Assembly (NCBI RefSeq): GCF_014302995.1
Contig: NZ_CP060295.1
Coordinates: 4,703,501-4,767,500, forward strand
Direction: 5' to 3'
Length of the DNA stretch: 64,000 nt
DNA from: Variovorax sp. PAMC26660
GTDB lineage: Bacteria; Pseudomonadota; Gammaproteobacteria; Burkholderiales; Burkholderiaceae_C
Shown here one piece after another: positions 1-64,000 of this stretch. A program made the translations under genes and the position numbers. Under the pieces are notes generated by a model. The model was not told the origin of the DNA. It searched no databases and saw nothing but the letters and a program-made list of their open reading frames with translations. How positions within the stretch are numbered: position 1 is the stretch's first letter; the number at the start of each line of letters is the position of its first letter.

Positions 1-1
1 A

Positions 2-352
2 GAAGATGCCCGAACTGAAGAAACCCGCCGCGAGGCTGAAAAACAGGAAGTGATCGACCATGCACGCCAACAAACTGAAGCCGCTCTGGCTGCTGCCCGT
101 GATGCTGACGCTGCTGCTGACAAGCTGCGCGGTCAGCTCACCGCCTATGTCGCCGCCGTCCGTCGCGCCACCACGAATCCCAGCACTTCCAGCAGAAGCA
201 CGCCAGCCGACGATCCCATCGGAGTGCTTGCCGATGTGCTCAGCCGCGCTGACGCAAGAGCGGGCATCCTGGCAAAGTTCGCTGACTCTGCCCACATCGC
301 CGGCACTGCCTGCGAGCGGTACGCCGATGGACTACAGCCTCCCAGTCGGTAA
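2..352 (+). CDS. Rz-like phage spanin subunit (DUF2514 family), 5' truncated by window edge
   Basis: Open from the first full codon of the window, so the start lies upstream. The visible 116 residues begin with a charged, Glu/Arg/Gln-rich helix of coiled-coil type and end with an Ala-rich segment (residues about 65-116), as in DUF2514 phage proteins. Rz-type proteins are inner-membrane spanin subunits that work with an outer-membrane lipoprotein to disrupt the envelope at phage lysis. The assignment rests mainly on context: a second gene in the +1 frame is nested inside it and encodes a small proline-rich lipoprotein, the classic Rz/Rz1 arrangement. The membrane anchor expected at the N terminus would be outside the window, so it cannot be checked. 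Confidence 0.7.
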   Translation, partial: EDARTEETRREAEKQEVIDHARQQTEAALAAARDADAAADKLRGQLTAYVAAVRRATTNPSTSSRSTPADDPIGVLADVLSRADARAGILAKFADSAHIAGTACERYADGLQPPSR

Positions 353-371
353 GCTGCCCACGTCACACTGA
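60..371 (+). CDS. Rz1-like outer-membrane spanin lipoprotein, nested in Rz frame
   Basis: A 103-residue product read in the +1 frame relative to the Rz-like gene, extending 19 bases beyond its stop. It has a basic start, a hydrophobic core and a lipobox LLLTSC (Cys near residue 23), followed by a proline-rich stretch (SSPPMSPPSVAPPRIP), the hallmark of Rz1 spanin subunits. It is expected to be lipid-modified, sorted to the outer membrane and paired with the Rz-like protein to fuse the two membranes during lysis. The arrangement shows that the left part of the window is the late-lysis end of a prophage. Codon content cannot distinguish the two overlapping frames, but the lipobox and overlap geometry are clear. 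Confidence 0.75.
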   Translation: MHANKLKPLWLLPVMLTLLLTSCAVSSPPMSPPSVAPPRIPALPAEARQPTIPSECLPMCSAALTQERASWQSSLTLPTSPALPASGTPMDYSLPVGKLPTSH

Positions 372-380
372 TCCACCATC

Positions 381-410
381 CCCCCCAGCGTCCGCGCTGG
401 GGGGCTTTTT
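381..410 (+). terminator. Rho-independent terminator after lysis genes
   Basis: A perfect 10-bp stem (CCCCCCAGCG at 381-390 with its complement at 395-404, loop TCCG) is followed at once by CTTTTT. It lies 10 bases after the Rz1 stop, so it would end the prophage late operon and isolate the following cargo gene. Confidence 0.85.
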
Positions 411-461
411 CGTTTCTGAGTGCGACAATCGCAGACATTCTCAGATGGAGGGATGCGATTG

Positions 462-1688
462 ATGAAACGATATGCAAAGGCAGTGCTACGTCCTGCTTGG
501 AACGCATTGAAGTGGCGGATGGACGGGATTGCCAAGGCCGAATCGGGCGCTGCTCTCACCGCAGCCATGCGGCGCGCAGACGATCTTGAAAACGTGCTGC
601 GCGAGACAAATGAGCGGCTTGGGAAAGCGCTCACAAGAATCGACGATGCGGAGCGACAACTTGCGCGAAGCTCGCAGATCTATTCAAAGGTCAGGACTGC
701 GTTTCCTGATCTTTTTTACAGCGATCAGATCGAGAGAGAACTCACGCAGTACAACGATCAGATCGACGTTCACGAGCTGCCGTCAGTTTTCGACTACTGG
801 TCGAACAAGTACATCCTTCCGCTGTTCCATGAGTGCGGGTTCTCCACGGTTGATGAGTTCTATGCGAAGAACCTTGTGCAAGCTGCCCAGCGAGTTGGCG
901 GTACGGCTCGGTTTATCAGCATCGGGGCGGGGAACTGCGACACAGAAATTCGCGTCGTCAAGTTGATGCTCGAACTCGGCCTCAAAGACTTTGAATTCGA
1001 GTGCTTGGATCTCAACCCGACGATGCTAGATCGCGGCCGAGAGGCCGTGGACGCTAGTGGGCTTGGCCGAATTTTTCGATTCGTGCAAGGCGACTTCAAT
1101 GCGTGGATTCCGTCAGGCGAATACGCTGGAGTCATGGCGAACCATTCGCTGCATCACGTCACCAACCTGGAAGGGCTTTTTGATTCGATCAAGGCGTCGC
1201 TCAATCCTCGCGGCTACTTCGTGTCGAGCGACATGATCGGGCGCAACGGCCACATGCGTTGGCCTGAGGCGCTTGGACACGTTGAACGCATCTGGCAAGA
1301 GCTACCGGCAGAGCGGCGATACAACCACCAAATGCGGCGCGCGGAACCCACGTTCGTGAACTGGGATTGTTCAAGCGAAGGGTTTGAAGGTATCCGCGCG
1401 CAGGACATCCTCCCTCTTCTTGTGGATCGCTTCGACTTCCCGGTTTTTCTCGCTTTTGGGAACGTGATCAACCCGTTTGTGGATCGATGCTTCGGCCCCA
1501 ACTTCGACGCAGATTCGGCAGATGATCGAGCGTTCATCGACCGCATCCATGCCATCGACGAGGCGGGCTTCGAGAGCGGCGAATTGACGCCGACGCAAAT
1601 GCTGGCCGTGATGAGCCCCACCGCAGTGGATTCCCACGTTTACGCGCGAGGCCTCAGCCCGCAGAAGGCGGCGCGGTCGACAAACTAA
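462..1688 (+). CDS. SAM-dependent methyltransferase, prophage cargo
   Basis: Predicted 408-residue class I methyltransferase. I place the start at the ATG at 462 because GGAGGG at 447-452 sits about nine bases upstream; the frame is also open from a GTG at 420. An N-terminal helical or coiled-coil segment (roughly residues 25-65) precedes the Rossmann-like domain. The SAM-binding motif ISIGAGNCDTE is followed by the acidic motif ECLDLNP and by NHSLHHVTNLEGLFDSIKAS, the usual post-motif strand and helix. The substrate is unknown. The gene sits between the phage lysis terminator and hicAB and is visibly AT-richer than the chromosome, which fits a phage cargo (moron) gene. It could modify a surface glycan or a small molecule; there is no evidence for DNA methylation. 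Confidence 0.7.
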   Translation: MKRYAKAVLRPAWNALKWRMDGIAKAESGAALTAAMRRADDLENVLRETNERLGKALTRIDDAERQLARSSQIYSKVRTAFPDLFYSDQIERELTQYNDQIDVHELPSVFDYWSNKYILPLFHECGFSTVDEFYAKNLVQAAQRVGGTARFISIGAGNCDTEIRVVKLMLELGLKDFEFECLDLNPTMLDRGREAVDASGLGRIFRFVQGDFNAWIPSGEYAGVMANHSLHHVTNLEGLFDSIKASLNPRGYFVSSDMIGRNGHMRWPEALGHVERIWQELPAERRYNHQMRRAEPTFVNWDCSSEGFEGIRAQDILPLLVDRFDFPVFLAFGNVINPFVDRCFGPNFDADSADDRAFIDRIHAIDEAGFESGELTPTQMLAVMSPTAVDSHVYARGLSPQKAARSTN

Positions 1689-1708
1689 TCGTTAGCGACC
1701 GCATCAGA

Positions 1709-2134
1709 CTACGCCTTGCTCACCTTCAGTTCCAGCCGGTAGCCCAGCGCACTGAAGGCCTGCGCCATCGTGTCGATCTTCGTCGCGTGATGAAGATCCA
1801 GGATGCGCGTTACCTCTTGGGGTTTGATCCCCATCGACCGGGCAATGTCGATGGGCCGCGCCTTCTTCTTCAGCACGATGTTCAGCAGTTCCACCTTGGA
1901 CGCGACGGAGAGCGGAAGCTCAACCAGGCGCTCGTCTTTCTGGAGCGCGCTTGGTCGAGGAACCTCTCTGCCATCCTCAAAGTAGAAATCCATGGCCGTG
2001 ACGAGTGCGTCAATGGCCATGGCTTGCGCTTCTTCTAAGGTGTCCCCCTGCGTGATGGCCTCCGGTACGTCCCGGAAGGTGACCACAAAGCCGCCTTCAT
2101 CCGCCGGCTCAAACTTAGCTGGAAATTTCAACAT
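1709..2134 (-). CDS. hicB: HicB-type antitoxin with C-terminal DNA-binding domain
   Basis: 141 residues. The N-terminal part (about 1-65) has the HicB partially degraded RNase-H-like fold signature: FPAKFEPADEGGFVVTF, then the DVPEAITQGDTLEEA helix. The C-terminal part (about 80-135) has an Xre-like helix-turn-helix (VLKKKARPIDIARSMG, then PQEVTRILDLHHATKI). HicB neutralises the HicA RNase and usually autorepresses the pair. AGAGG lies five bases before the ATG. The gene follows hicA by 67 bases on the same strand, in the canonical A-then-B order. It probably stabilises the prophage or acts in phage exclusion. Confidence 0.9.
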   Translation of the reverse strand: MLKFPAKFEPADEGGFVVTFRDVPEAITQGDTLEEAQAMAIDALVTAMDFYFEDGREVPRPSALQKDERLVELPLSVASKVELLNIVLKKKARPIDIARSMGIKPQEVTRILDLHHATKIDTMAQAFSALGYRLELKVSKA

Positions 2135-2180
2135 CTATACCTCTACTGTCCTGGCGTTCGTGAATGGAGCAACCCGGGAT

Positions 2181-2196
2181 AGGCCCTTTCGGGCCT
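2181..2196 (-). promoter_or_regulatory. Hairpin in hicA-hicB intergenic region
   Basis: AGGCCC (2181-2186) and GGGCCT (2191-2196) pair around TTTC; a flanking GGG and CCC can extend the stem with a small bulge. There is no T-run, so it is not a typical terminator. It could set the ratio of hicA to hicB translation or message stability. That role is inference. Confidence 0.35.
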
Positions 2197-2201
2197 CCCT
2201 C

Positions 2202-2378
2202 TCATTTCAGTCCTAGTTGCTTCAGGATTGCTTGTTTAGTGCCTTCCTTCAGTTCCTTGCTTGGGTGTCTCGGTAAGACTGTCTGTTTGCCGTTGATGGA
2301 GAGTTTGGAGTGTTTCTTTCCCTCTACCGCTACGACTCCCTGAGTCTTGAGCCACCGCTTGAATTCACTGATTTTCAC
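2202..2378 (-). CDS. hicA: HicA-type mRNA interferase toxin, GTG start
   Basis: 58 residues read from a GTG at 2378; AAAGG lies five bases upstream. The product begins MKISEFKRWLKTQGV and continues with KKHSKLSINGKQTVLPRHPSKEL, the HicA double-stranded-RNA-binding-like fold; the His in KKHSKL is at the position of the catalytic histidine of the family. HicA is a ribosome-independent RNase that cleaves mRNAs when not bound by HicB. The gene is short and easily missed. A possible -10 box TATAAT lies about 30 bases upstream on the minus strand. The adjacent hicB makes the assignment firm. Confidence 0.88.
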   Translation of the reverse strand: MKISEFKRWLKTQGVVAVEGKKHSKLSINGKQTVLPRHPSKELKEGTKQAILKQLGLK

Positions 2379-2407
2379 GACCGCCTTTCTGTTGTTACGA
2401 TGGATGA

Positions 2408-2413
2408 ATTATA
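2408..2413 (-). promoter_or_regulatory. Putative -10 element of hicAB promoter
   Basis: On the minus strand this reads TATAAT, a perfect -10 box, with a start point expected near 2400 and the hicA GTG at 2378. The best -35 match is a poor TTGCGG about 18 bases further upstream. HicB would be expected to bind near here. Confidence 0.5.
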
Positions 2414-2512
2414 AACAAAAATGCTTTCAACCCGCAAGAGGTTTATACGCATTTTTGCTAAATAATTTCCATCGAAGCAACGGGGCTTGCTGATGCGAAG
2501 CAGGCCGGCTGG

Positions 2513-2857
2513 CTACTCGCTGCCGTTCCGCTCGACCGGCACCACGAGCCATACCTGCCGGTGCTCCCACACTCGATGCACGCCGTCGACCGTCTGGGAG
2601 TCGAGTTCGGTTCCTGACAGCAGGAAACCGGGCCCCTTGTGCGCCACGATGACAGGATCGGTGATCCGTCCACGGCTGGCCATCTGCGCAGTGCCGTAGC
2701 TGACGTACAGGCTGGCCTCGACCAGGTTGCGCGCCGAGTTGTTCTTGTCGCGGTCGGATTCCAGGATGGTGACGGTTACGCGCATGGGGGCATCGCGCTC
2801 GCCAACCTTCAGGCGCAGGCCCTGGCGCATCAGGGGAGTGACTTCGGCGAAGAACAT
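2513..2857 (-). CDS. Hypothetical protein downstream of integrase
   Basis: 114 residues starting three bases after the integrase stop codon, so probably co-transcribed and translationally coupled with it. It is rich in beta-prone segments (MRVTVTILES, EASLYVSYG, RQVWLVVPVERN) with no signal peptide, membrane segment or zinc motif. I do not recognise the family. Its place behind the integrase makes it part of the prophage. A role as a recombination directionality factor is conceivable from position, but there is no helix-turn-helix that I can see. Confidence 0.5.
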   Translation of the reverse strand: MFFAEVTPLMRQGLRLKVGERDAPMRVTVTILESDRDKNNSARNLVEASLYVSYGTAQMASRGRITDPVIVAHKGPGFLLSGTELDSQTVDGVHRVWEHRQVWLVVPVERNGSE

Positions 2858-2860
2858 GGC

Positions 2861-4132
2861 TCAGGCCGCCCGTTTCATTGGGAGCACGTTTTTCGGCAGC
2901 GGCGGGGGTTGCCCGGTCTCGCATGCCACGAGGAAGTCGGCCCAGATCCCGAGAGCGTGCCGGCGCTCAGGGATCTCTTCCCGCACGTCGTAGATGCCCT
3001 CCATGCCCTTGAGCTTGTGGTTCAGGGCGATCTCGGAAATCTCGCGCGACACGCCCAGGTTGCGCAGATGCCCCTTGGCCGTGCTGCGCGTGTCGTGAGG
3101 GGTGAAGCGGCGAATGTCGATGGCGCCGCGAACGAAGGCGCGATTGAAAGCAGCCCAGAGTGTGGTGCGGCCGACAGGCACATCGCCCAACTTGATGACT
3201 CGATCTATCCGGCGGGCGGGGAGCACCCACTGCGAATCGCCAGCCACTGAGATCAGCTCGCGGAACCACTCCACCACCACGGGCGGCAGCGGCACCGAAA
3301 AACCCACACGGGTCTTCACGGAGTCGTCCGGCACCCACCAGGTGCCGGCGTCCAGGTCTACGTCCACCTTTTTCGCCTTCACCAGCTCGACGCCACGAAC
3401 GCAGGTGACGAGCAGGATGCGGAACGCCAGACCGTTTTCGCGACCGATGAAGTCGACGCCAGACAGCAGCGCCTTTAGTTCGTCAGTGGCCAGCATGATG
3501 CGCTTGCGCACAGGGGGCCGCGGCCCCTTGAGCGATGTGAGCTTGATCCCCATGCATGGGTTGGCCGCCACTATGGTCAGACCGCAGGCGTGGTCGTACA
3601 GCTTTGAGGCTGTCGTGAGGGCGCGCTTGGTCATCGTCCATGACCGTTTGCTGTCCTTGAGCACGGTGACGATGTCCATGCTGGTCACCTGATCCACGCG
3701 ACGCGTACCCAGCTTTGGCACGATGACCTGGTCGAGGTCCGCATTGCGGTAGTAGATCGTGCCGGCCGCAAAGTCGCTGGGCAGCAGCACCTTCTTGCGG
3801 TAGTCGTCCACAAGCTCGGAGACGGTCCATGCAGCGGCCGCTCGGGTCTTGCGCTCCTGCTTCTGAGTTGCCGGGTCGACGCCCTTGTCGATGGACGCGC
3901 GCAGTGCCCGAGCGTCCTCGCGCGCTGCGGCCAGGCTGATGTCGGGATAGTTCCCAATGGTCATCTCCTTGCGGGCGCCGCCGCCTTGGCGGTAGCGCAG
4001 CACCCACGACGCAGTGCCGCCCTTCGACAGGGTGAAGGTCAGGCCGTCGCCATCGGACTTGGCGACAGGCGCCCCCTTGGCGATCCAGCGCTTGATCTGC
4101 AGGTCGGAGAGTAGGTGACTGAGTTTGGCCAT
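2861..4132 (-). CDS. P4-type tyrosine recombinase (prophage integrase)
   Basis: 423 residues with the layout of P4-like integrases: an N-terminal arm-binding DUF4102 domain (about 1-90, with GDGLTFTLSKGG and MTIGNYPDISLAAARE), a SAM-like core-binding domain (about 105-195) and a catalytic domain. The catalytic set is visible: an Arg in TCVRGVELVKAK, HDTR in FTPHDTRSTAKG, a late His in LNHKLKG, and the nucleophile Tyr381 in GMEGIYDV. It should integrate and excise this prophage by site-specific recombination. Short repeats directly upstream (4147-4183) may be its arm sites. The gene reads away from the chromosomal flank, as is usual for this class, so the attachment site probably lies between 4190 and 4519. 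Confidence 0.93.
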   Translation of the reverse strand: MAKLSHLLSDLQIKRWIAKGAPVAKSDGDGLTFTLSKGGTASWVLRYRQGGGARKEMTIGNYPDISLAAAREDARALRASIDKGVDPATQKQERKTRAAAAWTVSELVDDYRKKVLLPSDFAAGTIYYRNADLDQVIVPKLGTRRVDQVTSMDIVTVLKDSKRSWTMTKRALTTASKLYDHACGLTIVAANPCMGIKLTSLKGPRPPVRKRIMLATDELKALLSGVDFIGRENGLAFRILLVTCVRGVELVKAKKVDVDLDAGTWWVPDDSVKTRVGFSVPLPPVVVEWFRELISVAGDSQWVLPARRIDRVIKLGDVPVGRTTLWAAFNRAFVRGAIDIRRFTPHDTRSTAKGHLRNLGVSREISEIALNHKLKGMEGIYDVREEIPERRHALGIWADFLVACETGQPPPLPKNVLPMKRAA

Positions 4133-4146
4133 CGTCTGGGGAGGTT

Positions 4147-4183
4147 GGGTAGCTAGGCCGTCTAGCTACCCACCTAGCTACCC
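4147..4183. repeat. Three copies of CTAGCTACCC, candidate integrase arm or operator sites
   Basis: The 10-mer CTAGCTACCC occurs at 4162-4171 and 4174-4183 and in inverted orientation at 4147-4156. The first and second copies form a perfect palindrome around a five-base spacer. The block begins 15 bases upstream of the integrase start codon. Such spacing suggests arm-type integrase sites or an operator controlling int. Confidence 0.6.
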
Positions 4184-4519
4184 AGCCAACGCGAGTCAGT
4201 GTGACACATCAGGAATCATGAGGCGCCAACTTCTCCAGAAAAATCAACGACTTGCCGAAACTCGCGGCACGCCCTGACACATCCAGAGTCACCAATGAAA
4301 ATTCCAGGTGGCGATTTTCATAAGCAATGTATCTATCTGATATCCAAGGGCGTACCCCAAAAATCTTCGCTGTCCTGCATCGTTCGTGAGCCGGAGGCGG
4401 CAATGAAACACACGGGTGATGCTACAGATTCGATTGGGCCGTATTTTGGGCGGACTCCGGTTCCACTTGGAGGGCGTCTGGACAGACTGTTACTTGTGAT
4501 TCGGTGGTCCGAGGCCGGA
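4184..4519. other. Intergenic region, probable prophage-chromosome junction
   Basis: About 335 bases between the integrase-proximal repeats and the next gene. I find no tRNA 3' end, tmRNA end or convincing coding frame. The prophage attachment core should be here if this integrase behaves like its relatives, but its other copy lies outside the window, so the core sequence cannot be identified. Confidence 0.4.
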
Positions 4520-5527
4520 TCACGAACTCTTGCCGGCCTCCGCATTTTTCCTCCGGATCCGGCTCGCCTTCTCCTCGGAGTAAGGCTCGCAGGTCGGCTC
4601 GCTTCTGGAGACGGTGCCTTCGTCCAGGCCGTGATCGCGGTAGCTGCAAATGGCCCCGGGCTTGACGTTCGCCAGACAGGATTGTTCTGACAAGCCAGCG
4701 GCGGTCGGCGCATAGGCCGGCAGTTCTTCTTCGGGGACGTAGGTGTACAGCGCAGGGTTGGCGCGTGCGAGGCCGCCTTGCTTCTCGGCCAGAAGAAGAG
4801 GGCCCACGCTGCCATCCGCCTGCAAGGCCGCTTTCCAGACGAAAAACTGCGGCACGGTCGCATCGGTGGTGCTTGCCGCAGCGTCGCCGTTTTTCCAGCG
4901 ATAGATGGTTTGCACGGGCAGCGCCTTCGGATCTTCCGGTTCGCTGTAGCGCTTGGCTTGGAGGTCCTGGGCTCGCGCGAAATAGAACACGTCGGTCGGC
5001 GTCACGTGAACGTAGCTTGCCGTGGAGACTCTCTGGCGCAGGCCGCTGCGCTCGGCGGGCTTGTACTGGTGGGGCTCGGCGGCCAGCACGGTCACCTTCA
5101 GGCTCTTGCTGCCGAGGTCGTAGAACCACACCTGGCCTGCCTGCGCGGTGAAGGCGTACTGCAGGCGCGGATGGCCATCGAAGCTTGGCGGCACGACGTT
5201 GGGGGCGGCCAGATAGTTTTTCGTGTTCCCCGCATACGTGGGCGGCTTCTCGGTGGGAAGCGAGCCCCACTTCACCTTGTCCGACACGGGCCAAGCGCGC
5301 GAGACGCTGCAACTGCAGGAGGCGTTTTTTTCCGTCAGGTTGTTGCAGGTGACGGGCGCTCCGTCGAGCACCTCGCCATCGCGAAACTGCTTGATGGCTA
5401 CCGTGGATGTTTCCTGGAAGTACACGGTCCTCCATGTCAGCGTCGCGATGCCGTAGGGCGTGATCACGCACCCTGAAAGCAATGAAAAGACAGGCAGCAG
5501 GGCGAAGAGCTTGTGCGGCAGCCGCAT
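4520..5527 (-). CDS. Hypothetical lipoprotein
   Basis: 335 residues from the ATG at 5527; the frame is open further upstream but a signal peptide begins exactly here. MRLPHKLFALLPVFSLLSGC is a lipoprotein signal with lipobox LLSGC. The mature protein is soluble, has several cysteines (including CSCSV) and no domain I recognise. It ends in a basic, charged tail. It lies 50 bases downstream of a small membrane protein on the same strand, so the two are probably one operon. It is the first chromosomal gene beyond the integrase, unless the attachment site lies further right and both genes are part of the element. Confidence 0.65.
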   Translation of the reverse strand: MRLPHKLFALLPVFSLLSGCVITPYGIATLTWRTVYFQETSTVAIKQFRDGEVLDGAPVTCNNLTEKNASCSCSVSRAWPVSDKVKWGSLPTEKPPTYAGNTKNYLAAPNVVPPSFDGHPRLQYAFTAQAGQVWFYDLGSKSLKVTVLAAEPHQYKPAERSGLRQRVSTASYVHVTPTDVFYFARAQDLQAKRYSEPEDPKALPVQTIYRWKNGDAAASTTDATVPQFFVWKAALQADGSVGPLLLAEKQGGLARANPALYTYVPEEELPAYAPTAAGLSEQSCLANVKPGAICSYRDHGLDEGTVSRSEPTCEPYSEEKASRIRRKNAEAGKSS

Positions 5528-5577
5528 AGGTTGGTTCCCGTTTCTTGTTTTGGTGAGAGCCGGAGTATCTGCGCCCT

Positions 5578-5787
5578 TCAACGCGAGGGGAGGCGCGCGC
5601 GCAGCGCTCGGATCGTCGTGCGCTGGTAGACCACCAGAAAGCACAGGACCAGCGTCAGGATCGGCCACAGCACGCAAAAGACGTAGACGTTGATCTCGTT
5701 GTAGGTGATGCCAAGAACCTTGGCCCAGTGGATCAGGAAATTGACGCACCAGTCAAAGACGGGGTCCACAAAGGTGTGTTTCGACAT
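5578..5787 (-). CDS. Small membrane protein
   Basis: 69 residues. GGGAG lies eight bases before the ATG at 5787, which fixes the start. The protein has one strong hydrophobic segment (about residues 30-52, VYVFCVLWPILTLVLCFLVV) and a weaker one before it (CVNFLIHWAKVLGI), ending with a basic cytoplasm-type tail (RTTIRALRARLPSR). No family recognised. It probably forms a transcription unit with the lipoprotein that follows. Confidence 0.6.
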   Translation of the reverse strand: MSKHTFVDPVFDWCVNFLIHWAKVLGITYNEINVYVFCVLWPILTLVLCFLVVYQRTTIRALRARLPSR

Positions 5788-6022
5788 GCAGTTTTCTCCC
5801 GATCGGATGCGAGCCAGACAAGCGCTAGAAAGTTTCGCATCGATCGCGGATCTTCCTCGCGCCGTTCGTCCGCTCGTGTCGAGCACCGGGTCGACCGCGA
5901 CCGGGGTAAGTCCCTATCCCGTCCAGCCGGACGAACGCGGACATTACCCGCGAGTAGAAAATTTACTGATAAGTAGATTTTCGCGTGTGAGCCTCGAAGA
6001 ACATCCAAATGGAGACAACAAC

Positions 6023-8560
6023 ATGAGACGTACTCACTGGCGGCGCGCAAGCCCGCTTTGCCTGCTGACCCTGATTGCCCTGACGGCATGCGGCGGGGGT
6101 GGCGGCGGTGGCCCCGGCTTCCTGCCGGTCTTCGGAGGCAACCCGGTCAGCCCTCCTGCGCAGGACAGCTACAAAGCCGAGATCCGTCGCACGGCCTTCG
6201 GCGTGCCGCACATCAAGGCGGACAACTTCGAGGGTGTCGGCTATGGCTACGGCTATGCGCAGGCCCAGGACAGCCTCTGCACGTTGGCCGACTCCTTCCT
6301 TACCTACCGTGGAGAGAGGTCGCGCTATTTCGGCGCGGATGCACAGAGCGTCTACGCCGGCATCCTCGGACGGCCGCTCAACCTCGAGTCGGACTTTTTC
6401 CACAAGCACGTGATCACCGCCGATACGCTCGACGCGATGCGCGCGGCGCAGCCCGACACCTTGCGTAAGCTGGTCGAGGGCTTTGCCGCGGGCTACAACC
6501 GCTACGTCCGGGAGATCAAGGCCGGCGGTCCGGAAAACGCGGCATGCGGCAAGGAAGCCTGGGTTGCGCCCATCACGCCTGACGACATCTACCGGCGGAT
6601 GTACCACGCCGGCCTTGCGGGCGGCTACAGCAATTTCGTCTCGGGCATCGCGGCGGCGGTGCCGCCGTCGCCGCAAGTTGCCAGGATCGCGTCGGGCAGC
6701 GCCAGCGCGCTGAAGGCTGCATCGTCCACTGTGCGGCGTGCGGTCTTGCCCCCGATACAGGTCGGCGGCCAGAAAGGCATCGGCAGCAACATGATCGGGT
6801 TCGGCACCACCGCGACCGGCGACGCGAGCCCCTTGTTGTTCGGCAACCCGCACTGGTACTGGCACGGGCCCGATCGGCTCTACCAGGCCCATCTCACTGT
6901 TCCGGGCCAGCTCAACGTCAGTGGCGCGAGCTTCCCGGGCGTGCCCGTGATGCTGCTGGGCTTCAACGACAACGTGGCGTGGAGCCACACGGTGTCGACC
7001 GCGAAGCGCTACAGCCTCTACCAGTTGCAACTGGCCAAGGACGACGCGACCAGCTACGTGCGCGACGGCCAGAACGTGAAGATGCAGCCCACGGCCATCA
7101 CGGTGACCGTCAAGCAGCCATCGGGCAGCCTGATGCAGGTCACGCGCACGCTGTACCGGTCAGCGTACGGTCCGCTCGTCGACCTGTCGGGCATCGACCC
7201 CTCGTTCGCGTGGAGCCAATCCATCGCCTTTGCCGTGCGCGACATCAACAGCCAGAACTACCGCGTGTGGCGCAGCTGGCTGCGCTGGAATCAGGCCAAG
7301 TCTCTCGACGAACTGGTTGCCGTCCAGCGCGAGGAAGCGGCCGTTCCATGGGTCAACACGGTCGCTGTCGGCAGAGGCAGTGCCAAGGCCTGGTATGCCG
7401 ACATGGGCGCGGTGCCCAACGTATCGGATGCGCAGATCGCCCAGTGCAACACCGACGAGGGGCGCGCGCTTGCGGCATTGTTCGGCGGCGGGGCCGACGC
7501 GCCCATCGTGCTTGACGGCTCCCGCAGTGCCTGCGACTGGAAGGACGATCCCGATTCGGCGCAATCCGGCGCCATCGGCCCGTCGCGCCTGCCCAGCCTG
7601 TGGCGCGACGACTATGTCGCCAACATGAACGACAGCTACTGGCTCGCGAACCCCAAGGCGCCACTGACCGGCTACCCGTCGATCATGGGACCGGCGGGCA
7701 CCGCACCCGTCAGCTTCCGCACGCAGCTTGGCAACCGGCTCGCGCAGGACCGCCTCGAAGGCACGGACGGCTACGCGGGCGACAAGGCCACGGTCGACAC
7801 GGTTAAGCAGATGGTGCTCAACAGCCGCGCCTACAACGCTGAAATCTTCAAGACCCAGATGCTGGACATCGTCTGTGCGGTGCCAACGATCTCAGTCATC
7901 GGAGATCCGCTGGGAGACGGGATCTTTCCTTCGCCGCGCGACGTCGATACCGCGCAAGCGTGCGACGTGCTCAGGCAATGGGGCAACACCGGCAACATCG
8001 GCGCGCGCGGTGCTCACATCTGGGACGAGTTCTGGAGCAGGGCATCGCAACTGGATGCCGGCGCACTCTACGCCGTGCCTTTCAGCGCCAGCGATCCGTT
8101 GCACACGCCGCGCGGCGTCAAGTCCTCGGCCGCCGTCGATCTGCAGCAGGCCTTTGGCGCGGCCGTGCTGCGCGTGAAGGCCAGTCCCTACCCGCTGGAT
8201 GCGGCGCGCGGTGACTACCTGTTCACCGTGCGCGGCGGCGTGAAGATCCCGCTGTACGGCGGCTGCGTGGACGGCTACTTCACCCACATCTGCGCCAACA
8301 ACCGGCTCGACAAGGGCGGCTACAACATGGACAGCGACGCCATCGCCAATGGCAACAGCTACCTCCAGATCGTCCGGTTTCCGCAAGGCGGCGTGGAGGC
8401 GCACACCCTGGTCTCGTACTCGGTCTCGGAAGACCCGGCTTCTGTGCACTTCGGGGACTACACGCAGGCTTACGGCAACAAGCAGTGGCTGCGGCTGCCG
8501 TTCTCCGAGGGGGAGATCACGGGGGACGCGGCGTATCGGAGCGTGACCGTGCGGGAATAG
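6023..8560 (+). CDS. Penicillin amidase-family acylase, lipid-anchored (possible acyl-homoserine lactone acylase)
   Basis: 845 residues from the ATG at 6023, preceded by GGAGA. A lipoprotein signal (LTLIALTAC) is followed by a run of glycines. The body is a peptidase S45 Ntn-hydrolase: an alpha-chain part (RTAFGVPHIKADNFEGVGYGYG), then the autoprocessing site GIGSNMIGFG with predicted N-terminal nucleophile Ser255, then GNPHWYWHGP and GFNDNVAWSHTVS typical of the beta chain. The family hydrolyses amide-linked acyl groups of penicillins, aculeacin or acyl-homoserine lactones; GSN followed by small hydrophobic residues resembles the AHL and cyclic lipopeptide acylases of the PvdQ/AhlM type. The substrate is not proved. 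Lipid anchoring is unusual, since most relatives are soluble periplasmic proteins. Confidence 0.87.
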   Translation: MRRTHWRRASPLCLLTLIALTACGGGGGGGPGFLPVFGGNPVSPPAQDSYKAEIRRTAFGVPHIKADNFEGVGYGYGYAQAQDSLCTLADSFLTYRGERSRYFGADAQSVYAGILGRPLNLESDFFHKHVITADTLDAMRAAQPDTLRKLVEGFAAGYNRYVREIKAGGPENAACGKEAWVAPITPDDIYRRMYHAGLAGGYSNFVSGIAAAVPPSPQVARIASGSASALKAASSTVRRAVLPPIQVGGQKGIGSNMIGFGTTATGDASPLLFGNPHWYWHGPDRLYQAHLTVPGQLNVSGASFPGVPVMLLGFNDNVAWSHTVSTAKRYSLYQLQLAKDDATSYVRDGQNVKMQPTAITVTVKQPSGSLMQVTRTLYRSAYGPLVDLSGIDPSFAWSQSIAFAVRDINSQNYRVWRSWLRWNQAKSLDELVAVQREEAAVPWVNTVAVGRGSAKAWYADMGAVPNVSDAQIAQCNTDEGRALAALFGGGADAPIVLDGSRSACDWKDDPDSAQSGAIGPSRLPSLWRDDYVANMNDSYWLANPKAPLTGYPSIMGPAGTAPVSFRTQLGNRLAQDRLEGTDGYAGDKATVDTVKQMVLNSRAYNAEIFKTQMLDIVCAVPTISVIGDPLGDGIFPSPRDVDTAQACDVLRQWGNTGNIGARGAHIWDEFWSRASQLDAGALYAVPFSASDPLHTPRGVKSSAAVDLQQAFGAAVLRVKASPYPLDAARGDYLFTVRGGVKIPLYGGCVDGYFTHICANNRLDKGGYNMDSDAIANGNSYLQIVRFPQGGVEAHTLVSYSVSEDPASVHFGDYTQAYGNKQWLRLPFSEGEITGDAAYRSVTVRE

Positions 8561-8578
8561 CGAAGGGCGCGCACCCCA

Positions 8579-8605
8579 GCCCCTCGGCCTAACGCGCCGA
8601 GGGGC
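8579..8605. terminator. Hairpin between convergent genes
   Basis: GCCCCTCGGC (8579-8588) pairs perfectly with GCCGAGGGGC (8596-8605). It lies between the acylase stop and the end of the TetR gene, whose last codons form the right arm. There is no T-run, so it is a weak bidirectional terminator candidate. Confidence 0.4.
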
Positions 8606-9239
8606 GCAGTCCCATGATCACGTGGTCTGCAAAGGCCTCGGCAATCGCCTCTCCGCTGGCGTCACCCTTTTCCGTGAACCAGCGGTTGATGTTGTTGATG
8701 GCGCCCATGAAGAAGAACACCGCGAGCTTGGGGTCGCAGGGCGCGATCGATCCTTCGTCGACGCAGCGTGCAACCAACGCGCGCAACTGCGTGTCGACCA
8801 CGCGGCGCCGCTGCTGGATCAGTGCGCTGTGCTGCTCGGTCATCGAGTAGTACTCGGTCAGCACCACGCAGGTTCCCAGCTCACTCGTCATCTTGCGGAT
8901 GTAGAGACTCACGAACAGGCGCAACGCATCCAGCGCGGTCGTGCCTTCCGACTCGGCACTCTGCAGCGCTTCCTCGGCCATGCCGATGGCAAGACGATGG
9001 CACTCGTACAGGATCTCGTGCTTGTTCTTGACGTAGCGGTACAGCGCCGGCTTGGTGACCGACAACGCGCTCGCGATGTCGTCGAGCGTGGTGTTGTGAA
9101 ACCCCTTGACCCCGAAGGTGCGGCCCGCAGCGGCGATCAGCGCCCGCTTGCGGATTTCGCGCGGATCGGGCGTGTCGGCCAGCGCATTGTTCCAGCGCGC
9201 GGTCTTGGCAATGGGGGGATCTGTGGGCGGTGCAACCAT
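8589..9239 (-). CDS. TetR/AcrR family regulator
   Basis: 216 residues from the ATG at 9239. The N-terminal helix-turn-helix is clear (about residues 35-75: LIAAAGRTFGVKGFHNTTL, then DIASALSVTKPALYRYVKNK). The C-terminal ligand domain resembles regulators of fatty-acid and acyl-CoA degradation. It is divergent from the solute-receptor/SDR/ligase/thiolase operon, and a perfect palindrome lies between them, so it probably represses that operon and is relieved by an acyl-CoA or a related pathway intermediate. Confidence 0.88.
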   Translation of the reverse strand: MVAPPTDPPIAKTARWNNALADTPDPREIRKRALIAAAGRTFGVKGFHNTTLDDIASALSVTKPALYRYVKNKHEILYECHRLAIGMAEEALQSAESEGTTALDALRLFVSLYIRKMTSELGTCVVLTEYYSMTEQHSALIQQRRRVVDTQLRALVARCVDEGSIAPCDPKLAVFFFMGAINNINRWFTEKGDASGEAIAEAFADHVIMGLRPSAR

Positions 9240-9318
9240 GGGTGGAAGTGGATTGTCGGTCAACGGTGAACGGGGTCTGCCCGCTTGACGGGACTCCGGG
9301 TCAACTTTATATTCACTC

Positions 9319-9340
9319 AAAGTTACTGCAAAGTAACTTT
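9319..9340. promoter_or_regulatory. Perfect palindrome, probable TetR operator
   Basis: AAAGTTACT (9319-9327), spacer GCAA, AGTAACTTT (9332-9340): a perfect 9-bp inverted repeat in the 164-base divergent region, 80 bases from the TetR start and 64 from the receptor start. It is the best operator candidate for the adjacent regulator. Confidence 0.7.
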
Positions 9341-9403
9341 CAATGACCGCCAAGAAAAAAGGCCAGTTCGCACCCCGTGCACCGGCCATCAACGGAGACA
9401 TCA

Positions 9404-10654
9404 ATGGCATTCTTTCGCTCCTGCGGCGCAGCCGTGGCGCTGGCCGCCTGCACGCTCGCCGCGTCTGCACAACAACAGCAACAGCCGCCGATCCGTATCG
9501 CGCACATCGACACGTTTTCAGGGCCCACTGCCTCGACCGGCGTGACGGTGTCCAAGACGCTGCTGTACGCGGTGAACCTCATCAACGAGCGCGGCGGCGT
9601 GCTGGGTCGCAAGCTCGAAGTGGTGCAGATGGACAACGCCGGCGATCCGGCCAAGGCCATCTCGATGTTCAACAGCACCGTGGACCAGAAGATCAACTTC
9701 ATGGTCCAGGCCGGCAACTCGGGCATTGCCGGCGCGTTGCTCGGTGCGGTCGAAAAGCACAACCAGCGCAACCCGCAATCGCGCGTGCTGTATCTCAACT
9801 ATGGCTCGGCGTTGCCTGAATTGACCGGCGAGAAGTGCAGCTTCTGGATGTTCCGCTTCGAGGCGCACCAGCTCATGAAGATGTACGCCATTGCCGACTA
9901 CGTGAAGAAGAACCCGCAGATCAAGAAGATCTACCTGATCAACCAGGACTACGCGTTCGGCCGCGAGGTCAGCGCCGATGCGCGCGAGATCATCGGCAAG
10001 GCGCGTCCCGACGTGCAGTTCGTCGGCGACGACTTCCATCCCTTCGGCAAGGTGAAGGACTTCTCGCCCTACGTGCTGAAGATCAAGCAGTCGGGCGCCG
10101 ACACGGTGCTCACCGGCAACTGGGGCAACGACCTGTCGCTGCTGGTGCGCGCGAGCAAGGATTCGGGCCTGAACGCGCGCTACATCACCTACTACGGCGG
10201 CCTCTTCGGCGTGCCCACGTCGATCGGCGCGGCCGGCGAGAACACCGTGTTCCAGGTCTCGTCGTGGCACCCGAACGTGCCGGTCGAAGACAAGACCCCG
10301 GCGCTCGAGAAATACCAGAAAGACTTCAAGGCGAAGTTCGGCGAAGACCTGTACTACACCTCGATCGTGGTGCAGACCGAGATGCTCGCCAAGGCCATCG
10401 AGAAGGTCGGCAACACCACCGACCTCGTGAAGATCGCGCAGGCGCTCGAAGGCATGGAATACGACTCGCCCTTCGGCAAGATCCAGATGCGCAAGGACGA
10501 TCACCAGGCCACGCACCCGCTCTACATCAACCAGTTGGTCAAGGGTGTGAAGTACGACGCCGAAGGCCTGGGCATGGGTTGGAAAACGGTGGCCAAGGTG
10601 CCGGGTGCCGTGACCGAATTGCCGGTCAGTTGCAAGATGAAACGCCCGGACTGA
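9404..10654 (+). CDS. Branched-chain amino acid-type ABC transporter substrate-binding protein (orphan)
   Basis: 416 residues from the ATG at 9404 (GGAGA upstream). A Sec signal peptide ends near ASAQQQQQ. The rest is a periplasmic binding protein type I fold: IRIAHIDTFSGPTASTG at the N terminus, then NERGGVLGRKLEVVQMDNAGD and IKKIYLINQDYAFGRE. Members bind amino acids, aromatic acids or other carboxylates and deliver them to LivHMGF-type permeases. None of those components is present, so the receptor must use a transporter encoded elsewhere. It is the first gene of a five-gene operon for acyl-CoA chemistry; the ligand is therefore likely the compound degraded by the operon. Confidence 0.85.
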   Translation: MAFFRSCGAAVALAACTLAASAQQQQQPPIRIAHIDTFSGPTASTGVTVSKTLLYAVNLINERGGVLGRKLEVVQMDNAGDPAKAISMFNSTVDQKINFMVQAGNSGIAGALLGAVEKHNQRNPQSRVLYLNYGSALPELTGEKCSFWMFRFEAHQLMKMYAIADYVKKNPQIKKIYLINQDYAFGREVSADAREIIGKARPDVQFVGDDFHPFGKVKDFSPYVLKIKQSGADTVLTGNWGNDLSLLVRASKDSGLNARYITYYGGLFGVPTSIGAAGENTVFQVSSWHPNVPVEDKTPALEKYQKDFKAKFGEDLYYTSIVVQTEMLAKAIEKVGNTTDLVKIAQALEGMEYDSPFGKIQMRKDDHQATHPLYINQLVKGVKYDAEGLGMGWKTVAKVPGAVTELPVSCKMKRPD

Positions 10655-10655
10655 C

Positions 10656-11441
10656 ATGGGCATGCACGACATCGGCAGTGCGGCGCAAGGCCGTGTAGCG
10701 GTGGTCACCGGCGGCGCGTCGGGGCTGGGCGCCGCAACCGCACAAGCGCTGCATGCTGCAGGCGCGCGTGTCGCGCTGATCGACCGCGACGCCGCGGCGG
10801 TCGCGGCAACGGCAGCGGCCATGGGCGTCAGCGGATTCGCCGCCGACGTGGCCGACGCAGATGGCATCGAGGCCGCGTTCACCGAGATCGCTGCGCAACT
10901 CGGCCGCACCGCGATCCTCGTGAACTGTGCCGGCATTGCCGACCCCGGCAGCGTCGTGCGCCGTGGCGTGGCGATGCCGCTGGCGGAGTTTCGCCGCGTG
11001 ATCGAAATCAACCTGTTGGGTGCCATCAACTGCATCCGCTGCGCTGTGCCGCAGATGATCGAAGGCCGAGCGGGCGACCAGGAAGCCGGCGTGATCGTCA
11101 ACACCGCCTCCATCGCCGCCTTCGACGGCCAGATGGGGCAGGCCGCCTATGCCGCCTCCAAGGGCGGCGTGGCCGGCATGGTGCTGCCGTTGGCGCGGGA
11201 GTTGGGCGAGCACGGCATTCGCGTCATGGGCATCGCGCCCGGTGTGTTCGAGACGCCGATGACGATGAACCTCGCGCCCAGGTCGCGCGACGTGGTGTTC
11301 GCGGCCGTGCCGCCGTTCCCCAGGCGGCCGGGCCAGGCCAGCGAGTTCGCTGCGCTGGTGCTGGCCATCGTTGCCAACCCGATGCTCAACGGCGAAGTGA
11401 TCCGCCTCGATGGCGGGCTGCGCATGCCGGCGCGCGTCTGA
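10656..11441 (+). CDS. SDR dehydrogenase, 3-hydroxyacyl-CoA dehydrogenase type-2-like
   Basis: 261 residues. The NAD(H)-binding motif TGGASGLG (residues 18-25), the NCAG motif (90-93) and the catalytic set Ser152, Tyr165, Lys169 (YAASK) define a classical short-chain dehydrogenase. The overall pattern matches 3-hydroxyacyl-CoA dehydrogenases of the human type-2 class (HSD17B10-like), which oxidise 3-hydroxyacyl-CoA or steroid and bile-acid alcohols. It begins one base after the receptor stop, and a paralogue follows. Likely a beta-oxidation-type step in the cytoplasm; the actual substrate is unknown. Confidence 0.85.
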   Translation: MGMHDIGSAAQGRVAVVTGGASGLGAATAQALHAAGARVALIDRDAAAVAATAAAMGVSGFAADVADADGIEAAFTEIAAQLGRTAILVNCAGIADPGSVVRRGVAMPLAEFRRVIEINLLGAINCIRCAVPQMIEGRAGDQEAGVIVNTASIAAFDGQMGQAAYAASKGGVAGMVLPLARELGEHGIRVMGIAPGVFETPMTMNLAPRSRDVVFAAVPPFPRRPGQASEFAALVLAIVANPMLNGEVIRLDGGLRMPARV

Positions 11442-11464
11442 ACACAAGGCAGCAAGGAAAAACG

Positions 11465-12274
11465 ATGCAGATCAAAGGACAGGTTGCCGTCGTCACCGGC
11501 GCGGCCTCGGGGCTTGGCCGCGCCACCGTTCAGCGGCTGGCCGAGCAGGGCGCCCATGTGGCGGCCATCGACCTCGCCGGCGCGCCGCTCGACGCACTCG
11601 CCAAAGAGTTGAAGCTGCTGGCAATCGGCGGCGATGTGAGTTCGGCCACCGACATGGAAGCTGCCTTCGCGCAGGTGCGCACGGCGCTTGGCACGCCGCG
11701 CATTCTGGTCAATTGCGCCGGCGTGCTCGGCCCGGCGCGCGTGTTCCGCACCGACAAGGCCACGGGCCGTGTCATGCCACGCGAGCTGGACGTCTTCCGG
11801 CGCGTGATCGAGATCAACCTCGTCGGCACCTTCAACACCATTCGCCTGTTCGCGCAAGGCCTGAGCGGCGAGACCGCCGTCGATGGCGAGGATCGCGGCG
11901 TGATCGTCAACACGGCCTCGGTCGCCGCCTACGAGGCGTTGTCGGCACAAACTGCCTACGGCTCGTCCAAGGCCGGCGTGGCCAGCATGACGCTGCCTCT
12001 GGCGCGGGAGCTGGCACGCTTCGGCATCCGCGTGATGGCGCTCGCGCCCGGCACCTTCGAAACCGGCATGTACGAAGTCGTGCCTGCCCACACCCGTCGC
12101 ACGCTGATCGACGACGTGCCCTTTCCTCCACGCCCGGGGCGGCCGGAAGAGTTCGCGCACATGGTGCAGGCGCTGATCGAGAACGGCATGATGAACGGCT
12201 CCGTGGTGCGCATCGACGGTGCGGTGCGCATGCGCGAGCCGACCGCGCCGCGCGAAGGACGACCAGCGTCATGA
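11465..12274 (+). CDS. SDR dehydrogenase, second 3-hydroxyacyl-CoA dehydrogenase type-2-like paralogue
   Basis: 269 residues. TGAASGLG (11-18), NCAG, and the catalytic Ser152, Tyr165, Lys169 lie at the same positions as in the preceding gene, and the strings RRVIEIN and GVIVNTAS are shared, so the two are tandem paralogues. The insert ARVFRTDKATGRVMP between the NCAG motif and helix 4 differs and may alter substrate choice. AAGGAAAAACG precedes the ATG. The stop overlaps the next start (ATGA), which indicates coupling to the acyl-CoA ligase. Confidence 0.85.
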   Translation: MQIKGQVAVVTGAASGLGRATVQRLAEQGAHVAAIDLAGAPLDALAKELKLLAIGGDVSSATDMEAAFAQVRTALGTPRILVNCAGVLGPARVFRTDKATGRVMPRELDVFRRVIEINLVGTFNTIRLFAQGLSGETAVDGEDRGVIVNTASVAAYEALSAQTAYGSSKAGVASMTLPLARELARFGIRVMALAPGTFETGMYEVVPAHTRRTLIDDVPFPPRPGRPEEFAHMVQALIENGMMNGSVVRIDGAVRMREPTAPREGRPAS

Positions 12275-13938
12275 CCGGGCCCATCGTCACATCGCACGGC
12301 GATACGGTGCGCGTCGAGGCGCTCTACGGCGACCGGCTGGTGCCTTGCTACGCCGAACGGCCGCGCAACCTCGATGCCATGCTGCGTGCGTCGGTGGCGC
12401 TGCGTGGCGATGCGCCGGCCATCGAAGACGGCTCCAGAACGATCAGCTACCGTGCGCTCGATCGCATGGCCGACCGCGTCGCCAACGGACTGGCCGCGCA
12501 ACGCGTAAAGGCCGGTGATCGCGTCGCGCTGTTCGTTGGAAACCGCGCCGAATTCGTGGTGCTGCTGGCAGGCATCTGGCGGCTCGGCGCGATCGCGGTG
12601 CCCATCGGCATCCGGCAGAGCGCTGCGGAGCTGAAGTACATGCTCAACCAGTGCGGTGCGACGGCGCTGGTGTTCGACGCCTCGCTCGCCGACCGCCTGC
12701 CGTCCGCCGAAGAAATCACTGGCGTGCATTGCATCGTGTGCATCGAAGAGCCCCCGCTTGGCGCCGAGGTGCGGCCCGGTGCCATGGCGTACGCCGCGCT
12801 GCTGGCCGCCGGCAGCGATGCGCAGGTGGCTGCCGACTTCGACGACACGCAGGCCGCCTGCATCATGTACACGTCGGGCACCACGGGCCATCCCAAGGGC
12901 GCGGTGCTGTCGCACCTGGGTTTCTTCCACACGGCGCGCAACTACATACGCCGCTTCGGCTACGTCGCCGACGACCGCATGCTGCTGGTGATTCCGGCTT
13001 CGCACATTTCAGGGCTGCTGGCGGTGATCGTGGTCGCGTTGCAGGCCGGCGCGTGTCTTGTCTGTCTGCGGCAGTTCAATGCAGGCCACGTGCTGGCTGA
13101 GATCGATGCACGGCGCATCACCGCCGCTGTGCTGGTGCCGGCGATGTACAACCTCTGCCTGCTGCATCCGGACCTGCAGCGGCACGACCTGTCGTGCTGG
13201 CGGATCGGGCATTTCGGTGGCGCGGCCATGCCCGAGATCACCATCGCGCGGCTGGCCGAGGCGTTGCCCGGCCTGGCGCTCTACAACGGCTTCGGGGCCA
13301 CCGAGACCACGTCGGCCGTCTCGCTCACCGAGCGCGACGATGCGGCGCGCAAGCCCGACACGGTCGGCACGCTGCTGCCTTGCGTCGACATTCGCGTGCT
13401 CGATGCCGCGGGGCACGAAGTCGCCGCCGGCGAGTCGGGCGAACTCTGGATTCGCAGTCCCGGCAACGCCATCGGCTACTGGGGCAACCCCGAAGCCACG
13501 CGCAGCGCTTTCGTGGCCGGCTACTGGCGCTCGGGCGACATCGGCAGCGTCGACGCCGAAGGCTTTGTGCGTGTGTTCGACCGCATCAAGGACATGATCA
13601 ACCGGGGCGGGTACAAGGTGTACTGCGTGGAGCTTGAGAACGTGATCCAGCGCCACCCGGGCGTGATCGAGGTGGCCGCCGTCGCGAGCCCCTGCCCGGT
13701 ACTGGGCGAGCGCGTGCATGTGTTCGTGCATGCCGTCGAGCCGGTGGACACCGAGGCCGTGCGCCAGCTCTGCCGCCGCATGCTGGCCGACTACAAGACA
13801 CCCGACTTCGTGACCGTGAGCGCAACGCCGCTGCCGCGCAATCTCAACGGCAAGCTCGTCAAGGCGCCACTGCGCGAGCAGGCGCTCAAGGCGGCGCGCG
13901 AACGCACCCATACCCTTTCAAAAGAAAGAACCGCATGA
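12271..13938 (+). CDS. Acyl-CoA synthetase (class I AMP-forming ligase)
   Basis: 555 residues. The ATG at 12271 overlaps the upstream stop by four bases; the long open frame upstream of it is in the shadow of the SDR genes. Motifs in order: the P-loop-like IMYTSGTTGHPKGAVLSH, YNGFGATETTS (aromatic and acid motif), YWRSGDIG, the hinge FDRIKDMINRGGYKVYCVELE and the C-terminal catalytic Lys in PRNLNGKLVK. It activates a carboxylic acid to its CoA thioester using ATP. The neighbours (two hydroxyacyl-CoA dehydrogenases, a thiolase) indicate that the acid then undergoes side-chain shortening. The chain or ring specificity cannot be read from sequence. Confidence 0.92.
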   Translation: MTGPIVTSHGDTVRVEALYGDRLVPCYAERPRNLDAMLRASVALRGDAPAIEDGSRTISYRALDRMADRVANGLAAQRVKAGDRVALFVGNRAEFVVLLAGIWRLGAIAVPIGIRQSAAELKYMLNQCGATALVFDASLADRLPSAEEITGVHCIVCIEEPPLGAEVRPGAMAYAALLAAGSDAQVAADFDDTQAACIMYTSGTTGHPKGAVLSHLGFFHTARNYIRRFGYVADDRMLLVIPASHISGLLAVIVVALQAGACLVCLRQFNAGHVLAEIDARRITAAVLVPAMYNLCLLHPDLQRHDLSCWRIGHFGGAAMPEITIARLAEALPGLALYNGFGATETTSAVSLTERDDAARKPDTVGTLLPCVDIRVLDAAGHEVAAGESGELWIRSPGNAIGYWGNPEATRSAFVAGYWRSGDIGSVDAEGFVRVFDRIKDMINRGGYKVYCVELENVIQRHPGVIEVAAVASPCPVLGERVHVFVHAVEPVDTEAVRQLCRRMLADYKTPDFVTVSATPLPRNLNGKLVKAPLREQALKAARERTHTLSKERTA

Positions 13939-15176
13939 CTTCCACTCCTGTCTATGTCCTTGGCGGTCACCAGACCGATTTCGCCGTCAATGCCTCACGC
14001 AACGGCGACGGCCTGTTCGAGCTGTTGCGCGATGCGGTGCTGGGTGCGTTGGTCGACACGAAGCTTGAACCGCAAGAGATCGAGTCCGGCCATGTCGGCA
14101 ACTTCGTCGGCGAACTTTTTACTGGCCAGGGCCAGCTCGGAGGCATGCTCTCGGCCATCGCTCCCGGCTTCTACGGCGTGCCCGCGGGGCGGCACGAGGC
14201 GGCCTGCGCGTCTGGCAGCATCGCGATGCTCGCGGCCACCGCCGAGATCGAATGCGGCCGCTACGACTGCGTGCTGGTCACCGGCGTGGAGCTGGAGCGC
14301 AACGTGCCCGGCGCCGTGGCCGCGCAGCACCTCGGTGCGGCCACCTGGGTCGGCGAAGAGGGCGAGGGCGCGAAGTACATGTGGCCGCACATGTTCCACC
14401 TGGTCGGCCAGGAATACGAGCGCCGCTATGGGCTCAAGTACGAGCACCTGGCGCGCATCGCCGAAATCAACATTGCCAACGCGCGCCGCAACCCTTTTGC
14501 GCAAACGCGCGACTGGCGCTACACCGAGGCCAGCTTCACTGCTGACGACGAAGCCAATCCCGTGATCGAGGGCATGATCCGGCGCCAGGACTGCGGCCAG
14601 GTGACCGACGGTGCAGCGGCCGTGGTGCTGGCGTCGGCGCGCTTCGCCGAGGCCTGGGCGAAACGGCATGGCACGTCGCTCGATGTGCTGCCGCGCATTG
14701 CCGGCTGGGGCCATCGCACCGCGCACCTCAAGCTCGCGCCGAAGTTGCAGGCGAGCGCCGGCCAGCCTTATGTGTTCCCTCACGTGCGCGACGCGATCCA
14801 GGGCGCCTTCCGCCGCGCCGGCATCGCCGACGTGTCGCAGCTCGACGGCATCGAGACGCACGATTGCTTCACCACCACCGAGTACATGGCGATCGACCAT
14901 TTCGGCATCACCCCGCCGGGCGAGAGCTGGCGCGCGATCGAGGACGGCACCATTGCACGCGGTGGCCGGCTGCCGATCAACCCCAGTGGTGGCCTGATCG
15001 GACTGGGCCATCCGGTGGGCGCCACCGGCGTGCGGATGGTGCTGGATGCTGCCCGCCAGGTGACCGGCCGCGCCGGTGACTGCCAGGTCGAAGGTGCGCG
15101 GCGTTTCGCCACGCTCAACATTGGTGGCAGCGCCACCACGGTGGTGAGCTTCGTCGTGCAGAGCGGCGCGAACTGA
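13935..15176 (+). CDS. Thiolase family protein (acetyl-CoA acetyltransferase, SCP2-like)
   Basis: 413 residues; the start overlaps the ligase stop (ATGA). The acylated nucleophile Cys91 is in EAACASGSIA, and the C-terminal part holds NPSGGLIGLGHPVGATG with the active-site His; a Cys is not found in the usual third position, as in SCP2-type thiolases. These thiolases cleave branched or cyclic 3-ketoacyl-CoA, including sterol side chains. It closes the operon and is convergent with a TetR gene two bases downstream. No acyl-CoA dehydrogenase or hydratase is nearby, so the pathway is either partial or completed elsewhere. Confidence 0.88.
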   Translation: MTSTPVYVLGGHQTDFAVNASRNGDGLFELLRDAVLGALVDTKLEPQEIESGHVGNFVGELFTGQGQLGGMLSAIAPGFYGVPAGRHEAACASGSIAMLAATAEIECGRYDCVLVTGVELERNVPGAVAAQHLGAATWVGEEGEGAKYMWPHMFHLVGQEYERRYGLKYEHLARIAEINIANARRNPFAQTRDWRYTEASFTADDEANPVIEGMIRRQDCGQVTDGAAAVVLASARFAEAWAKRHGTSLDVLPRIAGWGHRTAHLKLAPKLQASAGQPYVFPHVRDAIQGAFRRAGIADVSQLDGIETHDCFTTTEYMAIDHFGITPPGESWRAIEDGTIARGGRLPINPSGGLIGLGHPVGATGVRMVLDAARQVTGRAGDCQVEGARRFATLNIGGSATTVVSFVVQSGAN

Positions 15177-15177
15177 T

Positions 15178-15876
15178 TCAGTCGGGAGCCGCAGGCCCAC
15201 GCAAGGCGGCCAGGCAGAACTGCACGACGATCTCGCTCAACTGGCTCGAGGTGGGGCGCTGCGTTGCCGATATCGGCAGCTTGCGGCCCTGCACAGTCAG
15301 TGTCGCCAGACCATGCGTCGCCGCCCAGACGGCGAATGCCAGCTCTTCTTCGCTGAGTGTTCCGACCCGGGCACCGGGAAGAATCAACGCCACTGCGTTT
15401 CTCAGCAATTGGAAGGACGCACCGCTGGCCTGCAACAGGTCGGGGTACTGATCGCGGCGCACGATCTGCGGGCTGAACATCAGGTGAAAGCGGGCAGGGT
15501 GCGCCTGGGCGAACTCGACGTATCCCAGGATCACCGCCCGCAGCCGCGCCGGGCCATCGTTGGCGTCCACCGAGTCCAGGCGCGTCATGCGCAACGACAC
15601 CATGTCGCGGAAGGCCTGTGCCGCGATGGCCGCAAGCAGCCCGTTCCGGTCCTTGAAGTGATGGGCAGGGGCGCCCTGGGAAACGCCGGCAAGCCTGGCG
15701 GCCGCGCGCATGCTCATGCCGGCGATGCCTTTCGTATCGAGCAGGTGGGTGCCCCACGCAATGAGCGATGCGCGCAGGTCGCCGTGATGCCACTGGCCTT
15801 CAGGCTTGGTGCTCCCCTCGGCAGGGGGCCTGGGCGCAGCCCTCGACGGGCATTTTGCTGCTGCCGGTTTTGTCAT
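15178..15876 (-). CDS. TetR family regulator with WHG-type C-terminal domain
   Basis: 232 residues. After a Pro/Ala-rich N-terminal stretch comes GQWHHGDLRASLI, the typical opening of TetR proteins with a WHG domain, then the helix-turn-helix MRAAARLAGVSQGAPAHHFK. It lies 73 bases downstream of the carotenoid-oxygenase gene on the same strand, so it may be the last gene of that operon and regulate it; an inverted repeat at 20039-20057 is a candidate operator. The start could be internal, since the first 25 residues are low-complexity. Confidence 0.85.
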   Translation of the reverse strand: MTKPAAAKCPSRAAPRPPAEGSTKPEGQWHHGDLRASLIAWGTHLLDTKGIAGMSMRAAARLAGVSQGAPAHHFKDRNGLLAAIAAQAFRDMVSLRMTRLDSVDANDGPARLRAVILGYVEFAQAHPARFHLMFSPQIVRRDQYPDLLQASGASFQLLRNAVALILPGARVGTLSEEELAFAVWAATHGLATLTVQGRKLPISATQRPTSSQLSEIVVQFCLAALRGPAAPD

Positions 15877-15949
15877 AGGTCGAGCGATGTGTCCGTGGAC
15901 ACCGGGTCACTTCAAACCGCTCATTTTGCCGTTCGGCAATGGGCCTGCG

Positions 15950-17371
15950 TCAAGCCTCGGAGCGCCAGTTGCCGTGGAAGCCCGCAGGCACGCGGTGCGA
16001 CAGGTGGGCCAGCGCGACAGGGCCCGCCGCCAGGTCGGTGGCGTTGAAGACGGCCAGGTCGCTGCGGTTGTCCGCGCCGCGCCAGATGACCGACAGCAAC
16101 CAGCCGTCGCCTTCCTCGGCATCGGCATGGCGCGGCACGAAGATGGGCTCGCCGCAGTGGTCGCCCTCGGGCGGCTGCCAGCGCACGATGCCTCCGCTGG
16201 ACAGGTCGATGTGGGCCAGGCCGCCGCGAGAGTGATGGCCCTTGATGGCCTCGGTGACCGCGGAGGCGCAGTAGTAGCCGTGCCGATAGGGGCGCATGGC
16301 GAAGCGCTCGTCGAGGCGGGGGAATTCGCCGGGGAGGTCGTCCAGCGGCTGCTCCCGGTAGGTTCTCGACGCACCGGCCAAATCAAAGGTCCAGCGCACG
16401 AGCCGCGCCGTGGGCGGCCGCTCGGATGAAGGTCGGCCGTCGGGCAGCGGAAAGAGCGGCGCCACCTCGTACTTCATCATGTCGCAGACGATTTTTCCAT
16501 CTTCAGTGTCGAACCCGTTCATCGGATGGAACACGTAGCTCGGGTCCCCGGTGAACCAGCGAACGTCCGCTGCCGTGCCGTTGCGGGGAACGATGCCGAT
16601 GTGCGTGCCCTTGTCCGGCTCCCACGCATACCCCGGGCGTCCGCTTTGCACGCGCTCCATCGATCCCGTCAGCGGGAAGATCGGAAACAGCACGTGCGTG
16701 CGCGTGACCACGAAGTCGTGAACCATGCTGGGGAAGGGGGCCACGATGTGCATCGAGCTTTGCAGCTTCCCTGCGCGGTCGACGACGTGCAGCATCAGGT
16801 CGGGCGTGAAAGGTCCGCGCGCGGCATAGCCGAAGAAGACCATCTCGCCGGTGACCGGGTCCATCTTCGGGTGCGCGGTCATGGGGCCGGAGAGCTTGCC
16901 CGCGAAGTCGTGATAGCCGCGCGGCTCCAGCGACACCGGGTCCACCTCGAACGGGGCGTGCACCTCTTCGAGCGCAAGCAGCCGGTCGCCGTGCCACACG
17001 ATGTTGGTGTTGGCCACCGTGGAGTTCAGCTCCAATATCCTGGGGTCGCTCAGGTGCCTGCTGCCCAGCGATCCGGTCATTCCCTCGCCGTGTTCGTTTT
17101 CCATGGACCATTTCGGCGTGCGCACCCAGCGGTTGCGGTAGGCCACGCGCCCGTTGTCGATGTGGAATGCATGCAGCATGCCGTCGCCGGAGAACCAGTG
17201 GTAGCGCCCCCGGGGAGCGAACTGCGGGTTGGGTCCGTTGCGATAGAGCGTTCCCCGCAGGCCCGGCGGCATCTCGCCGGTGATCGGCAGATTCGGCGCA
17301 TCGCTCTCCGCATGAAGCGGGGCGTAGTAGCCGCACAGGAAGGGATCGTCGGTGGGGAATGCCTGGGCCAT
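15950..17371 (-). CDS. Carotenoid cleavage oxygenase family protein
   Basis: 473 residues, the normal length for bacterial members of this seven-bladed-propeller family. The four iron-binding histidines are visible: His167 (TAHPKMDP), His218 (MVHDFVV), His282 (FHPMNGFD) and His466 (GFHGNW). The enzymes use non-haem Fe(II) and O2 to split an olefinic bond in carotenoids, lignostilbenes, resveratrol or isoeugenol. The neighbouring acyl-CoA ligase and nitronate monooxygenase-type gene suggest degradation of a plant aromatic or terpenoid rather than pigment synthesis; there are no carotenoid biosynthesis genes here. Confidence 0.9.
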   Translation of the reverse strand: MAQAFPTDDPFLCGYYAPLHAESDAPNLPITGEMPPGLRGTLYRNGPNPQFAPRGRYHWFSGDGMLHAFHIDNGRVAYRNRWVRTPKWSMENEHGEGMTGSLGSRHLSDPRILELNSTVANTNIVWHGDRLLALEEVHAPFEVDPVSLEPRGYHDFAGKLSGPMTAHPKMDPVTGEMVFFGYAARGPFTPDLMLHVVDRAGKLQSSMHIVAPFPSMVHDFVVTRTHVLFPIFPLTGSMERVQSGRPGYAWEPDKGTHIGIVPRNGTAADVRWFTGDPSYVFHPMNGFDTEDGKIVCDMMKYEVAPLFPLPDGRPSSERPPTARLVRWTFDLAGASRTYREQPLDDLPGEFPRLDERFAMRPYRHGYYCASAVTEAIKGHHSRGGLAHIDLSSGGIVRWQPPEGDHCGEPIFVPRHADAEEGDGWLLSVIWRGADNRSDLAVFNATDLAAGPVALAHLSHRVPAGFHGNWRSEA

Positions 17372-17432
17372 GGGGTGTCTCCGTTCTTCTGGGGTGGGAA
17401 CTCAGTGACGACGCGGTCGAAGCCGGTGCGGC

Positions 17433-18431
17433 CTATGCGGGCTCGGCGACGCGATCGCGCGCAGCGGCTGTGCGGTCCAGCAAGGCGTTGCGCGCGGCGT
17501 GGTATTCGTTGGCAAAGCGGTCGATCAGGTCGGCGGCATGCGGGATGTCCCCCAGCACGCCGATGCCCTGTCCGCAGCCCCAGATTTCTTTCCAGGCCTT
17601 GGGCTTCTGGCCGTCCGAGCCGAAGTTCATCTTCGACGGATCGCTGGTCGGCAGATTCTCGGGATCGAGCCCTGCAGCTTCCAGCGAGGGCTTCAGGTAG
17701 TTGCCGTGGACACCGGTGATGAGGTTGGTGTGGATCACGTCGCGCGCCGCGCATTCTGTGATCATCTTCTTGTAGCCGTCCACGGCGTTGGCTTCCTGCG
17801 TGGCGATGAAGGCCGAGCCGATGTAGGCCATGTCCGCGCCCATGGCCAATGCCGACAGGATCGACCGACCGGATGCAATGGAGCCCGACAGAAGCAGCGG
17901 ACCGTCGAACCACTGGCGAATCTCCTGCACGAGCGCGAAGGGCGACTGCGTGCCCGCATGGCCACCGGCGCCAGCGGCGACCGCGATCAGGCCGTCGGCA
18001 CCTTTCTCGATCGCCTTGTGTGCAAAGGCGTTGTCGATCACGTCATGCAGCACGATGCCGCCGTAGCTGTGCACGGCCTCATTGATCTCGGGGCGCGCGC
18101 CCAGCGACGTGATCACGATCGGCACCTTGTAGCGCACGCACACTTCCATGTCGTGATCGAGCCGGTCGTTCGAGCGGTGCACGATCTGGTTGACCGCGAA
18201 GGGGGCCGAAGGCCGCTCCGGATGGCGAAGGTCGTGTTCGTGCAGTTCGCTCGTGATGCGATCGAGCCACTCGGCCAGCGCGGTGGTCGGCCGTGCGTTC
18301 AGTGCCGGGAACGATCCGACGATGCCGGCCTTGCACTGCGCGATCACGAGGTCGGGGTTGGAGATGATGAACAGCGGCGACGCCATCACGGGAATGCGAA
18401 GGCGCTGCGACAGGATGGGGGGAAGGCTCAT
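17433..18431 (-). CDS. Nitronate monooxygenase-family FMN enzyme
   Basis: 332 residues from the ATG at 18431 (AAGGAG ten bases upstream). TIM-barrel NMO signatures are clear: PVMASPLFIISNPDLVIAQ, IVITSLGARPE, GADGLIAVAAGAGGHAGTQ (FMN phosphate loop with the conserved His) and ALAMGADMAYIGSAFIAT. Characterised relatives oxidise propionate-3-nitronate or 2-nitropropane; others act as enoyl reductases or have unknown roles. It lies between an acyl-CoA ligase and the carotenoid-oxygenase gene in one operon, so the physiological substrate may be a CoA thioester rather than a nitronate. Confidence 0.87.
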   Translation of the reverse strand: MSLPPILSQRLRIPVMASPLFIISNPDLVIAQCKAGIVGSFPALNARPTTALAEWLDRITSELHEHDLRHPERPSAPFAVNQIVHRSNDRLDHDMEVCVRYKVPIVITSLGARPEINEAVHSYGGIVLHDVIDNAFAHKAIEKGADGLIAVAAGAGGHAGTQSPFALVQEIRQWFDGPLLLSGSIASGRSILSALAMGADMAYIGSAFIATQEANAVDGYKKMITECAARDVIHTNLITGVHGNYLKPSLEAAGLDPENLPTSDPSKMNFGSDGQKPKAWKEIWGCGQGIGVLGDIPHAADLIDRFANEYHAARNALLDRTAAARDRVAEPA

Positions 18432-18474
18432 GCTTGGAACTCCTTGAAAACTGGAATGTGGATGGCGCGCGGTC

Positions 18475-19977
18475 TCAGATGGCACGCGCTGTTTTTTGCC
18501 AGTGCGGATCACGCAACAGGCGCTTGAAAATCTTGCCGGTGTCCTCGCGCGGCAGCGATGCGTGAATCTCGACGACGCGCGGCACCTTGTAGTTGGCGAT
18601 GCGCTCCCGCAGGAAGGACTGAACCTCGCTCGCCTCGATTCGGCAGCCGGGCCGAGGCTGAACGGCCGCGGCCAGGCCTTCACCGAACTCGGCATCGGGA
18701 ATGCCGAAGACGGCGCAATCCGCAACGCCCGGCATGGCCTGCAGAACCGATTCGATCTCCGCGGGATAGATGTTCACGCCGCCCGAGATCACCATGTCCG
18801 ACTTGCGGTCGCAGATGTAGAGGAAGCCTTCCTCGTCGAGGTAGCCGATGTCGCCCAGGGTGATGAGGCCGTCGCGCTCGATGGCGGTGCGCGCCTCGGG
18901 CCGGTTGATGTAGGTGAAGTCGGGTGCGGCGTGCTGGCGGACGTAGATCAGGCCCGTCTCGCGTGTTGGCACCGCCTGGCCCTGCTCGTCGAGGATGCGG
19001 ACCCGGGCGTGCGGGAGCGGCCGGCCGGCGGAGCCGCGATGCGTCTGCCAGGCGTGGGCATCGATGAACGTCGTGTAGCCTGCCTCGCTCGATCCGTAGG
19101 CTTCCGTGACGATGGGCCCGAGCCAATCGATCATCGATTGCTTGAGCGCGGGTGGACACGGCGATCCTGTGGATGCGATCTGCCGCAGCGACGAAAGATC
19201 GTGACGCGCGCGATCGGCCGGCTCCATGGCGAGCAGGCGCTGGTACATGGTCGGCACCAGGTAGGCATGCGTGACGCGATGCTGTGCGATGAGCGAGAGC
19301 GCACGCTCTGCATCGAAGCGGGGCTCGAGCACCAGGGTGGCGCCCAGCTTGCAGATGTGCGCAAGGTAGGTCATGGACGCGCTGTGATAGATCGGCGCGG
19401 AGAGGTATGCGACGACGTCGGGTCCGGTGCCGTAGACGATGTCGGTGACCTGCTGCAGGTCGCGCTCCATGCCGGTGCGCTGGTTCTCGGGCGCGGAGAT
19501 CCGGCGCACGCCCTTGGGCTTGCCGGTGGTGCCGGAGGTGTAGGCAATCGCACCGTGCGACATCCCCGAACGCGCAGGCATCGCAGGAAGGCCTGCGCCG
19601 AAGTCGGTCCAGCTCACTGCGGGATGCGCGGCGCTGTCGGCGCACGGCACCGCGATGACCTCGACGCCGTCAGGCAGGCCTTCGCTGATCTGCGGCAGCA
19701 GGTCCTGGTGCACGAAGAGCGCGCGAGCACCGCTGTCGACCAGCACGTGATTGGCTTCCAGTGCCTTGAAGTGCCAGTTGACCGATGCGAGATAAAGGCC
19801 CGCATGGCGGCATGCGAGCACCAGTGCCACGTACTCCGGCCCGTTGCGCAGCATGGCTGCGATGGTGCTGCCCTCGTTGCACTCGAGCGCATGAAGACCG
19901 GCGAGCACGCGGTCTATTTCAGCCTTCATCCAGTCGCGCGAGTACGCGCGTCCGCCAAACCAGAGCGTTGGAATCAT
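18475..19977 (-). CDS. Acyl-CoA synthetase (class I AMP-forming ligase)
   Basis: 500 residues. Motifs: IAYTSGTTGKPKGVRR, EAYGSSEAGYTTF, GLITLGDIGYLDEEG, the hinge CDRKSDMVISGGVNIYPAEIE and the C-terminal Lys in PREDTGKIFKR. It is somewhat short at the N terminus compared with fatty-acyl ligases but complete in all motifs. It is the first gene of a minus-strand operon leading into the NMO and carotenoid-oxygenase genes. It may activate the carboxylate substrate or the acid released by oxidative cleavage. Confidence 0.9.
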   Translation of the reverse strand: MIPTLWFGGRAYSRDWMKAEIDRVLAGLHALECNEGSTIAAMLRNGPEYVALVLACRHAGLYLASVNWHFKALEANHVLVDSGARALFVHQDLLPQISEGLPDGVEVIAVPCADSAAHPAVSWTDFGAGLPAMPARSGMSHGAIAYTSGTTGKPKGVRRISAPENQRTGMERDLQQVTDIVYGTGPDVVAYLSAPIYHSASMTYLAHICKLGATLVLEPRFDAERALSLIAQHRVTHAYLVPTMYQRLLAMEPADRARHDLSSLRQIASTGSPCPPALKQSMIDWLGPIVTEAYGSSEAGYTTFIDAHAWQTHRGSAGRPLPHARVRILDEQGQAVPTRETGLIYVRQHAAPDFTYINRPEARTAIERDGLITLGDIGYLDEEGFLYICDRKSDMVISGGVNIYPAEIESVLQAMPGVADCAVFGIPDAEFGEGLAAAVQPRPGCRIEASEVQSFLRERIANYKVPRVVEIHASLPREDTGKIFKRLLRDPHWQKTARAI

Positions 19978-20038
19978 CTTGTCTCCTGTTGCCGAGCCGT
20001 TGTGGCGGCGGCTTCGATGGGCGGATCGTAAGCCGTTT

Positions 20039-20057
20039 AACTAGTCATTGTCTAGTT
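20039..20057. promoter_or_regulatory. Inverted repeat upstream of ligase-NMO-oxygenase operon
   Basis: AACTAG (20039-20044), spacer TCATTGT, CTAGTT (20052-20057), perfect 6-bp arms, starting 61 bases upstream of the ligase start codon. A TetR-type operator is likely, perhaps for the regulator at 15178-15876. Confidence 0.55.
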
Positions 20058-20341
20058 GGTGATGAAAACGCACCGAATGCCGGTGTGAAAGACGGTTTCG
20101 CGCGACGTCATGGTTTGGCCGACATGCGCTATCGCAGCGGCGTGGACTGGTTTGGTCCTTCATTGCCTTCAAGGTGAATGGGGATGGTCGACTCTTGAGA
20201 TCGGACGGAAATATGGCCGAGCTGAGATACAACCCCTCCTTAAATGCACCGAAATGGGGGTTTTGAGCCGAATTGGTTCGTCAATCCTGCAAAATGCACG
20301 ATCCGCATAAGGTTATGCACTGATTTGGAAGAAGGATTGGA
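20058..20341. other. Divergent intergenic region upstream of gdhA
   Basis: No coding frame that I can support. It includes a palindrome GCATAAGGTTATGC at 20305-20318, 24 bases before the gdhA ATG, which may be a regulator site or part of the leader. GGAAGAAGGATTGG immediately before the ATG provides the ribosome binding site. Confidence 0.4.
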
Positions 20342-21685
20342 ATGAAGCACGCATCCGTCGGGGGTTTCCTGGCACATGTCGCACAACGCAACCCCGGACA
20401 GCCCGAGTACCTGCAGGCCGTGACCGAAGTGATGGAAAGCCTCTGGCCGTACATCGAGCAGCACCCGAAATACGTTGCCCACAGCCTGCTGGAACGCCTC
20501 GTGGAGCCTGAGCGCGTGATCATGTTCCGCGTGTCCTGGGTCGACGACCACGGTGAAGTGCAGGTCAACCGCGGCTTTCGCATTCAGCACAGCCTGGCCA
20601 TCGGGCCGTACAAGGGCGGCATGCGCTTTCATCCGTCGGTCAACCTGTCGATCCTCAAGTTCCTGGCCTTCGAGCAGACCTTCAAGAACGCGCTGACCAC
20701 GCTGCCCATGGGCGGCGGCAAGGGCGGCGCCGACTTCGACCCGAAGGGCAAGAGCCAGGGCGAGGTGATGCGTTTCTGCCAGGCCTTCGTGAGCGAACTG
20801 TTCCGCCACATCGGTTCGGACACCGACGTGCCCGCGGGTGACGTGGGTGTGGGTGGACGCGAAGTCGGCTTCATGGCCGGCATGGTCAAGAAGCTCACCA
20901 ACCGCGCCGACTGCGTGTTCACCGGCAAGGGCCTGAGCTTCGGCGGCTCGCTGATCCGGCCCGAGGCCACTGGCTACGGCAACGTCTACTTCGCGCAGGA
21001 AATGCTCAAGCGCAAGGGCCGAAGCTTCGAGGGCATGCGCGTGAGCGTCTCGGGGGCGGGCAACGTGGCGCAATACACGATCGAGAAGGCACTTGCGCTG
21101 GGCGCCAAGGTGGTCACCGTGTCGGACTCCAGTGGCACCGTGGTCGACGAGGACGGCTTCACCACCGAGAAGCTGGCGGTGCTGATGGATGTAAAGAACC
21201 ACCTCTACGGCCGCGTGAGCGACTACGCCGAACGCACCGGCACCCGTTTCGTGGCCGGCGCAACGCCGTGGCATGTGCCGGTCGATGTCGCGCTGCCGAG
21301 CGCCACGCAGAACGAACTCAACCAGGAAGACGCGCGCACGCTGGTGAAGAACGGCGTGATCTGCGTGGCCGAGGGTGCGAACATGCCCTCGACCATGGAG
21401 GCCGTGAAAGTGCTCGAGAGCCACGGCGTGCTCTATGCGCCCGGCAAGGCGAGCAACGCAGGTGGCGTGGCGACCTCGGGGCTGGAGATGAGCCAGAACG
21501 CAGCGCGCCTGTCATGGACGCGCGACGAGGTCGATGCGCGCCTGCTGCAGATCATGCAAGGCATCCACGAGTCCTGCCTGCACTACGGCGCACGCAAGGA
21601 CGGCAGCGTGAGCTACGTCGATGGCGCGAACATCGCGGGCTTCGTGCGTGTGGCCGATGCGATGCTGGCGCAAGGGGTGGTCTGA
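20342..21685 (+). CDS. gdhA: NADP-type glutamate dehydrogenase
   Basis: 447 residues, exactly the length of the hexameric bacterial NADP-dependent enzyme. The N-terminal domain has IGPYKGGMRFHPSVN and the catalytic-Lys loop LPMGGGKGGADFDPKGKS (Lys127); the NAD(P) domain has SGAGNVAQYTIEKA. It interconverts 2-oxoglutarate plus ammonium and glutamate in the cytoplasm, chiefly for ammonium assimilation. It is monocistronic, with a small conserved gene convergent downstream. GAAGG lies a few bases before the ATG. Confidence 0.96.
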   Translation: MKHASVGGFLAHVAQRNPGQPEYLQAVTEVMESLWPYIEQHPKYVAHSLLERLVEPERVIMFRVSWVDDHGEVQVNRGFRIQHSLAIGPYKGGMRFHPSVNLSILKFLAFEQTFKNALTTLPMGGGKGGADFDPKGKSQGEVMRFCQAFVSELFRHIGSDTDVPAGDVGVGGREVGFMAGMVKKLTNRADCVFTGKGLSFGGSLIRPEATGYGNVYFAQEMLKRKGRSFEGMRVSVSGAGNVAQYTIEKALALGAKVVTVSDSSGTVVDEDGFTTEKLAVLMDVKNHLYGRVSDYAERTGTRFVAGATPWHVPVDVALPSATQNELNQEDARTLVKNGVICVAEGANMPSTMEAVKVLESHGVLYAPGKASNAGGVATSGLEMSQNAARLSWTRDEVDARLLQIMQGIHESCLHYGARKDGSVSYVDGANIAGFVRVADAMLAQGVV

Positions 21686-21707
21686 GGCGCTTTTCTTGCA
21701 GGCCCGG

Positions 21708-21947
21708 TCAGAGTTCGATGAATGCGGAGGTGGCCTTGTTCAAGGCCAGTTTTCCCTTGGCGGTGATCGACTCCACCTGGGCCAGCTGACGGATCGCGCG
21801 CGCGTCGGGCGTGCGGTCCGAAGGCGGAATGAATGCAGTCACCAACTCGGCCGCACGCAACACGCGCAGCCTGTCGATGTCTGCGGGCGTGTGGACGACG
21901 TATGGCAATTTCTGCTCGGAAAGAGCCCGAAGAAATTCCATGGACAT
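21708..21947 (-). CDS. Small conserved protein of unknown function
   Basis: 79 residues; AAGGAG lies about nine bases before the ATG at 21947, so the gene is real. The product is soluble, with segments SEQKLPYVVHTPADIDRLRVLRAA and AIRQLAQVESITAKGKLALN that suggest a small mixed alpha/beta or winged-helix-like protein. No metal motif or signal peptide. The family is not one I can name. Confidence 0.65.
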   Translation of the reverse strand: MSMEFLRALSEQKLPYVVHTPADIDRLRVLRAAELVTAFIPPSDRTPDARAIRQLAQVESITAKGKLALNKATSAFIEL

Positions 21948-22109
21948 GGTCCGTCTCCTTGTCGTGATGGCGGTTCGGACATTGTGCGCAAAAACAATTA
22001 GCTGCGTCTAATCCCTGCGGCGCGCATGCCTTTCGGGGCGTGTACCGAAGTGTTCTTTTCGGTTTGCAGAAGAGACGAAGGTGCCGGTTTGTTTCTGGCC
22101 GCTGCCGCG

Positions 22110-23231
22110 TCAGTTGCGGGTCTGGATCGGCCACGCCGTGGTGTCCGGCATCAGGATGTGCCACAGCACCGGATCGATGCCGTCGAAGGTCGCGCGATAG
22201 CGATCCGAAAGCCGCCCTTCGCCGGTCACGTCGCGGATCACGATGCCGTCGATGCGGCCTGCGTGGGCGCGCATCACTTGCGCATAGATCTCTGGATCGG
22301 CCTCGCCCGAGTCGCCCACCAGCACGAAGCGGCGTTGCGGAAATTCGGTGAACAGCCGCTCGATCACGCCGAGCTTGTGCGCGCGCGAATCTTCGTCGCC
22401 GGGAATCAGCGTGCGCCATGTCGTGCTCTCGCGCAGGTGCATGCTTCCCTCGGGAAAATCGGCGCCGCGAATGAAATCGGAGAGTGCCGGATACAACTGG
22501 ATCGGGCTGGCCGACAGGTAGTGAAAACGCGTGTCGGGTGTCTTTGCCAATGCGCGGTAATACGCCGCCATGCCGGGCGTGGCCTCGAAGCGGCGCGCGA
22601 AGGTATTGAGCAGCATCTCGCGCCGGTCGCGCACCTGCGTGTGCTTGATGGTGTCGTCGATGTCCGAAATGATCGATACGCCTTGCGCGGGCACGATCAG
22701 GGACTGACCTTTGAAGCGATGCAGCAATTCGCCGGGGCCGGTCACGCCGTGGAACTGCTGCCATTCCTGCAAGGCCGATGTGCGCGGCGCATCGATCACC
22801 ACGCGCAGGTTACTGCGGCCGTCCTTGCCCGAGGGCGGCATCGCGATGCGGGTCGGCACGCCGTCGAAGGCAATGTCGATCAGCTTGCCTTCTTCGGACT
22901 CGGCATGAAACAGCGCGGTGCGCTGGTTGAAGCGCAGCCGCGCGGCAGGCGACAGCTTCTTCAGGCTCAGGCCGAGGTAGCGAGCGAAGGCGGCGTTGAG
23001 TCCCCAGCGATGCTCACGCTCGAAGATCCAGGCATGAACGTCGACCTCAAGCCGGCCATCTGCGGTGGGGCGCGCCGTGCCCGTCATGAAGAGCGCTTCT
23101 TCATCGGGCTCGAGCGGTTTCGCGGCGGGCAGTGCCTGCAGCGGCGCAAGGCCCGCGAGCAGCGCTGCGCCAGCCACCACGGACCGGCGTCGCAGAGCCG
23201 GGCGCGGTGGGCTGTGCGGGCCGTCGCTCAT
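22110..23231 (-). CDS. App1-family phosphatase-like protein with Tat-type signal
   Basis: 373 residues from an ATG overlapping the folA stop (four bases shared). The N terminus, RRRSVVAGAALLAGL, looks like a twin-arginine signal. The C-terminal half has the HAD-type motif ISDIDDTIKHTQ (Asp190, Asp192), then YLSASPIQLYP and FVLVGDSGEADPEIY, as in DUF2183/App1 phosphatidate phosphatases. It probably hydrolyses a phosphoester such as phosphatidate outside the cytoplasm. The coupling to folA and thyA is odd and has no obvious metabolic reason. Confidence 0.82.
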   Translation of the reverse strand: MSDGPHSPPRPALRRRSVVAGAALLAGLAPLQALPAAKPLEPDEEALFMTGTARPTADGRLEVDVHAWIFEREHRWGLNAAFARYLGLSLKKLSPAARLRFNQRTALFHAESEEGKLIDIAFDGVPTRIAMPPSGKDGRSNLRVVIDAPRTSALQEWQQFHGVTGPGELLHRFKGQSLIVPAQGVSIISDIDDTIKHTQVRDRREMLLNTFARRFEATPGMAAYYRALAKTPDTRFHYLSASPIQLYPALSDFIRGADFPEGSMHLRESTTWRTLIPGDEDSRAHKLGVIERLFTEFPQRRFVLVGDSGEADPEIYAQVMRAHAGRIDGIVIRDVTGEGRLSDRYRATFDGIDPVLWHILMPDTTAWPIQTRN

Positions 23232-23749
23232 GTCTTGGTGGCGTCGATGCGTTCGTAGGTCACGAAGCTGAAAGGCAGGCCTTCCTTGGCCGACACATGC
23301 GCTTCGCGTTGTGTCTCGTGCCATGCGCCGGCATCGAGTGCGGGCGCATGGGCATCGCCTTCGTAGTCGCGCGCGATCTCGGTCACGACCGCGCGTTGCG
23401 CGAAGGGCTCGGCCTCGGCATAGATCTGCGCGCCGCCGATCACCCACACCTCGGCCGCCTGCCGTTGCTCGCAGAGCGACAGCGCCTCTTGCAGGCCGCC
23501 CACATGCTGCGCGCCTTCGGCACGCCAGTCGGCCTGCCGCGTGACGACGATGTTCTGCCGGCCCGGCAGCGGACGAAAGCGCGGCGGCAGCGAATCCCAG
23601 GTCTTGCGGCCCATGATCACCGGTGCGCCCGCAGTCTGCTGCTTGAAATGCGCCATGTCTTCGGGCAGGTGCCAGGGGATGGTGTTGTGGGCGCCGATCA
23701 CGCCGTTGGCGGCGCGGGCGAAGATGAGGTTGATGCGGGGTGTGCTCAT
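23228..23749 (-). CDS. folA: Dihydrofolate reductase
   Basis: 173 residues beginning MSTPRINLIFARAANGVIG. Hallmarks: the Met20-loop region IGAHNTIPWHLPEDMAHFK, PVIMGRKTWDSLP (NADPH contact) and EVWVIGGAQIYAEA. It reduces dihydrofolate to tetrahydrofolate with NADPH. The frame is open far upstream, but that is antisense overlap with thyA. It starts six bases after the thyA stop, forming the common thyA-folA pair, and its stop overlaps the App1-like start. Confidence 0.95.
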   Translation of the reverse strand: MSTPRINLIFARAANGVIGAHNTIPWHLPEDMAHFKQQTAGAPVIMGRKTWDSLPPRFRPLPGRQNIVVTRQADWRAEGAQHVGGLQEALSLCEQRQAAEVWVIGGAQIYAEAEPFAQRAVVTEIARDYEGDAHAPALDAGAWHETQREAHVSAKEGLPFSFVTYERIDATKT

Positions 23750-23754
23750 CCTGC

Positions 23755-24597
23755 TCACACCGCCACTGGCGCCTTGATCGGATCGCCGTGCCGGTAGTCC
23801 AGCACCTCGAAGTCTTCGTACTGGTAGTCGAAGATCGAAGCCGGCTTGCGCTTGATGTTCAGCGTGGGGTACGGGTAGGGCGTGCGGCTCAGTTGCAGCG
23901 CCACCTGTTCGGCGTGGTTGCTGTAGATGTGGCAGTCGCCACCGGTCCAGATGAAGTCGCCCACGTCCAGGTCGCACTGCTGCGCCACCATGTGCGTGAG
24001 CAGCGCGTAGCTGGCGATGTTGAATGGCACGCCCAGGAAGATGTCGGCGCTGCGTTGGTAGAGCTGGCAGCTCAGCTTGCCGCGCTCGCCGGGGGCCTGT
24101 GCCGGTGCCACGTAGAACTGGAAGAAGGCATGGCAAGGCATCAGCGCCATCTTCGACAGCTCGGCCACGTTCCATGCGCTCACGATGATGCGGCGCGAAT
24201 CGGGGTTGGTCTTCAGCGTCTTGATGACGTCCGAGATCTGGTCGATGTGGCCGCCGTCGGGCGTGGGCCAACTGCGCCACTGCACGCCGTACACCGGGCC
24301 CAGGTCGCCGTCTTCGCGCGCCCATTCGTCCCAGATGCTGACGCCACGTTCCTTGAGCCAGTTGTTGTTGCTCGATCCGGTCAGGAACCACAGCAGTTCC
24401 TGGATGATGGATTTCAGGTGCACCTTCTTCGTGGTCACCAGCGGAAAGCCTTCGTTCAGGTCGAAGCGCATCTGGTGGCCGAACACGCTCTTGGTGCCGG
24501 TGCCGGTGCGGTCGCTTTTTTGCACGCCGTGGGTGTCCACGTGGCGCATGAAGTCTTCGTACTGGGAGCGGACGGGGCGATTGGGCGTGGAAGTCAT
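23755..24597 (-). CDS. thyA: Thymidylate synthase
   Basis: 280 residues. The phosphate-binding [11 protein letters not shown] loop, [18 protein letters not shown], the nucleophile Cys155 in [12 protein letters not shown] and the dUMP-binding [18 protein letters not shown] are all intact. It methylates dUMP with methylene-tetrahydrofolate; the product dihydrofolate is recycled by FolA encoded directly downstream. It diverges from the nitrile hydratase genes. Confidence 0.97.
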
Positions 24598-24673
24598 GGG
24601 AGGAGGAAGAAGGTGTTTGGCGGGCCGGGCCGGGTGTTTCGAATTTTAAGTGCCTGGGCTTAGCATGGCGGGC

Positions 24674-25327
24674 ATGAGCCAAGACCACCCCACGAACGGC
24701 CACGAACACGCCCATGGCCACGACCACAGCGAACTCGGCGAGATGGATCTGCGTGTCCGTGCCCTCGAAAGCGTGCTGACGCAAAAGGGCTACATCGACC
24801 CCGCCGCGCTCGACACGCTGATCGACACCTACCAGACCCGCATCGGCCCGCGCAACGGCGCACGGGTGGTGGCACGGGCCTGGGTCGATCCGGCATTTCG
24901 CGAATGGCTGCTGGCCGATGCCACGGCGGCCATCGCCTCGCTCGGCTACACGGGTCGGCAGGGCGAGCACATGGTCGCGGTCGAGAACACCGACGCGCAG
25001 CACCACATGGTGGTTTGCACGCTGTGCAGTTGCTACCCCTGGCCGGTACTGGGCCTGCCGCCCACCTGGTACAAGAGCGCGCCGTACCGCTCGCGGGTCG
25101 TCAAGGACCCGCGCGGGGTGCTGGCCGACTTTGGTGTGACGCTGCTCGAGTCCACGCGCATTCGCGTCTGGGACTCGACCGCCGAGGTGCGCTACCTCGT
25201 GATTCCGCAACGCCCGCCCGGCACCGACGACCTGGCCGAAGACGAACTGGCCGCGCTGGTGTCGCGCGATTCGATGATCGGCACGCGGCTGGTCGAGGTG
25301 CCTGCCAAAGAGGAGGGCCCCGCATGA
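24674..25327 (+). CDS. nthA: Nitrile hydratase alpha subunit, cobalt type
   Basis: 217 residues if started at the ATG at 24674 (an ATG at 24665 is also possible). The metal claw [14 protein letters not shown] holds Cys115, Cys118 and Cys120; Thr between the first and second Cys is the cobalt-type signature (iron-type enzymes have Ser). A His-rich N terminus ([11 protein letters not shown]) could help metal loading. The enzyme hydrates nitriles to amides in the cytoplasm. The stop overlaps the beta-subunit start. No amidase, aldoxime dehydratase or cobalt transporter is adjacent. Confidence 0.94.
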
Positions 25328-25989
25328 GCTACGTCACCAAGGCCGACCTGGGCGGCCAGCCAGGCTTCGGGCCGGTGACGCCCGAACCCGAAGGCGAGTT
25401 GTTCCATGGTGCGTGGGAGCCGCGCGCATTGGCGCTCACGCTGGCCATGGGCGCGACCGGTTCGTGGAACATCGATGCGAGCCGCGCCGTGCGCGAGACA
25501 CTGCCCGACTACCGCGACCTGAGCTACTACCAGATATGGCTCTGCGCGCTCGAACAATTGATGCTGCAACGCGGACAGGTCTTTCCGGATGAGATCGCGT
25601 CTGGCGAGATGCGCCACGCGGCAGCGCCCGTCGCCCGTGTGCTGCAGGCCGCGAACGTGCCGGCTGTTCTGGCCAAGGGCTCGTCGACCGAACGCCCTGC
25701 GCCGGCCCCGGCGCGTTTTGCCTTGGGCCAACCGGTGCGCATGCATCTGGGCAAGGTCGATCACCACACGCGCCTGCCCGGCTACGTGCAGGGCAAGCAG
25801 GGTGTGATCGCGCATCTGCACGGCGCGCACGTCTTTGCCGACGCCAACGCGCAGGGCTTGGGCGAGCAGCCGCAGTGGCTTTACACGGTGGTCTTCGACG
25901 AGGCCGAGCTGTGGGGCGTCGACGCTCCACGCCAGAACCTTTCGGTGTCCGTCGATGCGTGGGAAAGCTACCTGGAGGCGATTGCGTGA
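25324..25989 (+). CDS. nthB: Nitrile hydratase beta subunit
   Basis: 221 residues from the ATG at 25324, overlapping the alpha stop. The N-terminal helical domain ([18 protein letters not shown]) and the C-terminal SH3-like barrel ([20 protein letters not shown], then [14 protein letters not shown]) match the beta subunit. It forms the alpha-beta interface that holds the metal centre. The stop overlaps the start of the activator gene (GTGA), so alpha, beta and activator are translated as a coupled unit. Confidence 0.93.
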
Positions 25990-26351
25990 CGGGCGGCAAC
26001 ATGCCGCTGGCGTCCGGCATGCCCCGCGATGCCGACGGGCCAGTGTTCAGCGCGCCCTGGGAGGCGCAGGCCTTCGCGATGACGCTGGCGCTGCATGAAG
26101 GCGGCCTGTTCACCTGGACCGAGTGGGCAGAGGCATTGGCTGCGCAGATTTCCGCCGCGCAGGCTGCGGGCGATCCGGACACCGGCGAGACCTACTACCG
26201 CCACTGGCTGGCAGCCCTCGAATACCTCGTGGCGCACAAGGGTGCCAGCTCTGGCGACGAACTCGCGCGCTACCGCCATGCGTGGGACCACGCGGCCGAC
26301 CGAACGCCGCACGGGCAGCCGATCGAGCTGCGCGGCGAGGATTTCCCTTAA
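25986..26351 (+). CDS. Nitrile hydratase accessory (activator) protein
   Basis: 121 residues starting at a GTG that overlaps the beta stop; an ATG at 26001 is an alternative. The sequence FSAPWEAQAFAMTLALHEGGLFTWTEWAEALA and TYYRHWLAALEYLVAHKG resembles the N-terminal helical part of beta subunits, as is known for cobalt-type activators (p14K/NhlE class), which deliver cobalt to the alpha subunit by subunit swapping. Position directly behind nthAB supports this. Confidence 0.88.
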   Translation: MTGGNMPLASGMPRDADGPVFSAPWEAQAFAMTLALHEGGLFTWTEWAEALAAQISAAQAAGDPDTGETYYRHWLAALEYLVAHKGASSGDELARYRHAWDHAADRTPHGQPIELRGEDFP

Positions 26352-26390
26352 GCGCGCTGTTCGCGATCTGCCTGGCGTTTTGGTGCTGCT

Positions 26391-26633
26391 GTTGTTCAGG
26401 GCGGCGCCCACGCCGACGGCGTGCTCTGCTCCGCGAATGTCCCCCGCTTCGCTCCTCCTTTATTTCGCTGCGCAGAGCACACCGCCGTCGTGAGCGTTTT
26501 CAGAGCACTGGTTGATCGGCCGCAAACGCACGGCGCGTCCTGTGCGAATGACGCCGGGCACTCCCCGCAGCGAAATAAAGGAGGAGTGAAGCGGGGGACA
26601 TTCGCGGAGGGGAGTGCCCGGTGTCATTCGCAC
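26391..26633 (+). repeat. 243-bp structured intergenic repeat, copy 1
   Basis: Two consecutive long hairpins. A 42-base unit at 26431-26472 recurs inverted at 26566-26607 with one mismatch. Around the first unit GTGCTCTGC (26421-26429) pairs with GCAGAGCAC (26472-26480), and the stem extends outward. Around the second unit a 25-base arm at 26542-26566 pairs with 26609-26633 with one G-T type mismatch. A second copy of the whole element is at 51896-52139. The element contains no open frame. It fills the gap between the nitrile hydratase activator and a convergent dehydrogenase gene. Confidence 0.85.
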
Positions 26634-26659
26634 GCACCCCGAATGCCCCCGACCAACGA

Positions 26660-28096
26660 CTAAACCCGAATCACGCGCCCCGGGTTCAGCGTGTTCTTAG
26701 GATCGAGCCCGCGCTTGATCGCACGCATCATCTCCAGCGCCACCGGCGACTTGTGCTTTTCGAGCTTGTCGACCTTCAGCGAGCCCACGCCGTGTTCGGC
26801 CGAGAACGAGCCGCCGAACTTCTCGACCGCGTCGTACACCAGCGTGTTGATGCGCTCTTCCTCGTTCGTCAGGAAGGCCTTGGTGTCGATGTTCTCCGGC
26901 GCCTGCACGTTGTAGTGCAGGTTGCCGTCGCCCAGGTGGCCGAAGTTCACCAGCCGCACGCCGGCGATCTCGCGCGCCAGCAGCGCATCGGTTTCTGCGA
27001 CGAAGGCCGGGATGCGCGACACCGGAATCGAGATGTCGTGCTTGATGTTCAACCCTTCCTCGGCCTGCGCCAGCGGAATGTTCTCGCGGATGTGCCAGAG
27101 CTGGTGCGCCTGCGTGAGGTTCTCTGCCACCACCGCGTCGGTCACGCAGCCGTCCTCGAAGGCGGTTTCGAGCAGCGCCTCGAAGCGTGCGCGTGCATGG
27201 TCTTCGGATTCGTTGTCGGAGTTCTCCAGCAGCACGCAGTAGGGCACGGCCGCATCGTCGACGAAGGGCACGCGCAGTTGCGGCATGTGCTTGGCGACCA
27301 GGCTCAGCGCGAACTTGCCCATCACCTCGAAGCCCGTGAGCCCCGAGCCCAGGTGCTTGTGCGCCAGGCCCAGCAGCGTGACCGCATGGTCGAGCGAAGG
27401 CACGGCGGCCCAGGCGGTGAGCTGCGCGGCCGGCAGCGGATAGAGCTTCATGGTCGCGGCGGTGATGACGCCCAGCGTGCCTTCGCTGCCGATCATCAGG
27501 TCGCGCAGGTCGTAGCCGGTGTTGTCCTTGCGCAGGCCGCTGGTGCCTTCCCAGATCTCGCCCTGCGGCGTGACCACTTCGAGGCCCAGGCACAGCTCGC
27601 GCGTGTTGCCGTAGCGCACGACCTGCGTGCCGCCCGCGTTGGTCGCGAGGTTGCCGCCGATGGTGCAGCTGCCTTCGGCCGCCAGGCTCAGCGGGAACAG
27701 GTAGCCGGCCTTCTCTGCCGTTTCCTGCAGGGTCTGCAGGATGCAGCCGGCCTCGACGGTCATCGTGAGGTTGGCGGCGTCGATGGTGCGGATGGCGTTC
27801 AGCCGCTGCAGGCTCAGCACCACCTGCGTGCCGCTGTCGTTGGGCGTGGAGCCGACCGCCAGCCCGGTGTTGCCGCCTTGCGGCACGATGGACGTGCCGG
27901 CTGCGGCGCAGGCCTTGACGACATCGGCTACCTGCTGCGTGTTGGCCGGGCGCACCACGGCCAGCGACTTGCCGCGCGAGCGCTTGCGCCAGTCCTGTTC
28001 GTAGGCAGTGAGGTCACCCTCGTTCAGGACGTGCGATGCGCCGACGATGGCGCGCAGTTGGTCGATCAGGGCGGCGGAAGAAGAAATGGTCGTCAT
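26660..28096 (-). CDS. FAD-binding D-2-hydroxyacid dehydrogenase (D-lactate / D-2-hydroxyglutarate type)
   Basis: 478 residues from the ATG at 28096, which overlaps the stop of the upstream gene. A PCMH-type FAD domain (about 40-220) shows VPQGGNTGLAVGSTPN and IGGNLATNAGGTQVVRYG; the C-terminal FAD-oxidase domain has FGHLGDGNLHYNV and FSAEHGVG, the conserved metal-binding His/Glu region. Such enzymes oxidise D-lactate, D-2-hydroxyglutarate or glycolate to the 2-oxoacid and pass electrons to the respiratory chain or ETF. The exact substrate is not determinable; D-2-hydroxyglutarate from SerA-type activity is a frequent one. Confidence 0.88.
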   Translation of the reverse strand: MTTISSSAALIDQLRAIVGASHVLNEGDLTAYEQDWRKRSRGKSLAVVRPANTQQVADVVKACAAAGTSIVPQGGNTGLAVGSTPNDSGTQVVLSLQRLNAIRTIDAANLTMTVEAGCILQTLQETAEKAGYLFPLSLAAEGSCTIGGNLATNAGGTQVVRYGNTRELCLGLEVVTPQGEIWEGTSGLRKDNTGYDLRDLMIGSEGTLGVITAATMKLYPLPAAQLTAWAAVPSLDHAVTLLGLAHKHLGSGLTGFEVMGKFALSLVAKHMPQLRVPFVDDAAVPYCVLLENSDNESEDHARARFEALLETAFEDGCVTDAVVAENLTQAHQLWHIRENIPLAQAEEGLNIKHDISIPVSRIPAFVAETDALLAREIAGVRLVNFGHLGDGNLHYNVQAPENIDTKAFLTNEEERINTLVYDAVEKFGGSFSAEHGVGSLKVDKLEKHKSPVALEMMRAIKRGLDPKNTLNPGRVIRV

Positions 28097-28503
28097 TGGG
28101 CGGAAGCCTCCAGGGGGCGGGCAGCGGCTTTGGCGTGGCGCAAGCGCAGGCGCACATGCCAGGCGCAAGCGGCGAAGAGCACGAGGCACAGCAGCACCTC
28201 GATGAGCGCGAGGACTTGCCCCACGCCATTGGTGTCGCTCCACGCGCGCACCACGCCTTCGGTGAAATAGAGCCAGATCATCAGACTGACCCAGCGGTAG
28301 GTGTACATGCGGTTCTTGTAGAGCCCCGCGAGCGGAATCACCAGCGGCAGCACCTTGAGCGCAAGCAGCGAGCCGCCCGGACGCAGCGGCGCCAGCCACA
28401 GCTCCCAGGCCAGGCCCAGCACGATGAGGCCGACGAGGCTGCCCACTGCAAGCCATCGGGTGGCGCGGACGGAAGAGGGCGGAAGCGGCAAGTTGGCATT
28501 CAT
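28093..28503 (-). CDS. DUF2069 family membrane protein
   Basis: 136 residues with four hydrophobic segments (about 16-36, 43-62, 72-90 and 97-116) and a basic C-terminal tail. The pattern LAWELWLAPLRPGGSLLALK, then IPLAGLYKNRMYTYRW, is typical of DUF2069, found in beta- and gammaproteobacteria with unknown function. It overlaps the start of the FAD dehydrogenase by four bases, so the two are coupled. Confidence 0.8.
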   Translation of the reverse strand: MNANLPLPPSSVRATRWLAVGSLVGLIVLGLAWELWLAPLRPGGSLLALKVLPLVIPLAGLYKNRMYTYRWVSLMIWLYFTEGVVRAWSDTNGVGQVLALIEVLLCLVLFAACAWHVRLRLRHAKAAARPLEASAQ

Positions 28504-28509
28504 GGGCGG

Positions 28510-28586
28510 GATACCGCGGAACCGGCTTTGCCGGGCCGCTGGTATCGCCCCCGGTGAGGGGGTTGGCGCAGCGACACGAAGTGCGC
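28510..28586. repeat. Three successive small hairpins in divergent intergenic region
   Basis: GATACC at 28510-28515 and GGTATC at 28541-28546 close a stem whose inner part is CCGGC-TTT-GCCGG; CCCCC (28548-28552) pairs with GGGGG (28558-28562); GCGCA (28566-28570) pairs with TGCGC (28582-28586). The layout resembles REP-type elements. No second copy is seen in this window. Confidence 0.45.
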
Positions 28587-28624
28587 GGAGGCTGGGGGAG
28601 AGTTCAGCTTCTATGATACCGGCC

Positions 28625-29824
28625 ATGAATCGTCGGCAGCTTTGGAGGGATCTTTCGCGCTTTCCGTGGCGCAACACTGCGGCGGTGCTGGGCGAGCGTT
28701 TTCGCGAAGACCGGCTCGGGCTCACGGCCAGCAGCCTGACTTTCACCACCACCATCGCGATGGTCCCGTTCTTCACGGTCGCGCTGGCGCTGTTCACGGT
28801 GTTCCCGATGTTCGCCAAGATGCAGGGCCGCCTGCAGCGCTGGCTCATCGAAAGCCTGATTCCCGACAACATCGCGCGCCAGGTGCTCGGCTACCTGAAC
28901 CAGTTCGCAAGCAAGGCCAGCGGCCTGGGCATCGCGGGGCTGATCGTGCTGCTGATCACCGCCATTGCGCTGATCCTCACCATCGACAAGACGCTCAACA
29001 ACATCTGGCGAGTGCGCTCGCCACGGCCTCTTGCACAGCGGGTGCTCATCTACTGGGCCACCATAACGCTCGGGCCGATCATCCTGGCGGTGAGCCTGTC
29101 GACCACCTCTTATGTGTTCTCGGCCTCGCGCGACGTGGTGGGCGGCACCATGGTCAAGCTGGCCTTCGACAGCCTCGAATTCGTGCTGCTCGCGGCGGGC
29201 ATGGCGTCGCTCTATCACTACGTGCCCAACACCAATGTGCGCTGGTCGCACGCGTGGGCCGGCGGCATTTTCGTGGCGGCCGCCATCGAGATCGCCAAGC
29301 GCGTGCTGGCCTACTACCTGAGCCTGGTGCCGACCTATTCGGTGCTTTACGGTGCTTTCGCCACGTTCCCGATCCTGCTGGTGTGGATCTACGTGGCCTG
29401 GGTGATCGTGCTGCTGGGCGCGGTGATCGCGGCGTACTTGCCGAGCCTGCTCACGGGCGTTGCGCGCCGTGGCGGCGCCGCCGGCTGGCCGATGCAACTG
29501 GCCATGGAAGCGCTGCAGCATCTGGCGCGCGCGCGAGCGACGCCGGCCAAGGGCATGGGCGCGACCGAGCTGGTGACGCGCATGCGGGTCGATGCGCTGC
29601 AACTGGCGCCCGTGCTCGAAACATTGGTGGCGCTCGACTGGATCGCGCCGCTGGCCGAAGAGCCCGCCGACCAGGACCCGCGCTACGTGCTGCTGGCCGA
29701 CCCGTCGACACCCATCGAGCCGCTGCTCAAGGAACTGCTGATGCCGCAGGCCGAGCCGCTCGAAGACCTCTGGCAAAAAGGCCCGTTGCGCGCGCTGCGC
29801 CTGGGTGATGTGCTATTGATCTAG
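28625..29824 (+). CDS. YihY/BrkB family inner-membrane protein with C-terminal extension
   Basis: 399 residues from the ATG at 28625. About six membrane helices between residues 35 and 270 include LTASSLTFTTTIAMVPFFTVAL and the conserved YSVLYGAFATFPILLVWIYVAW, typical of YihY (formerly annotated as ribonuclease BN, a role now assigned to another gene). The last 110 residues are soluble and look like a winged-helix fold (LVTRMRVDALQLAPVLETLVALDWI). Function unknown; possibly transport or envelope homeostasis. Confidence 0.85.
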   Translation: MNRRQLWRDLSRFPWRNTAAVLGERFREDRLGLTASSLTFTTTIAMVPFFTVALALFTVFPMFAKMQGRLQRWLIESLIPDNIARQVLGYLNQFASKASGLGIAGLIVLLITAIALILTIDKTLNNIWRVRSPRPLAQRVLIYWATITLGPIILAVSLSTTSYVFSASRDVVGGTMVKLAFDSLEFVLLAAGMASLYHYVPNTNVRWSHAWAGGIFVAAAIEIAKRVLAYYLSLVPTYSVLYGAFATFPILLVWIYVAWVIVLLGAVIAAYLPSLLTGVARRGGAAGWPMQLAMEALQHLARARATPAKGMGATELVTRMRVDALQLAPVLETLVALDWIAPLAEEPADQDPRYVLLADPSTPIEPLLKELLMPQAEPLEDLWQKGPLRALRLGDVLLI

Positions 29825-29839
29825 GAGCAAACGGGGCGG

Positions 29840-30178
29840 CTAGATCTTGACCCGGCCGAGCCAGATGTCGCGGTACATCGTCCAGTCGCCCATGAAGGAA
29901 TAAAGCGGTCGCTTGAACGACGCCGGCTTGTTCTTCTCGAAGCCGAAGTGCCCGACCCAGGCAAAGCCGTAGCCCGCCACCAAGCCGGCCAGCAGCCACC
30001 ACGGATTGAGCGTGACCACCAGCGCCACCAGGCACAGCAGCGACAGCGTCGAGCCCGCGAAGTGCAGCCGCAGGCAGGTGCGGTTGGCGTGCTCGGTCAG
30101 ATAGAACGGATAGAACTCCGCAAAGCTCTTGAAACGGCGCGGATCGACGGCAGATCCCGTGGCAGTCGTGGTGTTCAT
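29840..30178 (-). CDS. DUF962/Mpo1-like membrane protein
   Basis: 112 residues from the ATG at 30178. FKSFAEFYPFYLTEHANRTCLRLHFAGS at the N terminus, two or three hydrophobic helices, and GYGFAWVGHFGFEKNKPASFKRPLYSFMGDW match DUF962. In yeast the homologue Mpo1 is an iron-dependent dioxygenase in 2-hydroxy fatty-acid alpha-oxidation; the conserved histidines (HANR, HFAGS, GHFG) are present here. The bacterial role is unproved. Confidence 0.82.
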   Translation of the reverse strand: MNTTTATGSAVDPRRFKSFAEFYPFYLTEHANRTCLRLHFAGSTLSLLCLVALVVTLNPWWLLAGLVAGYGFAWVGHFGFEKNKPASFKRPLYSFMGDWTMYRDIWLGRVKI

Positions 30179-30280
30179 CGTGCGAGTCTCCTGCGCCCCT
30201 GGAGGGGCTTTGTCGATAATAGCCACGACCTTCCGGCCGCACCACCCCGGCCTTCCATTGACACCTCTGCCGCATCCGCC

Positions 30281-30667
30281 TTGAGCGCCTTTCCCGTCGC
30301 CCCCGAATCCGCCGAGCCGCCCAGCAGCGATGCGCCCTGGGTCGTGTGCCTGTGCGCTGAATGGTGCGGCACCTGCCGCGACTACCGGCCGCTGCTGGAG
30401 CAGGTGGCGCGCGCGCATCCGCAGTTCCGCTTTGCCTGGGTCGACATCGAGGACCACGCCGACATTGCCGACGCCTTCGATGTCGAGACCTTCCCGACCC
30501 TGCTGGTCGCCGGTGCCGACGGCACGCGTTTCCTGGGCCCGCTGCTGCCGCATGCCGAGACGCTCTCGCGCATGCTTTCGGCGCTGCAGCCGCCCAAGGC
30601 GTCGAGCTTCGACGTCGACCTGCTGCTCGCCGTGCTCAACAAGAAGCCGACCGTCTTCACGGTCTGA
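30281..30667 (+). CDS. Thioredoxin-like protein
   Basis: 128 residues if started at a TTG at 30281; there is no in-frame ATG before the active site and no strong ribosome binding site, so the start is uncertain. The redox motif WCGTC (in CAEWCGTCRDYRP) and VDIEDHADIADAFDVETFPTLLV (cis-Pro loop FPT) give a thioredoxin fold. No signal peptide, so a cytoplasmic disulfide reductase or sensor. It is followed 14 bases later by an NAD(P)-binding protein gene, probably co-transcribed. Confidence 0.75.
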   Translation: MSAFPVAPESAEPPSSDAPWVVCLCAEWCGTCRDYRPLLEQVARAHPQFRFAWVDIEDHADIADAFDVETFPTLLVAGADGTRFLGPLLPHAETLSRMLSALQPPKASSFDVDLLLAVLNKKPTVFTV

Positions 30668-30681
30668 CCGGAACCCCCTCC

Positions 30682-31344
30682 ATGAACATCCTGATCTTTG
30701 GCGCCACCGGCATGGTGGGGCAGGGCGTGCTGCGCGAGTGCCTGCTCGCACCCGACGTGGAGCGCGTGGTGACGATCGGGCGCAGCGTCACGGGGAACAC
30801 GCATCCGAAGTTGTACGAACTGGTCCACAAGGACATGTACGACTACACGGGCATCGAGTCGGAGCTGAAGGGTTTCGACGCCTGCTTCTTCTGCCTGGGC
30901 GTGTCGTCCGTCGGCATGAAGGAGCCCGACTACAAGCGCGTCACCTACGACCTGACGCTCGCGGCCGCCACGGTGCTCGCGCGGCTCAACCCGGGCATGA
31001 CCTTCACCTACGTGACGGGCGCGGGCTCCGATAGCACGGAGCGCGGCAGCAGCATGTGGGCACGCGTGAAGGGCGCGACCGAAAACGCCTTGCTGCGCCT
31101 GCCGTTCAAGGCCGCCTACATGTTCCGCCCCGGCGTCATCCAGCCGTTGAACGGCGCGCGCTCGAAGACGCCGCTGTACAACGGCATCTACGTCGTCATC
31201 GCGCCGCTGCTCAGCCTGGCCTACCGGCTCTGGCCCGACAGGATGACGACCACCGAGCAGGTCGGCCGCGCCATGCTGATCGTGGCGCGACGCGGCGCGC
31301 CCAAGGTGCTGCTCGAAACGCCGGACATCAACGCGCTGCGCTGA
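30682..31344 (+). CDS. NAD(P)-binding epimerase/reductase-like protein
   Basis: 220 residues. The N-terminal dinucleotide-binding motif is MNILIFGATGMVGQGVLREC. TFTYVTGAGSDSTERGSSMWARVKG is the typical atypical-SDR segment with the catalytic Tyr replaced. The family (NAD(P)H-binding, YbjT/HTATIP2-like) has mostly unknown substrates, often quinone or redox sensing. It follows the thioredoxin-like gene. Confidence 0.78.
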   Translation: MNILIFGATGMVGQGVLRECLLAPDVERVVTIGRSVTGNTHPKLYELVHKDMYDYTGIESELKGFDACFFCLGVSSVGMKEPDYKRVTYDLTLAAATVLARLNPGMTFTYVTGAGSDSTERGSSMWARVKGATENALLRLPFKAAYMFRPGVIQPLNGARSKTPLYNGIYVVIAPLLSLAYRLWPDRMTTTEQVGRAMLIVARRGAPKVLLETPDINALR

Positions 31345-31547
31345 GCTTCCTCGGGCACACTCGGCCGTTGCGTGCCGGTACAGCGCCATGCCGGGGTTCT
31401 GTTCAAGGCGCCATGTCTTGTCGGCAAGCATCGGCATCGATGGGCGGGTTTGGACTACGCGCCATCTGAATCGATCCGCGAGCCTGTGCGAGCGACAGGC
31501 GATGCGCGCGAAGCTTGCGCTGCATCGTCTCGTTGCCGCCATCTGCC

Positions 31548-32540
31548 ATGAAATTCGCCAACCTCCACGTTTCTCGCCGCCAGCTTCTTCTTTGTGCCTC
31601 TGCCGTCCTGGCCGCTCCTGCTGCGGCCGTCGCAGAGGACGCGTGGCCACGCCGGGCAATCCGCCTCGTCGTTCCCTTTTCGCCGGGCGGCGGCACGGAC
31701 ATCGTGGCGCGAAGGATCAGCGAGACCTTGTCGCAGCGGCTGGGGCAACCCATCGTCATCGACAACAAGCCCGGCGCGTCCACGGTCATCGGCACTGACA
31801 TCGTGGCTCGGGCCCGGCCCGACGGCTACACCTTGCTGCTGTCGGGCTCCACCAGCTACAGCGTGAACCCGGCGCTGCGCGCCACGCGGTCCTACAACCC
31901 GTCGCGCGACCTGGCGCCCATCGCCATCGTGGCGCGCGTGCCGCTGGTGCTGTTCGCCGGCAGCGCGACGCCGTGGCGCTCGCTGCCCGAGCTGATTGCC
32001 GATGCCAGGGCCAGGCCCGGCCGCATCCGCTACGCCACCTTCGGCAACGCCTCGGGCCCGCATCTCACGGGCGAGCTGTTCGCATTGGCGGCGGACATCG
32101 CGCTGCAGGACATTCCCTACCAGGGCAGCAACCAGGGGCTGCTGGCGGTGATCGGCGGAGAAGTCGATCTGGGCATCGACACTGTGGCCTCCGTCGCGCC
32201 GCAAGTGCACTCAGGCAAGCTGAGGGCGCTCGGCATCGTGGGTGCCGCACGCTCCGGCCTGCTGCCCGGCATACGCACGCTGGCGGAGCAGGGCCTGCCC
32301 GACGCCAGCTTCGACGCCTGGTATGGCTTTGCCGCGCCGGCACACACGCCAGCGCCGGTGCTCGCCAGATTGACGCACGCCATCACCGCGACGATGTGCG
32401 ACCCTGCGTTGCAGGCGCAATTGCGCGCGCAGGGCATGGAGCCGGTGGCCATCGGCGCAGCTGGATTTCGCCGCCAGATCGACAGCGAGATTCCGCGCTA
32501 CCGTGCGCTGGCCCACCGCGCGGGCATCGTCACGGACTAA
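31548..32540 (+). CDS. Bug/TctC-family periplasmic solute receptor (orphan)
   Basis: 330 residues from the ATG at 31548. A signal peptide (RRQLLLCASAVLAAPAAAVAE) precedes the Bug fold: RRAIRLVVPFSPGGGTDIVARR, VIDNKPGASTVIGTDIVARARPDGYTL and IPYQGSNQGLLAVIGGEVDL. Members bind carboxylates or amides; most, like this one, have no TctA/TctB partner nearby. It stands alone between two unrelated genes, so the ligand cannot be inferred. Confidence 0.9.
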   Translation: MKFANLHVSRRQLLLCASAVLAAPAAAVAEDAWPRRAIRLVVPFSPGGGTDIVARRISETLSQRLGQPIVIDNKPGASTVIGTDIVARARPDGYTLLLSGSTSYSVNPALRATRSYNPSRDLAPIAIVARVPLVLFAGSATPWRSLPELIADARARPGRIRYATFGNASGPHLTGELFALAADIALQDIPYQGSNQGLLAVIGGEVDLGIDTVASVAPQVHSGKLRALGIVGAARSGLLPGIRTLAEQGLPDASFDAWYGFAAPAHTPAPVLARLTHAITATMCDPALQAQLRAQGMEPVAIGAAGFRRQIDSEIPRYRALAHRAGIVTD

Positions 32541-32550
32541 GTCGACCGCG

Positions 32551-33360
32551 TCAGGGGGCGCTGACGAAATCGCGCAGCGCGAACAGCACTTCGTCGGGCG
32601 CTTCGCTCATCAGCGAATGGCCCGCGTGCACCGTCACCACCTTGCCTTGTCGCGCCTTGCCGGCCAGTGCCTTGATGGCGCGCGGCGGCGTCATCTGGTC
32701 GGCGTCGCCCAGCAGAAACAGCACAGGACATTGCACCGCTTCCATCGCGGCATCGCCGTTGGCGTAGTCGTTGCAGGCTTTGAAGCCGATGTGGAACACG
32801 TTGTGCTCGCGGTTGCTCGCCAGCACGCGGCGCATGAGTGCGCGCGAGCTGCCGTAGAGCCAGGTGCCGGGGCCGAGCGAAGAGGGCGGCGGCGCCAGCA
32901 GCGAGTGCGAGAAGGTGTTGACCATCGCGATGGCGCGCTGCGGATCGCTGACCGAGCTTTCTAGCAGCGCGGGCGACACCACCATCGGATAGGCCGTGCC
33001 GACCATCGCCAGGTGCGTCACGCGTTGCGGCGCGCGGGCGGCGGCTTCGAGCGCGATCAGCGAGCCGAAGCTGTGGCCGATCAGCGCCGCCTTGTCGACG
33101 CCGGCCGCATCGAGCAGGGCGATGACGAACTGCGCCGCTTCTTCCACGCTCGCGGGTGGTGGGCCGTCGCTCTTGCAGTGGCCGGGCAGGTCGACTGCCA
33201 GCACGTTCCAGCCGTGGTTGGCGAACCAGCGGCTTTGCAGGATCCACACGCTGTGGTCGTTGAGCACGCCGTGGATGAACACGACCGTGGGCTTGGCCGC
33301 GTCGAAGGGCTTGCCGGCGGTGTAGCAGTAGGTGGAATAGTTGTTGACGGTGAGGTTCAT
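32551..33360 (-). CDS. Alpha/beta hydrolase
   Basis: 269 residues from the ATG at 33360. The oxyanion region VVFIHGVLNDHSVW, the nucleophile elbow GHSFGS (Ser97), the acid in LLGDADQMTPP and the His in VHAGHSLM complete the catalytic triad. No signal peptide. Likely an esterase, lipase or C-C bond hydrolase; substrate unknown. Convergent with the Bug receptor gene. Confidence 0.86.
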   Translation of the reverse strand: MNLTVNNYSTYCYTAGKPFDAAKPTVVFIHGVLNDHSVWILQSRWFANHGWNVLAVDLPGHCKSDGPPPASVEEAAQFVIALLDAAGVDKAALIGHSFGSLIALEAAARAPQRVTHLAMVGTAYPMVVSPALLESSVSDPQRAIAMVNTFSHSLLAPPPSSLGPGTWLYGSSRALMRRVLASNREHNVFHIGFKACNDYANGDAAMEAVQCPVLFLLGDADQMTPPRAIKALAGKARQGKVVTVHAGHSLMSEAPDEVLFALRDFVSAP

Positions 33361-33454
33361 GTCTGTTGCTTTGCCGCGCGCAGGTTCGAGTGGGTGCACA
33401 GGATACCGGGTACCTACTTGCACCGCTGCCCTGCGCTCCGGGAGCATCGCAGCT

Positions 33455-34897
33455 TCAGTTCGTCGCCATGATCTCGTACACCGCGTGTGTGAAGCCTCCG
33501 ATCCCGATCAGCAGGAGCAGTAGCGAAGAGATCAGCAGCAGGCGTCGTTCCTGTGCGGGTCCGACCACGCGGCGTATCAGAAACGCGAGCAGGCCCAGCG
33601 TGGTGAAGTCGAGCACGATCCACAGGACCGTCAGCAATCCGAGGCTCTGATCCGGCGTCGGCAACACGCCGATGAACTGAGGCAGGAAGGACGCGAAAAA
33701 GATGATGTCCTTCGGATTCGATATGGCCAGCGTGAAGCCGCGAACGAACCCGGCCCGCGCGGGGATCGGGGCGGAGCCTTTGCCTGCGTCGCCGGGCGGT
33801 GCGCGCCAAGCCTCCCTGACCATCCCCAGCGCGATCCATGCGATGTAGAGGCAGCCGAACATCCGGACCAGGGAAAACACGGTTCCATCAATGACCAGCA
33901 GGCCCTTGATAAGCAGTGCCGACGCGAAGATGAGCACCAGCGATGCCGCGTTGGTGCCACAGATCGTTTGCATGGCGTGGCGCATGCCACCGGCCAGTCC
34001 GGCCCGAACCACCAGGAGGGTCACAGGGCCGGGCGTGACGAGCAGCGAGACCACCGACGTCATGTACAGCGCGGTCAGGGAAAAGTTGAGATCGCTCATG
34101 ATGATTCCTCGGTGTCTTGCTTGATGCGCAGCGGGCAGGCCAGGCTCATTCAATTGAAATTGCTTCCACTCGAAGTTGCCGTGCTCTCCGAAGAAGCCGA
34201 GTTCGGCGGGCACGAAGCCGGCGTTGTAGGCGCGCACGCGATCGCGGATCTTCTGTCGTACCAGCTGACCGCCTCGATCTTGGGCACTCGCGACGACGTC
34301 GAAGTTCTCGCGCGGATTGACGATCAGGTTCAGGTGGCTGCTCAGGCATCTGCTGCGCAGCGCACGGTGTGCCGGCGAACTGATATTGAAGAACAACTGC
34401 ACGCCATTGAAGCAGTACGTCCAAAGCGGATCGTTCGGATCCGTCGGAACGCCTGATGGCCAGGGCTGCCGATCGGCATCGAGCAGCCCCTGGAGCAGAT
34501 GCCACGCGTGGCGATGGTGAGCCTCGGCCTGATGACCGGGCGGATCCTCGACAAAGATGACAAGTGGCGAAAACAGTCGCTGATTGACCGGCGTCTGTTT
34601 CACGAACTCGGTGTACTCGATCAAGCCCTGATGAAGATCCTCGAGGCCTTGATCTTCAGCACGTCTGCAAAAGAGCAGGAATGCGCTTTTGTCCCGCCAG
34701 GCCCGGCGGCCGAAGAGGCAGGGAAACGCAGGATCGGAAAGCACTTCGTCCAGCTTGCGGAATGCGGTGAAGTGCCATTCGCGTCGGCCAAGCGCCAACT
34801 GTTCAATAACGCAATGATGCTGCAGTCGCCCGAAAGCGGCAGCTTGTGGCTGGGGCGGTAATGTGAATTTGGACATGACGAACGTGAGCAGACCCAT
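33455..34897 (-). CDS. YqcI/YcgG-family haem hydroxylase fused in frame to LysE-type exporter
   Basis: 480 residues. Residues about 10-260 match the YqcI/YcgG family (PF08892): FRKLDEVLSDPAFPCLFGRRAW, FNGVQLFFNISSPAHRALRS, IVNPRENFDVV and FEWKQF near its end. This family includes GntA, the haem-dependent hydroxylase of guanitoxin synthesis. Residues about 269-480 are a LysE/RhtB amino-acid exporter with six hydrophobic segments (TSVVSLLVTPGPVTLLVVRAG at its start). GGAGG precedes the ATG at 34897; a second ribosome site, GAGGAA, precedes the internal Met at the LysE start, so LysE may also be made alone. Last gene of the operon; it links hydroxylation with export of an amino-acid-like product. 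Confidence 0.78.
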   Translation of the reverse strand: MGLLTFVMSKFTLPPQPQAAAFGRLQHHCVIEQLALGRREWHFTAFRKLDEVLSDPAFPCLFGRRAWRDKSAFLLFCRRAEDQGLEDLHQGLIEYTEFVKQTPVNQRLFSPLVIFVEDPPGHQAEAHHRHAWHLLQGLLDADRQPWPSGVPTDPNDPLWTYCFNGVQLFFNISSPAHRALRSRCLSSHLNLIVNPRENFDVVASAQDRGGQLVRQKIRDRVRAYNAGFVPAELGFFGEHGNFEWKQFQLNEPGLPAAHQARHRGIIMSDLNFSLTALYMTSVVSLLVTPGPVTLLVVRAGLAGGMRHAMQTICGTNAASLVLIFASALLIKGLLVIDGTVFSLVRMFGCLYIAWIALGMVREAWRAPPGDAGKGSAPIPARAGFVRGFTLAISNPKDIIFFASFLPQFIGVLPTPDQSLGLLTVLWIVLDFTTLGLLAFLIRRVVGPAQERRLLLISSLLLLLIGIGGFTHAVYEIMATN

Positions 34898-34946
34898 CGA
34901 GGCCTCCCTCGATCAGTCATCCCTGGGCTTGTGGTGTGGTTGAGCG

Positions 34947-35972
34947 CTATGGCGCGCTGGACTCATCGATGCGCGCGCAGTGCAGCTCTTCCAGCCCCGC
35001 CAGCAATTCGCCGGGGCCCATCAGCTCGATGTCATGTCGTTCCAGCCAGTTGTCGTCGTAGAGCTGGTCGAGATAGTTCCAGCCCGAGTCCGCGACGATG
35101 CACAGCGCGCTTCTTGCGGAACCCAGATGAAGTTGCCTCAATGCCGAGAGAATGACTGCGCCGCTCGACCCGCCCAGCAACAGACCGGACGTTTTCGCCA
35201 GATGGCGGCACATCGAAAAAGCTTCGGTGTCGCCAATCAGCATGTATTCGTCCAGCACCGCCGTGTTGACGTTCCGGGTTCTCCAGCTCAGGCCCAGTCC
35301 GTTCATCAGGTGCGGCTTGTACTTCCCCTGGAAGATGGCTGACCCCATGGCATCGACCGCGACGATCTTCGTATTCGGCTTCTCGAGCTTCAGCTTTTCG
35401 GCGATGCCGCACAGGTGGCCGCCGGTGCTGACCGAGCCGATGACGGTATCGAATTCGACGTTCAGATCGAGAATTTCCTCCGCTGTCACATCGGAATGGA
35501 ATTTCCTGTTCGACGCGTTGTCGTATTGGTTGGGCCAGTACGCATCGGGAACCGTCTTCAACAGGTCCTGGACCTTCTTCAATCTCGTTCTTTGATACCC
35601 CCCGTTTTCATCCAGGGTATCCACGACGACCACCTGCGCGCCAAAAGCCTCGTAGATCGACAGATTCTGCCGGCTCACCTTGGGGTCGACGACGATGATG
35701 ACCTTGAAGCCCATGGCCGCCCCCAGCATCGCCAGCGACTTTCCCAGATTGCCGGAGGTCGATTCGATGATCGTGCTTCCTTCTTTCAATTGACCGGAAG
35801 CGATTCCAGCCAAGATCAACGCGTAGGCCGTCCGATCCTTGATGCTGCAGGTCGGATTGAAGGTCTCCATCTTCAGGTAAAGCGATTTACCTTTCGGAAT
35901 CAGATCGTTTTGAAGCCGCAGAACGGGCGTGTTTCCGATGATTTCGGGCAGGCTGGATCTTATTTTCAGCAT
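34947..35972 (-). CDS. PLP-dependent cysteine synthase/SbnA-like beta-replacement enzyme
   Basis: 341 residues. Fold type II PLP enzyme: the Schiff-base Lys45 is in NPTCSIKDRTAY, the substrate loop is STSGNLGKSLA, and a Gly-rich phosphate loop VSTGGHLCGIAEKLK follows. Whole-sequence style is closest to SbnA and other enzymes that replace the beta substituent of O-phospho- or O-acetyl-serine with an amine. The start overlaps the end of the oxidase gene by seven bases. No SbnB-type dehydrogenase is present, so the product is probably a beta-substituted alanine rather than free diaminopropionate. Confidence 0.82.
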   Translation of the reverse strand: MLKIRSSLPEIIGNTPVLRLQNDLIPKGKSLYLKMETFNPTCSIKDRTAYALILAGIASGQLKEGSTIIESTSGNLGKSLAMLGAAMGFKVIIVVDPKVSRQNLSIYEAFGAQVVVVDTLDENGGYQRTRLKKVQDLLKTVPDAYWPNQYDNASNRKFHSDVTAEEILDLNVEFDTVIGSVSTGGHLCGIAEKLKLEKPNTKIVAVDAMGSAIFQGKYKPHLMNGLGLSWRTRNVNTAVLDEYMLIGDTEAFSMCRHLAKTSGLLLGGSSGAVILSALRQLHLGSARSALCIVADSGWNYLDQLYDDNWLERHDIELMGPGELLAGLEELHCARIDESSAP

Positions 35973-36586
35973 TTGATCAGGAGCTCTTCGGCCTTGGGTG
36001 AGACCACGAAGGCCTGGTACATGCCTTCGTACATCTGGTAGAAAAGTCTGCTGGTGTGGTGGACGGCAAAAAGTGCCTCGTCCTGCATTTTTTTCGTGGT
36101 GCAGTATTCGGAAACGAGATTGAGGCCTTGCTGTACGTGGCCGACATCTTCCTTTCGATGGACGGAGAAAAATCTCAAATCCTGCTCGGTCAGTCCGTAG
36201 GTTCTACCGAACAAGCTGTCGCGCGCCTCGTGCGCTTCGTTTTCCAGATTCTGGCCTTCACTCGCGATCATTACTGCTGCAGCCCCGATGTGGTAATTGG
36301 AAGGGTCCTTCACCGCGTCCAGTCGGTAGCGAATAAGGTCGAGCGTGCTTTTCATTGGTTTGACGGCATCCCGCACGCTATCCGGCACTCCCAGTGCCTC
36401 GATGAAATCCGCCATCAATTCAATGTGATTTTTTGTCCGGGAGAGGCGGCCGGTTTCTTCTTCGTAGAGGTTCGTCAGGAGGAATCGCTTGTGCCTCGGC
36501 AATGGGCAATAAAAATAGAGATGCTCTATATAGCTGATGAAATGCTTGGTGACCTGATAGGCTTCCACGGCAACACTCTGCATCAA
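35966..36586 (-). CDS. Haem-oxygenase-like di-iron oxidase (HDO) domain, 5' part out of frame
   Basis: 206 residues as an intact frame. All-helical, with NLYEEETG (Glu42-44), TKNHIEL (His54) and the diagnostic HRKEDVGH (His143, Asp147, His150; HX3DX2H), the ligand pattern of HDO enzymes such as SznF, BesC, UndA and FlcD/E that perform N-oxygenation or oxidative C-C cleavage. The first helix is missing here: the frame stays open upstream to 36639, coding HPLFALFLDPERPNLR, and joins the GNAT frame if one base is added at 36635-36639. The complete gene is probably a GNAT-HDO fusion read from 37257. Confidence 0.8.
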   Translation of the reverse strand: MMQSVAVEAYQVTKHFISYIEHLYFYCPLPRHKRFLLTNLYEEETGRLSRTKNHIELMADFIEALGVPDSVRDAVKPMKSTLDLIRYRLDAVKDPSNYHIGAAAVMIASEGQNLENEAHEARDSLFGRTYGLTEQDLRFFSVHRKEDVGHVQQGLNLVSEYCTTKKMQDEALFAVHHTSRLFYQMYEGMYQAFVVSPKAEELLIKC

Positions 36587-36609
36587 CCTGAGATTCGGGC
36601 GTTCCGGAT

Positions 36610-37257
36610 CTAGGAAAAGAGCGAATAGAGGATGTTTTTCGCAATTTCCTGGTGCAGTGTGTTTTCCAGTTTTGCGCGAAAATCGCTTTTATTTTGCAGC
36701 ACGAGTTTTTCCCCTTTTTGACAATTTTTTCCCAAATCTTCCACGCGTTGATTCATGAAGTGCCCTACATGGCTCCTTCCGCCCGAGCGGGAGTAGTCCT
36801 GCAGGACTCCATGACTCTTGAAGCCGAAGTGCGTCCATACCTTGAATGCCCGTGAGTTCTCCCGCGTATCCAAGGTCAACAATTCGATATTTAGTGTTTT
36901 GGCTTTTTCGCAAATTTTCAGAAGAAGATTTGACAAAAGCGCTGTTCCACGCATTCTTGGTGTGATATAGCCCTTGCTCAGGTCGGCGATATGCATGTAA
37001 TTTCGATTTTGATTGATCCGCATGAAGGTCATCGCACACACGCCAGCTTCGTCGCGTGCGAGCAATATGCTGGCCGCCTTGTTCTGTAATTGCCACTCCC
37101 AGAATGCGAGAAATGCGTCAGCCTCCTCCCTCGAAAGGCGAGTGCTGTATCCGAGCATGCCGTCATCCCTGACACTTGCGTCGAGCATCTCGAGGATGGC
37201 GGCGCCATCTCTTTTCATATCCGATGGACTTCCTATCCAGTCATACGTCATGTTCAT
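36610..37257 (-). CDS. GNAT N-acetyltransferase, probably fused to the following oxidase
   Basis: 215 residues from the ATG at 37257, preceded by GGAGGAA; an upstream ATG at 37278 is less likely. The acetyl-CoA motif A is KGYITPRMRGTALLSNLLLK, and ENSRAFKVWTHFGFK is the C-terminal GNAT segment. After about residue 175 the sequence becomes DFRAKLENTLHQEIAK, which looks like the first helix of the oxidase rather than GNAT, then reaches a stop after IAKNILYSLFS. This is clear evidence for a one-base frameshift. AAGGGG before a GTG near 36705 could alternatively start the oxidase as a separate protein. Confidence 0.75.
   Translation of the reverse strand: MNMTYDWIGSPSDMKRDGAAILEMLDASVRDDGMLGYSTRLSREEADAFLAFWEWQLQNKAASILLARDEAGVCAMTFMRINQNRNYMHIADLSKGYITPRMRGTALLSNLLLKICEKAKTLNIELLTLDTRENSRAFKVWTHFGFKSHGVLQDYSRSGGRSHVGHFMNQRVEDLGKNCQKGEKLVLQNKSDFRAKLENTLHQEIAKNILYSLFS
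36635..36639 (-). other. Frameshift site between GNAT and oxidase frames
   Basis: On the coding strand this is a run of five A. The frame up to here (ending IAK) and the frame after it (beginning HPLFALFLDPERPN) differ by one base; adding one A gives a continuous reading frame of about 430 codons from 37257 to 35966. Confidence 0.7.
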
Positions 37258-37372
37258 GATTGATTCCTCCGCTGTCATTTGAATGGTGGTTCAGACGCCT
37301 GATTTATTGAGTCATCGGGCTCGCCATCGCGAAAAGAATTTTTCTTTTTCGTGACCTGCGATTGGCGCAAGG

Positions 37373-38497
37373 TCAGGATTTCGGGCCGAGAAGCGCTGTT
37401 TTCGTCGAGGTTTTTCGCTCGACGGCCCAGAGCCACAGCGTCGAGCCGAAGGCCACTGCCACGAAAGGCAGGATGACCCAGTTCACCGCCTCCCAGCCCT
37501 TGTTGTCGAACAAGGCCCCGGCGAGCAGGGAGCCGATGGCCACTGCCGCGAAAGTGATGAACTCATTGGCAGCTTGCGCTCGGGCCCGAATTGCCGCGGG
37601 AGCGCTGGAGAACCTCTGGGCCAGCAGCGTTGTCCCGCCGACGAACATGAAATTCCACGCCAGCCCATTCAACGCCAATGCCAGCCGGAAATGGAGCAAG
37701 GCTGTCCCGGCCAGTGCCGCCACGCTGCCAATGGCGAACAAGACGGCACCTGTCAGAAGAATCTTGATCACGCCCCAGCGGGCAATCAGCTTTCCCGTGA
37801 AAAAACTCGGGACAAACATGCTCAGCAGATGCCATTGAATGACCGACGCAGCTTCACCCACCGAGAAGCCGCATGACACGACCGCCAGCGGCGTCGCGGT
37901 CATCACGAAAATCATGACGGCGTAGCCCAGCGCACTGTTGCTGACGGCCACGACGAATCGAGGATTGCGCGCAGTGGAAAGGAATGACACTGAGAGATCC
38001 GAGCTGGAAGCAGATGCGATCTGGGTGAATTTCAAGCCGGACAGCACGGCCACCGACGTCATGGCCAATCCCAGGACCACGAGATACGAGCCGGCAAAGG
38101 TATGCGGAGCCAATGCGTCCCGCGCCCACGCTGCCAAGGTCGGTCCTGCAACTGCTGCGACAACACCTCCGCCGATGACGATGCTGATGGCCTGAGACTT
38201 GAAATGATCGGCGGCCGATTCAGTCGCTGCGAATCGATAGTATTGCGCGCAGGCTTGATAGAGGCCCAGCAGCATATTGGCGGCACAGAACAAAGGGAAG
38301 TTGCCCTGCACGATGGCCCAGGTCGCCAAGCCCCCGCCCAATGCGCCAAAGGCGGCGCCCGATGCAAACAGCGGCTTTCGTCCCCAGCGAGCCATGGCCA
38401 GGGACACTGGGATGGTGCTCAAGGCGGTGGCCACTGTCACCAGCGCAAATGGGAGCGTGGCCAGACTTCGCGTTGGAGCCAGCATCGCTCCCACCAA
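37373..38497 (-). CDS. MFS transporter, N terminus displaced by frameshift
   Basis: 374 residues from a TTG, with eleven evident membrane segments; motif-A-like MARWGRKPLFASG is present between the second and third helices of the complete protein. The first helix is missing, but the same frame continues upstream without stop and codes RNVAVLAVCQALYVCASAIG, a typical first MFS helix. That region has no ATG in frame. If the A-run at 38574-38579 had seven instead of six A, an ATG at 38601 would give MHAKFLLEKNRNVAVLAV and a normal MFS protein. First gene of the cluster operon; likely exporter or self-resistance pump. Confidence 0.75.
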   Translation of the reverse strand: MVGAMLAPTRSLATLPFALVTVATALSTIPVSLAMARWGRKPLFASGAAFGALGGGLATWAIVQGNFPLFCAANMLLGLYQACAQYYRFAATESAADHFKSQAISIVIGGGVVAAVAGPTLAAWARDALAPHTFAGSYLVVLGLAMTSVAVLSGLKFTQIASASSSDLSVSFLSTARNPRFVVAVSNSALGYAVMIFVMTATPLAVVSCGFSVGEAASVIQWHLLSMFVPSFFTGKLIARWGVIKILLTGAVLFAIGSVAALAGTALLHFRLALALNGLAWNFMFVGGTTLLAQRFSSAPAAIRARAQAANEFITFAAVAIGSLLAGALFDNKGWEAVNWVILPFVAVAFGSTLWLWAVERKTSTKTALLGPKS

Positions 38498-38573
38498 ACC
38501 CGTGAGCGTCAGTCCTATCGCGGAGGCACATACATACAGGGCTTGGCATACAGCCAGAACGGCGACGTTCCGA

Positions 38574-38579
38574 TTTTTT
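38574..38579 (-). other. Frameshift site in MFS transporter 5' end
   Basis: A run of six A on the coding strand. The ATG at 38601 and the transporter frame are out of register by one base; one extra A here would join them. The interval from the ATG to the transporter frame has the expected coding content in both parts. Confidence 0.65.
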
Positions 38580-38661
38580 CGAGAAGAAATTTCGCATGCA
38601 TAGCCCTGAGCTTATGCAAAGGAAGTACCTTGAAACTGCCGAGATGACCGCAAAATCCGCC

Positions 38662-39690
38662 ATGACACTCAAGAAAATATTTAACAAATGTGAATTGCCG
38701 CGCACCGTGGTTGTGCTTGCTTATGACGGATGCCAATCATTGGATGTCAGTGGTCCCTGGGAGGTTTTCACAAAGGCTTCGAAATTTTCTCTGGCAGCAG
38801 GATTGTTGCAAACATATCAATTGATATTGGCATCGCCGCAGGGTGGGCCGATACAAAGCAATTCGGGACTGCAGTGGAGGAATTCCAGGGCAATCGTTGA
38901 TATTCAAGAGAACATCGACACCATTTTGGTCGCGGGCGGTGATATCGATGTCATCGAGGGGAAGGAAATGGCGGAGACCCTGTTTCCTTGGCTTCGCTGC
39001 AAGACGGGCAGTGTCCGGCGCATTGGCAGCGTGTGCACAGGTGCATTCGCGCTGGCGGCAGCAGGATTGCTCGACGGACGCCGCGCCACAACCCACTGGA
39101 ATTCATGCGCGAAACTGGCGATGAATTACCCCAAGGTGAAAATCGAGCCCGATGCCATCTACGTCATGGATCCCCCGTTCTACAGTTCGGCGGGAATTTC
39201 CGCGGCCATCGATTTGTCGCTTGCCTTGGTGGAAGCCGATCTGGGGCGACCCATTGCCTTGTCGGTCGCGCAGGAGCTGGTCCTCTATCTGCGCCGTCCC
39301 GGCGGACAGTCTCAGTTCTCCCCGGGCTTGCAGGCTCAGATGGACGCACGGCATCCGTTGCGCGATCTGGTGACCTGGATGCTGGAGCATCCCCGAGGCG
39401 ACCTGAGCGTTGCAGCGCTCGCGGAAAGGATGGCCATGAGCACGCGTCACTTTGCCCGCCAGTTTCGCGCTGAAACGGGCGAGACTCCTGCGCGCTTTGT
39501 CGAAAGGCTTCGGCTCGATTGCGCCAAGAGCTATCTGGAGCGGACGCCCTGGCCGCTGGAGCGCGTGGCGCAACGCGCAGGCTTCGGCTCTGTCGACAGT
39601 CTTCAACGAAGCCTGCGACGCCATGCGGGGACGACACCCGAGCTGTATCGACAGCGATTTGCCTCGACCTTGCTATCTCGGGATGGTTGA
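38662..39690 (+). CDS. GlxA-type AraC family regulator (DJ-1/PfpI-like plus HTH)
   Basis: 342 residues from the ATG at 38662 (MTLKKIF); in-frame ATGs at 38596, 38614 and 38644 are alternatives, but the first would overlap the divergent transporter start. The N-terminal DJ-1/PfpI-like domain runs from RTVVVLAYDGCQSLDVSGPWE to RIGSVCTGAFALAAAGLLDGRRATTHW, with the conserved Cys in SVCTGAF. The C-terminal AraC domain has LAERMAMSTRHFARQFRAE and LERVAQRAGFGSVDSLQRS. It is divergent from the operon of MFS, GNAT-oxidase, PLP enzyme and hydroxylase-exporter, and probably activates it. Confidence 0.85.
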   Translation: MTLKKIFNKCELPRTVVVLAYDGCQSLDVSGPWEVFTKASKFSLAAGLLQTYQLILASPQGGPIQSNSGLQWRNSRAIVDIQENIDTILVAGGDIDVIEGKEMAETLFPWLRCKTGSVRRIGSVCTGAFALAAAGLLDGRRATTHWNSCAKLAMNYPKVKIEPDAIYVMDPPFYSSAGISAAIDLSLALVEADLGRPIALSVAQELVLYLRRPGGQSQFSPGLQAQMDARHPLRDLVTWMLEHPRGDLSVAALAERMAMSTRHFARQFRAETGETPARFVERLRLDCAKSYLERTPWPLERVAQRAGFGSVDSLQRSLRRHAGTTPELYRQRFASTLLSRDG

Positions 39691-39709
39691 GTCGCGCGTC
39701 GACCGCCTG

Positions 39710-41020
39710 CTAAGCGGCCGCCTTTTCCGCGACCTTGAGCGCGCGCTTCAGATCGTCGATCAGGTCGGCCGGATCTTCGAGGCCGATCGACAGGCGGATC
39801 GTGCCTTGCGAAATGCCCGCGCCCGCCAGCGCCTCGTCGGTCATGCGGAAGTGCGTGGTGCTCGCCGGGTGAATCACCAGGCTGCGGCAGTCACCCACAT
39901 TGGCCAGGTGGCTGAACAGCTTCAGCGCCTCGATGAACGCCTTGCCCTGCGCACGGCTGCCCTTGATGTCGAAGCTGAACACCGCGCCGGCCCCACGCGC
40001 ACCGTGGCGCAGCAGCTTTTGCGCAAGCGCATGGCTCGGGTGCGATTCGATCAGCGGATGTCCCACGCGCGACACGAAAGGATGACTGACCAGGAATTCG
40101 ACCACCTTCTGCGTGTTGCCAATATGCCGCTCCATGCGCAGCGGCAGCGTTTCGATGCCCTGCAGGATCAGCCACGCCGTGTGCGGGCTCATCGAGGCGC
40201 CGAAGTCGCGAAGGCCTTCGCGGCGGGCGCGCAGCAGGAACGCGCCCACCGTGCTTTCCTCGCTGAAGACCATGTTGTGGAAGCCGTCGTAGGCCTGCGT
40301 CAGCTCGGCGAATTTGCCGGACTTTTCCCAGTCGAAGCTGCCGCCATCGACCACCACGCCGCCGATCACCGTGCCATGGCCCGACAGGAACTTGGTCGCC
40401 GAGTGATAGACCAGGTCGGCGCCCCAGTCGAAGGGCTTGATCAGGTAGGGCGAGGTGAGCGTGGAGTCGACCAGCAGCGGCACGCCGGCTTCGTGCGCGA
40501 TGTCGCTCACGGCCGGGATGTCCAGCACGTCGAGCCCGGGGTTGCCCACGGTTTCGCCGAAGAAGAGCTTGGTCTCGGGCCGCACGGCCGCGCGCCAGGC
40601 GTCGAGGTCGCCGGGCTTGACGAAGGTGGTGTCGATGCCGAAGCGCCGCATCGTGTAGTGCAGCAGGTTCTGCGAGCCGCCGTACAGCGCCGTGCTGGCC
40701 ACGATGTGCGAGCCCGCGCCCATCAGCGTGGCGACCGACAGGTGCAGCGCTGCCTGGCCGCTGGCGGTGGCAATGGCGCCGATGCCGCCTTCGAGCGCCG
40801 ACACGCGCTGCTCGAACACGGCGTTGGTCGGGTTGCTGATGCGCGAATACACATGGCCCGCGCGTTCCAGGTTGAAGAGCGCCGCCGCATGGTCGCTGGA
40901 CTCGAAGACGAAGGAGGTGGTCAGGTGGATCGGCACCGCCCGCGCGCCGGTGGCGGGGTCGGGTGCGGCGCCGGCGTGCAGCGCAAGGGTGTCGAAACCG
41001 GGGTCGGAATAACCGGGCAT
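39710..41020 (-). CDS. metY: O-acetylhomoserine sulfhydrylase
   Basis: 436 residues, the usual length of MetY. PLP-binding motifs: SRISNPTNAVFE, ASGQAALHLS, and the Schiff-base Lys210 in VYHSATKFLSGHGT. It converts O-acetyl-L-homoserine and sulfide to homocysteine in direct-sulfhydrylation methionine synthesis. Starts MPGYSDPGFDTLALHAG, typical of the family. It diverges from the CBS protein gene, and faces the regulator gene at its 3' end. Confidence 0.94.
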   Translation of the reverse strand: MPGYSDPGFDTLALHAGAAPDPATGARAVPIHLTTSFVFESSDHAAALFNLERAGHVYSRISNPTNAVFEQRVSALEGGIGAIATASGQAALHLSVATLMGAGSHIVASTALYGGSQNLLHYTMRRFGIDTTFVKPGDLDAWRAAVRPETKLFFGETVGNPGLDVLDIPAVSDIAHEAGVPLLVDSTLTSPYLIKPFDWGADLVYHSATKFLSGHGTVIGGVVVDGGSFDWEKSGKFAELTQAYDGFHNMVFSEESTVGAFLLRARREGLRDFGASMSPHTAWLILQGIETLPLRMERHIGNTQKVVEFLVSHPFVSRVGHPLIESHPSHALAQKLLRHGARGAGAVFSFDIKGSRAQGKAFIEALKLFSHLANVGDCRSLVIHPASTTHFRMTDEALAGAGISQGTIRLSIGLEDPADLIDDLKRALKVAEKAAA

Positions 41021-41163
41021 TTAGGCCTTTCTGTTGTCTCTCGCAATGCCCCGTTACGCCTGCAAAGCATGCGTGCGCGACAGGGGCGTTCAGGTCGGCG
41101 TCGATTGTGGGCTATATTCAAAAACGGCACGCCGCCGAGATAGAGTCCCGAGAGGAGCACACG

Positions 41164-41619
41164 ATGAAAGTCAGCGACATCCTTCGCGTCAAGGGCAACA
41201 CGCTCTTCACCATCACACCTGACGACCAGCTGGCACAAGCCGCCACCACCATGGCGGAGAAAGACATCGGCTCGCTCGTGGTCATGGAGCACGGCGACCT
41301 GGTCGGCATGCTCACCTTCCGCGAGGTGATCGTGGCCATCGTCAACAACGGCGGACAGCTCGGCACCACGCTGGTCCGCAAGGCGATGGACGACGCCCCA
41401 GTCACCTGCACGCTCGAGACCGATCTCGACGAAATCCGCCGCATCATGCTGGAGCGCCATGCGCGCTACATGCCCGTGATGGACAAGCGCATGCTGATGG
41501 GCGTGATCAGCTTCTACGACGTGGCCAAGGCGGTGGTCGACAGCCAGAACTTCGAGAACAAGATGCTCAAGGCCTACATCCGCGACTGGCCGGCGGAAGA
41601 CGAGAGCAAGACCGGCTGA
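41164..41619 (+). CDS. Two-CBS-domain protein
   Basis: 151 residues. Tandem CBS motifs: ILRVKGNTLFTITPDDQLAQAATTM with GSLVVMEHGDLVGMLTFREV, and MDDAPVTCTLETDLDEIRRIM with ARYMPVMDKRMLMGVISFYDV. Such stand-alone pairs bind adenine nucleotides or S-adenosyl ligands and act as regulators or sensors. GAGAGGAG precedes the ATG. No partner is evident; convergent with the nucleoside hydrolase gene. Confidence 0.9.
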   Translation: MKVSDILRVKGNTLFTITPDDQLAQAATTMAEKDIGSLVVMEHGDLVGMLTFREVIVAIVNNGGQLGTTLVRKAMDDAPVTCTLETDLDEIRRIMLERHARYMPVMDKRMLMGVISFYDVAKAVVDSQNFENKMLKAYIRDWPAEDESKTG

Positions 41620-41628
41620 CCCCGTCGT

Positions 41629-42714
41629 TCAGGGCAGCCGCGCGATCTGCGTGCGCAGCAGCGCGTAGAAGCCCTCGATGTCGGCCTCGCTGATCCACAG
41701 CGTATTGGGCGTGCGGCGGTTGTAGCCGCGAAAGTCGACCACCGTCGCGCCGGTTGTGAACTCGCCCTTCGTTTCCACATCCACGCTCACCTTCGCGCCC
41801 TTGAACAGCTCGGGCTGCAGCAGGTAGGCGATGACGCAGGGGTCGTAGATCGGCCCCACCGCCAGGCCCCGGCGGCGCAGGCCGTAGGCCATCATCGAAT
41901 CGAAGATGTCCGCCACCACCTTGCCGGCGTTGTTGCCCATGGCCCGGAAGGGCGCGATGCGCTCGGGCGTCAGCAGCACGCGGCGCGCTGCATCGTGCGA
42001 GATGGCCGTCACCGGCACGCCGCTGCGGAACACGATCGATGCGGCCTCGGGGTCGGCGTAGATATTGAAGGTGGCGGCCGGCGTGATGTTGCCGCCCACG
42101 CCCCAGGAGCCGTCCATCACCACGATCTCGGCAATGGCGGGCTTGATGTCGGGCGCCGCGTTGAGCGCCGCCGCGAAGTTGGTGAGCGGCGCCAGCCCCA
42201 CGAGCGTGATGCTCTTCGGCGGCGCGGCACGCAGCGTCTCGATCAGGTACTGCACCGCATGCGTGGGCATCAGCTGTCCACGCGGCTCGTGCAGCACGGG
42301 GCCTTCCATGCCGGTCTTGCCGTGCACGTCGTCGGCAAAGATCGGTTCGCGCACCAGCGGACGCGGGTAGCCGGCGTACACCGGAATGTCGGGCCGATTG
42401 GCCCAGTCGCGCACCATGCGCGCATTCTTCTCGGTCACGGTGAGCGGCAGGTTGCCCACGCTCACGGTCAGCGCCTTGATGTCAAGCCTGTCGGTCGCGG
42501 CCATGGCCATCAGCAGCGCGATGGCGTCGTCCTGGCCGGGGTCGGTGTCGATGATGACCTGGCGCTTGCCCGGCGCGGCGGGCGGCAGTTGCGTGGCCGG
42601 CGTGCCGGCCAGCGCCTGTGCCAGCGCGGCCGGGGTGTTGGACTGCGCGAAGGCCATGCCGGCCATGCTGGCGGCGGAAGCGACGAGCGCGCGGCGGGAC
42701 AGCAAGGTCTTCAT
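41629..42714 (-). CDS. Inosine/uridine-preferring nucleoside hydrolase, exported
   Basis: 361 residues. A signal-type N terminus (SRRALVASAASMAGMAFAQ) precedes the calcium-binding nucleoside hydrolase motif IDTDPGQDDAIALL (Asp56, Asp58, Asp62, Asp63) and the later GLAPLTNFAAAL and MDGSWGVGGNIT. It splits the N-glycosidic bond of nucleosides into base and ribose. Export to the periplasm is unusual but fits its place behind a periplasmic Bug receptor gene and a deaminase gene in the same operon. Confidence 0.9.
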   Translation of the reverse strand: MKTLLSRRALVASAASMAGMAFAQSNTPAALAQALAGTPATQLPPAAPGKRQVIIDTDPGQDDAIALLMAMAATDRLDIKALTVSVGNLPLTVTEKNARMVRDWANRPDIPVYAGYPRPLVREPIFADDVHGKTGMEGPVLHEPRGQLMPTHAVQYLIETLRAAPPKSITLVGLAPLTNFAAALNAAPDIKPAIAEIVVMDGSWGVGGNITPAATFNIYADPEAASIVFRSGVPVTAISHDAARRVLLTPERIAPFRAMGNNAGKVVADIFDSMMAYGLRRRGLAVGPIYDPCVIAYLLQPELFKGAKVSVDVETKGEFTTGATVVDFRGYNRRTPNTLWISEADIEGFYALLRTQIARLP

Positions 42715-42721
42715 GGCGCGC

Positions 42722-43699
42722 TCACTCCTTGATGTTGGCGGTCTGCACGATCTTCTGGTTGCGCGCGTACTCGGCCTGCACGAATTTTCCGAACGACTCG
42801 GCCGTGCCGCTGCCCGGCAATGCGCCTTGCTCCATCAGCTTGCTGCGCACGCCTTCTTCCTGCAGCACCGCATTGAGTTCATGGTTGATCTGCGCGACCA
42901 CGGCCGGCGGCGTCTTCGCGGGCGCGAAGATGCCGGTCCAGCTCACCATGTCGAAGCCCTTGAGGCCGGGCATCTCGTCGAATGTGGGCACGTTGGGCAG
43001 CGCGGCCAGCCGCTTGCTGCTGGTGATGCCCAGCGCCTTCAGCCGCTTGCCGTTCACATGCGGAATGGCGCTGGTGCTCACCAGCATGGCCAGGTCGACC
43101 TGGTCGCCGATCACGTCCGTGGCGATCTGCGCGCCGCCGCGGTAGGGCACATGCGTCACGAAGATGCCGCTGCGCTCCTTCAGCAACTCCATCGCCAGTT
43201 GCAGCACGGTGCCCACGCCCGAGGTCGCGTAGTTGTACTTGCCGGGCTTGGCCTTCGCGAGCTTCACGAAGTCGGTGAAGGTCTGGGCTTCGAGGCCGGG
43301 CCGCGCGACCAGCACCATCGGCGCGGTGTTGAGCAGGCCGACCGGTGCCAGGTCTTTCAGCGGGTCGAAGCGAAAGGCGGTCGGGTTGACCAGCTTGCCG
43401 ATGGCGATGGCGCTGTCGGGCCCCACCACCAGCGTGTAGCCGTCGGGCGTGGCGTTCACGGCCTTGGCCACGCCGATGGCGCCGCCCGCGCCGCTCACGT
43501 TCTCGATCACCACCGACTGCTTGAGCCGCTCGCCGAGCCGCTGGGCAACGAGCCGGGCGTTCACATCCACGCTGCCGCCGGCTGTGTAGGGAACGATCAG
43601 CGTGATCGGCTTGGCGCTCGGCCATGCCTGCGCGAGCGCAGCGGTGGGCAGGGCGGCGCAGAGCGCGGCGGCGAGGAGCAGGCGGCGGAGCGTGTTCAT
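42722..43699 (-). CDS. Bug/TctC-family periplasmic solute receptor in nucleoside operon
   Basis: 325 residues from the ATG at 43699. Signal peptide RRLLLAAALCAALPTAALAQ; Bug motifs AKPITLIVPYTAGGSVDVNAR, SGAGGAIGVAKAVNATPDGYTL and VPYRGGAQIATDVIGDQVDLAM. It sits between a deaminase gene and a nucleoside hydrolase gene, seven bases before the latter, so its ligand may be a nucleoside, purine base or breakdown product. No TctAB permease is nearby. Confidence 0.92.
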   Translation of the reverse strand: MNTLRRLLLAAALCAALPTAALAQAWPSAKPITLIVPYTAGGSVDVNARLVAQRLGERLKQSVVIENVSGAGGAIGVAKAVNATPDGYTLVVGPDSAIAIGKLVNPTAFRFDPLKDLAPVGLLNTAPMVLVARPGLEAQTFTDFVKLAKAKPGKYNYATSGVGTVLQLAMELLKERSGIFVTHVPYRGGAQIATDVIGDQVDLAMLVSTSAIPHVNGKRLKALGITSSKRLAALPNVPTFDEMPGLKGFDMVSWTGIFAPAKTPPAVVAQINHELNAVLQEEGVRSKLMEQGALPGSGTAESFGKFVQAEYARNQKIVQTANIKE

Positions 43700-43710
43700 G
43701 GCGTGGGCAA

Positions 43711-44823
43711 TCAAAGGGTCGAGGAAGTGGGTGCAGTGTCGAGGCGGGCGCGCAGGGTGTCGAAGGCCTCGCTCCATTGCGTGCGCCATGCGCGGCGCTG
43801 CGTGTCGTCGATCCAGGCGCCGTCCAGGCCGTTGTGCATGAAGCCGCGCAGGTCGTCGAGGTTGAAGCCGAAGTCGCGCACCATCATCAGCCAGGCCTGC
43901 GTAGGCGTGACCTTGTGCAGCGTCGGGTCGTCGGTGTTGGGGTGGATGCGAAGGCCCAGGCCGGGCATCTTGCGGATCGGATGATCGAGCGCCCAGCGCT
44001 CGGGCGGCAGCGTGCGCAGGTAGTAGGAGTTGGTGGGCACCACGGTGAAGATCACGCCGCGCTCTGCGCATTGGCGCGCGAAGTCGGGCTGGTCGACCAC
44101 CGTGTAGCCGTGGTCGATGCGGTCCACCTGCAGCTCGTCGAGCGCGGTGCGCACATTGGTCCAGGGCATGCCGAACTCGCCGGCATGCGCGGTGGTCTTG
44201 AGGCCGGCCTTCTTCGCATCCGCATAGGCCTGTGTGAAAAGCTCGGGCGGGCGGTCGTTCTCGCGGTAGTCGATGCCGATGCCGATCACTTCGTCGCAAC
44301 GATGGGCCTTGACCCACTCGACCATCTCCACGGCCGCCTCGGGGCTGGCCTCGCGGTCGATGGCGGCGATGAGCCGGCCGACGATGCCGAATTCCTGCTG
44401 CGCATCATGAATCGCGCGGACGATGGCGCTCTGTGCCATGGCGTAGGGAATGCCGGAGCCGTGCACCGTGCCGGTCGGGTTCCAGAAGAACTCGGCGTAG
44501 CGCACGTTGTGCGAGGCCGCGTCCTGCAGGTATTCGAGCGTGAGCTGGTAGAGGTCGCCGGCGCTGCGCACCAGTTGCGCGTCGAGTGCGCGCAGCACGC
44601 GCAGCACGCCAACCGGCTTTTCGCCGCGTGCGTAGAAGCTTTCGATCTCGTCGGCGGCCAGCGGCGCGCCGGCGCGCAGGTTGAGCTGCTTGAAGGTCTC
44701 GTGGCGCACGGTGCCGAACAGGTGGCAATGCAGCTCGGCCTTGGGAATCGCATGGAGCATGGATTCCAGCGTGAAGGGCGTGGAGGTGGGGGCGGCGCTG
44801 GTCATGCTGACCAGTCTAGGCAT
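43711..44823 (-). CDS. Adenosine/adenine deaminase family protein
   Basis: 370 residues from the ATG at 44823, chosen because GAGGA lies five bases upstream; an ATG at 44805 is also possible. Amidohydrolase motifs: PKAELHCHLFG (His32, His34), TTAHAGEFG with the catalytic Glu, RIDHGYTV and IHPNTDDP with the metal-binding Asp. It deaminates adenosine to inosine or a related aminopurine. First gene of a three-gene operon with a Bug receptor and a nucleoside hydrolase, divergent from a LysR gene. Confidence 0.9.
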   Translation of the reverse strand: MPRLVSMTSAAPTSTPFTLESMLHAIPKAELHCHLFGTVRHETFKQLNLRAGAPLAADEIESFYARGEKPVGVLRVLRALDAQLVRSAGDLYQLTLEYLQDAASHNVRYAEFFWNPTGTVHGSGIPYAMAQSAIVRAIHDAQQEFGIVGRLIAAIDREASPEAAVEMVEWVKAHRCDEVIGIGIDYRENDRPPELFTQAYADAKKAGLKTTAHAGEFGMPWTNVRTALDELQVDRIDHGYTVVDQPDFARQCAERGVIFTVVPTNSYYLRTLPPERWALDHPIRKMPGLGLRIHPNTDDPTLHKVTPTQAWLMMVRDFGFNLDDLRGFMHNGLDGAWIDDTQRRAWRTQWSEAFDTLRARLDTAPTSSTL

Positions 44824-44859
44824 CGGGTCCTCATAAGGAAAATTTTGAATTTCTATAAT

Positions 44860-44876
44860 TTGATTCACTGAATCAA
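44860..44876. promoter_or_regulatory. Palindrome in deaminase/LysR divergent promoter
   Basis: TTGATTC-ACT-GAATCAA, perfect 7-bp arms, in the 74-base divergent region. It overlaps an AT-rich stretch (CTATAATTTGATTC) that contains TATAAT and is a likely LysR-type regulatory site controlling both genes. Confidence 0.65.
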
Positions 44877-44897
44877 TAACCGGAGTCGACAACCGGG

Positions 44898-45863
44898 ATG
44901 ACGCCCATGGCCACCTTGCCCCTGCGTGCGCTCACGCTGCGCCAGTTGCAGTTCTTCTCGGTGCTGGTCGAAGAAGGCCAGTTCGGGCGCGCGGCGCGTC
45001 GGCTGGCGATCACGCAGCCCGCCTTGAGCAATGCCATCAAGCAGATGGAAAAGCTGCTCGGTGCAGAGCTGCTGACCCGCTCCACCCACCGGCTCGAACT
45101 CACGCCGGTGGGTGCTGAAGTGCTGGCGCGCACCGATTTCCTCGTCAACACCTTCGAGGTGGCGCTGCGCGACATCGAGAGCACGGTGCAGCGCGGGCGG
45201 GCTTTCGTGCGCGTGGGCGTGATCCCCTCGGCCAGCGCACGCGTCGCGGCGGCGGCCAGTGAATTCCTGAAAGGCGGGCAGCGCGACGTGGAACTGGCCT
45301 GGCGCGATGCGCCCTCGACCACGCTGCTGGCCGAGCTGCGCAGCGGCCAGCTCGACATGGCGGTCGCTGCCATCACAGAGCCGCCGGGCGGGCTTACCTG
45401 CATCGACCTGTTCCGCGACCCGCTGGTGCTGGTGGTGCGGCGCGACCACGCACTGGCTGCCGCAGGCGACGCGAACTGGGAAGCCATCGGCAAGGAGCGG
45501 CTGGTGCTGTTCGAGAGCGGCAGCATGCCGGCGCTGGGCAACCCGGCGCGCGCACAGTTCGCGCAGGGCGCGGAGCCCTACCGCGTGAGCTATTCCGAAA
45601 CCCTCTACGCGCTGGTGCGCAGCGGGCAGGCGCTCGGGTTGATGCCGCGCCTGTACACCGCGTCGTTGCGCGACGACCCCGAGCTGGTGGTCGTGCCGCT
45701 GCTGAAGCCGCTTGTCGAACGCCGCGTGGTGCTGGCCTACCTGCCGGGGCCGATGCGCAACGTGGTGGCGCAGGAGCTGATCGCCTTCCTGCGTGACCGG
45801 CTGCCACAGGCCGGTGAGGCGACCGCGCGGCGCATGACCAAGGGCACGCGGGCACGGCGCTAG
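44898..45863 (+). CDS. LysR family regulator of nucleoside operon
   Basis: 321 residues. The N-terminal winged helix-turn-helix is LTLRQLQFFSVLVEEGQFGR with RRLAITQPALSNAIKQMEKL; the C-terminal substrate domain follows from about residue 95. It is divergent from the deaminase-receptor-hydrolase operon and probably controls it in response to a purine or nucleoside intermediate. Confidence 0.92.
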   Translation: MTPMATLPLRALTLRQLQFFSVLVEEGQFGRAARRLAITQPALSNAIKQMEKLLGAELLTRSTHRLELTPVGAEVLARTDFLVNTFEVALRDIESTVQRGRAFVRVGVIPSASARVAAAASEFLKGGQRDVELAWRDAPSTTLLAELRSGQLDMAVAAITEPPGGLTCIDLFRDPLVLVVRRDHALAAAGDANWEAIGKERLVLFESGSMPALGNPARAQFAQGAEPYRVSYSETLYALVRSGQALGLMPRLYTASLRDDPELVVVPLLKPLVERRVVLAYLPGPMRNVVAQELIAFLRDRLPQAGEATARRMTKGTRARR

Positions 45864-45883
45864 GCTTGCTTGCTTCGACGGGC

Positions 45884-46510
45884 TCAGGTCATCTGCGCTT
45901 CCTGCCTGAAGCGCGCCAGCGTCCAGCCGTTGCCGAGCAGGAACATGCGCGTGTGAAGCCCGGCGAGCGTGACATCGTCGATCTCGGGGCCGAGGTAACT
46001 CAGGCGCTTGTCGCGCAGGTCGACGAATCCGGCCTCGCAATGGCGGGCGAGGCTCTGCCAGAGCGCGTTCGCGCCCGGTGATTGCCGCGCGCCGCTCATC
46101 AGGCAGATCCCGCTGGCCAGGGCCCAGCGGTAGACCGCCGTGGCGAGCCCGCGCCGCTGGTAGGCCGGGTCGTACTGCGAGTGCGGCGCGCGGATGTGGC
46201 GGTCGGCCCTGCGGCCCAGCTCGATCAGCCGGTTGAAGACCGTGTAGCCAACGAGCCGTTCGCGGCGAAGGTCTTCGATGTAGACGTAGATCTCGCCATC
46301 CGCTTGGCGAAAGCGCACTCGCAGATCGGCATCGTTCGGCGTGAGCAGGGGCAGGTCGTGCAGACGGTCGGCCATGGCGCGCATGCGTTCGTAGACGGGC
46401 GTGAGGGGTTCGCTCGGTCTGCCTTTCTTCGGATCGACGTCGATGCGCAGTTCGGCCGGCCGCGGGGTCCGAAGGGGGAGGGAAGCGAAGACAGGCAATG
46501 CAAATGCCAT
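45884..46510 (-). CDS. GNAT-like acetyltransferase
   Basis: 208 residues. The acetyl-CoA-binding segment SQYDPAYQRRGLATAVYRWAL (with QRRGLA) marks a GNAT fold; the preceding EIYVYIEDLRRERLVGYTVF is the usual beta strand pair. The C-terminal part (KRLSYLGPEIDDVTLAGLHTRMFLLGNG) is unusual. Substrate unknown. It is seven bases downstream of the universal stress protein gene on the same strand. Confidence 0.72.
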   Translation of the reverse strand: MAFALPVFASLPLRTPRPAELRIDVDPKKGRPSEPLTPVYERMRAMADRLHDLPLLTPNDADLRVRFRQADGEIYVYIEDLRRERLVGYTVFNRLIELGRRADRHIRAPHSQYDPAYQRRGLATAVYRWALASGICLMSGARQSPGANALWQSLARHCEAGFVDLRDKRLSYLGPEIDDVTLAGLHTRMFLLGNGWTLARFRQEAQMT

Positions 46511-46517
46511 GGCGCCC

Positions 46518-47426
46518 TCACTGCTTCAGAACTGGCGTCAACACGCCGTGAGCCACAGGCTCTGCCTTGACGGGCGAGGCCATGCCACTCCCGCGCGGCA
46601 CGACCAGCACGTCGCTCGCGGACCACTTCAGCACGCGCTGCGCCACGCTGCCGAACACGAAATCGATGATGGCGGAGCGCCCGTGCTTGCCGACCACCAG
46701 AAGCTCTGCCTTCGAGTACTGCTGCTGGACCGCCGCCTGCCGCGCCGGGTCGCCCTGGCCGATTGCGGAGACCACGCGGTTGCGCCGCGCGGTCGACGAG
46801 TCGGACAGCGAGAGCATCCGCTCGCGCGCATGGCGTGCGCAGGCATGGCGCAGGGACTTGATGGCGTAGTCGGACACATCCGCGTAGCGCAGCTTGCCCT
46901 CGTGCATCGTGTTGAGCGCATGAAAGAGTTCGACCTCGGCCGCGCTGTCGAAAGCCCAGGCCAACTCGACCAGATGCCTCGATTCATCCGTGAGGTCGAC
47001 CGCCACCAGGATTCGCCGGTAGCGCGTGGCCGCATCGAGGCGCGCGACCAGAACCGGCTTGCGCGCGGCGCGCAGCAATCGCTCCACGGGCTGCCCGTGG
47101 AAGAGGGCGAGGGTGCAAGGGGCGCGCACGTCGCCGACCACCAGCAGGTCGGACCAGCGCGCTTCCTGCGCGATGGCTTCCAGATGGCCGCTCGTGTCGT
47201 CGACTTTCTTGACCAGGATGCCGAAGTCCTCGGCCATTTCGACGGCCAGGCCCGCCAGATGGCGCGTGGCATGCGCGCCCGTTTCGGTGGCGCCCGTGAA
47301 GGCCGTGGGCGCGTACATGAGCTTCAGCAGTGCGCCGTGTTCCGCGGCAATCGCTGCCGCGCGTCGAACCGTGCGATGGCCCCGCGCGGACAGGTCGGTG
47401 ATCGCGAGGATGGATTGGATATGCAT
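46518..47426 (-). CDS. Tandem-domain universal stress protein
   Basis: 302 residues from the ATG at 47426. Two Usp domains: residues about 1-135 (IQSILAITDLSARGHRTVRRAA) and about 140-285 (YRRILVAVDLTDESRHLVELA). The second has the ATP-binding signature VVGKHGRSAIIDFVFGSVAQRVL; the first lacks the full G-2X-G-9X-G-S pattern and is probably degenerate. UspE-like proteins act in stress and redox adaptation. Confidence 0.88.
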   Translation of the reverse strand: MHIQSILAITDLSARGHRTVRRAAAIAAEHGALLKLMYAPTAFTGATETGAHATRHLAGLAVEMAEDFGILVKKVDDTSGHLEAIAQEARWSDLLVVGDVRAPCTLALFHGQPVERLLRAARKPVLVARLDAATRYRRILVAVDLTDESRHLVELAWAFDSAAEVELFHALNTMHEGKLRYADVSDYAIKSLRHACARHARERMLSLSDSSTARRNRVVSAIGQGDPARQAAVQQQYSKAELLVVGKHGRSAIIDFVFGSVAQRVLKWSASDVLVVPRGSGMASPVKAEPVAHGVLTPVLKQ

Positions 47427-47846
47427 GCTTGTGTTCCTTCCGCAGGGGAAAGCAGGCTGCGCGGCCACAGCGTTGCTGCGGCGGCGAGCCGGAAGATCGG
47501 GAGGGGGACGGCGAGAGCGCGACCGTGCGCGAACGCAACCCGTCAGAGGCGAACGGGTGCTACCGCGCGGGGCTGTGGCCCGACGGTCGATGGATGGCGC
47601 TGTAAAGGGGGAGGCTGACCGCCGGGCTCAGGGATGTGCGAGGGTCAGCTCTGACCTTGCCGTCACCGCCGCATGCACGACCGCGCGCGATTCGCTCGAC
47701 GCCAGCGACCTGTGGTCGACCGGAGAGCGGTTCTTGCTGCGGATGAAAGCCTTGCGTTGCATATGGGCCCGAGTGTAGGAAGGCCCACGCCGATCCGCAA
47801 TCAAAGGCCCCGCACCCTCTGCCAGATTGAATGAGGCGCTGCGGCC
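47427..47846. other. Intergenic region upstream of universal stress gene
   Basis: 420 bases between the stress protein and the phaZ 3' end. No frame has a start, ribosome site and plausible product. It should hold the stress gene promoter and the phaZ transcription end; I see no clear hairpin with a T-run. Confidence 0.4.
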
Positions 47847-49064
47847 TCAGTGCAGTTCGGCTGCGGCGTAGATGGTTTCGCGCACGCGCGGATAGATCTG
47901 CGCGTTCCATTTGCTGCCGCTGAACACGCCGTAGTGGCCCACGCCGGCCTGCAGGTGATGGGTCTTGAGATACGGGCGGATGCCGGTGCAGAGGTCTTGC
48001 GCCGCGACCGTCTGGCCCACCGCGCAGATGTCGTCGCGCTCGCCTTCCACCGTCAGCAGCGCGGTGCGGCGGATGGCGGCGGGGTTCACGGTGCGGTCGC
48101 CCACGGTGAGCACGCCGCGCGGCAGGTCGTAGGTCTGGAACACGCGCTCGACGGTCTCCAGGTAGAACTCGGCCGGCAGGTCGTTCACCGCAAGGTACTC
48201 GTCGTAGAAGCTGCCGATGGTGCGGGCCTTCTCGATGTCGCCTTCGACGAGGTGGGTGACCATGTCCTGGAACTGCTTCTTGTGGCGCTCGGGGTTCATG
48301 CTCATGAAGGCCGAGAGCTGCAGGAAGCCGGGGTACACGCGCCGCATCACGCCCGCATGCGGCCACGGCACATGGCTGATGAGGTTGCGCCGGAACCATT
48401 CGATGGGCTTGCTGGTGGCCAGCGTGTTCACGCCGGTCGGGTTGATGCGGCAATCGACCGGGCCGGCCATCAGCGTGAGGCTGCGTGGCGTTGCGGGGTT
48501 GTCGTCCTCGGCCATGAGGGCGGTGGCGGCCAGCGCGGCCACGCAGGGCTGGCACACCGCGACCATGTGGCCGCCAGGGCCGATGGTTTCGAGGAAGCGG
48601 ATGAGCTGCAGTGTGTAGTCGTCGAGGCTGAAGCCGCCATGCCACAGCGGCACGTCGCGCGCGTTGTGCCAGTCGGTCAGGTACACGTCGTGGTCGCGCA
48701 GCAGGGTGCGCACGGTTTCGCGCAGCAAGGTCGCGAAATGGCCCGAGAGTGGTGCAACCAGCAGCACAGGCGGGTGCACGGCCTTGATGTCCTTGCGGAA
48801 ATGCAGCAGCGTGCCGAAGGGCGAAACGAGGGTTTTCTCTTCGTGGACAGCCACTTGTGTGCCATCGACCGTCACGGTGTCGATGCCGTAGGGCGGCCGC
48901 GAATGGGTCAGCCGCATGCGCGAGAACACCTCGAACTGGGCCGCCATGCGCCGCATGATGGTGCGCTCGGTGCCGTCCTGCCAGAGTGCCTTGCCCAGGT
49001 ACTGCGCCGTGAGCCGCGAGGGCGAGAGAAGGTCGGCTTGGTTCTGATAGGCCCGGTACAGCAT
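47847..49064 (-). CDS. phaZ: Intracellular polyhydroxyalkanoate depolymerase
   Basis: 405 residues from the ATG at 49064 (MLYRAYQNQADLLSP). The nucleophile is a cysteine, Cys171 in VAVCQPCVAA, as in the PhaZa1 enzyme of Cupriavidus necator, with HLQAGVGHYGVFSGSKW providing the His and VEGERDDICA the acid. It degrades intracellular PHB granules to 3-hydroxybutyrate units. No PHA synthase or phasin is in the window. Divergent from a glutathione transferase gene. Confidence 0.92.
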   Translation of the reverse strand: MLYRAYQNQADLLSPSRLTAQYLGKALWQDGTERTIMRRMAAQFEVFSRMRLTHSRPPYGIDTVTVDGTQVAVHEEKTLVSPFGTLLHFRKDIKAVHPPVLLVAPLSGHFATLLRETVRTLLRDHDVYLTDWHNARDVPLWHGGFSLDDYTLQLIRFLETIGPGGHMVAVCQPCVAALAATALMAEDDNPATPRSLTLMAGPVDCRINPTGVNTLATSKPIEWFRRNLISHVPWPHAGVMRRVYPGFLQLSAFMSMNPERHKKQFQDMVTHLVEGDIEKARTIGSFYDEYLAVNDLPAEFYLETVERVFQTYDLPRGVLTVGDRTVNPAAIRRTALLTVEGERDDICAVGQTVAAQDLCTGIRPYLKTHHLQAGVGHYGVFSGSKWNAQIYPRVRETIYAAAELH

Positions 49065-49143
49065 GCAGGAGGTGCAGGCAAGTTGCGGGCCAGCCGGGTG
49101 GCATGGCGCTTGCACGCAGTCTTGCATCGTCAAGGAGCGTCCG

Positions 49144-49800
49144 ATGGCCAAACCCGTTCTCACCATCAGCAGCAAGAACTACGGCGCGTGGTCGCTGCGC
49201 GGCTGGCTGATGTGCAGGCTGGCGGGCCTGGACTTCAGCGAGAAGATCATTCCGCCCGACGACCCGGCCATGAAGGCCGAAATGCTGCTGCTGTCGTCGT
49301 CGATGCTCGTGCCTTCGCTGCAGCACGGCAGCGTGAAGGTGTGGGACACGCTGGCCATCGGCGAGTACCTCAACGAGATCAAGCCCAAGGCCGGACTGCT
49401 GCCGGCCGACATTGCAGCCCGCGCCCATTGCCGCGCGATCTGCGGCGAGATGCATTCGGGCTTCGGCTCGATGCGCGGCGCGCTGCCGATGAACATCAAG
49501 GCGCACTTCAAGAGCTTCAAGGTGTGGTCGCGCGCGCAGTCCGACATCGACCGCATCGTCGCGATCTGGCGCGAATGCCTCAAGGCCTATGGCGGGCCTT
49601 TCCTGTTCGGCAAGCAGCCGGGCATCGCCGACGCGATGTACGCGCCGGTGGTCACACGTTTCCTGAGCTACGACGTGGCGCTCGACAGCGTGTGCGCCGC
49701 GTATTGCAAGCGCGTGATGGAACTGCCGGCCATGCAGGAGTGGGTGGCGGCCGCGAAGCAGGAGCCTGAAGAGATCGACGAACTCGACGCGGAGTTCTGA
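49144..49800 (+). CDS. Glutathione S-transferase family protein
   Basis: 218 residues from the ATG at 49144 (AAGGAG nearby). Thioredoxin-like N-terminal domain: VLTISSKNYGAWSLRGWLMCRLAGLDF, where Ser/Tyr near residue 8-11 is the probable glutathione contact, and MLVPSLQHG with the cis-Pro. The all-helical C-terminal domain follows, with PFLFGKQPGIADAMYAPV, the conserved GST N-capping box region. Substrate unknown. Confidence 0.88.
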   Translation: MAKPVLTISSKNYGAWSLRGWLMCRLAGLDFSEKIIPPDDPAMKAEMLLLSSSMLVPSLQHGSVKVWDTLAIGEYLNEIKPKAGLLPADIAARAHCRAICGEMHSGFGSMRGALPMNIKAHFKSFKVWSRAQSDIDRIVAIWRECLKAYGGPFLFGKQPGIADAMYAPVVTRFLSYDVALDSVCAAYCKRVMELPAMQEWVAAAKQEPEEIDELDAEF

Positions 49801-49809
49801 CCGCGGATC

Positions 49810-50157
49810 TCAGTGCCTGAACATCCGCAGGTCGAGCACGCTTTCGTTGCCCAGCCACATGGCGTGGGTGGTGTGGTCGGCAAAGTCGTCGCCCGTCACG
49901 CCGTGCACGAAGATGTCGAGGCCGTCGCGGTTGGCGTCCAGCCATTCGATCACCTGGTCAAACTCGGCGGCATCGAAGGCGAGCTGGCAGCTCCAGTGCG
50001 GATGCGGGCCCACGAGCCGTTCGTGCACGCGGCCCACGACCACCATCAGCTCATGGCCCGCCCGCTCGCAGAGCGCGCGCGCCTGCGCCAGCGTGGCGGG
50101 TGCGAAGTAGACGTGGGCGTGGTACTGGGCGTAGAGGTTTTCGGGGCGGCGCGGCAT
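49810..50157 (-). CDS. DOPA 4,5-dioxygenase family protein
   Basis: 115 residues from the ATG at 50157. Matches the small DOPA-dioxygenase family (PF08883): YHAHVYFAPATLAQARAL, VVVGRVHERLVGPHPHWSCQLAF and DIFVHGVTGDDFADHTTHAMWLG, with the conserved histidines of the metal site (HAH, HPHW). In bacteria the physiological substrate is usually unknown. It is seven bases downstream of the DUF4166 gene and probably co-transcribed. Confidence 0.85.
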   Translation of the reverse strand: MPRRPENLYAQYHAHVYFAPATLAQARALCERAGHELMVVVGRVHERLVGPHPHWSCQLAFDAAEFDQVIEWLDANRDGLDIFVHGVTGDDFADHTTHAMWLGNESVLDLRMFRH

Positions 50158-50164
50158 GGTGTGC

Positions 50165-50800
50165 TCATTGTGGCCCCAAGCGCGCCAATCGGAATCGCCC
50201 GCTGTAGCGGAAGACATCGCCGAACCAGTGGTGGCGCAGCAGCATCTTCATGGTGAAGTGGTCGGGGTCGGAAGGATCGGGCCGCTCCTCGACGTAGGCG
50301 GTGCCCAGCAGCAGGCCCAGCGGCAGCGGAATGCGCAGGCCGGCAATGCGCCAGATGTAGCCCAGGTCGCGGAACACCAGTGCGCCTTCTTCGGCGCTCA
50401 CCGCCAGCCGCATGCCGATGCCGAAGCGCACGTACTCGATCACTTCGCTGCCCTGCGCGGGCGTGTGCTCCATGTGCGAGCGGAAGTGGAAGTCCGGCCG
50501 ACCCTTGAAGTGGAAGACGCGGTCCCAGTACAGGTGGGGGTTGTGGGGGTGGCATCGGTAGTGCACTTCGATCGGCACATCGGTGCCGGTGTGAGGCACC
50601 AGCGCGCCGAAGAGGCGGCCGAAGGGCATCAGCAGCGCAGCCCAGGGTGAGTGATGGACTTCGCTCATCGTGCCGCGAACGCACACGTAGTCGTCGGAGA
50701 ACGGAGTCATCGTGTAGTGGCGCCGGATCACGTCGCCGAGCTGGTCCCATGCGGGCCCCAGCGCCTGCTGGAAGACGGGTTGCGTGTTGTTCTTCGTCAT
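50165..50800 (-). CDS. DUF4166 domain protein
   Basis: 211 residues from the ATG at 50800, overlapping the stop of the membrane protein gene upstream by four bases. FQQALGPAWDQLGDVIRRHYT and the Trp/His-rich WDRVFHFKGRPDFHFRSHME and LLRHHWFGDVFRYSGRFRL are typical of DUF4166, a soluble beta-rich, possibly START-like lipid-binding domain often encoded with membrane proteins. Function unknown. Confidence 0.82.
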   Translation of the reverse strand: MTKNNTQPVFQQALGPAWDQLGDVIRRHYTMTPFSDDYVCVRGTMSEVHHSPWAALLMPFGRLFGALVPHTGTDVPIEVHYRCHPHNPHLYWDRVFHFKGRPDFHFRSHMEHTPAQGSEVIEYVRFGIGMRLAVSAEEGALVFRDLGYIWRIAGLRIPLPLGLLLGTAYVEERPDPSDPDHFTMKMLLRHHWFGDVFRYSGRFRLARLGPQ

Positions 50801-51846
50801 CCTGCGGCCGCCACTGTGCTTTCGCTGCGCGCCTTGTAGAAGCGCAGGATGTGTTCCGCGCCATCGCCCAGCAGGAACTGCAGGACCGGGTCGGCATACC
50901 AGTTGAAGCGCGTGCTCACGCGCCACGACACGTCGATGCGCAACTCGGTGCCGCCGTTGCGCGGTGTCAGCGTGTAGGTGGAGTCGCGCAGGTCGAAGTA
51001 CTGGCCGCCGATCATGACGTGGTCGTCCAGCGCGCCGGCAGGGAAGGAGTCGGGCGTGAAGCGGTAGCGCCACTTCAGCACGCGGCCCGGTTGCCAGTCG
51101 GTGATGATTTCGTCGAAGTGCACGTTCTTTTGCCACTGCACCTGGCGCACGCGGCCCTCGGGCGTATCGACGGTCACGCCGGACACCGGCATCGGCACGC
51201 CGATGCGGTAGGCCCAGGCATCGCCGACTTCGCTCGGGCGGATGTCGCGCGCGTCGTTCAGCTCGTGCCACACGCGCTCGGTGGGCGCGGCGATGAAGAG
51301 CGTGCGAGAGGTGTAGGAGAACTGGTCGGGGTCGGGCAGTTGGGGCTCGATGGCTCCGAGTATCAGCGGCAGCATCGCGAAGCTGTACAGCGCGGGCTTG
51401 GGCCAGTTCGTGATGCGGCACACGATGCCCATTGCAAGGCCGCCAACGCTGCCCATGACCGCGAACAGCGGGATGATCACGATCGCGCAGATCAGGCCTT
51501 CGATGAAGATCGCCAGGGTGCCGGTCACGAACAGTGCGGTGGAGACCCAGGGCGCCCAGAGGTAGTAGCCCCAGCTGCGCCGTTCGGTGCGCTCGGCCAT
51601 GTAGACCGTGACCGCGCCGCAAAGCGAGGGCACGAAATAGACGAAGGAGCCGAGCATCGGCGAGAAGCGGTGGCCCGGTCCGCCGCTGAAGGCAATGCGC
51701 AGCAGCAGCGCGACCGCCGCGCCGGCCAGCAGGGGCCAGAACCAGGCGAAGGGCATGCGGCGACGGGGTTCATCAGTCGGCTCGCCGTCGTTGGGTGTGG
51801 CGGGCGCCAGTTCGGACAGGCGGGTGTCTTCGTGTTCTGTGCTCAT
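50797..51846 (-). CDS. Membrane protein with SRPBCC (START-like) domain
   Basis: 349 residues. Five or so hydrophobic helices between residues 30 and 165, then a cytoplasmic or periplasmic SRPBCC domain (TLFIAAPTERVWHELNDARDIRP, PEGRVRQVQWQKNVHFDEIITDW, LRIDVSWRVSTRFNWYADPVLQ). Such domains bind hydrophobic ligands. Coupled to the DUF4166 gene, which suggests the pair handles a lipid or polyketide-like molecule. A structured repeat lies directly upstream. Confidence 0.8.
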   Translation of the reverse strand: MSTEHEDTRLSELAPATPNDGEPTDEPRRRMPFAWFWPLLAGAAVALLLRIAFSGGPGHRFSPMLGSFVYFVPSLCGAVTVYMAERTERRSWGYYLWAPWVSTALFVTGTLAIFIEGLICAIVIIPLFAVMGSVGGLAMGIVCRITNWPKPALYSFAMLPLILGAIEPQLPDPDQFSYTSRTLFIAAPTERVWHELNDARDIRPSEVGDAWAYRIGVPMPVSGVTVDTPEGRVRQVQWQKNVHFDEIITDWQPGRVLKWRYRFTPDSFPAGALDDHVMIGGQYFDLRDSTYTLTPRNGGTELRIDVSWRVSTRFNWYADPVLQFLLGDGAEHILRFYKARSESTVAAAG

Positions 51847-51895
51847 GGGCTCCTGTGCTCCTTGTCGTCTGATTGTTGCGTTGTGTTTGACGTTT

Positions 51896-52139
51896 GTTGT
51901 TCAGGGCGACGCTCCCGCCGACACGGTGCTCTTTTTCGCGAATGTCCCCCGCTTCGCTCCTCCTTTATTTAGCTAAAAAGAGCCCCGTATCGGCGTGAGC
52001 GTTATGCGGAGCAGTCGTTGATCGGCGATCACCAGCAGCGTGCCCCTGTGCGAATGACACCGGGTGCTCCCCGCAGCGAAATAAAGGAGGAGCGAAGCGG
52101 GGGACATTCGCGGAGGGGAGCTCCTGGTGTCATTCGCAC
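51896..52139 (+). repeat. 243-bp structured intergenic repeat, copy 2
   Basis: Same architecture as the element at 26391-26633. It begins with the shared GTTGTTCAGGGCG and ends with GTGTCATTCGCAC. Left hairpin: GCTCTTTTT (51928-51936) pairs with AAAAAGAGC (51975-51983), where copy 1 has different but equally paired bases. Right hairpin: 52048-52072 pairs with 52115-52139, 23 of 25. Between them are a GTGAGCGTT and a GTTGATCGGC common to both copies. It lies between a membrane protein gene and a methyltransferase gene. Confidence 0.85.
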
Positions 52140-52166
52140 TCGCCTCGAACAGCAGCGCCAAAGAAC

Positions 52167-53111
52167 TCAGGCACTGCGAGTAGCCGTCACCATCCCGTAG
52201 TCGAAGTCCCGCCAGAACATGCCGAGCGCCAGCGCGCAGTAACTCGCCACGATGTGCTTGCGGCGCCAGGGGCTCAGCCGGCCGCGCGCCTTCCAGAGTT
52301 CGGCCAGCGTGAACCGCGTGGCCAGCACGGGGATGTGCAGCGCGCTGGGCGCGATACGCCAGCGCAGCGACTTGAACTGGATGTCCTCGAAGCCGTTGTT
52401 GCGCAGAGCGGCAGTGAAGTCTTCGCGCATGGCCAGCGTCGGCACGGCCCAGCTGTCGGCCCACAGGCGATGCAGCCAGCCGGCGATGCGACCGGGCTTC
52501 TTGCGCAGCAGGAAACCGTCGATCACCACCAGCCGTGCGCCGGGCTTCAGCAGACGCGCGGCCTCGCGCACGAAGTCGACCTTGGCGGTGCCCTCGGCGT
52601 AGCAGGCGCTTTCGAGGGCCCAGGCGCCATCGGCCTGCGCGGCGGGCAGGCCGGTGCGCGTGTAGTCGGCTTCGATGTGCGCGACGCGATCGGCCACGCC
52701 GGCCTTGGCGTCGAGCCGCGCGGCGATGCCGTTTTGTACCGGTACGTTGGTCACTGTGACCGCATAGAGCGAAGCGTCGTCGCCGACCAGCGTGCGCGCG
52801 GTGGCGCCGGCGCCGCAGCCCAGGTCGAGTACGCAGCGGCGCTGCGAAGGGCTCGCCGCTTCATCGAGCTTGAGCGCCCGGCCGACCGCACGATTCATCT
52901 CCACCAGCATGCCTTCGCGCCGCAGCGGGTTGAGGCCGAGGCGCCAGAAGCCGAAGTGCATGTTGTAGCTCGGGCTCCAGGCGCTGTAGTCGACGGCGAC
53001 CTCGGTGAAGTAGTCCTGCGTGTCTTCGCGTGTGATCGGCGAGGCCATCGCGGGTCGTGCCGCTTCGGACGTGCCGGGCATGCGGAAGTCGGGCTGGAAG
53101 ACGTTGGGCAT
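52167..53111 (-). CDS. Class I SAM-dependent methyltransferase
   Basis: 314 residues. SAM motif I is VLDLGCGAGATARTL; the post-I region VTVTNVPVQNGIAARLDAKAG and ALESACYAEGTAKVDFVREAARLLKPGARLVVID follow. The order and the long helical C terminus resemble tocopherol, sterol or cyclopropane-type small-molecule methyltransferases. It follows the DCC gene on the same strand. Substrate probably lipid-like from context. Confidence 0.85.
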   Translation of the reverse strand: MPNVFQPDFRMPGTSEAARPAMASPITREDTQDYFTEVAVDYSAWSPSYNMHFGFWRLGLNPLRREGMLVEMNRAVGRALKLDEAASPSQRRCVLDLGCGAGATARTLVGDDASLYAVTVTNVPVQNGIAARLDAKAGVADRVAHIEADYTRTGLPAAQADGAWALESACYAEGTAKVDFVREAARLLKPGARLVVIDGFLLRKKPGRIAGWLHRLWADSWAVPTLAMREDFTAALRNNGFEDIQFKSLRWRIAPSALHIPVLATRFTLAELWKARGRLSPWRRKHIVASYCALALGMFWRDFDYGMVTATRSA

Positions 53112-53177
53112 CGAGGCTCCTTCGGACGTTGGTTTCTTGTGATTCCCAGGGGGCGTGACAGCGTGATTCGTTCGTTC

Positions 53178-53609
53178 TCAGACGCGGCAGTTGTCGTCTG
53201 CGCAGGTGACCGGCGCGATGGCGCCACGTCCCACGAGCCGCGCGACAAGCCATCGCGGCAGCCGGTAGCGGTTGCGCGCGAGCCCGGCGTAGGCACGATC
53301 GGCCAGCGCCCCGACGAGCGGCAGGTCAAGCAGGAAGCCGCCAGCCGGCAGGCCCACCGCCGTGCGGCAGGCGCGGATGGCGCCGACGCCGGACAGCACG
53401 CGGCCGCTGGCATCGACCGCGTGCATCGCCGTCATCAGCGCTTCACGCGGGGCCGGGCCGCCTGAGAAGTCGGTGGGCGAGCAATCGACAAGATCCAGCC
53501 GACCGGCTGCGTCGCGCGCCTTCATGGCGCCCATTTCGGCCACGCAAAGCGCGCAGGTGGCGTCGAAGTAGACGGTGAGCGGGTACGTGACGAGGGCGGT
53601 GCTGGTCAT
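53178..53609 (-). CDS. DCC-family thiol-disulfide oxidoreductase-like protein (DUF393)
   Basis: 143 residues. TVYFDATCALCVAEMGAMKARD carries the DxxCxxC signature (Cys19, Cys22 approximately), followed by LVDCSPTDF and AVDASGRVLSGVGAIRAC, as in DUF393. The family is thioredoxin-like and of uncertain function. Situated between a GbsR-type regulator gene and a methyltransferase gene in one direction. Confidence 0.87.
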   Translation of the reverse strand: MTSTALVTYPLTVYFDATCALCVAEMGAMKARDAAGRLDLVDCSPTDFSGGPAPREALMTAMHAVDASGRVLSGVGAIRACRTAVGLPAGGFLLDLPLVGALADRAYAGLARNRYRLPRWLVARLVGRGAIAPVTCADDNCRV

Positions 53610-53670
53610 GGCGTTCTTTTTTCTCGATATTTCAGTTGAAACAGAAATTGATAGGCAAAAAAAAGAGAAC

Positions 53671-54273
53671 TCAGATCATCGGAAGACTGGCGTGGTGCGC
53701 GTCGGGGTCTTCGCCCTTGCCACCGCTGCCACCCTTGTCCGTGGACGCGGCATCACCACGCACGAACTTCTGCACGCTGGCACCCAGTGTCAGCACCTTG
53801 TCGAGCGTGCCGGGCGACAGCCGCAGCATCTCGTCGGCCCAGGTCGCGAGCTTGTCCATGAGTTCCATGGTGGATCGGATGCGGTCCTGCGCGTCGGCCG
53901 GTTCCTTCTGGAAGTCGGGGCTGGTGACCAGCTCGCGCAGCATGCGGACCGTGGGGTCGAACTCGCGCTCCTTGCGCTCGCGAACGACCGTGCGGAACAG
54001 TTCCCACACGTCGACGCTGGTCTCGAAATAGTCGCGGCGGTCGCCCATGGTGTGGGTGACGCGCACGAGATTCCAGGCCTGCAGTTCTTTCAGGCTGTTG
54101 CTGACGTTGGAGCGCGCAACGCCCAGCGTGTCGGACAGCTCTTCGGCGTGCATCGGCTTGCCGTGGGCGAAGAGCAGTGCGTGGATTTGCGAGACGGTGC
54201 GGTTGACGCCCCACATGGACCCCATTTCGCCCCAGTGCAGGACGAACTTGCGTTGAATGTCAGTGAGTTCCAT
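53671..54273 (-). CDS. GbsR/MarR family regulator
   Basis: 200 residues from the ATG at 54273. The winged-helix region is VSQIHALLFAHGKPMHAEEL with SDTLGVARSNVSNSLKELQAW and GDRRDYFET (wing), typical of GbsR-type regulators; a helical dimerisation part and a charged Gly-rich tail follow. First gene of a likely operon with the DCC protein and methyltransferase, and divergent from a radical SAM gene. Two inverted repeats lie in the divergent region. Confidence 0.87.
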   Translation of the reverse strand: MELTDIQRKFVLHWGEMGSMWGVNRTVSQIHALLFAHGKPMHAEELSDTLGVARSNVSNSLKELQAWNLVRVTHTMGDRRDYFETSVDVWELFRTVVRERKEREFDPTVRMLRELVTSPDFQKEPADAQDRIRSTMELMDKLATWADEMLRLSPGTLDKVLTLGASVQKFVRGDAASTDKGGSGGKGEDPDAHHASLPMI

Positions 54274-54297
54274 GGCCGTGAGTTTAGGATTTCCTAT

Positions 54298-54371
54298 ATT
54301 TCTGTCAATAGAGAAATGTAAAAACAGAGTGGTGCCTGCGAATCGGTGGAATACTGTATGAATAAACAGTA
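54298..54371. promoter_or_regulatory. Two inverted repeats in regulator/radical SAM divergent region
   Basis: ATTTCT (54298-54303) with AGAAAT (54312-54317), and TACTGT (54352-54357) with ACAGTA (54366-54371). Both are 20-bp sites with 8-base spacers, 54 bases apart start to start, so they may be two operators for the GbsR-type protein. Confidence 0.5.
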
Positions 54372-54393
54372 AATTCCACGCGAAGGATTTGCC

Positions 54394-55488
54394 ATGCCCG
54401 CTGCCCAGGTTCCCATTCACATCATCAAGGGCCGTGGTGCGGCCACGCGGCTGGCGCACCGTTTCTCGAAGGACGAGCGCGACGCCTTCGACGACGGCTG
54501 GGGCACGCTCGAAGACGGCGCCGCCGAGGCCGAAGGCCTGATGCCGATTGCGACCGAAGTGCGCTTCGAGGACGTGAAGTCGGTGCTTACCGAAAACGAC
54601 TCGCCCGACATCTACTTCGACCGCGCGCTCAATCCTTATCGCGGCTGCGAACACGGCTGCATCTACTGCTTTGCGCGGCCCACGCACAGCTACCTGAACC
54701 TTTCGCCCGGCCTGGACTTCGAGACCAAGCTGATCGCCAAGCGCAACATCGTCGAGGTGCTGCGCGCCGAACTCGGGCGCAAGAGCTATCGGCCGAGCCA
54801 GATCGCGATCGGCACCGCCACCGACTGCTACCAGCCCATCGAGCGCGAGTTGCGGCTCACGCGCTCGGTCATCGAACTGCTGAAAGAAGTGCGGCATCCC
54901 TTCGCGCTGGTCACCAAGTCGAGCGCGATCGAACGCGACCTCGACCTGATCGCGCCGATGGCGGCCGAGCACCTGGCGGCCGTGTACATCACCATCACCA
55001 CGCTCGACGGCGAACTGGCCCGCAAGCTGGAGCCGCGCGCGGCCGCGCCGCATCGGCGCCTGCGCACCATCCGCACGCTGGCCGAGGCGGGCGTGCCGGT
55101 GGGCGTGAGCGTGGCGCCGCAGATTCCCTTCGTCACCGAAGACATGGAGCATGTGCTCGAAGCGGCATGGGAGGCGGGTGCACGCCGCGCCTTCTACACG
55201 GTGGTGCGGCTGCCATGGGAAGTGGCCCCGCTGTTCAAGGAATGGCTGGAGCTGCACTACCCGCAGCGCGCGGACCGCATCATGGCGCGCATCCACGACA
55301 TGCGCGGCGGCAAGGACTACGACGCCGACTTCGCCACGCGCATGAAGGGCAGCGGGCTGTGGGCCGACCTGATCCACCAGCGCTTCCAGAAGGCGACGAA
55401 TCGCCTGGGCTTCAACCGCGAGCGGATTCCGCTGGACCTCACCGCGTTCCGACCACCTGGCGCTGTGGGGCAGGGCAACCTTTTCTGA
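54394..55488 (+). CDS. PA0069-family radical SAM protein
   Basis: 364 residues. The iron-sulfur motif is NPYRGCEHGCIYCFARP (Cys85, Cys89, Cys92; CX3CX2C). Segments IAIGTATDCYQPIERELRLTR, FALVTKSSAIERDLDLIAPM and VGVSVAPQIPFVTEDMEH are the strands of the radical SAM barrel related to spore photoproduct lyase-like proteins. Reaction unknown. Located next to a divergent GbsR regulator gene. Confidence 0.9.
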   Translation: MPAAQVPIHIIKGRGAATRLAHRFSKDERDAFDDGWGTLEDGAAEAEGLMPIATEVRFEDVKSVLTENDSPDIYFDRALNPYRGCEHGCIYCFARPTHSYLNLSPGLDFETKLIAKRNIVEVLRAELGRKSYRPSQIAIGTATDCYQPIERELRLTRSVIELLKEVRHPFALVTKSSAIERDLDLIAPMAAEHLAAVYITITTLDGELARKLEPRAAAPHRRLRTIRTLAEAGVPVGVSVAPQIPFVTEDMEHVLEAAWEAGARRAFYTVVRLPWEVAPLFKEWLELHYPQRADRIMARIHDMRGGKDYDADFATRMKGSGLWADLIHQRFQKATNRLGFNRERIPLDLTAFRPPGAVGQGNLF

Positions 55489-55519
55489 CGCTCGCAGGCC
55501 GCCGGTCGCGCTCGCAAGC

Positions 55520-56506
55520 TCACTCCATCGTGGCGCCTGAGTTGCGAACCAGTTCCGCGGCCTCTGGCATCTGCTTTCTGACGAACAGCCAGTATTCGTC
55601 GATCGACAGCGGCCTGGCCGCAAGCGCGCCTTGGTCGGCGAACTGCTTCTGGATCTCCCGGCTCTCGATGGTCTTGATCAGCGCGGCGTTCAGCGTGTTC
55701 AGCGCAGGGCGCGGTGTGTTGGCGGGCGCGACGAGCCCGTACCAGCTGTCTGTGTAGAAGCCCGCCACGCCCGCTTCCTCGAAGGTGGGCACGTCGGGCA
55801 GGGCAGGCAGACGCTGTCGGGCCGCCACGGCCAGTGCACGCAGCTTTCCTGAACGAATGAAAGGAGTCGCTCCCGTGGTGATGATCGTGTCCACACGGCC
55901 CGCGATCAGTTCGACCATTGCCGGGGCCGTGCCCTTGAACGGTATGTGCGTCATATCGACGCCGGTGAGCTTCCTGAATGCGGCGGCGGCCATGTGCTGC
56001 GAAGAGCCGACGCCGGCCGAGCCGTAGTTCAGCTTGCCCGGGTTCGCCCGCGCGAACTGGACGAGGTCGTGCATCGTGTGGAACGCAGACGCCACGGGCA
56101 CCAGCAAAGTCCCGGGCGACGTGCTGATCATGCCGACGGGAGCGAAGTCTTCCATGGGGCGGTAGCCGAGCTTCGGGTACAGCGCCGAGTTCCACCCATG
56201 TGATGCAACCGTGGCGAGCATGAGGGTGTAGCCATCGGGCCTGGCCCTTGCGACGAACTCGGAGCCGATGTTTCCGCCCGCACCCGGCCGGTTGTCCACG
56301 ATGAGCTGCTGGCCGAGCAGCACCGACATCTGCGCGGCGATGGGCCTGGCCACGTTGTCCGCCGGGCCGCCGGCCGGCCATCCCACGACCAGGGTGATGG
56401 GGCGCGTGGGGTAGCCGGTCTGTGCGCGGACGCTCGCATGCGCTGCGCCGAGGGCGGCAAGGGCCACGCAGATCTGCCTGCGATTGAATCCGGAGGTGGT
56501 CTTCAT
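55520..56506 (-). CDS. Bug/TctC-family periplasmic solute receptor
   Basis: 328 residues from the ATG at 56506 (GGAGACAAC upstream). Signal peptide RRQICVALAALGAAHASVRAQ; Bug motifs TRPITLVVGWPAGGPADNVAR, VDNRPGAGGNIGSEFVARARPDGYTL and IPFKGTAPAMVELIAGRVD. Last gene of the LysR-controlled transporter operon, eight bases after the ABC ATPase gene. It may bind the same compound or a keto-acid relative. Confidence 0.92.
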   Translation of the reverse strand: MKTTSGFNRRQICVALAALGAAHASVRAQTGYPTRPITLVVGWPAGGPADNVARPIAAQMSVLLGQQLIVDNRPGAGGNIGSEFVARARPDGYTLMLATVASHGWNSALYPKLGYRPMEDFAPVGMISTSPGTLLVPVASAFHTMHDLVQFARANPGKLNYGSAGVGSSQHMAAAAFRKLTGVDMTHIPFKGTAPAMVELIAGRVDTIITTGATPFIRSGKLRALAVAARQRLPALPDVPTFEEAGVAGFYTDSWYGLVAPANTPRPALNTLNAALIKTIESREIQKQFADQGALAARPLSIDEYWLFVRKQMPEAAELVRNSGATME

Positions 56507-56514
56507 GTTGTCTC

Positions 56515-57273
56515 CTAGTGCGAACGCAGGTCTGCCAGAAATTTGCGTGCGCGCTCGGTGCCAGGGTTGGAGAAGAAGCTCGTCGGTGAACCGGTCTCCA
56601 GCAGGCAACCCTGGTCCATGAACCAGACCTGGTCTGCCACCTCGCGCGCGAAGTTCATCTCGTGCGTCACGCACATCATCGTCATGCCGTCGCGGGCCAG
56701 CGACTTCATCACCTGCAGCACCTCGCCGACCATCTCGGGGTCAAGCGCGCTCGTCGGTTCGTCGAAGAGGATGGCCGGCGGATCCATCGCGAGCGCCCGG
56801 GCGATGGCCACGCGTTGCTGTTGGCCGCCCGACAACTGGCCCGGAAATGCGTCCGCCTTGGAAGCCAGGCCCACACGCTCGAGCAATTCGAGCGCGCGAG
56901 CCCTGGCCTGTGCGCGCTTCTGCTTGCGAACGTTCACAGGGCCCAGCATGATGTTCTGGGCCACCGACAGATGCGGAAACAGGTTGAAGCTCTGGAACAC
57001 GAAGCCCACGTGGCTGCGAAATCTGTTGATGTCGAGCGATGGCGCGTTCACGTCCTGGCCGTCGAAACGGATGGTGCCGCCCTGGATGGTCTCCAGGCGG
57101 TTCACGGTGCGTATCAGCGTCGACTTACCGGACCCCGAAGGGCCGCAGACCACGACGACTTCGCCCTTGCGAACCTCCGCGCTGATGTCGTTCAGCGCGC
57201 GGTAGTCGCCATACCACTTGTTCACGAGATCGAAGGCGATGAGGGCAGGAGTGGGGGTCGAAGACATGTTCAT
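56515..57273 (-). CDS. Polar amino acid ABC transporter ATP-binding protein
   Basis: 252 residues. Walker [10 protein letters not shown] (44-52), the Q-loop [10 protein letters not shown], the signature [15 protein letters not shown], Walker [14 protein letters not shown] and the switch His in [13 protein letters not shown] are all intact. GlnQ/HisP class. The start overlaps the stop of the permease gene by four bases. Confidence 0.95.
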
Positions 57274-58031
57274 GCGGCTTGCTCGGGTGCGATGGGCCCG
57301 GCGGCAGCGGGCGCAAGACCCGTCGCCGGCCGGAAGGTGCCTTCGCGCCGCGTGGCAATGCGGCGCTCCAGGAAGCGTGCCAGCCGCGTCAGCGAGAAGC
57401 ACAGGCAGAAGTAGATGGCCGCAAGAATGAAGTACACCTGAAACGGCTGCGTCATGAGCGAGCTGTTGATCTGGTTGGCCGCGAACGTCACTTCGTTCAC
57501 GCTGATCACGTAGCCCAGCGAGGTCTCCTTGATGGTGGAGACGAACTGGCTGACCAGCGCCGGCACCATGTTGTAGAGCGCCTGCGGCAGCAAGACCTTC
57601 GTCATCGTCTGGATGTAGCTCAGCCCCACGGCACGCGCCGCTTCGGTCTGCCCGCGCGGCAGTCCCTCGATGCCGGCGCGCACGATCTCGGCCAGGTAGG
57701 CCGCCTGATAGATCACCAGCGTGATCACCATGGTCGTGAACCCGCTCACCATGCGCCCGGTCAGCACGGGCACGAAGAAATAGACCCAGAAGATGAACAT
57801 GAGCAGCGGCACGCCGCGCACCACGTAGATCACCGCCATGGCAGGCATGCGCAGCCAGCCGAAGGGGCTGATGCGTGCCAGCGCAATCGCAACGCCGAGG
57901 GGAAAGGCCAGCAGCAGGCCCAGCGCGGAGAGAACCAGCGTGATCGCCAGCCCGCCCAGCGGCCCGTTCGGGTACTGGCCGACCAGCAGCAGGACGCCGT
58001 ACTCGCGCAGGATGGAGAAGATGCTGTCCAC
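57270..58031 (-). CDS. Polar amino acid ABC transporter permease
   Basis: 253 residues with about five membrane helices. The HEQ/HisM-family pattern is present: [19 protein letters not shown] near the start, the EAA loop [21 protein letters not shown], and [18 protein letters not shown]. It pairs with the second permease gene (three bases upstream) as a heterodimer. Confidence 0.93.
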
Positions 58032-58034
58032 GGC

Positions 58035-58733
58035 TTATCTCGCGCTGATGCGGTAGCGGCTTTCCAGCCGGGCGCCCGCCGTCATGATCAGCAGGGAAAC
58101 GCCCAGGTAGATCACCGTCGACAGCAGATACACCTCCACTGTCTTGAACGACTGGCTCTCGATTTCCCGCGTGGCATAGGTCAGTTCCGCAACACCGATG
58201 GTCATGGCCAGGCTGGTGTTCTTGAACAGCAGCACCGTGTGGCTCACCAGGGTGGGCAGCGCGATGCGCAGCGCCTGCGGCAGCACCACCAGGCGCGACG
58301 CCTGCAGGTAGGACAGGCCGATGGCACGCGCCGCTTCCAGCTGCGACTTGGGAATCGACCGGATGCCGGCGCGCAGCCCTTCGGAGACGTAGGCTGCCAT
58401 GCACAGGCCGATGGCGATCAGGGCCAGCAGGAACTCGCTGTCGTGGGCATTGAGCCATTGCTGTGCCGCATGCGGCAGCAGCGCCGGCATGCCGAAGTAC
58501 CAGAGGAAGACCTGCACCAGCATGGGCACGTTCTGGTGGTACTCGACATAGCTCGCGACGAAGGCCTTTGCCACGCGGTTGTCCGCCATGCGTATCACGG
58601 CCAGCACCGTACCCAGGATCAGGGCGAACAGCCACGCTGCCAGCGTGAGCTCGAACATCGTGAGCACGCCATGCCATATCCATTGCGGATATTCCCCTCG
58701 CGCCAGTACAGAGAAGTCGATCTTGCTACCCAC
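58035..58733 (-). CDS. Polar amino acid ABC transporter permease
   Basis: 232 residues, about five membrane helices, with [19 protein letters not shown], the EAA loop [21 protein letters not shown] and [18 protein letters not shown]. It is the paralogue and partner of the following permease. The receptor gene lies immediately upstream. Confidence 0.93.
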
Positions 58734-58760
58734 GTCGTGCGCCTCGTTACATTGCCGTGC

Positions 58761-59579
58761 TCAACCCTTGATCTGTTCGACCCTGAAGGCGCGCTGCATC
58801 TTGTAGGAGGTCCCCGCGCCCAGCCACCGGTTGAAGATCTGCTGTGCCTCGCCGGACTTTTCCATCGCCTGCAGCGTGGTGTTCACATGCTTGATGAGGC
58901 CCGCTTCTTCCTTTCGCATGCCGATGCCCCAGGGCTCCAGCACCAGGGAGGGTTCCAGCACGACGATGGGCACGGTGCTCTCGGATTGCTGGCGGAACTT
59001 CGCGAGATTGAGTTCGGAGGCCGCCAACCCCTCCACCTTGCCCTGCTGCATTGCGAGGAAGGCGCTGGGTGGGTCCTGGAAAGTGATGGTCGCAGCACCC
59101 GGAATCACCTTGCGCACCAGCATCTCGGAGCTGGAGCCCTTGACCGCGCTGACGCGTTTGCCCGCCAGGTCCTTGAGGGCCGTGAAGCCGCTGTCCTTGC
59201 GCGCGGCAACCTTCTGCTCGCTCGCGAAATACTGGTCACTGAAGGCAATCTGCTCGGCACGCTCGGCGCTCCATCCCAGGTTGGCAATCACGGCATCGAC
59301 GCGGCCTTGCTGCAGCTCGGGGATGCGCGCAGCCACCGAGATGAGCTTCAGCTCCAGCTTGACACCCAGCGACTTGGCCAGTGCCTTGCAGAAGTCCACG
59401 TCGTAGCCCTCCACTTCGCGCGTCTGGGCATTGGAAAAGCTGAACGGCTCGGCCGTCCCGAGGGTGCCGCAGGTGAACACACCCTTGGCCTTGATGTCGG
59501 CGAGCTGGTCCGCGCAGGCCAGGTTGGCCAGCAATGCCAGGCAGGCGCCGGCGATAAGGGTCGATGCGCTCTTCTTCAT
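58761..59579 (-). CDS. Family 3 amino acid ABC substrate-binding protein
   Basis: 272 residues. Signal peptide ending LACADQ. The receptor fold shows GTLGTAEPFSFSNAQTREVEGYDVDFCKALAKSLG and RVDAVIANLGWSAERAEQIAFSDQYF, the usual ligand-binding segments of the GlnH/ArtI class. The Arg in SAERAEQI and Asp region suggest an alpha-amino-acid ligand. The linked aminotransferase and aldolase genes suggest a 4-hydroxylated or branched acidic amino acid. Confidence 0.92.
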   Translation of the reverse strand: MKKSASTLIAGACLALLANLACADQLADIKAKGVFTCGTLGTAEPFSFSNAQTREVEGYDVDFCKALAKSLGVKLELKLISVAARIPELQQGRVDAVIANLGWSAERAEQIAFSDQYFASEQKVAARKDSGFTALKDLAGKRVSAVKGSSSEMLVRKVIPGAATITFQDPPSAFLAMQQGKVEGLAASELNLAKFRQQSESTVPIVVLEPSLVLEPWGIGMRKEEAGLIKHVNTTLQAMEKSGEAQQIFNRWLGAGTSYKMQRAFRVEQIKG

Positions 59580-59617
59580 GGAACTACTCCGGAAAAGTTG
59601 TACGGAACGATGAAACG

Positions 59618-60823
59618 TCAGGACAGTTCGCGCAATGCGGCTTGCAGCAATTGCCCGCCCTGGTCGATCACGTCGACCCCTGTGGCGAAGGACATGCGCA
59701 AGTGGTTAGGCATGCCGTAGGAGGTGCCGTCGATCGCGGCCACGCCGGCGTGCTCCAGCAGGTAGTGCACGACATCGATGTCTGAAGAAAGAACGTTTCC
59801 CGCCGGCGTGGTCCGCCCGATCAATCCGGCCACGCTGGGGAACACGTAGAACGCGCCGTCCGGCGGGGCGCACTCGAATCCCGGCAGCGCCTGCAGCATC
59901 CGCACCATGTGGTCTCTGCGCTGCCCGAACAGGGCCGCGGCCTCGGCCACGCTTTGCTGCGGCCCATCGAGCGCAACCACTGCGGCCGCCTGGCTCACGG
60001 AACTGGGGCACGAGGTGCTCTGGGAGAGCAGCATGGTGATGGCCCGGATCAGCGCCGCCGGCCCTGCGCCGTAGCCGATGCGCCAGCCCGTCATGGCATA
60101 GGCCTTGGAGACGCCGTTGATCACCAGGGTGCGCTCGGCCAGCTCGGGCGTCACGTTCAATGGAGAAAGGTGCTCGGCGCCGTCGTAGACGAAGTGCTCG
60201 TAGATCTCGTCGGTCATCAGCCAGACCTGCGGATGCCGCTGCAGCACCTCGCCGAGCGCGGCCAGTTCGGCGCGGGTGTAGACCGCGCCCGTGGGGTTGT
60301 TGGGTGTGTTGAGCACCAGCCACCGCGTGCGGGACGTGATGGCCGCCTCGAGGGCCGCGGGCGTCAGCTTGAAGCCCTCGCTGGCCAGGCTCGACACCAC
60401 GACCGGTGTGCCGCCATGCAGTGCCACCATGTCCGGGTAGGACACCCAGTACGGCGCGGGCACGATCACTTCGTCGCCTTCGTTCAGCGTGGCGGCGAAG
60501 GCGTTGTAGATGATGTGCTTCGCACCGTTGCCCACCGCGATGTTCTCGGACTGGTACGGCAACGCGTTCTCGCGCTGCAGCTTGTCCGCGATGGCCTGCC
60601 GCAGGGCCGGCGTGCCGTTGGAGACCGTGTAGCGGGTGTGTCCGGCCATGAGAGCCGCCACCGCGCCTTCGACGATGTGGCGCGGCGTCGGGAAGTCGGG
60701 TTCGCCGATGGTGAAGTCGACGATGCGACGGCCGGCCGCGCGCATTGCGTCGACGCGTGTCTTCGCCGCCATGCTGGGCGAGGGTTTGACGCCGCCGAGG
60801 CGTTGGGCCAACAGGATGCTCAC
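59618..60823 (-). CDS. Aspartate-aminotransferase family enzyme
   Basis: 401 residues from a GTG at 60823, chosen because GGAG lies eight bases before it. Fold type I class I/II transaminase: FTIGEPDFPTPRHI, the PLP-stacking region NGAKHIIYNAFAATL, NTPNNPTGAVY, DEIYEHFVY and the Schiff-base Lys in NGVSKAYAMTGWRIGYG. It likely removes the amino group from the imported amino acid, giving the 2-oxoacid for the RraA-type aldolase encoded upstream. Confidence 0.93.
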   Translation of the reverse strand: MSILLAQRLGGVKPSPSMAAKTRVDAMRAAGRRIVDFTIGEPDFPTPRHIVEGAVAALMAGHTRYTVSNGTPALRQAIADKLQRENALPYQSENIAVGNGAKHIIYNAFAATLNEGDEVIVPAPYWVSYPDMVALHGGTPVVVSSLASEGFKLTPAALEAAITSRTRWLVLNTPNNPTGAVYTRAELAALGEVLQRHPQVWLMTDEIYEHFVYDGAEHLSPLNVTPELAERTLVINGVSKAYAMTGWRIGYGAGPAALIRAITMLLSQSTSCPSSVSQAAAVVALDGPQQSVAEAAALFGQRRDHMVRMLQALPGFECAPPDGAFYVFPSVAGLIGRTTPAGNVLSSDIDVVHYLLEHAGVAAIDGTSYGMPNHLRMSFATGVDVIDQGGQLLQAALRELS

Positions 60824-60874
60824 TGAGTTGTCTCCAGGCAAGTCGATGGGAATGAGGCCGTGCGCTTCACGGAT

Positions 60875-61540
60875 TCAGAGGCCGTGCGGCGCGAAGGCCT
60901 TGGTGAGCCAGGACTGCCCGGCCTTTCCGTTGGCGATCTCGGCCTTGATGGCGGCCTCGAACCGGGCGGTCTGCTCGATGGCGTCGAGCAGCCGTGGTGC
61001 CTCGGAGAGCGGAAAGCTCACGATGCCATCGTCGTCGCCAACCACGATGTCGCCGGGCTGCACGATCTGCCCACCCACGCAGACGGGCATGTTGACCGCG
61101 CCGGGTCCGTTCTTGTAGGGCCCCCGATGGATGGCGGCACGCGCATAGCAGGGAAAGTCGGCCTCGCGAAAGGCCGCCGAGTCTCGGATGGCACCGTCGA
61201 TGACGAGGCCGGTGCAGCCGCGCTGCTGTGCGTAAAGCATGATGAGTTCGCCGACCAGTGCGTTGGTGGTGTCGCCACCGCCGTCGACCACCAGCACATG
61301 GCCGGCAGAGGCATCCATCAGCGCCTTGTAGATCAGCAGGTTGTCGCCAGGACGGGTCTTGACCGTGATCGCCGTTCCCACCAGCTTGCGCTGCCGGTGG
61401 AATCGCTGCAGGCCGACGATGCCGCTCAGCCGCTGCAGGTTGTCGCTGATGTGCGGGGTGGCCACTTCCCGGAAGGCGGCCAGCACATCCTGCGGTGCGA
61501 CGGCCGGCGTCGGGTGAACTGCAAAACTGGAAGCAACCAT
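60875..61540 (-). CDS. RraA-family protein (HMG/CHA aldolase-like)
   Basis: 221 residues from the ATG at 61540, with GAGGCGG upstream; the ATG at 61561 is an alternative. Family motifs: GTAITVKTRPGDNLLIYKALMD, VDGGGDTTNALVGELIMLYA and LVIDGAIRDSAAFR, including the Arg-Asp pair used for metal and pyruvyl binding in 4-hydroxy-4-methyl-2-oxoglutarate aldolase. Such proteins are either aldolases/oxaloacetate decarboxylases or RNase E inhibitors; the link with transport and transamination favours the aldolase role. Confidence 0.86.
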   Translation of the reverse strand: MVASSFAVHPTPAVAPQDVLAAFREVATPHISDNLQRLSGIVGLQRFHRQRKLVGTAITVKTRPGDNLLIYKALMDASAGHVLVVDGGGDTTNALVGELIMLYAQQRGCTGLVIDGAIRDSAAFREADFPCYARAAIHRGPYKNGPGAVNMPVCVGGQIVQPGDIVVGDDDGIVSFPLSEAPRLLDAIEQTARFEAAIKAEIANGKAGQSWLTKAFAPHGL

Positions 61541-61662
61541 GACAAACCGCCTCAACATCAATTCGATGGCGCGATTGTGAAAGTTGCCTAAAATTTCAAA
61601 AAGCGAAAAATTCCGGAGGAATTGGTGGAGAAAAAGGAAATCAACAAGGGTTTTTCCTGACC

Positions 61663-62571
61663 ATGATGACGTTCAAGCAATTGGAGGCCCTCTATTGGGT
61701 CGTGCAGCTTGGAGGCTTCTCCCAGGCCGCACAGAAGCTCCACACCTCCACATCCGCCGTCTCCAAGCGCGTGCATGAACTGGAAGCCGGCTTCGACCTG
61801 GAACTGTTCGACCGGTCCCAGCGCACGGCCCGCCTGACGGAAAAGGGCGAAGAGATGTTCGTGCTGGCCAGGAAGCTGCTCGAACACAGGGACGCCGCCA
61901 TCGACCAGATCGGCAAGCCCGAAGTCATCGAGCGCCGCGTGCGTATCGGCGTGACCGAGTTCACCGCGATGACGTGGTTGCACAAACTGGTCGAGGCCAT
62001 CCAGCGCTACTACCCCAAGGTCACGATCGAGCCCGACGTGGACGCGAGCGGCAACCTGAAGGAAAAGCTCCTGGCGGACGAACTCGACCTGGTGCTGGTG
62101 CCGGATGTGTTCGCGCAAGCGCATCTGCCGAGCCACGTGGTCGGTGAGTTCTCCAGCGTGTGGATGTGCAAGCCGGGCTTCGTCGAGCCGGGCAAGATCT
62201 TCAGGCTGCATGAGCTGGCGTCGCGCCGGCTGCTGCTTCAGGGAAGCAAGTCGGGCGCCGGCATGGCGCACAACAGCTGGATGAAGTCGCAGGGCGTGCA
62301 GCCGTCCGACGTGATCATCGTCAACAACCTCGTGGCGATGATGGGCCTTACTGCCTCGGGGCTGGGCATCGGCTGCATGCCCGAGAAATGCCTTGCGCCC
62401 ATGGTGGCCAGGGGCTCGCTGATGGTCGTGCCCTGCACGCCGGCGCCGCCGGTCATGAAGTACGTCGCCATGTACAAGGGTGATCAGCGCAGCACGCTGA
62501 TCTCGTCGATCGTCATGCTCTCCCAGGAGTGCTGCGACTTCACGCGGATGTTCGAGATCTCTTCCTCGTGA
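61663..62571 (+). CDS. LysR family regulator
   Basis: 302 residues. The DNA-binding domain is MMTFKQLEALYWVVQLGGFS with AAQKLHTSTSAVSKRVHELEA; the effector domain begins near residue 90. It is divergent from the RraA-aminotransferase-ABC-Bug operon and probably its activator. CCGGAGGAATT and further purine-rich stretches upstream may be leader signals. Confidence 0.92.
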   Translation: MMTFKQLEALYWVVQLGGFSQAAQKLHTSTSAVSKRVHELEAGFDLELFDRSQRTARLTEKGEEMFVLARKLLEHRDAAIDQIGKPEVIERRVRIGVTEFTAMTWLHKLVEAIQRYYPKVTIEPDVDASGNLKEKLLADELDLVLVPDVFAQAHLPSHVVGEFSSVWMCKPGFVEPGKIFRLHELASRRLLLQGSKSGAGMAHNSWMKSQGVQPSDVIIVNNLVAMMGLTASGLGIGCMPEKCLAPMVARGSLMVVPCTPAPPVMKYVAMYKGDQRSTLISSIVMLSQECCDFTRMFEISSS

Positions 62572-62598
62572 TCTCCGCGGCGGTTGATCCGGGCTGGT

Positions 62599-64000
62599 TC
62601 AACCCGCCTTTGCAGTCCGGTCGGCCGCGGCGGTGGGGCAGGATGCGGAGGGCTTTTCGGCTGTACCAGCCGCGTCCGTGCCGCACCAGTCGCCACCGAG
62701 CGCCTTCACGAGGAACACCGAGGTCAGCAGGCGCTGCCCTTGCAGTTGCGCGGCCTGTCGCTCCACCGTCAGCAGCGACTGCTGCGCGGTGATCACGTCG
62801 AGATAGGTCGAGGCGCCGCCTTCGTAGCGGCTGGTCGCCATGTCGAGCACGCGGCGCGCTGCAGTCACGGCGGCTTGCGCCTGGGTGTTGGCGCTGTCGA
62901 GCGCCGACAGGCCCGTGATGCCGTCTTCCACCTCCTGCATCGCGGTCAGCACGGTGCGGCGGTAGTTGCCCACGGTGACGTCGTAGCCGGCCTTGGCAAA
63001 GTTGACGTTCGCGCGCACGCGGCCGCCGTCGAACAGCACCTGCGTGGCCGACACGCCGACCGACCACAGCAGGCTGGGCCCGTTGAACAGGCTCTCGATC
63101 AGCCGGCTGTCCACGCCCACCGTCGGCGAAATCATGATGCTCGGATAGAAGGCTGCAGTGGCCACGCCGATCTGTGCATTGGCGGCGGCCATCGCGCGCT
63201 CTGCCGAGGCCACGTCGGGCCGGCGTTGCAGGATCTCGGAGGGCACGCCCAGCGGCACCGCCGGCGGCCGGATCTCGCGCAAATCGACCGCCAGCGCAAA
63301 GCTCGGCGCCGGCGTACCGGTGAGGGTGGCGAGCGCATGCTCGTATTGCGCGCGCTGCTTCTTCAGCACATCGACCTGTGTCAGCGTGGTTTCGAGCAGC
63401 GCCTGCTGCTGCGCCACGTCGAGCCCCGACACGGCGCCCAGGTCATGGCGCGCGGTAACCAGCTCCAGCGCGCGGCGCTGCAGGCCGATGGAGCGCGCGA
63501 CCACGTCGAGTTCGATGTCGGTCGAGCGCAGGTTGAAGTAGTTGCTGGCGACATCGGCGCCCAGCAGCAGGCGCGTGTTCTCCAGGTCGGCCGCCGATTG
63601 CTCGGCCGAGGCGGTTGCGCCTTCGACCGTGCGCTGCACGCGCCCCGCCAGGTCCACCTCGTAGCTTGCGTTGAGCGACAGCGCGAAGTCGTTCTGTACC
63701 GTCGAGGCGTTGGCAGTTCCATAGCTGGTCAGCGGCCGGTTGGCGGAAATCTTGAGCCGCGAGGCGCGCGTGCCCAGGCCAAGCTGCGGGAACTGGCTGG
63801 CCGCACTGCCTGCGAGCGTGGCGCGCGCCTGCGCCAGCCGCGCATTGGCGATGGCCAGCGTGGGGCTGCCGGCCAGTGCCTGGTCCTGCAGCGCGTCGAG
63901 CTGCGCATCGCCGAAGCGTTTCCACCACGGGCCCTTGTCGGCGCTGTCGCTCGGGGTGCTCACGCGCCAGGGCTCCTCCAGCTTCCAGCTGACGGGCAGC
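62599..64000 (-). CDS. RND efflux outer-membrane factor (NodT/OprM type), 5' end outside window
   Basis: The frame is open to the window edge; 466 codons are visible, lacking the signal peptide. WWKRFGDAQLDALQDQAL opens the mature part, followed by two helical-hairpin repeats (LAIANARLAQARATLAGS and VLDMATSRYEGGASTYLDVI), VPSEILQRRPDVASAERAMAAANAQIGVA and a C-terminal low-complexity tail. TolC-like trimer that completes a tripartite efflux pump; the partner genes are presumably upstream, beyond the window. Confidence 0.93.
   Translation of the reverse strand, partial: LPVSWKLEEPWRVSTPSDSADKGPWWKRFGDAQLDALQDQALAGSPTLAIANARLAQARATLAGSAASQFPQLGLGTRASRLKISANRPLTSYGTANASTVQNDFALSLNASYEVDLAGRVQRTVEGATASAEQSAADLENTRLLLGADVASNYFNLRSTDIELDVVARSIGLQRRALELVTARHDLGAVSGLDVAQQQALLETTLTQVDVLKKQRAQYEHALATLTGTPAPSFALAVDLREIRPPAVPLGVPSEILQRRPDVASAERAMAAANAQIGVATAAFYPSIMISPTVGVDSRLIESLFNGPSLLWSVGVSATQVLFDGGRVRANVNFAKAGYDVTVGNYRRTVLTAMQEVEDGITGLSALDSANTQAQAAVTAARRVLDMATSRYEGGASTYLDVITAQQSLLTVERQAAQLQGQRLLTSVFLVKALGGDWCGTDAAGTAEKPSASCPTAAADRTAKAG

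What the first reader, a model, noticed from the sequence alone, without database searches (positions are those of the whole stretch)
33455..39690. Unrecognised biosynthetic operon pairing a di-iron oxidase, a PLP beta-replacement enzyme and a YqcI/YcgG haem hydroxylase with two exporters
Seen: in one transcription direction, MFS transporter, GNAT joined to an HDO oxidase (HX3DX2H), SbnA/cysteine-synthase-like PLP enzyme, YqcI/YcgG protein fused to LysE; a divergent GlxA/AraC regulator. Known: HDO enzymes perform N-oxygenation (SznF, FlcD/E type) or oxidative C-C cleavage; YqcI/YcgG includes the haem hydroxylase GntA of guanitoxin synthesis; SbnA-type enzymes build beta-substituted alanines. 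Inference: together they could build an N-hydroxylated, nitro or related beta-substituted amino acid (antimetabolite, metallophore or signal) that is exported by LysE and MFS. I know no characterised pathway with this set.
Basis: partly seen in the sequence, partly recalled or inferred. Interest (0 to 1): 0.88.

Follow-up and report, generated by a model that had tools for sequence, protein, structure and literature searches.

The report
Acquired composite amino-acid biosynthesis island
A short stretch of foreign DNA joins three gene sets that also occur apart: an amino-acid-modifying oxidase set that belongs to an apparently unstudied pathway family of many bacteria, a heme enzyme with its own exporter, and a regulator with an exporter; this copy looks partly broken.

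Summary
The named genes are present. They form a 6.35-kb low-GC island (33364-39717) whose flanks abut in 6 of 8 congeneric genomes compared. Relatives show three modules that also occur apart: (A) GlxA/AraC-MFS divergent pair; (B) GNAT + heme-oxygenase-fold di-iron oxidase (HDO) + SbnA-like PLP enzyme; (C) YqcI/YcgG + LysE. B is a conserved cassette: of 57 loci with the same HDO subfamily, 56 have the GNAT and 54 an amino-carboxy-alkyl-transfer enzyme: MetZ-like (33), nicotianamine-synthase-like (12) or SbnA-like (11; two loci have both of the last). In 23 distant-HDO control loci: GNAT 0, PLP match 2, others 0. YqcI is in 0 of the 57. The PLP enzyme keeps SbnA's O-phosphoserine-selectivity residues, unlike CysK/CysM. 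In this assembly HDO and MFS lack one intact frame and YqcI runs into LysE, so the copy may be decaying. I infer that HDO and GNAT oxidise and acylate an amino-carboxy-alkyl adduct; the product is unknown. The one-pathway reading rests on this island alone.

The parts
33364..39717 (.). inserted island, GC 0.575 against 0.67 in the flanks
   Evidence: flanks abut within about 10 bases in 6 of 8 congeneric genomes compared, about 340-360 bp between them in the other 2; GC, no direct repeat of 8 bp or more between the ends
38596..39690 (+). module A: GlxA/AraC-type regulator
   Evidence: PF01965 + PF12833; homology to Achromobacter GlxA from 38707
37373..38572 (-). module A: MFS transporter; no ATG/GTG/TTG start found upstream of 38497
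   Evidence: PF07690; 45-48% identity to MFS beside GlxA on Variovorax and Achromobacter plasmids; frame
36610..37278 (-). module B: GNAT N-acetyltransferase; its frame runs on into the HDO N-terminal coding region
   Evidence: PF00583 at cut-off; same GNAT in 56 of 57 HDO loci
35966..36634 (-). module B: heme-oxygenase-fold di-iron oxidase (HDO), main frame; N-terminal part lies in another frame
34947..35972 (-). module B: SbnA-like fold-type II PLP enzyme
   Evidence: SbnA best solved relative, E 8e-62; R/Y/S residues
34112..34897 (-). module C: YqcI/YcgG thiolate-heme guanidine N-hydroxylase type protein
   Evidence: PF08892; AglA E 6e-26 with C44, F152, R166, R179, F182 kept
33455..34090 (-). 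module C: LysE-type exporter, in one frame with YqcI here
   Evidence: PF01810; homology to Thioclava and Pantoea LysE from 34063/34090

Best explanation
A recently acquired composite island. SHOWN: an insertion in this genome; a GNAT-HDO-PLP core belonging to a widespread cassette family; YqcI-LysE and GlxA-MFS pairs that also occur alone; disturbed frames in HDO and MFS and a missing stop between YqcI and LysE. INFERRED, for the core as it works in intact relatives: an amino-carboxy-alkyl transferase first builds an adduct. Here that is the SbnA-like enzyme, adding the 2-amino-2-carboxyethyl group of O-phosphoserine to a nucleophile; elsewhere a MetZ-like or nicotianamine-synthase-like enzyme adds a 3-amino-3-carboxypropyl group. 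The HDO then oxidises the adduct with O2, most likely by N-oxygenation, and the GNAT acylates the new hydroxylamine or amine, giving a hydroxamate-like small amino acid that is exported. INFERRED for YqcI-LysE: a self-contained pair that N-hydroxylates a guanidine, probably arginine, and exports the product; in this island it may or may not feed the PLP enzyme.
For: Insertion. Cassette: GNAT 56 of 57, one of three amino-carboxy-alkyl-transfer enzymes in 54 of 57, control 0 and 2 of 23; GNAT-HDO fusions in 8 of 49 loci and one HDO-NAS-GNAT polypeptide. NAS-like partner: thermonicotianamine synthase E 1e-38, CntL E 2e-12, same fold. PLP donor: SbnA residues kept in 12 of 12 SbnA-like enzymes (roles in PMC12414870 passages). 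HDO: ligand columns invariant; N-oxygenase HrmI among the closest folds. Modules apart: YqcI-LysE in 4 of 8 plasmid loci opened; GlxA-MFS in 2 of 2 opened; YqcI in 0 of 57 HDO loci. Uneven GC of the pieces, 0.49-0.63.
Against: The reaction of this HDO subfamily is not shown: CADD, UndA and FlcD are as near in fold as HrmI. The GNAT is at its Pfam cut-off and could be for self-protection (weak ArsN1-type score). A MetZ-like enzyme may simply make homocysteine. SbnB, which completes the SbnA route (recalled), is absent nearby. The probes come from the group itself, so unlike GNATs could be missed in the control. All genes sit on one island with short gaps, which also suits one pathway.
Confidence: 0.4

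Rival explanations
1. One pathway, on D-cycloserine-like logic: YqcI N-hydroxylates arginine, the N-hydroxyguanidine or a fragment of it is the nucleophile for the PLP enzyme, HDO and GNAT modify the beta-substituted alanine, and LysE/MFS export it.
For: Same strand and short gaps from MFS to LysE; all on one island; YqcI keeps AglA guanidine-gating residues; DcsA of D-cycloserine is a YqcI/YcgG protein (passages of PMC10849742 and PMC8976061).
Against: YqcI in 0 of 57 related HDO loci; YqcI-LysE occurs alone; no arginase, racemase or ATP-grasp gene among the island's seven genes; GC differs between the pieces.
Confidence: 0.2
2. A decaying island without function now: HDO and MFS are pseudogenes and YqcI-LysE is damaged in this strain.
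For: Frames; no clear split among 19 flanking window frames matched by congener genes (a rough test), so generally poor sequence is an unlikely cause.
Confidence: 0.35
3. The HDO works like FlcE: it oxidatively decarboxylates an S- or N-substituted amino acid made by the PLP enzyme to an oxime, and the GNAT is a self-protection N-acetyltransferase.
For: FlcE acts on S-succinylcysteine, a beta-substituted alanine (PMC11363339 passages); GNAT scores weakly with the ArsN1 model (26 bits vs 170).
Confidence: 0.2

Closest known systems
CADD/PabS self-sacrificing p-aminobenzoate synthases (HDO superfamily)
   Different: CADD family cut-off not reached (71 vs 200 bits); four-residue insertion between the first Glu and His ligands; always with GNAT and an amino-acid-building enzyme
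HrmI lysine N-oxygenase (HDO)
   Different: 11% identity over the aligned part
Fluopsin C pathway (FlcB/FlcE/FlcD)
   Same: logic: make a substituted amino acid, then oxidise it with an HDO (PMC11363339 passages)
   Different: adduct made by FlcB from cysteine and fumarate; two HDOs; no GNAT named in the passages seen
SbnA (2,3-diaminopropionate route)
   Same: best solved relative (E 8e-62); O-phosphoserine-selectivity residues kept
   Different: SbnA model cut-off not reached (312 vs 350); no SbnB-type gene nearby
AglA/DcsA/ChmN/GntA guanidine N-hydroxylases (YqcI/YcgG)
   Same: AglA E 6e-26, axial Cys and gating residues kept
   Different: paired with LysE in a module that occurs alone; GntA cut-off not reached (41 vs 145)
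CntL / nicotianamine synthase (partner in related loci, not in the window)
   Same: NAS-like partner in 12 of 57 related loci
   Different: fused to GNAT in L092-L096 and to HDO and GNAT in L090

Membership tests
HDO superfamily | conserved Glu/His/Asp dimetal ligand set incl. HX3DX2H | tested here: met
   E42, E43, H54, E110, H143, D147, H150 in 47 of 47, E44 in 46 of 47; which of E43/E44 binds metal is not settled
CADD/PabS | curated model cut-off TIGR04305 | tested here: not met
   71 vs 200 bits
CADD/PabS | self-sacrificing Tyr/Lys residues | not tested
   not examined
SbnA | O-phosphoserine-selectivity residues R132/Y152/S185 | tested here: met
   R130/Y150/S182
SbnA | curated model cut-off TIGR03945 | tested here: not met
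   312.4 vs 349.95 bits
SbnA | SbnB-type partner (PF02423) nearby | tested here: not met
   4 matches in the genome, nearest about 1.8 Mb away
Ordinary cysteine synthase (CysK/CysM) | curated cut-offs; Phe and Gly at the SbnA Y152 and S185 positions | tested here: not met
   219 vs 351 and 155 vs 394 bits; Y and S instead
YqcI/YcgG heme enzymes | PF08892 cut-off and axial Cys | tested here: met
   165.7 vs 27 bits; C60 aligned to AglA C44
YqcI/YcgG heme enzymes | heme binding and guanidine N-hydroxylation | not testable with these tools
   needs protein
GntA guanitoxin hydroxylase | equivalog cut-off NF041366 | tested here: not met
   41.4 vs 145 bits
D-cycloserine pathway | hydroxyarginase, racemase and ATP-grasp genes in the cluster (recalled) | tested here: not met
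   none among the island's genes; rest of the genome not searched
SznF/graminine N-nitrosation | cupin domain fused to the HDO (PMC10849742 passages) | tested here: not met
   HDO frame holds only PF14518
GNAT-HDO cassette (group defined here) | GNAT and an amino-carboxy-alkyl transferase beside the HDO | tested here: met
   window has GNAT and SbnA-like; 56 and 54 of 57 in the group

The most novel reading that the evidence does not exclude
The GNAT-HDO cassette is an undiscovered, widely spread class of small-molecule pathway in which a di-iron oxidase acts on opine- or nicotianamine-like amino-carboxy-alkyl adducts and a GNAT acylates the N-oxygenated product. PLP beta-replacement, PLP gamma-replacement and SAM-dependent aminobutyryl transfer would be interchangeable suppliers of the adduct, and the products new metallophores or antimetabolites.
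Probability: 0.3. Interest if true: 0.82.

Novelty: new variant of a known kind. Interest (0 to 1): 0.6.

Why it matters
It corrects a five-enzyme pathway idea to a modular one. It also exposes a conserved GNAT-HDO pathway family in seven phyla (my reading of the record titles) for which my searches found no description. The swap among three unrelated enzymes that do the same kind of chemistry, adding an amino-acid-bearing alkyl group, predicts what the HDO acts on and makes its function directly testable. The YqcI-LysE pair suggests a minimal two-gene hydroxy-guanidine producer and exporter, also not found in the held papers.

Tried and rejected
Ordinary cysteine synthase: rejected. D-cycloserine, guanitoxin and graminine pathways: genes missing from the island or cut-offs not met. 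BesC-like lysine chemistry: BesC is a weak relative (profile E 4e-5). Plasmid relatives of the HDO: none. YqcI relatives: 7 of 300 genomes of the order at E 1e-3, the window's own included; in the phylum sample only the own genome of 299 at E 1e-15. HDO in the order: 18 of 200 genomes at E 1e-3, own included, the others weak (45 bits or less). My first frameshift control was spoiled by antisense shadow frames and is not used; one search is better but rough. Promoter/terminator scan: nothing above shuffled sequence. Whether CADD-like self-sacrifice residues are kept was not tested. Whether YqcI-LysE is common on chromosomes was not measured. Literature: the listings (one open-access library; 11 of 14, 25 of 388, 4 of 4, 16 of 20, 2 of 2, 12 of 12 and 3 of 3 papers listed) showed no title or abstract on a GNAT-HDO-PLP/NAS cassette or a YqcI-LysE pair; I opened eight of all the papers listed, none whole. 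The single 'LysE' match in PMC8976061 was the word 'lysed'. One search was a side search on the plasmid operon noted in passing and gave nothing used.
Full report
OBSERVATION. Minus strand: MFS, GNAT, HDO, a fold-type II PLP enzyme, and one 480-aa frame holding YqcI/YcgG followed by LysE. Plus strand: a GlxA/AraC-type regulator. The window lies in a one-contig 7.39-Mb genome. I fetched the matching region from 8 of the 40 congeneric genomes found. In 6 the two flanks (window 33363 and 39718) abut within about ten bases; in 2 there are about 340-360 bp between them. So the finding is an inserted island of 6.35 kb, GC 0.575 against 0.67 on either side, without a direct repeat of 8 bp or more between its ends.

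FRAMES. tblastn with relatives puts the HDO from its residue 23-24 in one frame (36634 downwards). Its first ~20 residues match in the GNAT frame at 36643-36702 with two of four probes, weakly but colinearly. MFS homology reaches 38572, yet the frame has no ATG/GTG/TTG before 38497. YqcI homology ends at 34133-34139 and the frame continues into LysE, whereas Thioclava, Pantoea and Priestia plasmids have separate genes. Among 19 window frames in the flanks matched by congener genes I saw no clear split (a rough test), so generally poor sequence is an unlikely cause; reads were not available. Relatives with intact genes exist.

MODULE B. The HDO is rare: strong relatives in 3 of 298 other genomes of the family and, at E 1e-20, in 1 of 273 other genomes of the class sample (two copies). 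One scan of the species collection gave 80 loci, the best of 180 confirmed stretches. I used the 57 with 40% identity or more over most of the query (L042-L097, L099) and kept the other 23 as a control. Some of the 57 are redundant (L088 and L091 come from one MAG; L053 and L099 give the same distances and nearly the same scores). Within 6 kb of the HDO: GNAT in 56 of 57, MetZ-like PLP in 33, SbnA-like in 11, nicotianamine-synthase-like in 12 (two loci have both of the last two), none of these three in 3; another MFS family in 35, GlxA/AraC-type regulator in 28, AMP-ligase-like in 17, Amidohydro_2-like in 15, dienelactone-hydrolase-like in 15; LysE-like in 1; YqcI in 0. Control: GNAT 0, MetZ-like 0, NAS-like 0, PLP match 2 of 23. 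The probes come from the group, so other GNATs could be missed in the control. GNAT and HDO share one open frame in 8 of 49 loci with both on one strand; in L090 HDO, NAS-like and GNAT form one 744-aa frame. Two MetZ-like enzymes scanned score just under and just over the O-succinylhomoserine sulfhydrylase cut-off (509 and 532 vs 522 bits). A profile of 11 of the 12 NAS-like proteins matches thermonicotianamine synthase (E 1e-38) and CntL (E 2e-12); PF03059 is matched at E 0.1 or better by 11 of 11; a model of one (pLDDT 88) has these as its best fold matches. What these three enzyme kinds share is transfer of an amino-carboxy-alkyl group to a nucleophile (family knowledge). That is why I place HDO and GNAT downstream of such an adduct.

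PLP ENZYME. Best solved relative SbnA. R130, Y150 and S182 match SbnA R132, Y152 and S185, said to select O-phosphoserine (PMC12414870 passages). All 12 SbnA-like enzymes compared (window + 11) keep them; E. coli CysK and CysM have A/F/G. The SbnA cut-off is not reached. Of the genome's 4 PF02423 (SbnB-type) matches the nearest is about 1.8 Mb away.

MODULE C. The YqcI part matches AglA structures (E 6e-26) with C44, F152, R166, R179 and F182 kept (roles from abstract, introduction and first results of PMC12866846, part 1 of 7). Two further heme-propionate positions (K196, R200) read as Arg and Arg in the alignment; the columns printed for them are one residue off. Of 50 plasmid records with a match I opened 8: LysE adjoins YqcI in 4 and an amino acid permease in 2.

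MODULE A. The regulator scores 211 and 207 bits against the GlxA beside an MFS on a Variovorax and an Achromobacter plasmid, and at most 143 bits against regulators of the 57 loci; the MFS is 45 and 48% identical. I opened 2 of 229 plasmid records with an MFS match. So this pair also occurs alone.

VERDICT. Genes right, single-pathway reading weakened. The island is composite and possibly decaying; its core belongs to an apparently undescribed cassette family. Absence from print rests on the listings in one open-access library.

Noticed in passing
L161-L164 (plasmids of Chimaeribacter, Sphingobium, Staphylococcus epidermidis, Macrococcus): PLP enzymes 45-53% identical to the window's sit in a recurring operon: 4-hydroxyphenylacetate-3-hydroxylase-like, NUDIX, Xaa-Pro peptidase-like, PLP, then PyrD and/or PyrE, often with a TIGR00730 protein; one literature search gave nothing.
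   Followed up: partly
L090:5919-8153: One 744-aa frame holding HDO, a nicotianamine-synthase-like domain and GNAT in a cyanobacterial MAG.
   Followed up: partly
L060, L066, L071, L074-L077: GNAT-HDO-SbnA genes inside larger loci with AMP ligase and amidohydrolase genes; NRPS-like long frames follow.
   Followed up: no
L135, L136 (Rhizobiales plasmids): YqcI/YcgG gene followed by an amino acid permease and a radical SAM gene: another recurring YqcI context.
   Followed up: no
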